This document shows, one piece after another, positions 1 through 41,971 of a DNA stretch of 41,971 bases (position 1 is its first letter; every line of letters begins with the position of its first letter). A model generated the notes under the pieces. The model worked only from the letters and a program-made list of their open reading frames with translations. It was not told the origin of the DNA and did not search any database. The translations under genes and the position numbers were made by a program. The DNA lies in assembly GCA_001717005.1 (NCBI GenBank), contig MAGS01000088.1, positions 11,321 to 53,291 of the forward strand, in the 5' to 3' direction. The DNA is from Candidatus Methanomethylicus mesodigestus (GTDB lineage Archaea; Thermoproteota; Methanomethylicia; Methanomethylicales; Methanomethylicaceae).

Positions 1-64
1 ACATCCGCCGGGTCATCTTAACGTTATTATACTATATTGACGATAATTCCCTCAGGTGCGTCTC

Positions 65-1123
65 ATGAAAGCGCTCGTCCTAAGCGGCGGCAAGGGCACA
101 CGCCTGCGCCCGCTCACGTTCACGCTGGCGAAGCAGCTCATCCCCGTCGCGAACCGCCCCATCCTCGGGTACGTCCTCGACCAGGTCAGGGATGCGGGGA
201 TCGCAGAAGTCGGCGTCATAATCGCCCAGGAGACCGGCAATTACGTGAAGGATTACGTGAAGGACGGCTCCGACTGGAGGATGCGCGTCGATTACATACT
301 GCAAGAGCCGCTCGGCCTTGCCCACGCAGTGAAGCAGGCGCGCCCATTCCTGGGCGGCTCGCCGTTCGTCATGTGCCTCGGGGACAACCTGCAGGGCAGG
401 GGCATATCCAACCTCGTCAGGCGCTTCGAGGAGGAGAAGCTCGACTGCCTCATCCTCCTGAAGGAGGTTCCCGACCCGCAGCGATTCGGCATCGCGGTCC
501 TCGACTCCGGCGGCCGTGTCACCAAGCTCGTCGAGAAGCCGAAGGAGCCGCCGACGAACCTCGCGGTCGTGGGGACCTACCTCTTCTCCCCGAAGGTCCA
601 CCTGGCCGTGGACCGGATAAAGCCCTCGTGGCGCAACGAGCTCGAGATCACCGACGCGATACAGGAGATGATCAACATGGGCTTCAGGGTCAAGGCAGAG
701 GTCCTCGACTCTTGGTGGCTCGACACGGGCAAGAAGGACGACATCCTCACCGCCAACCAGATAGTCCTCGACGAGTACGTGAGGAGGGACGTCAGGGGCA
801 ATGTCGAGGAGAGCACGGTCGAGGGGCGCGTCATCGTCAGCGAGGGCGCCTCCGTGAAGGGGAGCCGGGTCAGGGGGCCGTGCGTGATAGGGCGCGCCGC
901 ATCCATCGAGGGCTCGTTCATCGGGCCGTACACAAGCATAGGCGACTCTGCCCAGGTCGTAAACTCCGCCATAGAGAACTCGATCCTCATGGCCGGCGCC
1001 TCCGTGAAGGACGTCGAGCGCATGGAGGACAGCCTCCTCGGGAGGAGCGCGAGGGTCTCGAAGAACGGCAGGTCCCACTCTGTGAAGGCGAACGTGGGCG
1101 ACTTCTCCGAGATCGAGGTCTGA
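65..1123 (+). CDS. rfbA: Glucose-1-phosphate thymidylyltransferase, long form with C-terminal left-handed beta-helix
   Basis: MKALVLSGGKGTRLRPLTFTLAKQLIPVANRPIL nucleotidyltransferase signature; hexapeptide-like C-terminus; next to rfbC/B/D. ATG at 65 preferred over GTG at 56. Confidence 0.93.
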   Translation: MKALVLSGGKGTRLRPLTFTLAKQLIPVANRPILGYVLDQVRDAGIAEVGVIIAQETGNYVKDYVKDGSDWRMRVDYILQEPLGLAHAVKQARPFLGGSPFVMCLGDNLQGRGISNLVRRFEEEKLDCLILLKEVPDPQRFGIAVLDSGGRVTKLVEKPKEPPTNLAVVGTYLFSPKVHLAVDRIKPSWRNELEITDAIQEMINMGFRVKAEVLDSWWLDTGKKDDILTANQIVLDEYVRRDVRGNVEESTVEGRVIVSEGASVKGSRVRGPCVIGRAASIEGSFIGPYTSIGDSAQVVNSAIENSILMAGASVKDVERMEDSLLGRSARVSKNGRSHSVKANVGDFSEIEV

Positions 1124-1172
1124 CCGCTTGTCTTAAATCGGCTGGAACCGAGTATTGTAACGGTCGTTCAAG

Positions 1173-1673
1173 ATGCTACCAGGAATCGCGCTCAGGCAGC
1201 TCAAGAGGTTCCCGGACGACAGGGGGATCTTCACTGAGATACTGCGTTCAGACTGGGACGACGTCGTCAAGGACGAGGTCAGGCAGGCGAACTACTCCGT
1301 CTCGCACCCCGGCGTCGTCAGGGCATGGCACAGGCACGAGAGGGGGCAGGTAGACCTCTTCCTCTGCGTCAGGGGGTCGGTCAAGATCTGCGCATACGAC
1401 GACGCATCCGGGGAGCTGGACGAGGTCGTCTCCTCAGGTGACTCGCTCCAGCTGGTCAGGATCCCGGGCAGCTTCTGGCACGGCTTCAGCGTCGTGGGGC
1501 CCGCGCCCGCCCACCTCATATACTTCACCAACAGGCTCTACGACGCGAAGAGGCCCGACGAGCTGCGGCGCCCGTGGGACGACCCGTCGGTCGTGCCGAA
1601 GTCCATCAACGGCAGGAAGGATGACCCGCGCTGCGGCAAGCCGTGGGACTGGCTCTACATTCCGTTCAGGTAG
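1173..1673 (+). CDS. rfbC: dTDP-4-dehydrorhamnose 3,5-epimerase family (cupin)
   Basis: FPDDRGIFTEILR...QANYSVSHPGVVRAWHRHERGQVDLFLCVRG; RmlC-like motifs and context. Confidence 0.9.
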   Translation: MLPGIALRQLKRFPDDRGIFTEILRSDWDDVVKDEVRQANYSVSHPGVVRAWHRHERGQVDLFLCVRGSVKICAYDDASGELDEVVSSGDSLQLVRIPGSFWHGFSVVGPAPAHLIYFTNRLYDAKRPDELRRPWDDPSVVPKSINGRKDDPRCGKPWDWLYIPFR

Positions 1674-1691
1674 CGCAGATGGTGGGCAGCA

Positions 1692-2687
1692 ATGCACATA
1701 CTCGTCACCGGCGGCCTCGGCTTCATAGGGAGCAACTTCATACGCCTGATGCTTGACAGCGGCTACTCCGTCACCAACCTCGACAACCTCTCATACGGCT
1801 CGAGCATAGACAGCCTGAGGGGGGTCGAGCCAAACCCCAAGTACCGCCTCTTCAGGGGGGACATATGCGACGCCCCCCTCGTCGAGGGGCTCGTAAAGGA
1901 GGTCTCCTGCATCGTCAACTTCGCGGCCCAGACCCATGTCGACAGGTCCATCTCGGACCCCATGAGCTTCTACAGGACGAACGTCGGCGGCGTGGTCACC
2001 CTGCTGGAGGCGGTGAGGAAGTCAGGGCGCGATGTCAGGCTCGTCCAGATAGGGACGGACGAGAGCTACGGGGACACCGCCAAGGGCTCCTTCAGGGAGG
2101 CCGACAGGCTCAGCCCGTCATCGCCGTACTCCGCATCCAAGGCGTCGGCGGACCTCTACGCCCTCTCCTACCGGCGGACCTACGGCATCGACGCGGTGGT
2201 GACCCGGTGCACCAACAACTTCGGCCCGTTCCAGTCGCCGGAGAAGCTCATACCGAAGACCATAATCCGCGCGGAGAAGGGGCTCAAGGTCCCCGTCTAC
2301 GGCACCGGCAGCAACGTGCGGGACTGGATATACGTCGAGGACCACTGCAGGGCGGTCAAGGCCGTCATGGAGTCCGGAAGCCCGGGGGAGATCTACAACA
2401 TCTCCGCCGAGAGCGAGCTGGACAACCTCACCGTGATCAGGAAGGTCCTGCGGATGATGTCCCTCCCGGAGACTCTCATCGAGTTCGTCGAGGACAGGCC
2501 GGGCCACGACGTCAGGTACAGCCTCGACTCGGGCAAGCTGAGGGCGGATCTGGGCTGGAGGCCGCTCCATTCTTTCGACGATGCCCTCTCGAGCACGGTC
2601 GGCTGGTACCTCGGCAACGAGTGGTGGTGGGGGCCGCTTGCCGACGAGAGGACACTCTCGCCCGCCCCGTGGAAGCTCAAGTGGTAG
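1692..2687 (+). CDS. rfbB: dTDP-glucose 4,6-dehydratase
   Basis: ILVTGGLGFIGSNFIRLML Rossmann motif, YSASKAS catalytic YxxxK, AAQTHVDRSI. Confidence 0.95.
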   Translation: MHILVTGGLGFIGSNFIRLMLDSGYSVTNLDNLSYGSSIDSLRGVEPNPKYRLFRGDICDAPLVEGLVKEVSCIVNFAAQTHVDRSISDPMSFYRTNVGGVVTLLEAVRKSGRDVRLVQIGTDESYGDTAKGSFREADRLSPSSPYSASKASADLYALSYRRTYGIDAVVTRCTNNFGPFQSPEKLIPKTIIRAEKGLKVPVYGTGSNVRDWIYVEDHCRAVKAVMESGSPGEIYNISAESELDNLTVIRKVLRMMSLPETLIEFVEDRPGHDVRYSLDSGKLRADLGWRPLHSFDDALSSTVGWYLGNEWWWGPLADERTLSPAPWKLKW

Positions 2688-2871
2688 TGCGGCGGGATGC
2701 TGGATAAGGGGACCGGGCGGCGGCTTGGGCGGGGAGGGCGCGCCGTGCGCCCGCCGGACCAGAACTGGCTCCCGCACTAAGTTTAAAGAGGCGTCCCACT
2801 TTATTTATCATGGCGGCGCGCCATCGGCACCTACGCCATCCGGGCGCGGCCCGCTGTGGAAGGAATGAAAG

Positions 2872-3795
2872 ATGCGCGTTCTAATAACCGGCGCAAACGG
2901 CCTCCTTGGCTCGAAGCTCTCGGAGATCTACTCGCGGAGGGGGCACGTCGTCTACGCCGGATTCACGTCCGTCCCGCCTGCCATCGGAAAGCCGGTCCAG
3001 ATGGACGTCACCGACAAGGTCACGGTAAGGGAGGGCTTCGAGAACTGCAGCCCAGACATAGTCTACCACTGCGCAGCCGTCACGAACGTGGACGCCTGCG
3101 AGGCGGACCCGAACCTCGCCAACGAGGTCAACGTCGAGGGGACCCGCTACATCGTCCACGAGGCCAAGCGCGTAGGCTGCCAGGTCATCTACATCTCCAC
3201 CGACTACGTCTTCGACGGGCAGCAGGGGTGCTACCGTGAGGAGGACGCGCCGAACCCGATCAACGTCTACGGGAAGACCAAGCTCGAGGCTGAGCGCGTC
3301 GTGCTGGCCTCAGGCCGGCCCTCCGTGATAGCGAGGACGAGTGTCATCTTCGGGGCGTCCCCGTCCAGCGGCAAGCAGAACTTCGCCCTCTGGGTGATGG
3401 ACAGCCTCCGCAGGGGCGAGCGCGTGCAGGCACTGACCGACATGTACGCCTGCCCCACCTACAACCAGAACCTCGCCGAGATGCTGATCGAGACCGCCGA
3501 GAGGGGGTTTGCCGGCATCTGCCACCTCTGCGGGGCCACTCGCGTCTCCCGCTACGACTTCGCCGTTGCGATAGCCGAGACCTTCGGGCTCGACAGGTCG
3601 ATGGTCCAGCCCGCGGTATCCGCCGACATCGGGCCCAAGATGAAGGCCAAGCGCCCGCCGGACTCCTCGCTCGACAACTCCAAGTCCCTCCGCATGCTGA
3701 GGACGCGGCCCATGGGGCTGGATGATGCCCTCGCCGCCATGAAGGCCGAGATGGACGCCAACCCGCTGATACGGCCGAGGGAGACCCCGGAGTAG
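2872..3795 (+). CDS. rfbD: dTDP-4-dehydrorhamnose reductase
   Basis: MRVLITGANGLLGSKL; STDYVFDG; YGKTKLEAE. Confidence 0.93.
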   Translation: MRVLITGANGLLGSKLSEIYSRRGHVVYAGFTSVPPAIGKPVQMDVTDKVTVREGFENCSPDIVYHCAAVTNVDACEADPNLANEVNVEGTRYIVHEAKRVGCQVIYISTDYVFDGQQGCYREEDAPNPINVYGKTKLEAERVVLASGRPSVIARTSVIFGASPSSGKQNFALWVMDSLRRGERVQALTDMYACPTYNQNLAEMLIETAERGFAGICHLCGATRVSRYDFAVAIAETFGLDRSMVQPAVSADIGPKMKAKRPPDSSLDNSKSLRMLRTRPMGLDDALAAMKAEMDANPLIRPRETPE

Positions 3796-3854
3796 CGCGC
3801 CGTCCTGGGCAGCGGCATCCGAAAACCCTTTTAAGCCCCATTTCGACATAGCAG

Positions 3855-3950
3855 ATGGCGTTGGGGCAAGACATAATGAATTTCCGCATTGGCAGCAAGC
3901 ACATCGAACTCCACCCGAGCCGCTCGCCCGCAAAGAAGCGCAGGGCATAA
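3855..3950 (+). CDS. Candidate small ORF, 31 aa (MALGQDIMNFRIGSKHIELHPSRSPAKKRRA)
   Basis: ATG about 23 nt downstream of a TATA-like CCTTTTAAG element in an otherwise unexplained 360-bp gap; possible leaderless start. No homology recognised. Confidence 0.25.
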   Translation: MALGQDIMNFRIGSKHIELHPSRSPAKKRRA

Positions 3951-4155
3951 CACGCGACCGTCGCGCCAAGTGCCTTCAGAACCCTCAGTGGCTATGAGAG
4001 AGCGCCAGCGTCTGCCCTCCATCCGTTCCCATTCTTCTCCGTCAAACATAAATCGCACATAAGGCAATCCTATTTAACATCGGTTCGGCAGTCCGGCGGT
4101 GCGGGCGCGCAACACCCGCAGGCGCGGGGCCGGGCCGCACGCAGGGTGCAACCAA

Positions 4156-7100
4156 ATGTCACTATTCAAGAAGGTCAGCCAGGACGTCAACCTGCCTGAG
4201 CTGGAGGAGCGTATGCTCAGGCTCTGGGAGGAGACGGATGCGTTCAACGTGCGCAGGAGGATGAACAGGGGCAGGGAGAAGTGGTCGTTCCTGGACGGGC
4301 CGATAACCGCCAACAACCCGATGGGCGTGCACCACGCATGGGGCAGGACATACAAGGACCTCTTCCAGAGGTTCCACGCCATGATGGGCTGCGACATCAG
4401 GTACCAGAACGGCTTCGACTGCCAAGGGCTCTGGGTCGAGGTCGAGGTGGAGAAGGCCCTCGGGTTCAAGTCGAAGCAGGACATCGAGAAGTACGGCGTA
4501 TCGGAGTTCATAAAGAACTGCAAGCAGAGGGTGCTGAGGTACGCCGCCAAGCAGACCGAGCAGTCCATCCGGCTCGGCTACTGGATGGAGTGGAACGACC
4601 CGGCCAAGCTGAGGGCGCTGGCCGATGCGCTCGACAGGCCCGAGGCGGCGGTGGAATACGCCGGCGAGGCGGGAGGCAAGGTCACCGGCACGCCGGAGCA
4701 GGTCATAGGCCAGCTCGGCTCCCTCAAGCTCGGCGGCTCATACTTCACAATGGCCGACACCAACAACTACGGGATATGGGCGGTCATCAAGAAGTGCCAC
4801 GAGAGGGGCCTCGTCTACAAGGGCATCGACGTCATGCCTTGGTGCCCGCGCTGCTCCACCGCCCTCTCGGAGCACGAGATCGCGACGGAGGGTTACAGGG
4901 AGGTTGCCCACACCTCCATGACGGTCAGGATGCCGATCCGCGAGCGCCCCGGCGAGAGCCTCCTGGTGTGGACGACCACCCCGTGGACGCTGACATCCAA
5001 CGTGGCGGTGGCGGTCAACCCCAACATGACGTACGTGAAGGTCAGGCAGGGCGGCAGCGTCTACTATGCCGCCAAGGCGGCCGCGCAGAGGCTCTTCGGG
5101 AAGGATTACGAGGTCCTGGGCGAGGTCCTGGGGGGCGAGCTCGAGGGGCTCACATACGACGGCCCGTTCGACGAGCTCCCCGCCGTCGCCGCATCCGGGG
5201 CGCCGAAGCGTCACAGGGTCATACCCTGGGCGGAGGTCAGCGAGGAGGAGGGCACCGGGATGGTCCACATCGCGCCCGGCTGCGGCAAGGAGGACCACGA
5301 GCTCGGCAAGGAGTTCTCGCTTCCCGCCCTCTCGCCCATCAACGAGTTCGGCGAGTTCATCGGGGGCTTCGGCCCGTTCACCGGCACCCACGTCTACAGC
5401 TCCGTCGAGCCCGTCAAGGCCGCCCTCAAGGTTAAGGGCATCCTCTTCAAGGCGGAGAAGTACCGGCACAGGTACCCCTTCTGCTGGCGGTGCTCCAACG
5501 AGCTCGTCTTCAGGCTCGTCGACGAGTGGTTCATATCCATGGGGGAGCGGCGCCTCACCGGCGGCGACCCTTCTGAGGAGCCGGAGGACGCGGGCGCCAT
5601 GGGCGCGCAGGAGGCGCCGAGCCTCAGGGAGCAGATCAGCGGGGTCACGCGCCAGGTCACTTGGGTCCCTGCCTTCGGCCTCTCCCAGGAGCTTGACTGG
5701 CTCCAGAACATGAGCGACTGGATGATATCGAAGAAGAGGTACTGGGGCCTCGCGCTCCCCATATGGGCATGCCGGTCCTGCGGCTCCTTCGACGTCATCG
5801 GCAGCAGGGAGGAGCTCAAGTCCAGGGCGAGCAGCGGGTGGGACGCCTTCGAGGGCCACTCGCCCCACAAGCCTTGGATAGACATGGTCAAGATCAGGTG
5901 CCCCAAGTGCGGCGCCGAGATGTCCAGGGTCCCTGACGTCGGCAACCCGTGGCTCGACGCGGGCATAGTCGCCTACTCCACGGCCGGCTACTTCGAGGAC
6001 AGGAAGTACTGGTCCGAGTGGATACCTGCGGACCTCATCTGCGAGTCCCTGCCGGGCCAGTTCCGCAACTGGTTCTACTCGCTCCTCACGATGAGCACGA
6101 TCCTGGAGAACAGGCCGCCGACGAGGGCGGTCTTCGGCTTCGGGACGGTCCTGGCGGAGGACGGGCGCGAGATGCACAAGTCGTGGGGCAACGCCATCTG
6201 GTTCGACGACGCCGCCAAGAGCATGGGCGCCGACGTGATGCGTTGGATGTACTGCACGGGCCGCCCCGAGGCGGACATGCTCTTCGGGTACAAGCGCGCA
6301 GAGGAGGTCAAGAAGGAGTTCATCATACCGCTGTGGAACATATACTCCTTCTTCGTCACGTACGCTGAGCTCGACCGCTGGGCCCCGTCCGGCAGGCAGG
6401 CATCCTACACCCAGCTCGACCGCTGGATACTTTCCAAGCTCCAGGTCCTCATCCGCGACGTGACCTCGTGCCTCGAGGCCTTCGATCCGGCCGGCGCCTC
6501 CACGCGCATCGGAAAGTTCGTCGACCTCCTCTCCCAGTGGTACATAAGGCGCTCGAGGAGGCGCTTCTGGAAGAGCGAGTCGGACGGGGACAAGGAGGCG
6601 GCATACTCCACGCTCTACTCCTGCATCACCACCCTGCTGCGCCTGCTCGCGCCGTTCGTCCCGTTCGTCACCGAGGAGATATACCAGAACGTCGTGCGGT
6701 CGATCGACAGCGGCGCCCCCGCCAGCGTCCACCACTGCAGCTGGCCCAAGCCGGACGACTCCCGCATCGACGCGCCGCTCATGGCATCCATGGACGCGGC
6801 GATCCGGGCATGCAGCCTGGGCCACTCCGTCAGGAGCGCATCCGGCGTCAAGGTCCGCCAGCCGTTGGAGAAGGCCATGATCTTCTCGGACGCGAAGCTC
6901 GCCGGGCAGATGGCCCCGCTTGAGGAGCTGATCAAGGAGGAGCTGAACGTCAAGAGGATCGAGTTCGGCATGGACAAGGAGTCGCTAGTCGACTTCAAGA
7001 TCAGGCCCCTGCCGCGCCTGCTTGGCGTGAAGCACGGCAGGGCCCTCCCCAAGATACTGGCGGCGGTCGAATCCATGAGCCAATCCGACCTCGCCGCCCT

Positions 7101-7530
7101 CTTCAGGGCAGGCAGGAGCGTGCAGCTGAACATCGACGGCAAGCGGGTGGAGCTGCTGCCGACCGAGGTCGAGGTCCAGTCCAGGCCGAAGCAGGGGTTC
7201 AGCATGGCGGAGGAGTCCGGGCTCGCCGTGGCGGTCGACGTCAACGTCACGGAGGCGCTGAAGGAGGAGGGCTTCGCCAGGGACATCGTCAGGAGGATAC
7301 AGAACCAGCGCAAGGAGTCCGGCTTCGAGATCTCCGACAGGATCGAGGTCTACTACTCCGCATCGCCGAAGCTCGCGTCGGTCTTCTCCAGGCAGGCTGG
7401 CTACATCGCCGCGGAGACCCTCGCCGCGAAGCTCGACCCGGGTCCGCCCCCGCCAGGCGTCCAGGTGTGCGAGTACGAGATCGAGGGGGAGAAGTTCTCC
7501 GCAGGGCTGGTCCGGCTAACCAAGGCATAG
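4156..7530 (+). CDS. ileS: Isoleucyl-tRNA synthetase with altered HIGH motif (GVHH) and KMSKS loop (MHKSWGN)
   Basis: DGPITANNPMGVHHAWGRTYKDLFQR, editing-domain WTTTPWTLTSN, MHKSWGN. ORF could start at GTG 4099. Confidence 0.92.
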   Translation: MSLFKKVSQDVNLPELEERMLRLWEETDAFNVRRRMNRGREKWSFLDGPITANNPMGVHHAWGRTYKDLFQRFHAMMGCDIRYQNGFDCQGLWVEVEVEKALGFKSKQDIEKYGVSEFIKNCKQRVLRYAAKQTEQSIRLGYWMEWNDPAKLRALADALDRPEAAVEYAGEAGGKVTGTPEQVIGQLGSLKLGGSYFTMADTNNYGIWAVIKKCHERGLVYKGIDVMPWCPRCSTALSEHEIATEGYREVAHTSMTVRMPIRERPGESLLVWTTTPWTLTSNVAVAVNPNMTYVKVRQGGSVYYAAKAAAQRLFGKDYEVLGEVLGGELEGLTYDGPFDELPAVAASGAPKRHRVIPWAEVSEEEGTGMVHIAPGCGKEDHELGKEFSLPALSPINEFGEFIGGFGPFTGTHVYSSVEPVKAALKVKGILFKAEKYRHRYPFCWRCSNELVFRLVDEWFISMGERRLTGGDPSEEPEDAGAMGAQEAPSLREQISGVTRQVTWVPAFGLSQELDWLQNMSDWMISKKRYWGLALPIWACRSCGSFDVIGSREELKSRASSGWDAFEGHSPHKPWIDMVKIRCPKCGAEMSRVPDVGNPWLDAGIVAYSTAGYFEDRKYWSEWIPADLICESLPGQFRNWFYSLLTMSTILENRPPTRAVFGFGTVLAEDGREMHKSWGNAIWFDDAAKSMGADVMRWMYCTGRPEADMLFGYKRAEEVKKEFIIPLWNIYSFFVTYAELDRWAPSGRQASYTQLDRWILSKLQVLIRDVTSCLEAFDPAGASTRIGKFVDLLSQWYIRRSRRRFWKSESDGDKEAAYSTLYSCITTLLRLLAPFVPFVTEEIYQNVVRSIDSGAPASVHHCSWPKPDDSRIDAPLMASMDAAIRACSLGHSVRSASGVKVRQPLEKAMIFSDAKLAGQMAPLEELIKEELNVKRIEFGMDKESLVDFKIRPLPRLLGVKHGRALPKILAAVESMSQSDLAALFRAGRSVQLNIDGKRVELLPTEVEVQSRPKQGFSMAEESGLAVAVDVNVTEALKEEGFARDIVRRIQNQRKESGFEISDRIEVYYSASPKLASVFSRQAGYIAAETLAAKLDPGPPPPGVQVCEYEIEGEKFSAGLVRLTKA

Positions 7531-7665
7531 CCGGGTCCCCTGCGCCTGCGCCCCCCCTTTCCTCTTTTCTCTCCCGCGCTTTCCCTTGCTGACCTTCGAC
7601 CGTGCCCATCCCCAATGCCCCAAAAGGCATACATCTAACCTGCGCAAGAGAGATAACGAGAACTT

Positions 7666-8820
7666 ATGGGTGCCTGGCCCCTGAAGCTCATCAACGCCCT
7701 GATCGCCATCTCCATCTTGGCTGCCGTAGCCGTGGTCGCCGCGATGGCGGTCAGCCTGGTCCTCCTCGCCCCCTCTGTATCGGTCGGCGAGCCGCAGATC
7801 TCCGCCTCCCCGTCGAACGCCTCCATCTCGGTCTCCGTGCCGTTCGTCGCCGCAAACCCCGGCGTCTTCGCGATCAACGGGCCGGCTGTGTGCGTCACCC
7901 TCGAATCGTCGGAGGCGGTCCTCCTCTCGTTCTCATCGGAGCCGATCACGATCCCGCCCGGCTCGCCCAGCCGCAATTACAGCTTCGCGATCAGCGTCAA
8001 CCTCTCTGACCTCCCTGCCGACGAGCTGAGGCGCCTCGTCACGTCGGAAGACACGCTGGTCCTGAAGGCCTCCGCCAGCATCGAGATGTTCCCGCTGGCG
8101 GGCGTAGGCGCATCGGTCGACGCCTCGGCCGAGTGGTCCCCGATAGTCGCCAACCTCACCTTCCTCGCCCCTGAGGTCGAGCCACTCAACCTAACACACG
8201 CCAGGGTGACCCTACCCTTCACCTTCATCAACCCGTCCGATCTAGATGTGCCCGCTGTCATCGAGGGCAACCTGACGAGCACATACGGCGCCTCCGCGCA
8301 CTTCTCTGAGGCGCTGACAATCCAGTCCAACTCGCCGAACTACGGCACGGTCTTGGCTGACATCCCGCTGCCGGCGAACATGACCCCCTACCTCCTCTCC
8401 AACGCGACCCTCGGCTTCAGCGCATCGGCCTCGGTCGCGCTCCTCGGTATCGTCCAGATCCCCTTCAACGCGACCTGTGACCTCGCCTGGGGCGCGCCGC
8501 TGGCAAACCTTACCTTCGGCGACCCTGCTGCCGGCCCGATCAACTCTACCCACTCCCTCATCGCGGTGCCCTTCTCGTTCTTCAACGCCAACGGCATCCT
8601 GACCGCCGAGGGCTCATTCGACGCGGTCCTCCTCCTGCCCAACGGCACCGTCGCGGGCGCCTCAGGCCAGGTGGACTTCCTGGCGCCGCCCCACACAGCC
8701 TTCGAGTCGAACGTGGCATTCGAGATCCCGAACGCCGCCGCCTCGCCGTCCTACACGCTGGTCGCCATCTTCGGGACGCCATACGGCAGCTTCCAGATGG
8801 AGGTGGTAATAGATGGGTAG
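7666..8820 (+). CDS. N-terminally membrane-anchored extracytoplasmic protein with internal beta-sandwich (LEA14/WHy-like) repeats
   Basis: N-terminal hydrophobic helix; repeated ANLTF...P(L/I)N.TH..(V/I)..PF.F.N blocks; many N-x-S/T sequons. Confidence 0.6.
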   Translation: MGAWPLKLINALIAISILAAVAVVAAMAVSLVLLAPSVSVGEPQISASPSNASISVSVPFVAANPGVFAINGPAVCVTLESSEAVLLSFSSEPITIPPGSPSRNYSFAISVNLSDLPADELRRLVTSEDTLVLKASASIEMFPLAGVGASVDASAEWSPIVANLTFLAPEVEPLNLTHARVTLPFTFINPSDLDVPAVIEGNLTSTYGASAHFSEALTIQSNSPNYGTVLADIPLPANMTPYLLSNATLGFSASASVALLGIVQIPFNATCDLAWGAPLANLTFGDPAAGPINSTHSLIAVPFSFFNANGILTAEGSFDAVLLLPNGTVAGASGQVDFLAPPHTAFESNVAFEIPNAAASPSYTLVAIFGTPYGSFQMEVVIDG

Positions 8821-9340
8821 GCACACGATCCTCGGGCTGGAGATATCGACCGGCAGGCTCGCGCTGCGCATCGCCGCCGGGGTCATGCTCGCGGCGGTGC
8901 TGTTCGCCTTCCTCTCCCTCCTGCCCATGGCTGCGCAGGGCATCCTCTCGGAGTTCCTCCCCGAGGAGTTCGGCGCCTTCTACGACGTGATTGCCCCCCT
9001 CATCCACCCCGCCCTCCCATTCACGGGCGCGGCGATCGCCTTCCTCTCCCTCCTGATCGTCGTGCTGAGGGGCTCCGCTGCATACGGGCCAGTGACCGCC
9101 GCCTTCGGGCTGGCGTTCATTGCCCACATCCTGCTGGCATTCAGCTTCGGCACCCCCTCGCTGGCCTTCCCGCCGGAGATGATCACCCAGGCGCTGCAGG
9201 AGGCTCTCAACATGCCGGTCGCCATCGATATCGAGCTGGCCGCCTACGCCGACCTGACGGGCCTCATGCTCGTCTTCATGCTGCCGTTCATCCTGACCGT
9301 GATAAAGGGCGTCATCCTGACCGTCAGTCGCCGTTCCTGA
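8813..9340 (+). CDS. Hypothetical multi-pass membrane protein
   Basis: ATG overlaps the stop of the preceding gene (ATGGGTAG); several hydrophobic segments. Confidence 0.7.
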   Translation: MGRHTILGLEISTGRLALRIAAGVMLAAVLFAFLSLLPMAAQGILSEFLPEEFGAFYDVIAPLIHPALPFTGAAIAFLSLLIVVLRGSAAYGPVTAAFGLAFIAHILLAFSFGTPSLAFPPEMITQALQEALNMPVAIDIELAAYADLTGLMLVFMLPFILTVIKGVILTVSRRS

Positions 9341-9767
9341 AGATGATCTGCTGGCCGCCCCTGCCGCCTGCGAGCCTCACCATGACGTACCTGCCCCGCA
9401 TCCTCGCGCCACGGGCGATGATGACGATCTTCCCCTCCTCCCACTCCAGCGCCTCGTAATCGCCCCTGTCCCAGATCCTGACCGTGCCCGCCCCGTAGCT
9501 CCCCTCGGGTATCGTCCCCTCGAACCCGGCGTAGCCCAGGTCGTGGTCGTCTACCATTATCGCCAGCCTCCTCCGGGTGTCCCCCCTTTCAGGGATGCCC
9601 TTCGGCACCGCCCAGCTCTTCAGTACGCCGCCCCTCTCGAGGCGTAGGTCGTAGTGCAGCTGCCTCGCGTGGTGCTCGTGGACCACCATGATCCCGCCCC
9701 CCTGCTGCAGGCCGCCCCCGCTGCTGCCCCCTCCCCTGCGGGCGCCGCCTGTCCGTGGATCAGGCAC
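9324..9767 (-). CDS. Stand-alone LigD-type 3'-phosphoesterase (PE) domain protein
   Basis: HEHHARQLHYDLRLERGGVLKSWAVPKGIPERGDTRRRLAIMVDDHDLGYAGFEGTIPEGSYGAGTVRIWDRG, signature of the LigD phosphoesterase domain; no polymerase or ligase domain. Confidence 0.9.
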   Translation of the reverse strand: MPDPRTGGARRGGGSSGGGLQQGGGIMVVHEHHARQLHYDLRLERGGVLKSWAVPKGIPERGDTRRRLAIMVDDHDLGYAGFEGTIPEGSYGAGTVRIWDRGDYEALEWEEGKIVIIARGARMRGRYVMVRLAGGRGGQQIIFRNGD

Positions 9768-9928
9768 TTGAAAATGTCACTCCCCTGAGAATTACTCGCG
9801 CCCAGGCTTATCAGCTGACTGCTGGCTGCTGGACTGATGCTGCGATTGCCCCCTCCCCTGAATGCCTGAGGGGGTCTGAATTATGCGGCAAATGGTTGCC
9901 CGTGTGCATACGAGCTGCAGAATTTAGG

Positions 9929-10036
9929 CGCCCTGGCCGGGATTCGAACCCGGGTCACAGACTCTCTACGGACCTGCCTGATGGCAATGCCGTCCTCGAC
10001 AGGCCTGTATACTGGGCCGAACTATACTACCAGGGC
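9929..10036 (-). tRNA. tRNA-Asp(GTC) with 33-nt intron (9964..9996)
   Basis: Acceptor GCCCTGG/CCAGGGC, T-arm CCGGGTTCGAATCCCGG, anticodon stem CAGGC/GTCTG, anticodon GTC. BHB: 4-bp CUGU/GUAG, bulges CG^A and AG^A, inner helix GGAC/GUCC. Confidence 0.9.
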
Positions 10037-10187
10037 TTCCTCGGATTCTTCTTTAAGGTGAGCTATTAAAATCTATCTATGCCCCCTCCCGGGCGCCCTC
10101 TGCCCCGACGGATGCCGCCCTGAGTCATCAAGCTTAATATCAGGTTCATGACTCTCATATCCTAGGAACCTTTTGGTGGTCCATCCG

Positions 10188-11372
10188 ATGTCCAGCGAAT
10201 TCAGGAGCGCCGCCCCCCTCATCATACTCATCCTCGTCGCCGGCCTCTACGCAGGCTATGCGGTCGCGGTATTAGCGAGCCCCCTTGCGGGCAGCAACCA
10301 GTACCTCGCGCAGAGGGTGGGCGCCCTCGAGGGGATAGTCGCCGCCCTGCAGTCGCAGATCAACGACCTGGAGCACGGGAACTCCACAGCGTCGGACTGC
10401 GCCTCCCTCAACGACATCTACACCGCCTCCAAGGGTTCGATAGTAACGATCACCGGGCTCGCTGCATCGAGCCCGCTCCTGGGCGGCTACTCCGAGGTCC
10501 TCGGCTCAGGCTTCGTCGTCAACCTCACCGGGGAGTGCCTCGTCGTAACGAACTTCCATGTCGTGGACGGCCTAGTGAACGCCTCGATGACATTCGTCGA
10601 CGGCGAGTCCTACACCTTCGACGTGCTGGGCGCCGACAAGTACAGCGACCTGGCGGTCCTCAGGCCGCACGCCCCGGCCTCGAAGCTCAAGCCGCTCGCC
10701 GTCGTCTCGTCCTCGACCCTCCTGGTCGGCGACAGCGTGGTTGCGATCGGCAACCCCTACGGCCTGCAGAGCACCCTCACCTCGGGCATAGTCAGCCAGC
10801 TCAACAGGGCCATAAGGACCGAGACCGCGGGGAGCTACACAATCGCGGGTGTCATACAGATCAGCGCGCCGATCAACCCCGGCAACTCGGGCGGCCCGCT
10901 CTTCGACTCGCAGGGCAGGGTCGTCGGCATCACGACCGCCATCATCTCCGGCTCGCAGAACGTCGGCTTCGCGGTCCCGTCGGACACCATCGTGAGGGAG
11001 ATCGTGGCGCTCTCGACCGCCGGGCACTACCAGCACCCGTACCTCGGCATAACCGGCGTCTCGAACAGCTACCTGATCTCGCAGGCGCTGGGCCTCCAGC
11101 TGACATACGGCGTCCTCATCCAGACCGTGACCGCCGGCAGCCCTGCCGCCTCAGCGGGGCTCCAGGGCGGTACCTACACCGCCACCGTCGGCGGGAGCAA
11201 CGTCAGCGGGGGCGGGGACCTGATTGTCTCCATCGACGGCAGGCCCACGATAATCATAGACGACATGACCTCCCTCCTCGACGCCTACCTGCCGGGGCAG
11301 AACGTCAGCATCACCGTCCTGAGGGGCGGGGAATACCTCGTGCTGCCTGCGGTTCTCGGCGCCAGGCCTTAG
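10188..11372 (+). CDS. HtrA/DegP-like trypsin-type serine protease with PDZ domain, membrane anchored
   Basis: Catalytic triad contexts TNFHVVDG, YSDLAVL, NPGNSGGPLFD; C-terminal PDZ-like region; N-terminal TM. Alternative GTG start at 10173. Confidence 0.92.
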   Translation: MSSEFRSAAPLIILILVAGLYAGYAVAVLASPLAGSNQYLAQRVGALEGIVAALQSQINDLEHGNSTASDCASLNDIYTASKGSIVTITGLAASSPLLGGYSEVLGSGFVVNLTGECLVVTNFHVVDGLVNASMTFVDGESYTFDVLGADKYSDLAVLRPHAPASKLKPLAVVSSSTLLVGDSVVAIGNPYGLQSTLTSGIVSQLNRAIRTETAGSYTIAGVIQISAPINPGNSGGPLFDSQGRVVGITTAIISGSQNVGFAVPSDTIVREIVALSTAGHYQHPYLGITGVSNSYLISQALGLQLTYGVLIQTVTAGSPAASAGLQGGTYTATVGGSNVSGGGDLIVSIDGRPTIIIDDMTSLLDAYLPGQNVSITVLRGGEYLVLPAVLGARP

Positions 11373-11433
11373 TTTTCTGCCGCGCGCCTCCAAGAAAAAC
11401 TATAAATGTGGATACCATTTCAGATAGCTGTAG

Positions 11434-11569
11434 CCCGCCCTAGCTCAGTGGTAGAGCGCCCGGCTGTAGACCGATGGTCGCGCAAGGGAATTCGCCATGG
11501 GCGGTACATGTCCTTGCGCCAGCCTGGGCAATTACCGGGTGGTCGCTGGTTCAAGTCCGGCGGGCGGGA
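11434..11569 (+). tRNA. tRNA-Tyr(GTA) with ~64-nt structured intron (about 11470..11533), followed by CCA
   Basis: C1-G72 acceptor CCCGCCC/GGGCGGG, D-arm GCTC/GAGC, anticodon stem CCCGG/CCGGG, loop CTGTAG^...^A, T-arm GCTGGTTCAAGTCCGGC, then CCA at 11570-11572. Confidence 0.88.
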
Positions 11570-11740
11570 CCACCATCTTAGCACCAACTCCATGCAGGCG
11601 CGCTGAGCCTGTCCGCCTTCTTTTGGCGAATTGAGTACTGTGCTTTATCAAAAACTTTATTAGGGCTTGTATTTTGGAGAATGGATAGCTCGATTCTGGG
11701 CATTTTGTGTTTGTTCAAAATATTTTTGGGTGGTAAAATC

Positions 11741-12115
11741 TTGGGCAAATTTGATATCCTCGAACACGACCTTGTACCGGAGTTCCGAATCCTCAACCGG
11801 GAGGAGTACCAGCAGCTCAGGAAGTCCCTCGGGATAAGGAAGGAGGACCTTCCGTGGATAAGGAACAGCGACCCCGTCTGCTTAAGGATCAAGGAGGCGC
11901 AGAAGAGCGCGCACTGCCCCAAATGCGACGGCAAGCTGGTCGAGTCGGTGGAGGAGCGGGAGTTCAAGGGGGTTACCACCCAGAAGAAGGTAATGAAATG
12001 CGAGAAGTGCGACTACTACGAGCCGGTCCTGGGGCCAGGGCAGATCCTTGAGATAACCAGGAGGAGCCAGGTCGCAGGGCACGCGGTCGCATTCAGATAC
12101 GTTGTTCCAGGGTGA
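11741..12115 (+). CDS. rpoH: DNA-directed RNA polymerase subunit H (RpoH/Rpb5 C-terminal) with zinc-ribbon insertion
   Basis: FDILEHDLVPEFRILNREEYQQLRKSLGIRKEDLPWIRNSDPV...LGPGQILEITRRSQVAGHAVAFRYVV; TTG start preceded by GGTGG; ORF also open from ATG 11681. Confidence 0.88.
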   Translation: MGKFDILEHDLVPEFRILNREEYQQLRKSLGIRKEDLPWIRNSDPVCLRIKEAQKSAHCPKCDGKLVESVEEREFKGVTTQKKVMKCEKCDYYEPVLGPGQILEITRRSQVAGHAVAFRYVVPG

Positions 12116-12120
12116 TTCCG

Positions 12121-15100
12121 ATGAGCGATATTGCAATGGACGACCGGTGGGTGCTCATCGAGTCCTTCTTCAGGGAGAAGAACTTGGTGAGGCCGCACTT
12201 GGACTCATTTGACGACTTCATAAAGAACAAGCTTCAGGAGATCGTGGACGAGCAGGGCGTCATAGAGACCGACGTCCCCGGGCTAAAGATCAAGCTCGGC
12301 ACGCTCACCATAGGGAAGCCGACGATCCACGAGGCGGACGGCTCCGAGAAGGAGATCCTGCCAATGGAGGCCAGGCAGAGGAACCTGACCTACGCGGCGA
12401 CCATGCGCCTCTCCGTCATACCCATCGTTGACGGCTACGAGGAGGACGCCATATCGGTCTACATCGGCAAGCTCCCCATAATGGTGCGGTCTTCCTACTG
12501 CGCGCTCGCCAACGCCACGAGGGAGGACCTGATAAAGGCCGGAGAGGACCCCGCAGACCCCGGAGGATACTTCATAGTCAACGGATCGGAGAGGGTCGTG
12601 GTCATCCAGGAGGACCTCGCCGTGAACAGGATCCTCGTCGACAGGATGGAGGGCGCATCCCCCGTCACGCACGTCGCCAAGGTCTTCTCAGCGACGTCGG
12701 GCTTCAGGGTGCCGGTCACCCTCGAGCGGATGAAGGACGGCAGCCTCTCGGTCACGTTCCCATCTATACCCGGCAGGGTATCCCTAGCGATACTGATGAA
12801 GGCGCTGGGCGTCCCGTCCGACAAGGACCTCGTGGAGTACGTCTCCAGCGACGCCGGCATCCAGAAGGCGCTCATCCCGACCCTAGAGAGCGGGATAGAG
12901 ATCAACGCCACCAAGGATGCCCTGGACTACATCGGCAACAGGGTTGCGATAGGCCAGACACAGGACTTCCGCATCCAGAGGGCGCTGCAGATACTGGACA
13001 AGTACCTCCTGCCGCACCTCGGCATTGAGGAGGCGGACCGGAAGAAGAAGTCGCTCTTCCTTGGTCAGATGGCCGAGAAGCTCATTGAGCTCTCGATAGG
13101 GAGGAGGGCGCCGGACGACAAGGACCACTACGCTAACAAGCGGCTCAAGCTCGCAGGCGACCTGCTCGCGAGCCTCTTCAGGGTCGCATTCAAGAGCTTC
13201 TGCAGGGACATGAAGTACCAGCTCGAGAGGGCAAGGAGCAGGAGCAGGCGCGTCTCGATAGAGACCCTGGTCAGGGCGGACGTCATAACCGAGCGCCTGA
13301 GGCACGCACTCGCCACCGGCAACTGGGTCGGGGGCAAGGCGGGTGTGAGCCAGCTCCTCGACAGGACGAACTACCTCTCGACGATAGGCCACCTGCGGAG
13401 GATCATCTCGCCGCTCAGCAGGTCGCAGCCGCACTTCGAGGCAAGGGACCTCCACTCCACACAGTGGGGCCGGCTCTGCCCGAGCGAGACCCCCGAGGGG
13501 CCCAACTGCGGCTTGGTCAAGAACCTCGCGCTGATGTCCTTCATATCGGTCGGCATGGACGAGCCAAAGCTCGTCGAGGACCTCCTCTACGAGCTCAACA
13601 CCGAGCCCATCGACTCGGCCAGGAAGAAGAACATGTCCGGCGCGAAGGTCATACTCAACGGCAGGCTCATAGGCCTCAACGACAAGCCCGAGCTGCTCGT
13701 CACAGAGGTCAAGAAGCACCGCCTGCGGAAGAGGTGGCACGAGGTCAACGTCGCCCACTACAGGCAGGGCGAGATCAACGAGGTCTACATCAACTCCGAC
13801 GCAGGCAGGGTCAGGCGCCCGCTCATAATGGTTGATGGTGGCTACCCGCTCCTCAACAAGGAGCAGATAGAGCGCCTCGTCGCGAACGAGTGGACGTGGA
13901 ACGAGCTGATCAACCAGGGCGTGATCGAGTACCTCGACGCAGAGGAGGAGGAGAACGCCTACATCGCCCTCGACTACAAGAACCTGGACAAGTCGAGGAC
14001 GCACCTCGAGATCGTGGCCTCCACGATCCTGGGGATAAGCGCCTCCATGATCCCGTTCCTCGAGGCGAACCAGTCGCCCAGGAACACCTACGGGTCCGCG
14101 ATGATCAAGCAGTCGCTGGGCTTCTACACCGCAAACTTCTCCAAGCGCCTGGACACCAGGGGCCACCTGCTCCACTACCCGCAGAGGCCAATGGTCAACA
14201 CCAGGTCGGCCAAGACGCTCGAGCTGGACAGGCGCCCCGCCGGGCAGAACTTCGTCGTCGCGATACTCTCGTACTCGGGCTACAACATCGAAGATGCCCT
14301 GATCATGAACAAGTCCTCGGTCGAGCGCGGCCTCGCCAGGTCGTCCTTCTTCAGGTGCTACGAGACTGAGGAGCGCAGGTACCCCGGAGGTCAGGAGGAC
14401 AAGATCGAGGTCCCCTCGCCCACAGTCAGGGGATACCGGACGCCCGAGTCCTACCAGTACCTGGGCGACGACGGGATAATCGAGCCCGAGTCGAGCATGA
14501 AGGGCGGTGATGTCCTCGTCGGAAAGACAAGCCCGCCCCGCTTCCTCGAGGAGTACAAGGAGTTCGAGCAGGCAGGCCCCCAGAGGAGGGAGACCTCCGT
14601 CTCGATGAGGGCCGGGGAGGACGGCGTTGTCGACCTCGTCATAGTCACTGAGACATCGGACGGCAACAAGCTCGTCAAGATACGCGTAAGGAATGAGAGG
14701 ATACCTGAGCTGGGGGACAAGTTCGCCTCCAGGCACGGGCAGAAGGGCGTCGTCGGGATGCTGGTCCCGCAGTACGACATGCCGTGCACCGAGGACGGCG
14801 TCGTCCCGGACCTGATAATCAACCCGCACGCCATCCCCTCAAGGATGACCCTCGGACAGCTGCTTGAGCTGCTGGGCGGCAAGGCGCACGCCGCATCGGG
14901 CAAGCCGATGGACGGGACCGCCTTCTGCGGCGACAGCGAGAAGACCATGCGAGACCTGCTTAAGGCGCGCGGCCTCAAGCCGACCGGCAAGGAGGTCCTC
15001 TACGACGGCAGGACAGGGCGGGTCCTCGAGGCCGATGTCTACATAGGCATAGCCTACTACCTCAAGCTCCACCACATGGTTGCAGACAAGATGCATGCGC

Positions 15101-15450
15101 GCGCACGCGGCCCGGTCCAGATCCTCACGAGGCAGCCCACGGAGGGGCGCGCCAGGGAGGGAGGGCTGAGGTTCGGTGAGATGGAGCGCGACTGCCTCAT
15201 AGGCCACGGCGCTGCGATGCTGCTCAAGGAGAGGCTCCTGGAAGAGTCCGACCGCACAGTCGTCAACATCTGCGAGGACTGCGGCCTGATCTCCTACTAC
15301 GACCGGACGAAGGACAAGAACATCTGCCCGATATGCGGCGAGAAGGCGAAGACGACTGCCGTCGTCATGTCCTATGCCTTCAAGCTGCTGCTGCAGGAGC
15401 TCATGAGCCTTGGTATAGCCCCGAGGCTGAAACTACAGGAGAGGGTTTGA
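12121..15450 (+). CDS. rpoB: DNA-directed RNA polymerase subunit B (unsplit, ~1109 aa)
   Basis: [61 protein letters not shown]-terminal zinc ribbon CEDCG...CPICG. Confidence 0.98.
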
Positions 15451-15454
15451 AGAC

Positions 15455-18109
15455 ATGTCGCTATCAGAACTCGCAAAGTCAATACACGCCATCAAGTTCG
15501 GCCTGCTCTCACCCGAGAGCATAAGGAAGATGTCCGTGGTGAACATCAAGGCCGCGGACACATACGACGAGGACGGCGTCCCGATCGACACCGGGCTGAT
15601 GGACCGGAAGCTCGGAACCATAGAGCCAGGCCAGAAGTGCCAGACGTGCGGAAACCGCGTGGGCCAGTGCCCGGGGCACTTCGGCCACATCGAGCTCGCA
15701 CGGCCTGTCGTCCACCCCGGCTTCGCCAAGCTCGTCTACCTCATGCTCAGGGCGACCTGCTGGAACTGCGGCAGGCTGCTCCTCTCTGAGGAGGACTACA
15801 GGAAGTACTCGATCCGGATGGAGAAGTACAAGAAGAAGTGGCCGCAGTTCAGGTTCAAGCTCTCGGACCAGATCGTCAAGAAGGCGGTCAAGATCAACGA
15901 GTGCCCGTACTGCCACGAGGGCCAGTTCAAGATAAAGTTCGAGAAGCCGACCGGATACTCCGAGGAGCGCAAGGAGGGCCCAAAGAGGATCTATTCCAAC
16001 GAGATCAGGGGCCGCCTGGAGAGGGTCACCGAGGCCGACGCCGCCCTCATGGGGCTGGACCCGTCGCTCGCAAGGCCTGAGTGGATGCTCCTGACCGTGC
16101 TGCCGGTGCCGCCATCAACGGTCCGGCCGTCGATCACCCTCGAGTCCGGCGTCAGGTCGGAGGACGACCTCACGCACAAGCTCGTGGACATAATCAGGAT
16201 CAACGAGAGGCTCAGCGAGAACATCGACGCTGGAGCGCCCCAGCTGATCATAGAGGACCTCTGGGAGCTGCTGCAGTACCACGTGACGACCTACTTCGAC
16301 AACGAGACCTCAGGCATACCGCCGGCAAGGCACAGGTCCGGCAGGCCGCTGAGGACGATCGCCCAGCGCCTCAAGGGAAAGGAGGGCCGCTTCAGGTCCA
16401 ACCTCTCAGGGAAGCGCGTCGACTTCTCGGCGAGGACCGTGATCTCGCCCGACCCCATAATCAGCATGAACGAGGTCGGCGTCCCTGTCGACATCGCCAA
16501 GCAGCTGACCATCCCTGAGCGGATCAACAAGTACAACCTCGAGGAGCTCAAGACGATAATCACCAACGGGCCGGATGCCCACCCGGGCGCGAACTACATC
16601 ATCCGGCCGGACGGCAGGAGGATCGACCTCCGGTTCCCCAAGGACCGCAAGATCATCGCCGACGCGGTGGAGGTTGGGTACGTCATCGAGCGGCACCTAA
16701 AGGACGGGGACGTCGTGCTCTTCAACAGGCAGCCCTCGCTCCACAGGATGTCGATAATGGCCCACAAGGTAAGGGTCCTGCCGTACAAGACCTTCAGGCT
16801 CAACCTCTGCGTCTGTCCCCCCTACAACGCGGACTTCGACGGAGACGAGATGAACCTGCACGTGCCGCAGAGCGAGGAGGCAAGGGCAGAGGCACTTGTG
16901 CTGATGCTGGTGCAGGAGCAGATACTCTCGCCCAGGTACGGCGGCCCCATCATGGGAGGGATTCAGGACTACATCTCAGGGGCCTACATGCTCACGCGGA
17001 AGAGCACCATGCTCACGAGGGCCGACGCGAGCCAGCTCCTGGCCAGCGCAGGCTACAGGGGCGAGCTGCCTGCGCCCGCGGTGAAGTCCCCCGAGGAGCT
17101 CTGGACGGGCAAGCAGCTGGCAAGCCTCTTCTTCCCGAAGGGCTTCAACTACACGCTCAAGTCCAACATCTGCCAGAAGTGCGACGTCTGCAAGCAGGAG
17201 GACTGCGAGAACGACGCCTTCGTCGTGATAAAGGACGGCAAGCTGGTCTCCGGGGTCATCGACAAGAAGTCTATCGGCGCGCAGCAGCCCGAGTCCGTCC
17301 TGCACAGGCTGGTGAAGGACTACGGGACAGACATGGGCAGGTACTACATCGACAAGGCATTCAAGCTCTTTCTCGCCTTCATCGATAGCCGCGGCCTCAC
17401 GATAGGGCTCGACGACGAGGAGCTCCCAGAGAACGGGCGGCTCAAGGTCAAGGCGGACATACACCACGCAGAGGAGGAGGTCTCGAAGAACATCAATGCC
17501 TACAACGAGGGGCTTCTCGAGAGGCTCCCCGGCAGGACGCTTGAGGAGACGCTTGAGACGCAGATCATGCAGATCCTTGAGAAGGCCAGGGAGGACTCGG
17601 GCAAGACCGCCAAGAAGTACCTCAAGGAGGGCAACACCGCGCTGCTGATGGCGAACACCGGCGCAAGGGGCAGCCTCATGAACCTCGCGCACATGGTCGC
17701 GTGCGTCGGGCAGCAGGCAGTCCGAGGCGAGAGGATCTCGAGGGGATACCAGAACCGCACGCTCCCCCACTTCAAACCGGGAGACCTAGGCGCCGAGGCG
17801 CACGGCTTCGTGTACAGCAGCTACAAGGACAAGCTCAACCCCATCGAGTTCTTCTTCCACGCCATGGGCGGGAGGGAAGGCCTCGTCGATACTGCGGTCA
17901 GGACGAGCCAGAGCGGCTACATGCAGCGCAGGCTCATCAATGCCCTGCAGGACGTCAGGGTGGAGTACGACTGGACGGTGAGGGCCACCGACGGCTCAAT
18001 CATCCAGTACATATATGGCGACGACGGCATCGACCCTGCGAAGAGCGATCACGGGGAGGCTGTCAACATCGACAAGATCATCGAGAGGGTGAAGGCAGGA
18101 GGCAAGTGA
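15455..18109 (+). CDS. rpoA1: DNA-directed RNA polymerase subunit A'
   Basis: [23 protein letters not shown] catalytic motif; [20 protein letters not shown]. Confidence 0.98.
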
Positions 18110-18110
18110 A

Positions 18111-19553
18111 ATGGCCAAGAAGAAACAACCAACCCCCGCGGAAGCAGAGGTCGAGGAGACCGTTGCAGCCAAGGTGGGCGCTAAGACCGGCGAGAAGGCC
18201 GCAAAGGCACCAAAGACCGCAGCCAAGGCAAAGGGCAAGCCCAAGGGGGCTGCCGCCAAGCCGAAGGCTGCCGCAGCGACCGCCCCAAAGGCGAAGAAGC
18301 CGAAGGCAGCGGCCGCAGAGGTGGACGAGGAGGACGCCGCCGCAGAAGAACCGATGCGGGCGAAGAAGCGAGAACCCGAGGCGCCCCTGCCGGAGCTGCC
18401 GCTCGTTGACCAGGTCCTGGCGAAGCATGACCGGCGCCTGCCGGAGAAGCTGGTGAGCCGGCTCAAGACCAAGCTGGTGCCGCTCAAGTCGAAGCTTAGC
18501 GAGGAGCAGATGGCGAAGGTGGTCGAGGAGACCTACCGCTCCTACATCAAGGCACTCATCGAGCCTGGCGAGGCCGCCGGCACGGTCGCAGCACAGTCTG
18601 TCGGCGAGCCTGGCACCCAGATGACGCTGAGGACCTTCCACTACGCAGGTGTGAGGGAGCTGAACGTCACGCTCGGCCTCCCGAGGCTGATCGAGATCGT
18701 GGACGCCAGGAGGGTCCCGTCGACCCCAACCATGACCATCTTCCTTGACGACGAGCACAAGCACGACCTCAGCAAGGCCAAGGGCATCGCGGCAAACATC
18801 GAGACCGTCACGGTCGAGAACGTAGCGAAGAGCATAGGCTACGAGATGCTCAACAACTTCACCATAGAGGTCGACGCCGAGATGTGCGAGGACAAGATGA
18901 TAGACCTCAACTACATCGCGAAGTCGATCGAGAAGCTCAAGATACCCGGCAGGGTCTCCGTAGAGGGGAACAACATCACCGTGGAGCCGGAGACGACCGA
19001 CCGGGACAAGATAAAGCGCATCCGGGAGCGGATCATGGACCTCCGCCTGAAGGGCATAAAGAGCATCAAGAGGGTCGTGATCGAGAAGAAGGGCGACGAA
19101 TATCTGCTCAGGACCGACGGCTCCAACCTGGCCCAGGTGATCGAGAACGTCAAGGGCATCGACAAGACGAAGGTCTACACCAATAACGTGTCCGAGATCG
19201 CAGAGGTCTTGGGGATAGAGGCCGCGAGGAGTGCGATAATCCGCGAGGCGTTTGAGGTCCTCGACCAGCAGGGGCTAGATGTGGACGTCAGGCACGTGAT
19301 CCTGGTGGCAGACCTCATGACGTCGACCGGGAAGATCCGGCAGATCGGCAGGCACGGCGTGAGCGGCGAGAAGTCGAGCGTCCTCGCCAGGGCCGCATTC
19401 GAGGTGACCGTAAAGCATTTATTGGATGCGGCTGCACATGGAGAGGAAGACTGCTTGGAGGGAGTTACGGAGAACGTAATTGTGGGTCAGCCAATCCCGC
19501 TGGGCACCGGAATCGTCGAATTGTTTATGAGATTCTCTAAAGAAGGTACATGA
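18111..19553 (+). CDS. rpoA2: DNA-directed RNA polymerase subunit A'' with long Lys/Ala/Pro-rich N-terminal tail
   Basis: IEPGEAAGTVAAQSVGEPGTQMTLRTFHYAGV; directly follows rpoA1. Confidence 0.97.
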   Translation: MAKKKQPTPAEAEVEETVAAKVGAKTGEKAAKAPKTAAKAKGKPKGAAAKPKAAAATAPKAKKPKAAAAEVDEEDAAAEEPMRAKKREPEAPLPELPLVDQVLAKHDRRLPEKLVSRLKTKLVPLKSKLSEEQMAKVVEETYRSYIKALIEPGEAAGTVAAQSVGEPGTQMTLRTFHYAGVRELNVTLGLPRLIEIVDARRVPSTPTMTIFLDDEHKHDLSKAKGIAANIETVTVENVAKSIGYEMLNNFTIEVDAEMCEDKMIDLNYIAKSIEKLKIPGRVSVEGNNITVEPETTDRDKIKRIRERIMDLRLKGIKSIKRVVIEKKGDEYLLRTDGSNLAQVIENVKGIDKTKVYTNNVSEIAEVLGIEAARSAIIREAFEVLDQQGLDVDVRHVILVADLMTSTGKIRQIGRHGVSGEKSSVLARAAFEVTVKHLLDAAAHGEEDCLEGVTENVIVGQPIPLGTGIVELFMRFSKEGT

Positions 19554-19554
19554 T

Positions 19555-19848
19555 ATGGATATTGCCAAAGAAATCAAAGTAGCCATAAACACGGGCAAGG
19601 TCGAGATCGGCTTCAAGGTCGGCCTCAAAACTGCCAACAAGAAGAAGGCGAAGCTCATCGTCCTCGCCAACAACGCCCCCGAGGAGATCGCGACTAAGGT
19701 GAAGGCATCCGCGGGCGAGACCCCAATCTACCGGTACCCCGGAACCAGCTGGGAGCTCGGCGGCCTGTGCGGCAAGCCGTACCCCGTCTCAACGCTGGCC
19801 GTAGTCGACCCAGGCGAGTCCGCAATACTAACGATCAAGGAGGGCTAG
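19555..19848 (+). CDS. rpl30e: Ribosomal protein L30e
   Basis: L7Ae/L30e family sequence KKAKLIVLANNAPEEIATKVKA...ELGGLCGKPYPVSTLAVVDPGES; operon position. Confidence 0.92.
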   Translation: MDIAKEIKVAINTGKVEIGFKVGLKTANKKKAKLIVLANNAPEEIATKVKASAGETPIYRYPGTSWELGGLCGKPYPVSTLAVVDPGESAILTIKEG

Positions 19849-19851
19849 CAC

Positions 19852-20286
19852 TTACCTACAATCAGGCTCACCTCTGACGAGATGAGGTACATCGCCCTCC
19901 TCGAGAACCTGACCGGCGCGATCGCGAAGGATTGTGTCGTCAGCCCCGAGGACAACGGGATCATCTACGTCATACGCCCCGGAGACATGGGGCTGGCCAT
20001 CGGCAAGAGCGGCGCAAACATCGAGCGGACCAGGAAGGTCATAAGCAGGCCAGTCGAGATCGTCGAGTACGCAGACACCCCCGAGGGTTTCCTCAAGAAC
20101 ATCGTCGCCCCGGCGAAGATTCGCGGGATAAGGATCAACAAGACCTCCGACGGGCACACCGTGGCGCAGGTCACCGTGGACCCGCACGACAAGGGGATGG
20201 CGATCGGCAAGAGCGGCAAGAATATCGCAAAGACCCGCCTTCTGATGAAGCGGCACTTCGACCTTGACAACGTGGTCGTCCTCTGA
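19852..20286 (+). CDS. nusA: NusA-like KH-domain transcription factor; candidate non-canonical TTA start
   Basis: (L)PTIRLTSDEMRYIALLENLTGAIAKDCVV...GDMGLAIGKSGANIERTRK...KGMAIGKSGKNIAKTR. First ATG (19882) would truncate the conserved N-terminus; AAGGAGGG at 19837-19844 precedes TTA by 7 nt. Confidence 0.85.
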   Translation, partial: LPTIRLTSDEMRYIALLENLTGAIAKDCVVSPEDNGIIYVIRPGDMGLAIGKSGANIERTRKVISRPVEIVEYADTPEGFLKNIVAPAKIRGIRINKTSDGHTVAQVTVDPHDKGMAIGKSGKNIAKTRLLMKRHFDLDNVVVL

Positions 20287-20389
20287 GCGTTAAGGGCCAT
20301 CCGATCTGACAAGATCCGGTCTGACGCAAGTAGCGAAGAAGTTATATAATTGATTGTGATTTCCTAACTTCGCATCAAAGGTGTATTGC

Positions 20390-20833
20390 ATGGCAGGTTC
20401 AAAGTCACCAAAGGGTCTGCTCGCTGGAAGGAAGATCTCCGAGAAGCGAAAGTCCTTCCGCTGGAGCCTGAGGCAGTTCAAGAGAAGGGCCCTCAAGCTC
20501 GACATCAAGGCGGACCCGCTCGAGGGTGCCCCGCAGTCAAGGGGCATCGTTCTGGAGAAGGTGGGTGTGGAGAGCAGGCAGCCCAACTCAGCAGTCAGAA
20601 AGTGCGCAAGGATCCAGCTCATCAAGAACGGCAAGCAGGTTACTGCCTTCCTGCCCGGCGACGGTGCGCTCAACTTCGTTGACGAGCACGACGAGGTCAT
20701 CGTAGAGGGCATAGGCGGACCAGGCGGAGGCTCAATGGGAGACCTCCCCGGCGTCCGGTGGAAAGTCGTCAAGATCAACGGCGTTTCCCTCCGTGCGCTC
20801 ATGACCGGGAAGAAGCAGAAGCCAGTGAGGTAA
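20390..20833 (+). CDS. rps12: Ribosomal protein S12 (uS12)
   Basis: [47 protein letters not shown]. Confidence 0.98.
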
Positions 20834-20838
20834 TCGAA

Positions 20839-21405
20839 ATGTCTGAGATAAAGCTATTCGGCAAGTGGGACCAGTCCAACATCGAGGTCAGGGACCTCGG
20901 TCTCAAGTCCGTAATCCATGTCGACCCGACGCTCGCGCCGCATACGTGCGGAAGGCACGAGCACAAGCGCTTCGGGAAGACCAAGATCAACATCATAGAG
21001 CGCCTCGCAAACAGAGTCATGAGGCCTGGCCAGAATGGAGGCAAGAAGACCCTGGCTCTGAACGCGGTCGCCTCGACCCTGGAGCTGGTCAACCTCAGGA
21101 CTGGGGAGAACCCTGTCCAGGTGTTCGTGAGGGCGATCGAGAACGCCGCGCCTCGGGAGGAGGTCACCAGGATCAGCTACGGCGGCGTCTCGTACCCGCA
21201 GTCGGTCGACGCATCCCCACAGCGGAGGGTCGACCTGGCGCTGAGGTTCATAACCGACGCCGCGCGCAATTCCTCGTTCAGCAGCAACAAGCCGTTCGAG
21301 GAGTGCCTCGCAGACGAGATAGCTTTGGCCGCCGCAAAGGACAGCAAGAGCTACTCCGTCCAGAAGCGCGAGGAGATCGAGCGCATAGCGATCTCAGCTA
21401 GGTAA
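20839..21405 (+). CDS. rps7: Ribosomal protein S7 (uS7)
   Basis: NIIERLANRVMRPGQNGGKKTLALNAVASTLELVNLRTGENPVQVFVRAIENAAPREEVTRI. Confidence 0.97.
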   Translation: MSEIKLFGKWDQSNIEVRDLGLKSVIHVDPTLAPHTCGRHEHKRFGKTKINIIERLANRVMRPGQNGGKKTLALNAVASTLELVNLRTGENPVQVFVRAIENAAPREEVTRISYGGVSYPQSVDASPQRRVDLALRFITDAARNSSFSSNKPFEECLADEIALAAAKDSKSYSVQKREEIERIAISAR

Positions 21406-21421
21406 GCGCTGGGGCATGGCA

Positions 21422-21447
21422 GGCGGGTCATCCCGCCCATATTTTTC
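21422..21447 (+). terminator. Hairpin GGCGGG-TCAT-CCCGCC followed by ATATTTTTCC, end of rps12-rps7 unit
   Basis: Perfect 6-bp stem, tetraloop, T-rich tail, immediately after the rps7 stop. Confidence 0.6.
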
Positions 21448-21450
21448 CAT

Positions 21451-21468
21451 AATAAAAGTTTTTATATG
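21451..21468 (+). promoter_or_regulatory. TATA-like promoter region for EF-1alpha
   Basis: ATAAAAGTTTTTATATG in an AT-rich gap upstream of tuf. Confidence 0.5.
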
Positions 21469-21522
21469 ACCTAAGATTTTTAACCTTCAACACAATTAAG
21501 TATCTTAGAGAGCTGATAGTGA

Positions 21523-22833
21523 ATGTCATCGTCGAAGAAAGAACACTTAAATATGCTCGTTATGGGGCACGTAGACAACGGCAAGAGTACGCTTGTAGGG
21601 CACTTGCTATTCCTTGCTGGCGGTCTTGATGACAGGACACTGGCTGCACTGGAAGAGGAAGCGAAGCAGACTGGAAAGGAGTTCGCAAAATTCGCGTGGC
21701 TTGGTGACAAGCTGAAGGAAGAGCGAGAAAGGGACATGACTATTGACCTCTCCTTCTGGAAGTTCGAAACTCCAAAGTACTTCTTCACCATCATCGACGC
21801 ACCAGGGCACAGGGACTTCGTCAAGAACATGATTACCGGCGCATCGCAGGCCGATGCAGCAATCCTAGTCATCTCCTCGAAGAAGGGAGAGTACGAGGCA
21901 GGCATGGGCCCAGGCGGACAGACCAGGGAGCACGCGTTCCTCGCAAAGACCCTAGGCGTCAACCAGATAGTCGTTGCGGTCAACAAGATGGACGACCAGA
22001 CGGTCAACTATGACGAGAAGAGATTCAACGAGGTCAAGGACGGCGTCCTGAAGTTCCTCAAGATGATCGGCTACGATATCAGCAAGATCATCGCGGTCCC
22101 GATCTCAGGATGGAAGGGCGACAACATCATCAAGCAGAGCAAGAACACTGCGTGGTACAAGGGTCCGACCCTCTTTGAGGCAATGGATACCTTCATACCT
22201 CCGGAGAAGCCAATCAACAAGCCGCTCCGCGTTCCAGTACAGGATGTGTACACAATCACGGGCGTAGGCACGGTCCCTGTTGGCAGGGTAGAGACGGGCG
22301 TAATGAAGAAGAACATGAACGTCATCTTCATGCCCGCGAACAAGGGCGGCGAGCTCAAGGATATCGAGACCCACCACATGAAGATCGATCAGGCACTCCC
22401 TGGCGACAACGTAGGCTACAACGTCAAGGGCGTAGGCAAGACCGACGTCCACAGGGGAGACGTCTGCGGAGACACTGTCAAGCCACCAACGGTCGCTGAT
22501 ACCTTCAAGGGAAGGATCTTCGTCCTCTACCACCCGACGGCAATCGCTGCAGGCTACACCCCAGTGCTGCACGTCCACACCGCGACAGTCGCGACGACCT
22601 TCTTGGATTTGGAGAAGAAGATCGACCCCAAGACCGGTGCAGTCATCGAGGAGAAGCCAAGCTTCCTTAAGCAGGGAGACAGCGCAATCGTGACCTTCAA
22701 GCCAACGAAGCCTCTGGTCATTGAGCCATATACTGATCTACCGCCACTGGGAAGGTTCGCCCTAAGGGATATGGGCCGCACAGTGGCTGCTGGTGTGTGC
22801 ATCGAAGTTAAGCCCGCTGTACTCACCAAGTAA
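21523..22833 (+). CDS. tuf: Translation elongation factor EF-1alpha
   Basis: [38 protein letters not shown]; archaeal/eukaryotic type. Confidence 0.98.
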
Positions 22834-22855
22834 TCCCTTTTTTTTGGTGTTTCTC

Positions 22856-23164
22856 ATGCCGCAAAAAGCGAGAATAATGCTAAGCAGCACCGACTTCCAA
22901 AAGCTGGAGGATGTGTGCACTCAGATAAGGAAGATAGCGGAGAAGACGGGCGTAAAGATCGCTGGGCCGGTCCCGCTCCCGACAAAGAAGCTTCTTGTAC
23001 CTACTCTCAAGTCGCCGGCAGGTGAGGGCACCAAGACGTGGGACAAGTGGGAGATGCGGATCCACAAGCGTCTTATCGACGTGGACGCGGACGACAGGAC
23101 CATGCGCCAGATGATGCGCATACAGGTGCCGGACGACGTCTTCATCGAGATCGAGCTTGTCTAA
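22856..23164 (+). CDS. rps10: Ribosomal protein S10 (uS10)
   Basis: [73 protein letters not shown]. Confidence 0.97.
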
Positions 23165-23309
23165 AACCACGTAGGTCTTTTCAAACCTACCGACCCTTCT
23201 TCCGCCTCCTATCTCCTGACTTTTCTCTTATCTTATGGCATCTTCCAATCCATTCTCTTTACTTTCCTGTCCTATCCTGTCGTGTCGTGTCCTATTAATC
23301 CCCGTGTCC

Positions 23310-24857
23310 TCATTGGCCCTGAACCGGCTGTGCGGGACCAGTGTGTAGCCTGACCGTGAAAGTGGTCCCCTTGTTTGGCGTAGTCTCAACCTCTATCGAG
23401 CCGCCGTGCGCCTTGATGACCCTCCTGCTGACCGCGAGGCCCATGCCCATCCCCTTGGACTTGGACGTGAAGAGCGGCCTGAACAGGTTCTTCAGGTTCT
23501 CGGCCGGGATCCCGGCCCCTGTGTCCGATACCCTGATCTCCGTCCTGCCGTCCGACTCGGCGCCGCTGATCGTCAGGGTCCCGCCGTCCGGCATCGCCTG
23601 GACCGCGTTGTTTATGATATTCGTGAATGCCCTCCTGATCAGGAGCGCATCCGCGTATATCTGAAGCCTCTCGCTTATGTCCATCGTCACCCTGACGCTG
23701 GGCGGCACGCCCAAGCTATCGACGATGGCTACGAGCAGCGCGGCCGCAGGCGTATACTCCTTCACGACCGTCAGCGGCTTTGCAAAGTCCTGCAGGTCGG
23801 AGACTATCTTGTCCATATACTCCATGTTGTCCTCGAGCATCTCTATCAGTGTGCAGACCTGGCCCTTCGCCGCACCGACGGACGCCACCTCCTCCCCCAG
23901 GAGGTAAAGCGCATTTGTCATGGCCTGGAGCGGATTGCGCAGGTCGTGGCCTACCATCGCGGCGGTCTCCCCTATCGCCGCCAGCCTCTCCCTCTCCCTC
24001 AGCTGTGCCGTCCGCTCCTCGACGAGCTTCCCCAGCTGCTCGGAGTGCCGCTCCAGCTCCTCCTCCATCCTCTTCCGCCCGGTCATGTCGGCGAAGGTCT
24101 CGATGGCGCCCGTGACCCTCCCTGACGAGTCGTAGAGGCGGGCCGCCTTGCCTTGGACATACCTCCTCGTGCCGTTGATTGTGATGTAGCTCTCTGCGGT
24201 CATCGCGTCGTCTCGCCTGACCAGCTTCCTGTACTTCCCCTCGATGTGCTGGTCCTCCCTGAGCACCAGGTCTATCAGTATGGGGCGCCTCTTCCCGTAG
24301 AAGCATGTAGAATATTCATAGTTGCCCTTCCCGATGATCTTCTCGGCCGGGACGCCCGTGAGCTCCGTCATCGCCCTGTTCCATGTCTGCACGACCCCCG
24401 CCCTGTCGATGACGAACGTCGGGTCCGGCAGGAAGTCTATTATTCTCGCGAGCCTCAGCTCAGACTCCCGCAGCGCATCGCTTGCCCTGTCCCTTGCCGA
24501 CAGGTCCGTCCCGACCGCGCATACCGCCCTCTTCCCCGTGTTGTGGTCGATGAAGGGGCAGCACGCCCAGTGCATCAGCAGGCGATCGCCGTTCTTCTTG
24601 ACCGCCTCGAGGACGATCGACTTGTGGTCCTCCGGGCTCTGGCAGAGGTCCTCGACGCTCTTTGCCATGTCCCTTCCGTCCGCGCCCCTCACCGGGAGTA
24701 TTGTCTCGCAAAGCCCCCTGCCGACCACCTCGAACCGGCTGAATCCAAAGAGCTTCTCCGCAGTCTTATCGAAATCTATTATCCTGCCGTTGCAGTCGAA
24801 TCTCACTATGGCATTCAACGCCTTCCTACGCTCCCACGTTTGCCCTGGATGCCGCAA
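23310..24857 (-). CDS. Soluble PAS-domain sensor histidine kinase
   Basis: At least two PAS regions, H-box MVGHDLRNPLQAMTNALYLL, N-box FTNIINNAVQAMPDGG, G-boxes VSDTGAGIP and GMGLAVSRRVIKAHGG; no obvious TM. Start uncertain. Confidence 0.92.
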   Translation of the reverse strand: MRHPGQTWERRKALNAIVRFDCNGRIIDFDKTAEKLFGFSRFEVVGRGLCETILPVRGADGRDMAKSVEDLCQSPEDHKSIVLEAVKKNGDRLLMHWACCPFIDHNTGKRAVCAVGTDLSARDRASDALRESELRLARIIDFLPDPTFVIDRAGVVQTWNRAMTELTGVPAEKIIGKGNYEYSTCFYGKRRPILIDLVLREDQHIEGKYRKLVRRDDAMTAESYITINGTRRYVQGKAARLYDSSGRVTGAIETFADMTGRKRMEEELERHSEQLGKLVEERTAQLRERERLAAIGETAAMVGHDLRNPLQAMTNALYLLGEEVASVGAAKGQVCTLIEMLEDNMEYMDKIVSDLQDFAKPLTVVKEYTPAAALLVAIVDSLGVPPSVRVTMDISERLQIYADALLIRRAFTNIINNAVQAMPDGGTLTISGAESDGRTEIRVSDTGAGIPAENLKNLFRPLFTSKSKGMGMGLAVSRRVIKAHGGSIEVETTPNKGTTFTVRLHTGPAQPVQGQ

Positions 24858-24990
24858 GCAACAACACCCACGACCGAACTCTCTCCATGATTATGTTCCT
24901 GTGACCTTTTAACGGTATTCCGCAGGCACCCGGGCGTGTCGCCGCAGGAGGCCGCCGAGGCGCGCGCCAAGCTGCCATAATGTAAAAGGG

Positions 24991-26046
24991 CTACTTGTAG
25001 AACCGCTTAAAGATCCTCGCGACCGTCAAGGTCAACCAGAGCTGTCGTTCTCTGGCATTGGCGTTTCTGCTGGCCGCGTCTTCCTCTGCACCTGCGGCGT
25101 AGCTGACCCTCCACAGCCCGTCGGAAGACTGGTGCTCGACCAGCCAGTTCAGTGCCCTCCGAATATCGGCGTCCTCTCGCGAATACCCCATCAGTGAAAG
25201 GGTGTTGAGGGAGGTCACGATGTTGGGCCACCAAAACAGGAATCTTACCCAGTAGCTTGCCGCATGATATGAGGCGTATTTATCGGGCTGGAAAAACCGG
25301 GACTTCAGCAGGTCTGCGGCCCTTCTCGCCTCCGCCCCCGCGCGGTAGGCCGGGTGGGCGGCAAAGGCACGGAGGACCATGTCCGTCGCGTTGTGGGAGA
25401 ACGGTCTCGACCGGTCAGGCTCCACTGGCTCGGCATATTCGCTTGTAAGCCGGTAGACCGTTGCCCGATCGAATTTGTGGGTCTGGATGGGGACTGTCCA
25501 TCCCCCGTCCTCCTGCCTCATTGAGAGCAGCCACCGCAGCCCCTTCCCGACCCGCGGATCCGATTCGTATCCTGCCTGTATGAGGTGCGCCAGAATCGCC
25601 CCCGTATAGTACGTGGCATACTGGTTGGCAAGCATACCTCGGATATCGCCCTGCCCGGTCTGGCAGGAGAACAGGAACTCCGCTGCCTGCTGCGCGGCGG
25701 CATGCTGCCTTGTGAACGCATACTGCTCGACGAGGACCCTGAAGACCTTCCATGTCTGGACCAGGGGATAATGGCTATCCGGATAGCTTACCATCCTCTT
25801 CCCCGTGTGCCTCCATGCGCCATCTGGCTGCTGATGCCGGAGGATCTTCTTTACTTCAGGCAACTGCCAGACCGTCCCGATTGCCTCGACCTGCTGTCCG
25901 AGCAGGTCACGCCTCGCGAAGTACTCGACTGCCTTGTTGCCCGAAGACAGCAGCGTCGGCGTAGGATCGAATTTCAGCCGGCTCGGCCACGGCGTCAATA
26001 GCGCATCCCCCTCCCCCTCCCTCTCAACGAAGACCCGCCTGCACAC
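24991..26046 (-). CDS. Alpha/alpha-toroid (prenyltransferase/squalene-cyclase-like repeat) protein
   Basis: QQPDGAWRHTGKR, LLSMRQEDGGWTVPI, LVEHQSSDGLWRVSY (QxxDGxW repeats). Confidence 0.7.
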   Translation of the reverse strand: MCRRVFVEREGEGDALLTPWPSRLKFDPTPTLLSSGNKAVEYFARRDLLGQQVEAIGTVWQLPEVKKILRHQQPDGAWRHTGKRMVSYPDSHYPLVQTWKVFRVLVEQYAFTRQHAAAQQAAEFLFSCQTGQGDIRGMLANQYATYYTGAILAHLIQAGYESDPRVGKGLRWLLSMRQEDGGWTVPIQTHKFDRATVYRLTSEYAEPVEPDRSRPFSHNATDMVLRAFAAHPAYRAGAEARRAADLLKSRFFQPDKYASYHAASYWVRFLFWWPNIVTSLNTLSLMGYSREDADIRRALNWLVEHQSSDGLWRVSYAAGAEEDAASRNANARERQLWLTLTVARIFKRFYK

Positions 26047-26054
26047 GCTCTAGC

Positions 26055-26543
26055 TTAAGGCGTGTCTCCCCTTTTTTGGTTTGGCACCCACCGCCGCTTG
26101 GGGATGGCGCCCCTCGGCTTATCCGCCTGATAGCCGCACGCATAGCACTTTCCGTCATGCACCGAAATCACGTCCCCGCAGCCGGGGCAGCGATATCTCT
26201 TTGCCTGGCTTGCCAGGAACTCATCGATCCCCCTCTCCCGCATCATCTTCAGGTTCTCGATCATGCTCATGCCATAGCGTGCCCTGTAATGCTCGTCCAG
26301 CTTGGCTAACTGCTTGCAGGGCATATCGGCGCATTCGTGGCAAAACCGGACGCTCCCCCTCCTCATCCTCTCGCAGTCCCTCCGGATGAACGCACAGTTC
26401 TTATTGCGCACCAGGCAGCCGGTGCAATGGGTTACTTTGCCTTTAACATACGGCGCCCCTCGCGAATAGGCGAGATAAGCCTTGCAGACCCCGCAGTTCA
26501 TGCCACACGGCGCAATCAGGTCAGCCTCAAACGCGCCTGCCAT
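26055..26543 (-). CDS. Cys-rich DUF3795-like protein with C-terminal zinc ribbon
   Basis: IAPCGMNCGVCKAYLAYS...CTGCLVRNKNCAFIRRDC...CHECADMPCKQLAKLDEHYRARYGMSMIENL...CPGCGDVISVHDGKCYACGY. Confidence 0.75.
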   Translation of the reverse strand: MAGAFEADLIAPCGMNCGVCKAYLAYSRGAPYVKGKVTHCTGCLVRNKNCAFIRRDCERMRRGSVRFCHECADMPCKQLAKLDEHYRARYGMSMIENLKMMRERGIDEFLASQAKRYRCPGCGDVISVHDGKCYACGYQADKPRGAIPKRRWVPNQKRGDTP

Positions 26544-26696
26544 GCCCTTCTATTGATACGAGAAATCTAATTAGCCTTGCCGCCTCTCCCGCCTGCCCCG
26601 CCCTTAGCTCTTCCGAAGATTTAATGGCTCATAAAAAGATGAGCGGCAATCCGGCATCAACGGGGGCAGCCGTGCCAAATGGCTGATTTTATATGG

Positions 26697-26805
26697 CGCC
26701 GGGGAAGGGATTCGAACCCTTGCTCCACCGAAATGGAACCGGCTTGCCTGTCCCATTCACTATAAGATCTCGAGGCCGGCGCTTTAACCGCTCAGCCACC
26801 CCGGC
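26697..26805 (-). tRNA. tRNA-Ser(CGA) with ~24-nt intron (26745..26768)
   Basis: Acceptor GCCGGGG/CCCCGGC, class II variable arm TCCA-TTTCGG-TGGA, T-arm AAGGGTTCGAATCCCTT, anticodon stem CCGGC/GCCGG, loop CTCGAG^...^A. Confidence 0.87.
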
Positions 26806-26915
26806 GGCTAGTGGAATATCGGCTAGGCGGTTTTTATCCTTAACGCTTCGTTGCTGGGCGCCTTCCCTGCCGACGCATTCCTTGGCGCATTACAAGGGCG
26901 AACGAGGGGGGCGGA

Positions 26916-26954
26916 GAAAGCCCACAGGCTTCAGCCGTGGGGGCACGTCAGGGA
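26916..26954 (+). mobile_element. Possible solo right end / omegaRNA-like 3' hairpin of an IS200/IS605-family element (relic)
   Basis: GAAAGCCCACAGGCTTCAGCCGTGGGGGCACGTCAGG resembles the GAAGCCCAC-GGCTTTAGCC-GTGGG hairpin at IS605-type right ends; no tnpA/tnpB ORF in window. Confidence 0.4.
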
Positions 26955-26995
26955 AAGGACAATAAACTTCCGCCGCAATATGATGTCTGATAGAC

Positions 26996-27427
26996 ATGGT
27001 CTACGAGTTCCTCGACCACAAGTCCGACGTCTACGTCCGCGTCGCGTCCCCATCGCTCAGCAGGGCATTCGAGGACGCCGCCGCAGCCGCCTTCGAGGTC
27101 ATGCTGGAGCAGGGCTCCGTCAGGTGCAAGAAGACCATCGATCTGAGGGTCGATGCCACCGACATCGAGCAGCTCCTCTACATGTGGGTGGACCGCCTCC
27201 TCTACCACTTCGACGCCGAGGGATTCGCGCTGGCGAGGGCCGAGGTCAGGTCGCTGAGGCGCGCCCGTTCGGGGGGGTTCAGCCTCTCCGCCAGGCTGCA
27301 CGGGGAGGACTACGACCCCGGGGTGCACGGCCAGAAGGTCGGGGTCAAGGCGATGACCTACTCGCTCATGAGCATATCCCGGGGCGCCTCAGGGAGGGCG
27401 GAGCTCCGCTTCGTCCTCGACATCTGA
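26996..27427 (+). CDS. Archease (RtcB cofactor)
   Basis: YEFLDHKSDVYVRVASPSLSRAFEDAAAAAFEVML...GVKAMTYSLMSI; immediately upstream of rtcB. Confidence 0.9.
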   Translation: MVYEFLDHKSDVYVRVASPSLSRAFEDAAAAAFEVMLEQGSVRCKKTIDLRVDATDIEQLLYMWVDRLLYHFDAEGFALARAEVRSLRRARSGGFSLSARLHGEDYDPGVHGQKVGVKAMTYSLMSISRGASGRAELRFVLDI

Positions 27428-27492
27428 CCCGCGCCGCCGGCGATTGGAAGATTAATTACCACGTCGCGACATTCTAAACCACGTGAGCTCAT

Positions 27493-30378
27493 ATGGCAAC
27501 GGGGGAAGGGGCTGACACGCCGAGCAGGGGCATCCCGCTCAAGAAGCTTCAGGACTGCATCTGGGAGATCCCGCAGTCATTCAGGGCCGGCATGAACGTG
27601 CCCGGCAGGGTCTACGCAGACAACGACCTCATCCAGAAGATGGCTGAGGACCTCACGCTTACGCAGTGCGCGAACGTGGCGCACCTGCCCGGGATACTCG
27701 ACCGCTCCATAGTCATGCCAGACGGGCATCAGGGCTACGGCTTCCCCATTGGGGGCGTGGCCGCATTCGACATGGAGAACGGCGTCATCTCCCCCGGGGG
27801 GGTCGGGTACGACATCAACTGCCTTCCCATAGGATCTAAAGTATTGACTCCTGATGGCTACTCCGTTCCGATCGAAGAAGCCCATTATCACGGTCAAGTA
27901 ATATGCATCAACTCGAAACAATCAACCAACGCAAATATTGTTCGCCGCATGAAAAGGAATGGTGAGCCCCTCCTTAGGATCTCAACTAAAGGAGGCGCTG
28001 TTATACGGCTGACCCCTGATCATCCAATACTTACAAAGAGCGGGATGGTCGAATCGGGCGCCATCAATAAAGGCACTTTAGTAGCGACCCATCCTTTCAG
28101 TGGAATGGACTACGCCCCTCCCCCTGCTGCAACAATTCTCAGCGAACATGATTTTAAACCATCGATATCGAGAGAGCTCAAGGAGAGGGGCCTGCTCCCC
28201 CTGAATGGGAACAACCGCAACCTCCCTGCGCTGTTCAGGCTGATGGGTTATTTTTTGGGCTATGGCGCATTTGGTGGAAAGAAGACCTGTTTCTATGGCA
28301 GCAAAGAAGGCATGTCTGATCTTCGAAGGGACGTGATCGCCCTCGGTTTCAGTCCATCAAAGGTCTATAGGCGCGAAAGGGCTTCCGTAATCAATAATAA
28401 AACATTCAAGGGTGTTGAGAACTCCGTGCACGTCTCAGCACGAAGTTTAATAGCATTGCTTCTGAAACTCGGAATCCCGTCGAAATGCAAATCAAAGACT
28501 GATTTCTTGGTTCCTGGATGCGTTCTTGATTCCCCCGCATGGCTTCAAAGGTCGTTTCTCGCTGGTTATTTCGGTGCCGAGATGGATAAACCTCAGACAA
28601 TCAATGGTTATAACTTCGAGCCGCCTGTCGCGTCCTGCACAAAGTACAACAACAATGTGAAGAGTGGAATTGCCTTCCTGCAGCAAATCAGCAAAATGCT
28701 TGAAGGGTTTGGCGTTTCGACATGCGGCATCCATGAGGAAGATCTTGGAAACAGAGTCCGCTTGAAGCTGCAACTGTCCGAAAAACCGCGTTCGCTCATA
28801 CATCTGTGGTCAAAAGTGGGTTATTCTTTCAACCCAAAGCGGCAACGCTTGGCTCTGGCAGCAGTAAGCTGGCTCCGGATGAAAGAATCGGTCACTGACG
28901 AAAGGCAACGCATCGCCGTCGCTATCATGGCACATAAATCGACGGGCGTTTCCTTCTCTGCCGCAGCGTCCTCTGTCCCCTCCGATGCACACGTGAACTT
29001 CAGGTTCATAGAACGCAGCTACTATACGCCGCTTTCATCGAAACCTAGGGTCCCGGGTGGATTCCCTCGTTTCGAGGAGTGGGCAAAAGCATCCATTGAT
29101 GGCGACATCATCTGGGATGAAGTTGTTGGAGTCGCCAAGGAGGAGTACTCGGGAGATGTTTACGACATCACCGTCGACAATCCCTCCCACAACTTCATAG
29201 CCGAAGGCGTTGTCGTCTCCAACTGCGGCGTCAGGCTAGTGCTCTCCAACCTCGACGTGAAGGACGTGCGCCCCGCGCTCCCGAAGCTCGTCGAGGCCAT
29301 GTTCAACGCCGTCCCCTCCGGCCTGGGCAGCAAGGGCGGCATACGCCTGACACACCAGGAGCTCAACGAAGTGATTGACCGGGGCGTCCCGTGGGCCGTC
29401 GAGAAGGGCTACGGCTACGAGGAGGATGCCCGGAGGTGCGAGGAGGGCGGATCCATGAAGACCGCCGACCACACGAAGGTCTCTGACACAGCCCGCGGCA
29501 GGGGCTCCGGTCAGCTAGGCACCTTGGGGAGCGGCAACCACTTCCTTGAGGTCCAAGCCGTGGACCGGATATTCGACCAGCGCGCCGCCAAGGCGTTCGG
29601 CGTCGAGCGCGAGGGGCAGGTCGTGGTGATGATACACTCCGGCTCAAGGGGGCTCGGTCATCAGGTCTGCAGCGACTACCTCCACGTGATGGAGCAGGCC
29701 GTCTCCAAGTACGGGCTGAGGATACCCGACAGGGAGCTGGCTTGCGCCCCCGCGGGCAGCAGGGAGGCGTCGGACTACTTCGGCGCCATGAGCGCGGCAT
29801 GCAACTACGCCTGGGTCAACCGGCAGTGCATCATGCACTGGACCCGGCAGGCGTTCCAGAAGACCTTCCTGACCGACCCCGAGAGGCTGGGCATGCGCAT
29901 GGTCTACGACGTGGCCCACAACCTCGCAAAGCGCGAGGACCACGAGCACGGGGGCAGGCGGAAGACGCTCTACGTCCACCGCAAGGGCGCCACGAGGGCG
30001 TTTCCGGCAGGCCGTCCCGAGGTCCCGCAGGAGTACCGCGACATCGGCCAGCCGGTCATAATCCCCGGGAGCATGGGCACCGCATCGTACCTCCTGGTGG
30101 GCGGCCCCAGGTCGCTCGAGCTCAGCTGGGGGTCGACCGCCCACGGCGCCGGCAGGTTCCTCAGCCGCGAGGCCGCGATAAGGAAGTACTGGGGCAGCGA
30201 CGTCAAGAGGGACCTCGAGGGCAGGGGCATACAGCTCCGCGCCGCCAACATCAGGGTCATCGCCGAGGAGGCGCCAGGAGCCTACAAGGACGTCGACAGG
30301 GTCGCCGAGGTATCGAACCGGCTCGGCATCGCAACGATAGTGGCGCGGCTCGTGCCGCTGGGCGTGACGAAGGGATGA
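27493..30378 (+). CDS. rtcB: tRNA-splicing ligase RtcB, intein-containing precursor (961 aa; ~493 aa after splicing)
   Basis: MPDGHQGYGFPIGGVAAFD...GGVGYDIN/CGVRL; HSGSRGLGHQV; PGSMGTASYLL. Confidence 0.97.
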   Translation: MATGEGADTPSRGIPLKKLQDCIWEIPQSFRAGMNVPGRVYADNDLIQKMAEDLTLTQCANVAHLPGILDRSIVMPDGHQGYGFPIGGVAAFDMENGVISPGGVGYDINCLPIGSKVLTPDGYSVPIEEAHYHGQVICINSKQSTNANIVRRMKRNGEPLLRISTKGGAVIRLTPDHPILTKSGMVESGAINKGTLVATHPFSGMDYAPPPAATILSEHDFKPSISRELKERGLLPLNGNNRNLPALFRLMGYFLGYGAFGGKKTCFYGSKEGMSDLRRDVIALGFSPSKVYRRERASVINNKTFKGVENSVHVSARSLIALLLKLGIPSKCKSKTDFLVPGCVLDSPAWLQRSFLAGYFGAEMDKPQTINGYNFEPPVASCTKYNNNVKSGIAFLQQISKMLEGFGVSTCGIHEEDLGNRVRLKLQLSEKPRSLIHLWSKVGYSFNPKRQRLALAAVSWLRMKESVTDERQRIAVAIMAHKSTGVSFSAAASSVPSDAHVNFRFIERSYYTPLSSKPRVPGGFPRFEEWAKASIDGDIIWDEVVGVAKEEYSGDVYDITVDNPSHNFIAEGVVVSNCGVRLVLSNLDVKDVRPALPKLVEAMFNAVPSGLGSKGGIRLTHQELNEVIDRGVPWAVEKGYGYEEDARRCEEGGSMKTADHTKVSDTARGRGSGQLGTLGSGNHFLEVQAVDRIFDQRAAKAFGVEREGQVVVMIHSGSRGLGHQVCSDYLHVMEQAVSKYGLRIPDRELACAPAGSREASDYFGAMSAACNYAWVNRQCIMHWTRQAFQKTFLTDPERLGMRMVYDVAHNLAKREDHEHGGRRKTLYVHRKGATRAFPAGRPEVPQEYRDIGQPVIIPGSMGTASYLLVGGPRSLELSWGSTAHGAGRFLSREAAIRKYWGSDVKRDLEGRGIQLRAANIRVIAEEAPGAYKDVDRVAEVSNRLGIATIVARLVPLGVTKG
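27820..29223 (+). mobile_element. Intein (468 aa) with LAGLIDADG-type endonuclease region inside rtcB
   Basis: Block A CLPIGSKVLTPDGYSVPIEE, block B GGAVIRLTPDHPI, block F VYDITVDNPSHNFIAEG, block G VVVSN/C; LMGYFLGYG and LAGYFGAEM motifs. Confidence 0.95.
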
Positions 30379-31046
30379 CCCCGCCACACCCGCCGTCCCG
30401 GCCGCTGGTCTCCCGCGCCGGCAGGTATCTCGTGATCCACGAGGAGTCCTTCGCCGACGCAGGCCTTTCCTCGAACGTGTATGTCACGGAGCAGGACGGC
30501 AAGTACTACATATTCGACGCGAGCGGGAGCCCCGACCTCCTCTCGTACGTCGAGGTGACCGGCATCCACCGCGGCTACATAGCCGGCGTCATCCTGACCC
30601 ACGGGCACTATGACCACGTGAGGGGCCTCAAGTCCGTTGCCGGGCTGGACCTGCCTGTCTTCATAAGCAAGAAGGACGAGGCGCTCATGAAATCGACCGT
30701 CGGCAAGGTGAGCGCGAAGGGGTTCGAGAGCCCTGAGGGTGTGGCCGTGCTGGAGTCCCTGTCCCTCAAGGCGGTCGCGACGCCCGGCCACACCCCCGGG
30801 AGCACCTGCTTCTACTCCGAGCGCGACGGGCTACTGATAAGCGGGGACACCGTCTTCCCCGAGGGGTACTTCGGCAGGACCGACCTCCCCGGCGGCAGCG
30901 ACGCCGAGATGCTTGCCAGCCTCGAGCTCGTCTCCAAGCTGGACGTCGAGACGATGCTGCCTGGGCACGACATGCCCGTGCTGGAGCATGCCTCGGAGTC
31001 GATAAGGGCATCGCTGGCCTGCGCAAAGTCCATGCTCAGGCCGTAG
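30375..31046 (+). CDS. Metallo-beta-lactamase-fold hydrolase
   Basis: LTHGHYDHVRG, TPGHTPGSTCF, LISGDTVF, LPGHD; ATGA overlap with the rtcB stop. Confidence 0.92.
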   Translation: MTPPHPPSRPLVSRAGRYLVIHEESFADAGLSSNVYVTEQDGKYYIFDASGSPDLLSYVEVTGIHRGYIAGVILTHGHYDHVRGLKSVAGLDLPVFISKKDEALMKSTVGKVSAKGFESPEGVAVLESLSLKAVATPGHTPGSTCFYSERDGLLISGDTVFPEGYFGRTDLPGGSDAEMLASLELVSKLDVETMLPGHDMPVLEHASESIRASLACAKSMLRP

Positions 31047-31077
31047 AATCCCCGCCTCGCCCGCGGGAGAATGCCGG

Positions 31078-32010
31078 TCAGAGCGCCGATGCCGCCTGCA
31101 CCAGCCACGCCATCCCCATCGACAGCACCGGCGTCGCAAACCACAGCACCGCGAGCTTCACCGCCGTCTGCCTGTTGATCGCGCCGGTCCCCTTTGCCAG
31201 CCCGCCGCCGGCCACGCCCCCGATTATCGCGTGGCTGACGGAGACCGGTATCCCGCCCTGAGTGAAGATGTGCACTATGAACGCCCCGCCGAATTGGGAC
31301 GCGAACGCGGTCGGCGGCCCCAGGCTCGACACCCTCTCCCCCACTGTTCTGGCAACCCTCTCACCCATCAGCACCCCCCCTGCCGCGCTAGCGGCCACCG
31401 CCGTTATGATGGCCGTCGCCCAGCCGAGGTCCTCAGTCACGACGCCGGCGACCAGCCCCAGCGTGTTGGCCCCGAAGCAGTATGCCGTGTAGAAACTCGC
31501 AGCCATCGTCATCATGCCATAGACGAAGACCGTCCCGCCGACGCTGTTTATGCTGCGCCTCCTCAGGGCCTTCGATAGCAAGAATGATATCCCCGCCGCA
31601 AGGAACGGCGTGGCCGCCCAGGATGCCAGTATGATGGCAATTCCCGCCGTGTTCAGCGGCACCCCCATGAAGATGCCGCACCCTATGGACGCGCCAAAGA
31701 CTGCCTGCGTCATGGGGAGCGGCAGGCGGACCGCCGTGGCTATCAGTATCATCGCGAGGGTCACGCCCAGTATGAGCTCCAGCGACGAGCTGGGCAGCTC
31801 CCCCATGAGCGTCTTGCCCTGGATTGCGCCCGTCAGCTTGTTCCCCTCCATGAGCGCCCCCAGCGCCAGCCCCGCGACGAATATGAGTATGCCGTACTTG
31901 TAGGACGTGAACTTGGAGCCGGCGACCGTCCCCGCGGCGTTGCTTGCATTGTTTGCCCCCGTCATTCCGAGCGTCAGCGCCGTCAGGACTATGAGGACGA
32001 TCGAGAACAC
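31078..32010 (-). CDS. PiT-family inorganic phosphate transporter
   Basis: GMTGANNASNAAGTVAGSK; PMTQAVFGASIGCG; VSVSHAIIGGVAG. Confidence 0.93.
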   Translation of the reverse strand: MFSIVLIVLTALTLGMTGANNASNAAGTVAGSKFTSYKYGILIFVAGLALGALMEGNKLTGAIQGKTLMGELPSSSLELILGVTLAMILIATAVRLPLPMTQAVFGASIGCGIFMGVPLNTAGIAIILASWAATPFLAAGISFLLSKALRRRSINSVGGTVFVYGMMTMAASFYTAYCFGANTLGLVAGVVTEDLGWATAIITAVAASAAGGVLMGERVARTVGERVSSLGPPTAFASQFGGAFIVHIFTQGGIPVSVSHAIIGGVAGGGLAKGTGAINRQTAVKLAVLWFATPVLSMGMAWLVQAASAL

Positions 32011-32069
32011 AAGCGCAACCCCTGCGACAGATGGTGAGACTTACCCCCGCCCTCTAAAAAAGGATGCCT

Positions 32070-32741
32070 TCATGCCCCTGCCTTCACGATCATGGAGGTC
32101 AGCACATCCGACGCCGCCTCCGCCGCGTCTGCCACCATGTCAAGCTGGAATATGAAGTCCCTCATCTGGAGGTAGGAGAGCGTCGACAGCCTCCCCTCGT
32201 TCGCCGTCAGGTGCTTTATCAGCTTGAGCTTCTGCTCGTCAAGCCCCTCCTCCATCTTCTCGACCTCGTGGGCGATCTTGAGCGCGCCGTTGGCGTCCCT
32301 GTCGACCATGGCGACCGCGTCCCTCAGGCGCTCGACGATGGAGACCGTCCCGGCTATCATCTTCGTGATATCGGGGCTGCACTCGAACAGGATCCCCATC
32401 TCCTCCTTGGTCGGCTCCCTGGTTGCCAGCACCCTCGCGGCATCCTTCGCCTTGTCGGCTATGTCATCGACCGCCTCCGCCAGCCTCAGGAAGTCCTCCT
32501 TGAGTCCGACGAATATTATGCCGCTGTAGAGCCCAACCTCGACCTTCCTCTTGACGTCGTCCGCCTCGCGCTCCACCATCGCGATCTTCTCGGCCACCCA
32601 GCTGACGACCGCCCAGTTCTTGTCCTTGCAACCTGCTATGAGGTCGCTGAGCAGGTTCGTTGCCTCGATTACCAGCCTGATGTGCTCCCTGAGCTTCTCG
32701 TCGACCCCCTTGAGGGGGAATGATGACAGCTTCCTCCACAT
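32070..32741 (-). CDS. DUF47/PhoU-like accessory protein of PIT transporter
   Basis: Helical DUF47-family sequence (EREADDVKRKV..., VDDIADKAKDAAR); directly upstream of the pit gene on the same strand. Confidence 0.88.
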   Translation of the reverse strand: MWRKLSSFPLKGVDEKLREHIRLVIEATNLLSDLIAGCKDKNWAVVSWVAEKIAMVEREADDVKRKVEVGLYSGIIFVGLKEDFLRLAEAVDDIADKAKDAARVLATREPTKEEMGILFECSPDITKMIAGTVSIVERLRDAVAMVDRDANGALKIAHEVEKMEEGLDEQKLKLIKHLTANEGRLSTLSYLQMRDFIFQLDMVADAAEAASDVLTSMIVKAGA

Positions 32742-32826
32742 GCCTCCCTCTCACCCCGCCTGCCCGCGCGCCCCTTACGTTACTCGCGCCTCCCCGCCTT
32801 TACTCTTGCCCTGCCCCTGCCCGCCG

Positions 32827-35274
32827 TTACCTCACAAGCTCCGCGCCGGCGTCCCCGACGGCGCACTCCAGCTCCGCAAGGTGCAGCGTCTGCTTTATCA
32901 GCCACTCGTTCTCCCTGCAGGCCCTCACCGCCTCCTCGCTGCCCCATACCCTGCCGAGCCTCACCTCCGCCGAGAGCGCGACCTTCATATCGACCTTCTT
33001 TGCCCTGAGCGCCGCCAGCGCCTTGACGACGTGCTCCCCCGCCTGCCCGTCCGCGGCGGTCCTGCCCTCGACCGAGGGCCACTGCGCGGCGTGGACCGAT
33101 ATGGCCCCCTCGCCCTCCATGCAGACCTTCTGGTATATCTCCTCCGTTATGTGCGGGCATATCGGCGCGAAGAGCCTTATGAACGTCCATATGACCTTGT
33201 AGAGCGTCGCCTTCGCCGCCATGCTGCTCTCCGGGGTCCTCGGGCTGTAGAGCCGCGGCTTGGCCGCCTCTATGTACTGGTCGCAGAAGTCGTGCCAGTA
33301 GAACCGCTGAAGCAGGTCGACCGCGATGTGGAACTGGTAGCAATCCATCGCCTCGGTCACCTTGGCGGTGGTCTCGTCCAGCCTGGAGAGGATCCACCTG
33401 TCGATGTCCTCCAGCTCCTCGTCCCTCACACGGTAGGACTTCTCGTCGAAGAACCCCTCCACGAAGCGCGCGGAGGACCAGACCTTCTGCAGGAATCCCT
33501 TGCCGTACTTGACCGGCTCCCACTTGAACGGGAAGTCCGACCCCAGCGTCAGCGACAGCAGCGCCTGGCGTATCGCGTCGGCGCCATACTCGTTGATTCC
33601 CTGCTCCGGGACTATCACGTTTCCCTTCGACTTGGACATCCTCGATCCGTCCGGCCCGAGTATGTGCCCGTTTATGAGCGCCCCCTTGAACGGCGCCTGC
33701 CCCGTCAGCAGGTGGCACCTGAGCGTCGTGTAGTACATCCAAGTCCTGATTATGTCGTGGCCCTGCTGCCTCAGGTCTGCCGGGTATGCCCTCTTGAACC
33801 TCTCCTTGTCCGTGAAGTAGCCCGTAGCGATGAGCGGGGTTATGCTCGAGTCGACCCAGCAGTCGCAGACGTCGGTCGTCCCGGCTATCTCCGAGCCACC
33901 GCACTTGGGGCACCTGTCGACCGGCGGCCTGCTCTCGGAGGTGTCCACCGGCAGGTCCCCCTCCCTTGGGGGTATGATCTCGTTGCACGACTTGCAGTGC
34001 CAGAACGGTACCGGCGTGCCGAAGACGCGCTGCCTCGAGATGAGCCAGTCCCACTCGATGCTGTTGATCCAGTCGTCGAGCCTGGGGCTCATGAACTTTG
34101 GAGTCCACCTCATCTGGGCGTTGTCCGAGAGCATCATCTCCCGGAACTCCTTGGACCTGATGAACCACTGGTCCTTAACGAGGAACTCGATCGGGGTCAT
34201 GCAGTCCGCCCGCTCGTTGTGGGTCAGGACGTTGTGGACGAGGTCCTCCACCTTGGAGACCAGGCCTGCTGCCTGCAGGTCCTTCACGACCTCCTCCCGC
34301 GCCATCGCGGCCTTCATGCCTGTATACTTCCCGGCGTTCGCCATCCTCCCGTACTCGTCGACCGCCCTCGTGATCGGCAGCTTGTACGTCTGCTGCCACT
34401 TGATGTCCTGCTCGTCGCCGTAGGTGCAGATCATTACCGCGCCGGTGCCGAACGCCATGTCGACCGCCTCGTCCGCCAGTACCCTGACCTTGTTGGCGAA
34501 TGCCGGAACGACGACCTCCTTGCCGACGAGCGCGGAGTACCTGCCGTCTTGCGGGCTGACCGCGATTGCCTGGCAGGCGTTCAGCAGTTCTGGCCTGGTC
34601 GTCGCGACGTCGACGCTGCCGCTCCCGTCCGCCGTGATGAACTTGACATGGTACAGCTTGCCCTTCTTCTGGACGTAGCCGAGCTCGGCCTGCGCTAGGG
34701 CCGTCCCGCACTTGGGGCACCACTGGACCGGGAACTCCTTCTTGTAGATGAGCCCCTTCGCGAACATCGTCAGGAGCGTCCCTTGGACCGCCTTCCAGTA
34801 GCTCCTGTCCATGGTCCTGAACTCCAGCTGCTCCCAGTCCGGCCTGTAGCCGAGCCTTATCATCGTCCCCTTCATGCTCTTGATCATGTTGCCGGTCCAC
34901 TCGGTGCACTTGTCCCTGAAGAGCTTCCTGTCCGTCCTCGGGACCTTCCACTTGAACTGGACCTTCAGCTCGGTCGGCAGCCCTTGGCAGTCCCACCCCT
35001 GGGGGAGAATGACGTCGTATCCCCTCATCCTCTTGTAGCGGGCGAGGGTGTCGTTTATCGAGTTCCAGTAGGCGTGGCCCATGTGGAGCTCGCCGGACGT
35101 GAATGGCGGCGGCGTGTCTATCGTGAACACGGGCTTGCCGTCGTTCTTGAACCTGTAAACGGGATAGAACTCCTCAGTAAGCCAGCTCTGCTGCCACTTC
35201 TCCTCCACCGCGCGGGGAGAGTAGTTCTTCTCCATCTTCCTCAAAGCGTCCGCCGAATCTGCTGCCAAGGCCAC
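32827..35274 (-). CDS. valS: Valyl-tRNA synthetase
   Basis: TPPPFTSGELHMGHAYWNSINDTLARYKRMRGYDV; GSRMSKSKGN; canonical HMGH and KMSKS. Confidence 0.96.
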   Translation of the reverse strand: MALAADSADALRKMEKNYSPRAVEEKWQQSWLTEEFYPVYRFKNDGKPVFTIDTPPPFTSGELHMGHAYWNSINDTLARYKRMRGYDVILPQGWDCQGLPTELKVQFKWKVPRTDRKLFRDKCTEWTGNMIKSMKGTMIRLGYRPDWEQLEFRTMDRSYWKAVQGTLLTMFAKGLIYKKEFPVQWCPKCGTALAQAELGYVQKKGKLYHVKFITADGSGSVDVATTRPELLNACQAIAVSPQDGRYSALVGKEVVVPAFANKVRVLADEAVDMAFGTGAVMICTYGDEQDIKWQQTYKLPITRAVDEYGRMANAGKYTGMKAAMAREEVVKDLQAAGLVSKVEDLVHNVLTHNERADCMTPIEFLVKDQWFIRSKEFREMMLSDNAQMRWTPKFMSPRLDDWINSIEWDWLISRQRVFGTPVPFWHCKSCNEIIPPREGDLPVDTSESRPPVDRCPKCGGSEIAGTTDVCDCWVDSSITPLIATGYFTDKERFKRAYPADLRQQGHDIIRTWMYYTTLRCHLLTGQAPFKGALINGHILGPDGSRMSKSKGNVIVPEQGINEYGADAIRQALLSLTLGSDFPFKWEPVKYGKGFLQKVWSSARFVEGFFDEKSYRVRDEELEDIDRWILSRLDETTAKVTEAMDCYQFHIAVDLLQRFYWHDFCDQYIEAAKPRLYSPRTPESSMAAKATLYKVIWTFIRLFAPICPHITEEIYQKVCMEGEGAISVHAAQWPSVEGRTAADGQAGEHVVKALAALRAKKVDMKVALSAEVRLGRVWGSEEAVRACRENEWLIKQTLHLAELECAVGDAGAELVR

Positions 35275-35613
35275 TTCCTCCGAATGCTCTGCTTCATCAC
35301 CTTATCAGACTCGCTGATTAATAAAATCGGTGGGGTTGCCCACTCTCCCCGCCATTGGGCTGCCGGCAATCCCGGCGGCGGCCTCTCCCCCAACGCCGCG
35401 GCTTGGCCGCCTCAAGGATCCCCGCGGCGCAGGCGCCGATCTCTTGTGCCCTCCAGCGGCCGCAGAGGTGGACGGGGAGGACGCATCGCCATCCCCGGGC
35501 AGTTCAGGTGGCACCGTTTGTAATCGGGGCAATCCTCCGCTTCTATCCTGAAGATTCACGTGCAAAGTACCTTATTGCCTCTGTTTCAAACCATAACCTT
35601 TTTTAGTGGTCTA

Positions 35614-35645
35614 CAACCGTTATATCCCAAAAAATATAACGGTTG
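35614..35645. promoter_or_regulatory. 12-bp perfect inverted repeat (CAACCGTTATAT-N8-ATATAACGGTTG), candidate operator over the ABC importer promoter
   Basis: Read directly; ends 6 bp before the ATG (35652); left arm contains a TATA-like TTATAT about 29 bp upstream of the ATG. Confidence 0.8.
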
Positions 35646-35651
35646 ATCTGT

Positions 35652-36665
35652 ATGAAGACTAGCACAATAATCGGCATATTGGTAATAGTGGTCGTGGTGA
35701 TCGCCGGCGGTTACGCGGTACAGCAGTACCTCTCTCTACCTGCGCCCGCCACGACAAGAACCATCGTCGACTCCACCGGAGCCAACGTCACGATCCCTGT
35801 GAACGTCACCCGCGTGGCGGCGCTCCGCTCAGGCATAGTCGAGATGATGGCCGTGCTTGGCGCCACGAACCTGCTCGTTGCCGTCGATGACTTCTCCGAT
35901 GCCGGGTCGTTCAACGCACTGATCGCCCCGGAGGTTCTCAACATCACCGTCCCCGTCTCGATGAAGACAATAAACCACGAGACGCTAATCTCCCTCAACC
36001 CTGACGTCGTGCTCGTCGGCGGATACGGTCGCCTGGCATGGGTGAACGAGGTGAAGAGCCTGAACCTGACCGTCGCCGTCACGCACTTCGAGGAGATAGG
36101 GAACTTCACGCGTGACCTGACGATAATCGGCCAGATCGTCAACAAGCAGGCCAGGGCGGCGGAGGTCTGCGGCCTCATCCAGGCAACGCTGGACAACACG
36201 ACCGCCAGGGTCGGGAACATCTCCCAAGGCGATATGGTGAATGTATACTTCGCCTCGCACGACGCCTACCACGTCTACGGCGGAACCACCTTCGAGGGCG
36301 CCCAGATCGTGACTGCCAACGGCATCAACGTCGCCACCGAGATAACCAGCTGGCTCCCGGCAATCTCCGCCGAGCAGCTCCTCGTCTGGAACCCTGACGT
36401 GATCTTCACCCTGAGCAGCTGCAACATAACCGCGATCCTGACCGACCCGCAGCTCCAGAGCGTCAACGCGGTCAAGAATGGCAGAGTCTATGCCATGCCC
36501 GAGGAAGGGTGGGATTACGGCTCGCTGAGGTCAATACTGGCGATAGAGTGGATGGCTTCCAAGATGTACCCTGCGCAGTTCTCTGGCGTCAACATGACCC
36601 AGGTGGCTGACAGCTTCTTCATGCAGGCATACGGCATCCACTACGGAGGGCCGGACCTCAATTGA
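35652..36665 (+). CDS. ABC transporter substrate-binding protein (FepB/BtuF/FhuD type), membrane anchored
   Basis: N-terminal TM; RTIVDSTGANVTIPVNVTRVAALRSGIVEMMAVLGATNLLVAVDD; followed by FecCD permease and ATPase. Confidence 0.92.
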   Translation: MKTSTIIGILVIVVVVIAGGYAVQQYLSLPAPATTRTIVDSTGANVTIPVNVTRVAALRSGIVEMMAVLGATNLLVAVDDFSDAGSFNALIAPEVLNITVPVSMKTINHETLISLNPDVVLVGGYGRLAWVNEVKSLNLTVAVTHFEEIGNFTRDLTIIGQIVNKQARAAEVCGLIQATLDNTTARVGNISQGDMVNVYFASHDAYHVYGGTTFEGAQIVTANGINVATEITSWLPAISAEQLLVWNPDVIFTLSSCNITAILTDPQLQSVNAVKNGRVYAMPEEGWDYGSLRSILAIEWMASKMYPAQFSGVNMTQVADSFFMQAYGIHYGGPDLN

Positions 36666-36698
36666 GGCTGCCAGTCAGCATCCTGACTGGCGCTCAAT
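36661..36698 (+). terminator. Intercistronic hairpin overlapping the stop of the binding-protein gene (attenuator/processing element candidate)
   Basis: ATTGAG-GCT-GCCAGTCAG-CATC-CTGACTGGC-G-CTCAAT: 9-bp stem plus 6-bp outer stem. Confidence 0.65.
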
Positions 36699-36857
36699 CC
36701 ATGAAATGGCAGCAGTGCCACGCTCCGTAGCGGGGCGGGCAGCCGCGCTGGCGCATCTCGGGGCCAAGCAAGGCCCCCCGGCGCGCCGCGGGGCACGGGC
36801 CTCGAATCGTCCCTGCCCCCTGCCATACCCATCTTGCGACCGAGGTAGACCGTCAAA

Positions 36858-37862
36858 ATGCGCAGCAATACCCGCAAGTACCGCCTGATGATACTACTCT
36901 GCATAGCAGTGACCTTCTTCGTCTTCATATTGTCCATCTCGATCGGGCGGTACTCCATCCCTTTCTGGACCGTCCTGCAGACGCTCACGCTGCAGGAGTC
37001 CGTTGACACCACCATTCGCAGCGTCATATTCGAGATACGCCTGCCGAGGATCATCGCTGCCATGCTCGTCGGCGCAGCGCTCTCAGTCTCGGGGGCCGCC
37101 TTCCAGGGGCTCTTCAAGAACCCGCTCGTCTCATCATACCACCTCGGCGTCTCTTCCGGGGCAGGCTTCGGCGCAGCGCTGGCAATACTGCTCGCGGCAG
37201 GCACCTTCGCGATTCAGCTCTACGCCTTCACCTTCGGCGCGCTCGCGGTGGCGGCAAGCTTCGGCCTGAGCCGGCTTGTCAAGGGTTCGTCGACGCTCAC
37301 CCTCGTCTTGGCGGGCATGGTCGTCAGCTCATTCTTCTCGGCGCTCATCTCCATACTCGAGTACGTCTCCAACCCGCTCGAGACGCTGCCGCTGATCGTC
37401 TTCTGGCTTATGGGGTCATTCAACGCGATCCGCATTCCTGACCTGATAAACATAACGCCTATCATACTTGTCGGCATTGCGGGGGTGATGCTGATCAGAT
37501 GGAGGATCAATATCCTCTCAATGGGCGAGGACGAGGCCCAGGCGCTGGGCATCGATCTGAAGAGGATAATCGGGATCCTCGTCTTCTGCTGCACCCTCTC
37601 GACCGCAGCCTCCGTCTGCATAGCGGGCGTCATCGGCTGGGTCGGCCTGGTCATCCCCCACATCGGTCGTATGTTCGTGGGGCCAGACTTCAAGAAGCTG
37701 ATACCCATGAGTGCCATCATAGGCGCCAACTACCTCCTGCTGATGGACGACATCGCCCGGACCCTTACGACGGGCGAGATCCCGATCGGCATCCTCACCT
37801 CGCTCGTGGGCACGCCGTTCTTCGCCGTTCTGTTATGGAGGAACAAGGTGGGATGGTCATGA
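36858..37862 (+). CDS. FecCD-family ABC transporter permease
   Basis: IRLPRIIAAMLVGAALSVSGAAFQGLFKNPL; GxIGWVGLVIPHIGRMFVG. Confidence 0.95.
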   Translation: MRSNTRKYRLMILLCIAVTFFVFILSISIGRYSIPFWTVLQTLTLQESVDTTIRSVIFEIRLPRIIAAMLVGAALSVSGAAFQGLFKNPLVSSYHLGVSSGAGFGAALAILLAAGTFAIQLYAFTFGALAVAASFGLSRLVKGSSTLTLVLAGMVVSSFFSALISILEYVSNPLETLPLIVFWLMGSFNAIRIPDLINITPIILVGIAGVMLIRWRINILSMGEDEAQALGIDLKRIIGILVFCCTLSTAASVCIAGVIGWVGLVIPHIGRMFVGPDFKKLIPMSAIIGANYLLLMDDIARTLTTGEIPIGILTSLVGTPFFAVLLWRNKVGWS

Positions 37863-38665
37863 CCTTCGAGACAAGGGGCCTGTCGTTCGGCTACGCGAAG
37901 GACAGAACCATCTTCGAGAACATAGGCTTCTCGGTGGGCAAGGGGGAGATCTTCTGCATACTGGGGCCGAACGGCACGGGCAAGACCTCCCTCCTCAGGT
38001 GCCTGAGCGGCATATCCATGCCTCTGACCGGCTCGGTAACCATAGACGGGAAGGACCTCCACTCACTGAGCCGGGCCGAGGTCGCAAAGCGGCTGGGCTT
38101 CATGCCGCAGCTGCATTCCTCCATATTCCCATACACCGCGCTGGAGGTTGCGGTGATGGGCAGGTCCCCACACCTCGGCATCGCCGCGTCGCCCTCCGAG
38201 AGGGATTACGACTTGGCCTGGAAGAACCTGGAACTGCTGGGCATCTCATCGCTCGCCGAGAAGCCATACACGCGGATAAGCGGGGGCGAACGACAGATGG
38301 TGCTGCTGAGCATGCTCCTTACGCAGCAGCCCGACATAATGCTTCTGGACGAGCCGACCTCCCACCTCGACTTCGGCAACCAGGTCCGGCTGCTGGAACT
38401 CCTGAGGCGCTTCTCTAAGAAAGGGTTCTCCGTGGTCTTCACCACGCACTTCCCAAGCCACGCCTTTCAGCTCTCCTGCACGGTGGCGCTCATGAACAAG
38501 GGCACCTTCGAATCCGTCGGCCCTGCCGAGACGCAGCTCACCGAGGAGAACCTGAGACGCATATACGGCGTCGACCTGTGCGTGGAGTACGTCTCCAAGG
38601 CAAACTCGAGGACATGCGTCCCGATCATAAAGAACGACGATGGGCGCGGGGTCGGCGCGCGATGA
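37859..38665 (+). CDS. ABC transporter ATPase (FecE/BtuD type)
   Basis: Walker A GPNGTGKTSLL, signature ISGGERQMV, Walker B IMLLDEPTSHLD; ATGA overlap with permease. Confidence 0.96.
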   Translation: MTFETRGLSFGYAKDRTIFENIGFSVGKGEIFCILGPNGTGKTSLLRCLSGISMPLTGSVTIDGKDLHSLSRAEVAKRLGFMPQLHSSIFPYTALEVAVMGRSPHLGIAASPSERDYDLAWKNLELLGISSLAEKPYTRISGGERQMVLLSMLLTQQPDIMLLDEPTSHLDFGNQVRLLELLRRFSKKGFSVVFTTHFPSHAFQLSCTVALMNKGTFESVGPAETQLTEENLRRIYGVDLCVEYVSKANSRTCVPIIKNDDGRGVGAR

Positions 38666-38786
38666 GCACCCTCATGCGACGCAACGCCCTGCATGCTGCC
38701 CCGCCCCGGACTGCAGGGCTAAGCGCGCCGGCGGCATACTGCCGCACGGCATCCCGACCGTTATCATTTCATGGTGGTTGGTAATC

Positions 38787-39626
38787 ATGGAAAATGTGAA
38801 TTGGCACGACGTATGGAACAAGATGATGAGCCAGTGCACCGAAGTGGCCCTCAAAGACACGGGCGGGCTCAAGGAATGGTCGCTCAGCAGCGCCCGGGAT
38901 TACTCGAAGGGCACCGATCCTGACTACATCGAGGCGACAATCTCCAAACTCGGGGTTGGCGCAGACGCCCGCGTTCTGGACATTGGATGCGGCCCCGGCA
39001 CGCTGGCGATCCCGCTGGCAAAGATTGTAAAGTCCGTGACGACGGTTGACATGTCCCCAAACATGCTAAAGGTCCTCCGGGAGAGGGCGTCCGCCGAGAA
39101 CCTCTCCAACATCGCCTGCGTCAACAAGCAATGGCGGGACGTCGTTGTGGGGTCCGACATAGACCGGTCATACGACGCAGTGGTGGCCTCCAACTCGTTC
39201 AGCCTGCTTGCCGCCAAGGAGACAAAGAGCGGCGACAGGACCTGCGTTGACTGGGACGTGATCGACGCCGTCAAGAAGATGAATGCCGTGGGGCGGAAGG
39301 TCTACGTCACTATGCCTCTGGGCGAGAGCGCCCCCTTTAGCATATACGATGTCATCGGCATCCCTTACCACCCCCCTCCAAACCACGTCATCACCTACAA
39401 CGTAATCTCAGAGACGGGCGTCCTGCCCGACATTGACCTGCTGCCATCGCATCACCGCGGTTCAAGCGATCCCAAGGCCGCCGTCAAAATGCTGGAATGG
39501 AAGCACAAGCTCACCGATGCACAGCGTGCCGCGCTCGCCGCGAAACTAGAATCGATCGCGAATCCGGAAAGGCAACCCATCCGTGTGTTTCTGCTCATCC
39601 ACTGGCGCAACAAAGTTTCATCCTGA
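38787..39626 (+). CDS. Class I SAM-dependent methyltransferase
   Basis: VLDIGCGPGTLAIPLAK motif I; MENVNWHDVWNKMM start at the last upstream ATG. Confidence 0.9.
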   Translation: MENVNWHDVWNKMMSQCTEVALKDTGGLKEWSLSSARDYSKGTDPDYIEATISKLGVGADARVLDIGCGPGTLAIPLAKIVKSVTTVDMSPNMLKVLRERASAENLSNIACVNKQWRDVVVGSDIDRSYDAVVASNSFSLLAAKETKSGDRTCVDWDVIDAVKKMNAVGRKVYVTMPLGESAPFSIYDVIGIPYHPPPNHVITYNVISETGVLPDIDLLPSHHRGSSDPKAAVKMLEWKHKLTDAQRAALAAKLESIANPERQPIRVFLLIHWRNKVSS

Positions 39627-39638
39627 ATGTGGCGAGCT

Positions 39639-39672
39639 ACCCCCTTTCCCTTGGGGGTGCCTTCTTTCTAAG
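39639..39672 (+). terminator. Hairpin ACCCCC-TTTCCCTT-GGGGGT with downstream pyrimidine-rich tail, after methyltransferase
   Basis: Perfect 6-bp stem 13 nt after the stop codon, followed by GCCTTCTTTCT. Confidence 0.5.
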
Positions 39673-39750
39673 GCCCTGAGCGTTGCGGCTTTCTGTAATG
39701 AAAAAGCCTAGGCAAGGCTCCCCGCGATGGATGCCCCACCCGAGGCGCCG

Positions 39751-40110
39751 CTATGCCTTCGCCGCCTTCGCCCTGTCGTTGATCGCCTTGATCGCCCCAA
39801 GGGCGAACTCGGCATCCATCTTGTCGATCTGGTCCTCCATCGTCCTGCATCCCTTCTCCTTGAGCTCTGCAAGGACATCTTGGACCTTCTTGCCCCTCCT
39901 CTTCTCGACCTCCCTGATCTTTGCATTGAAGAATGCCTTGGAGAACCCCTCGGTCTCCTCATAGCAGCTCGGCATGGGCTCGCCCGCCGCCTCGCACATG
40001 CCTATCAGCGCCAGGCACGTGCCCGGGTCCCTCTCCGATGGGCACCTGTCCTCGCAGTGCGCCTTTGCGTACCTCAACACGCTGATGAGATCCCTCTTGT
40101 CAGTGTCCAC
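39751..40110 (-). CDS. Hypothetical small Cys-containing protein (119 aa)
   Basis: ORF with plausible composition; no homology recognised. Confidence 0.55.
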   Translation of the reverse strand: MDTDKRDLISVLRYAKAHCEDRCPSERDPGTCLALIGMCEAAGEPMPSCYEETEGFSKAFFNAKIREVEKRRGKKVQDVLAELKEKGCRTMEDQIDKMDAEFALGAIKAINDRAKAAKA

Positions 40111-40441
40111 AAGCCCTCACCATTAAATTTGGCCTCCGTTGTGACTCTTCTGCATCGCTTTCGCTTCGCGAACTCGGCAAATTCATCATTGGCCGTGAAT
40201 TACTCTGCAATGGTGAGAGATAAGCTTTTTACAACTCGGCCGCCCTCGGCTGGGGCACGTACCCCCCGCTGCCGCCGAATCATCCGGCTCGGCAGCCCCC
40301 CGCCCGATGCCCTCGATCAGGTAACGTATGCTTATTGATGCTGCCCATTGCATGTTTATGCATGAGCAATAATGCCCGATGCCGCACAAGGGGAAAGCTT
40401 TATAGCGGCTTCGAAATTCGGTGAATACTGAGGTGTTACCG

Positions 40442-40522
40442 ATGGGAGGTCGCCAGAAGACAACTCTCCTCAGCCCAGTTCAGGAAGGGAGCAAGAAGAA
40501 GCCGTCCGCGGAGAAGCAGTAG
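40442..40522 (+). CDS. Candidate small ORF, 26 aa (MGGRQKTTLLSPVQEGSKKKPSAEKQ)
   Basis: TATA-like AAAGCTTTATA at about 40394-40404, GAGGTG SD-like motif 6 nt before ATG, hairpin CCGCTCC-TT-GGAGCGG (40547-40562) downstream. Confidence 0.5.
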   Translation: MGGRQKTTLLSPVQEGSKKKPSAEKQ

Positions 40523-40600
40523 ACGGTCTGCGGATGCCGAATACACCCGCTCCTTGGAGCGGATCAACAAATTTCAAATTTATGAAGGTTTGAGTGAGTC

Positions 40601-41452
40601 ATGCCGGTCGCGCAAAAGAGGGGCAACCCGATATCCGTCTTCATACCCGTCTCGATTCTGTCAGATGTCCCAAGCCTCATCGAGAAGACCATCAAGGTCG
40701 GGCAGATAGCCCGTGCGGCATCGATATTCAGGGTAGAGCGCATAGTGGTCTACAGGGCATCCAAGGGCGACTCGAGGGAGGACGGCTTCCTGATCAGGGA
40801 CCTCCTCTCATACGCGGAGACCCCCCAGTACCTCAAGAAGAAGCTCTTCCCCATCTCCGAATCCCTGCGGTATGCCGGGATGATGCCCCCGCTGAGGACG
40901 CCGCACCACCCGCTCGAGTCCACCATGATAGACTACCGGGAGGGCTTTGTCCTGAAGTCCGGAAAAATGGGGTCGACCGTCGACATAGGGCTCCGCGCGC
41001 CCGTCACCTCAGGCGAGCGCCTCACCCCGAACACGCGTGTCACCATGATGCTGGACCAGCGCTCGGGGTCGTGGTCGCCCGTGTCAAGGGCAGACGTCCC
41101 GCACTACTGGGGATACACCGTCTCGCTGGAGAACAAGTCCCTCAGGCAGGCCATCGAGGCATACGACCCAGTCCTGGACTCTGTGGTCGCCACGTCGAGG
41201 GTCGGGAAGCTCGCCACCGCCGTTGCGCCCAGGATCCGGGAGCTTATGTCGCCGGGGCAGAGGATGGCCGTCCTCTTCGGCTCCCCGTCCGAGGGCGTGC
41301 ACGAGATCATCGCTAGGGACGGCGCCAGGCTCGAGGAGGTCGCGGACCTCGTCATCAACACTGTGCCGGACCAGGGCACCGCGACCGTCCGGACCGAGGA
41401 GGCAGTCCTCATCACGCTCGCCGCCTTGGACTCGATCAACGCCCTCGGGTAA
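40601..41452 (+). CDS. SPOUT-superfamily RNA methyltransferase (C9orf114/DUF171-like)
   Basis: ISVFIPVSILSDVPSLIEKTIKVGQIARAASIFRVERIVVYR; position upstream of rpl3 as in other archaea. Confidence 0.85.
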   Translation: MPVAQKRGNPISVFIPVSILSDVPSLIEKTIKVGQIARAASIFRVERIVVYRASKGDSREDGFLIRDLLSYAETPQYLKKKLFPISESLRYAGMMPPLRTPHHPLESTMIDYREGFVLKSGKMGSTVDIGLRAPVTSGERLTPNTRVTMMLDQRSGSWSPVSRADVPHYWGYTVSLENKSLRQAIEAYDPVLDSVVATSRVGKLATAVAPRIRELMSPGQRMAVLFGSPSEGVHEIIARDGARLEEVADLVINTVPDQGTATVRTEEAVLITLAALDSINALG

Positions 41453-41561
41453 CCCGTGCTCCTGCCATCGCAACGCCATGGCTTAAGGTCCAGAAAAAAA
41501 GATAGACATATATTTTAGGAATACTGCTATCAACAAGCTAGTTTACACTGGAGGGTTACTA

Positions 41562-41971
41562 ATGGGACATAAAAGTAAGAGCGCACCGCGTAGAGGATCA
41601 TTAATGTTCTATCCTAGGGTGCGCGCCAGGCGAATCAGCGGAAGAATAAGGACCTGGCCAACGGTGAGCGGCGCTCCCAAATTGCTTGGCTTTGCTGGTT
41701 ACAAGGTTGGGACAACTCACCTCGTCATGATAGACAACAGGCAGAAGAGCCCTCTCTTCAACAGGGAGGCAGTGAAGGAGGTTACCGTCCTCGAGGTGCC
41801 GCCAGTCCTGATCTACGGCTACAGGGCATACGAGAAGACGCCCAAGGGCATCAGGACCATCGGTGAGGTCATCTCCAAGGATCTACCGAAGCATGCAGAC
41901 CGCGCGGTCGCGGTTCCGAAGGAGTACGACCCCGCGCCGGCGCAGGCTGCGATCGAGTCCGGGCTGCAGAA
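41562..41971 (+). CDS. rpl3: Ribosomal protein L3 (uL3), truncated by window end
   Basis: MGHKSKSAPRRGSLMFYPRVRARRISGRIRTWP...GFAGYKVGTTHLVMID. Confidence 0.95.
   Translation, partial: MGHKSKSAPRRGSLMFYPRVRARRISGRIRTWPTVSGAPKLLGFAGYKVGTTHLVMIDNRQKSPLFNREAVKEVTVLEVPPVLIYGYRAYEKTPKGIRTIGEVISKDLPKHADRAVAVPKEYDPAPAQAAIESGLQ

Follow-up and report, generated by a model that had tools for sequence, protein, structure and literature searches.

RpoH, or Rpo5, is among the smallest and most conserved subunits of archaeal and eukaryotic RNA polymerases. Reviews and structural papers describe archaeal RpoH as consisting of the assembly domain and nothing more (PMC2675907, PMC3906176, PMC6690254). According to Korkhin et al., different lineages fill the groove next to archaeal Rpo5 with different elements, namely Rpo13 in the Sulfolobales, the Rpb5 jaw (in part) in eukaryotes and an insert of beta-prime in Thermus (PMC2675907), and by analogy these occupants offer a precedent for lineage-specific modules next to the subunit. 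In the window, a stretch of 41,971 nucleotides from a Methanomethylicus MAG (G000; 1.43 Mb in 88 contigs, 89.6% complete), we found an RpoH whose assembly domain is split by a 45-residue module with four cysteines, predicted to form a zinc ribbon. By analogy, Rpo13 of the Sulfolobales and Desulfurococcales is likewise a lineage-specific extra module beside Rpo5, but it is a separate helix-turn-helix subunit (PMC2675907), whereas the Methanomethylicus module is a putative in-chain ribbon. The jaw domain of eukaryotic Rpb5 is likewise an additional module on the same subunit, but it is N-terminal, restriction-endonuclease-like and ~130-140 residues long, and the putative Methanomethylicus ribbon is internal.

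The insert is real, recent and constrained and, to our knowledge, undescribed. The preliminary description knew of no RpoH of this kind, and we found no account of a zinc insert in Rpo5 in the open-access literature (subscription papers lay outside the search); a survey published in 2026 on the small subunits of archaeal polymerases, covering Rpo6 and Rpo8, does not mention zinc (PMC13257274). With an uninserted congener as a natural control, the effect of an addition to the lower jaw is directly testable.

An RpoH split by a four-cysteine insert

The rpoH/rpo5 gene (11741-12115, + strand) starts with TTG and encodes 124 amino acids plus the stop. The open frame containing it (11681-12115) holds both halves of the assembly domain (Rpb5_C) and the motif CPKC-x24-CEKC exactly as quoted in the preliminary description, which had read the subunit as interrupted by a four-Cys module. 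PF01191 (Rpb5_C) matches in two pieces, profile positions 1-47 and 49-73, with a whole-protein E-value of 4.6e-20 and a score of 71.6 bits against the curated cut-off of 23.5, as expected for a member of the RpoH/Rpo5 family. The usual domain is contiguous and ~75-80 aa long; the 45-aa split is a departure of one variant, and the protein is still a member of the family. No other Rpb5_C gene in the genome scores above the cut-off and, being single copy, this RpoH is likely to assemble into RNA polymerase.

The N-terminal part (11741-11899, +) stops where the DPV helix ends; the C-terminal part (12035-12112, +) reads PGQILEITRRS...FRYVVPG. Alignment with uninserted relatives identifies the extra residues between them as 54-98, an in-frame segment of 45 aa (11900-12034, +) that follows the DPV helix and precedes the PGQ strand, with boundaries uncertain by ~3 residues or codons; the range originally proposed, 11891-12030 with ~45 aa, covers this insert within that uncertainty. 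The cysteines are residues 59, 62, 87 and 90, in a C-x2-C-x24-C-x2-C arrangement. With archaeal RpoH/Rpo5 in general (PF01191, PRK09570) the protein shares both domain halves, operon position, single copy and predicted core fold, and it differs in the 45-aa insert with four cysteines placed after the DPV helix; in addition, GA(K/R), elsewhere nearly invariant, and the Asp that follows PG have been lost. It has no N-terminal jaw domain, the assembly-domain match starting at residue 4. The TTG at 11741 is most likely the true start because the 60 nt before it behave as noncoding: their substitutions between the window and its closest relative (G001) show neither coding constraint nor third-position bias. 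On the same ground an N-terminal extension beginning MDSSILG... was rejected as coding.

The gene order, rpoH-rpoB-rpoA1-rpoA2-rpl30e-nusA with rpoH first, is typical of RpoH/Rpo5. The start of rpoB (12112-15450, +; unsplit, 1112 aa) overlaps the rpoH stop, and rpoA1 (Rpo1N; 15455-18109, +) and rpoA2 (Rpo1C; 18111-19553, +) follow. RpoA2 has an N-terminal, low-complexity Lys/Ala-rich tail of ~95 aa (18111-18400); G009 apart, the other genomes of the family that were examined have similar tails. A tRNA gene, probably Tyr-GUA, lies 5' of rpoH (11434-11569, +; Rfam RF00005, 52.9 bits), its length of 136 bp indicating an intron. Rfam detected a second tRNA gene at 26697-26805 (-); ARAGORN missed both.

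Distribution, age and constraint of the insert

The same insert is found in a second MAG, Ca. Methanomethylicus oleisabuli V3 (G001), with 93% identity. Both species are related methane-making archaea of the genus Methanomethylicus (Thermoproteota), and both CxxC knuckles expected of a zinc ribbon are conserved, all four cysteines being identical in the two. A third congener (G003) has an ordinary 79-aa RpoH with no insert; rpoH was not found in the fourth genome of the genus (G002), which is 59% complete. Across the class, the domain was contiguous in 34 of 36 matching genomes, the exceptions being the two carriers, so close relatives do not have the insert as a standard feature. At the phylum level, 377 of 398 sampled Thermoproteota genomes have an RpoH match, and only four of these (G000, G001, G397 and G370) lack one of full-length quality. 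Contiguity was read among the matches listed, to an E-value of ~1.6e-30, and inferred from the best E-value for weaker genomes; within these terms, the profile search gave a two-piece match with an insert in the two Methanomethylicus species only. In G397 the two RpoH pieces abut, marking a frame break, and G370 has a short fragment. No other insert in the C-terminal domain was seen among the intact RpoH of the 398-genome sample.

A search with the insert alone gave strong matches in the two carriers only among the 398 genomes. A separate G040 match over part of the insert range belongs to a frame-broken second Rpo5 copy. Among 12 named loci of the GTDB collection, 1 carried the insert; archaea beyond Thermoproteota were covered by this named-genome scan alone, which was built on the RpoH family of the window. 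As the insert is missing in the third congener, in the rest of the class and in the intact RpoH of the phylum sample, we consider it a recent gain, and the distribution places it in the common ancestor of the two Methanomethylicus species, after the third had split off. The RpoB identities to the window species, 94.9% for G001 (gap-free), 85.9% for G003 (over 220 aa) and 81.9% for G004, are consistent with a single recent gain.

Between the two carriers, the insert shows 12 substitutions in 45 codons, 9 of which fall on the third codon position (binomial P 0.0006 versus neutral). Three amino acids differ and none of the changes affects a cysteine. The resulting dN of 0.03 and dS of 0.40 resemble those of the whole rpoH gene (0.044 and 0.475) and of rpoB (0.028 and 0.486). 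The insert is thus kept under purifying selection, which may merely preserve its folding. The recurrence in a second MAG with 4/4 cysteines and third-position-biased substitutions means that the insert is neither chance nor an assembly error.

A putative zinc ribbon on the lower jaw

In an AlphaFold2 model built on a 29-sequence alignment (mean pLDDT 85.3, insert blocks 80-89), the insert forms a beta-ribbon with strands at residues 65-75, 78-87 and 93-95, and the DPV helix is extended to residue 56. Foldseek aligned the core with archaeal Rpo5 chains at a target-normalised TM of ~0.78-0.83. An intact core carrying an ordered ribbon is plausible, and is put no more strongly because only two sequences in the alignment bear the insert, leaving almost no covariation behind the ribbon. 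Of the zinc ribbon in the preliminary description, the four-cysteine module is borne out and an ordered ribbon is predicted from two insert sequences; zinc binding itself is putative.

The spacing C-x2-C-x24-C-x2-C is that of the TFIIS C-terminal ribbon. Like the TFIIS/TFS and Rpb9 zinc ribbons (PF01096, PF02150), the insert is predicted to be a three-stranded ribbon, presumably lacking the catalytic acidic tip of TFIIS/TFS-type ribbons. It had no match to PF01096 at E<=10, and its match to PF02150 (E 0.012) fell under the cut-off and does not place it in these families. No family or solved structure in Pfam, NCBIfam or the PDB matched above cut-off. A search for a donor in the same genome, those three collections and the 398 Thermoproteota genomes gave only marginal ribbon-to-ribbon resemblances. 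A plasmid collection gave no match. TFS was rejected as a donor, since an intact TFS is present elsewhere in the genome and the resemblance is confined to the cysteines. Single-ribbon proteins of 72 aa in family f53 of the Thermoproteota (L145, L146) have the same spacing and 32-35% identity to the insert; unlike it they stand alone, and the match is marginal (E 7e-5, one genome among 398).

Aligned by hand with the RpoH of S. shibatae, the insert lies between K58 and P59 and ends six residues before the equivalent of R64. In S. shibatae, R64 is within 4 A of Rpo6 D12, and the strand that follows the insertion point faces Rpo6 in Sulfolobus (PMC3906176). The equivalent residue is Glu in the window species and Lys in G001 and, judging from the alignment, this salt-bridge contact with Rpo6 is not conserved between the two. 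The Rpo6 of both carriers (L084 and L081) has IATNEL for IAEEEL and LPNGKH for LPDGRH, changes not seen in G003 (L083) or the other family members checked; these could be co-changes with the insert or plain branch history, the two being confounded. The idea that the insert compensates for a missing Rpo8 was discarded, as PF16992 was found in no searched family member, with or without the insert, an absence that is weak evidence given the fast divergence of Rpo8.

We propose that the insert is a zinc ribbon, which would be held rigidly between the extended DPV helix and the PGQ strand and would leave the RpoH assembly fold intact. Less certainly, the ribbon may act as a docking or jaw-extending module added to the lower jaw, with Rpo6/Rpo1C or a transcription factor, not DNA, as its partner; it would be a local analogue of Rpo13 and of the Rpb5 jaw domain. 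To this explanation as a whole, of a sole RpoH with a recent, constrained insert forming a zinc ribbon in such a role, we give a probability of about 0.5.

The most serious alternative is that the insert is a folded, inconsequential decoration of a surface loop, on which selection acts only to prevent misfolding. Its presence in two species only, with no donor or conserved partner identified, fits such a history, and since the predicted core still folds, the loop that leads from the DPV helix into the next strand could plausibly accept an insertion; dN/dS is nevertheless low across the entire insert, and this highly conserved subunit shows no other C-terminal-domain insert in the phylum-wide sample, leaving a tolerated insertion possible yet short of probable. 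The preliminary description suggested that the added module could contact DNA or a factor. On the DNA reading, the ribbon would extend to downstream DNA in the manner of the Rpb5 jaw of eukaryotes or the Rpo13 tail. Rpo5 does border the downstream DNA entry channel, where related modules touch DNA (PMC2675907, PMC6690254), but the adjoining strand faces Rpo6 in Sulfolobus and the insert is near neutral, with 9 Lys/Arg against 8 Asp/Glu (net about +1), and we consider DNA contact unlikely. Because of this charge and of the adjacent strand bearing the equivalent of a residue that touches Rpo6, we favour, with moderate confidence, a module that faces protein, for docking or to extend the jaw, rather than one that binds DNA. 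Removal of the insert before the subunit works, as an mRNA intron or a protein splicing element, would suit so sharp a break, in frame, within a conserved domain, and some archaeal mRNA introns exist; a segment of 45 residues is far too short for an intein, however, and amino-acid-level constraint with third-position substitutions, conserved cysteines and a predicted fold within the protein make removal very improbable. Equally improbable is an assembly or binning artefact, for although both carriers are MAGs, they have the same insert in the same operon at a synonymous divergence of ~0.4-0.5.

Other additions to Rpo5 in Thermoproteota

Published accounts, reviews included, give archaeal RpoH as lacking a jaw domain (PMC2675907, PMC6690254). 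In many Thermoproteota we observed a longer Rpo5 (~180-200 aa) that has gained an additional domain at its N-terminus, in GTDB families f10, f19, f28, f32, f39 and f41 (loci L041, L093-L103, L105-L107 and L113-L123; genomes G040, G049, G070, G084, G091, G126, G171, G230, G265, G288 and others). Single sequences of this domain matched Mrr_cat at E-values of 1e-6 to 1e-9 and NA-iREase1 at 7e-4 to 2e-10. A profile of the domain searched against the whole PDB set hit, at E<=1, only eukaryotic Rpb5 chains (best 2.4e-4), and the full-length two-domain profile aligned through eukaryotic Rpb5 (1.3e-33), the T-Q-S/A-A-K motif of the long Rpo5 aligning with the TPSA motif of Rpb5. An AlphaFold2 model of the two-domain form matched eukaryotic Rpb5 at 2e-12 with a low global TM, presumably due to a differing domain orientation. 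Profile and model alike suggest a jaw-like domain resembling that of eukaryotic Rpb5, and the two-domain Rpo5 bears on the origin of the eukaryotic jaw.

One long Rpo5, in G171 (L096:92-748, -), has an in-frame insert of 31 aa with the pattern CEHC-x13-CPKC inside the jaw-like domain. The sister genome G091 (L095) lacks it, with flanks 96% and 92% identical to those of G171, and it is missing in the other members of the family read, so that it is known from one MAG. No strong donor candidate was found in G171 or three relatives. It makes a second ribbon-type insertion in archaeal Rpo5, independent of that in Methanomethylicus. Counting the Methanomethylicus assembly-domain ribbon, the Mrr-type jaw-like domain elsewhere in Thermoproteota and the ribbon inside one such jaw, we tentatively suggest, as a view that may well prove wrong, that Rpo5 is a recurrent grafting site of archaeal polymerases, to which separate lineages have independently attached modules that adjust the lower jaw or bring in factors particular to the lineage. 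Second copies of the long Rpo5 occur in G040 (C11; L037:2362-2930), G408 (C15 and C60) and G406 (C1), the copy in G040 being broken by frame changes.
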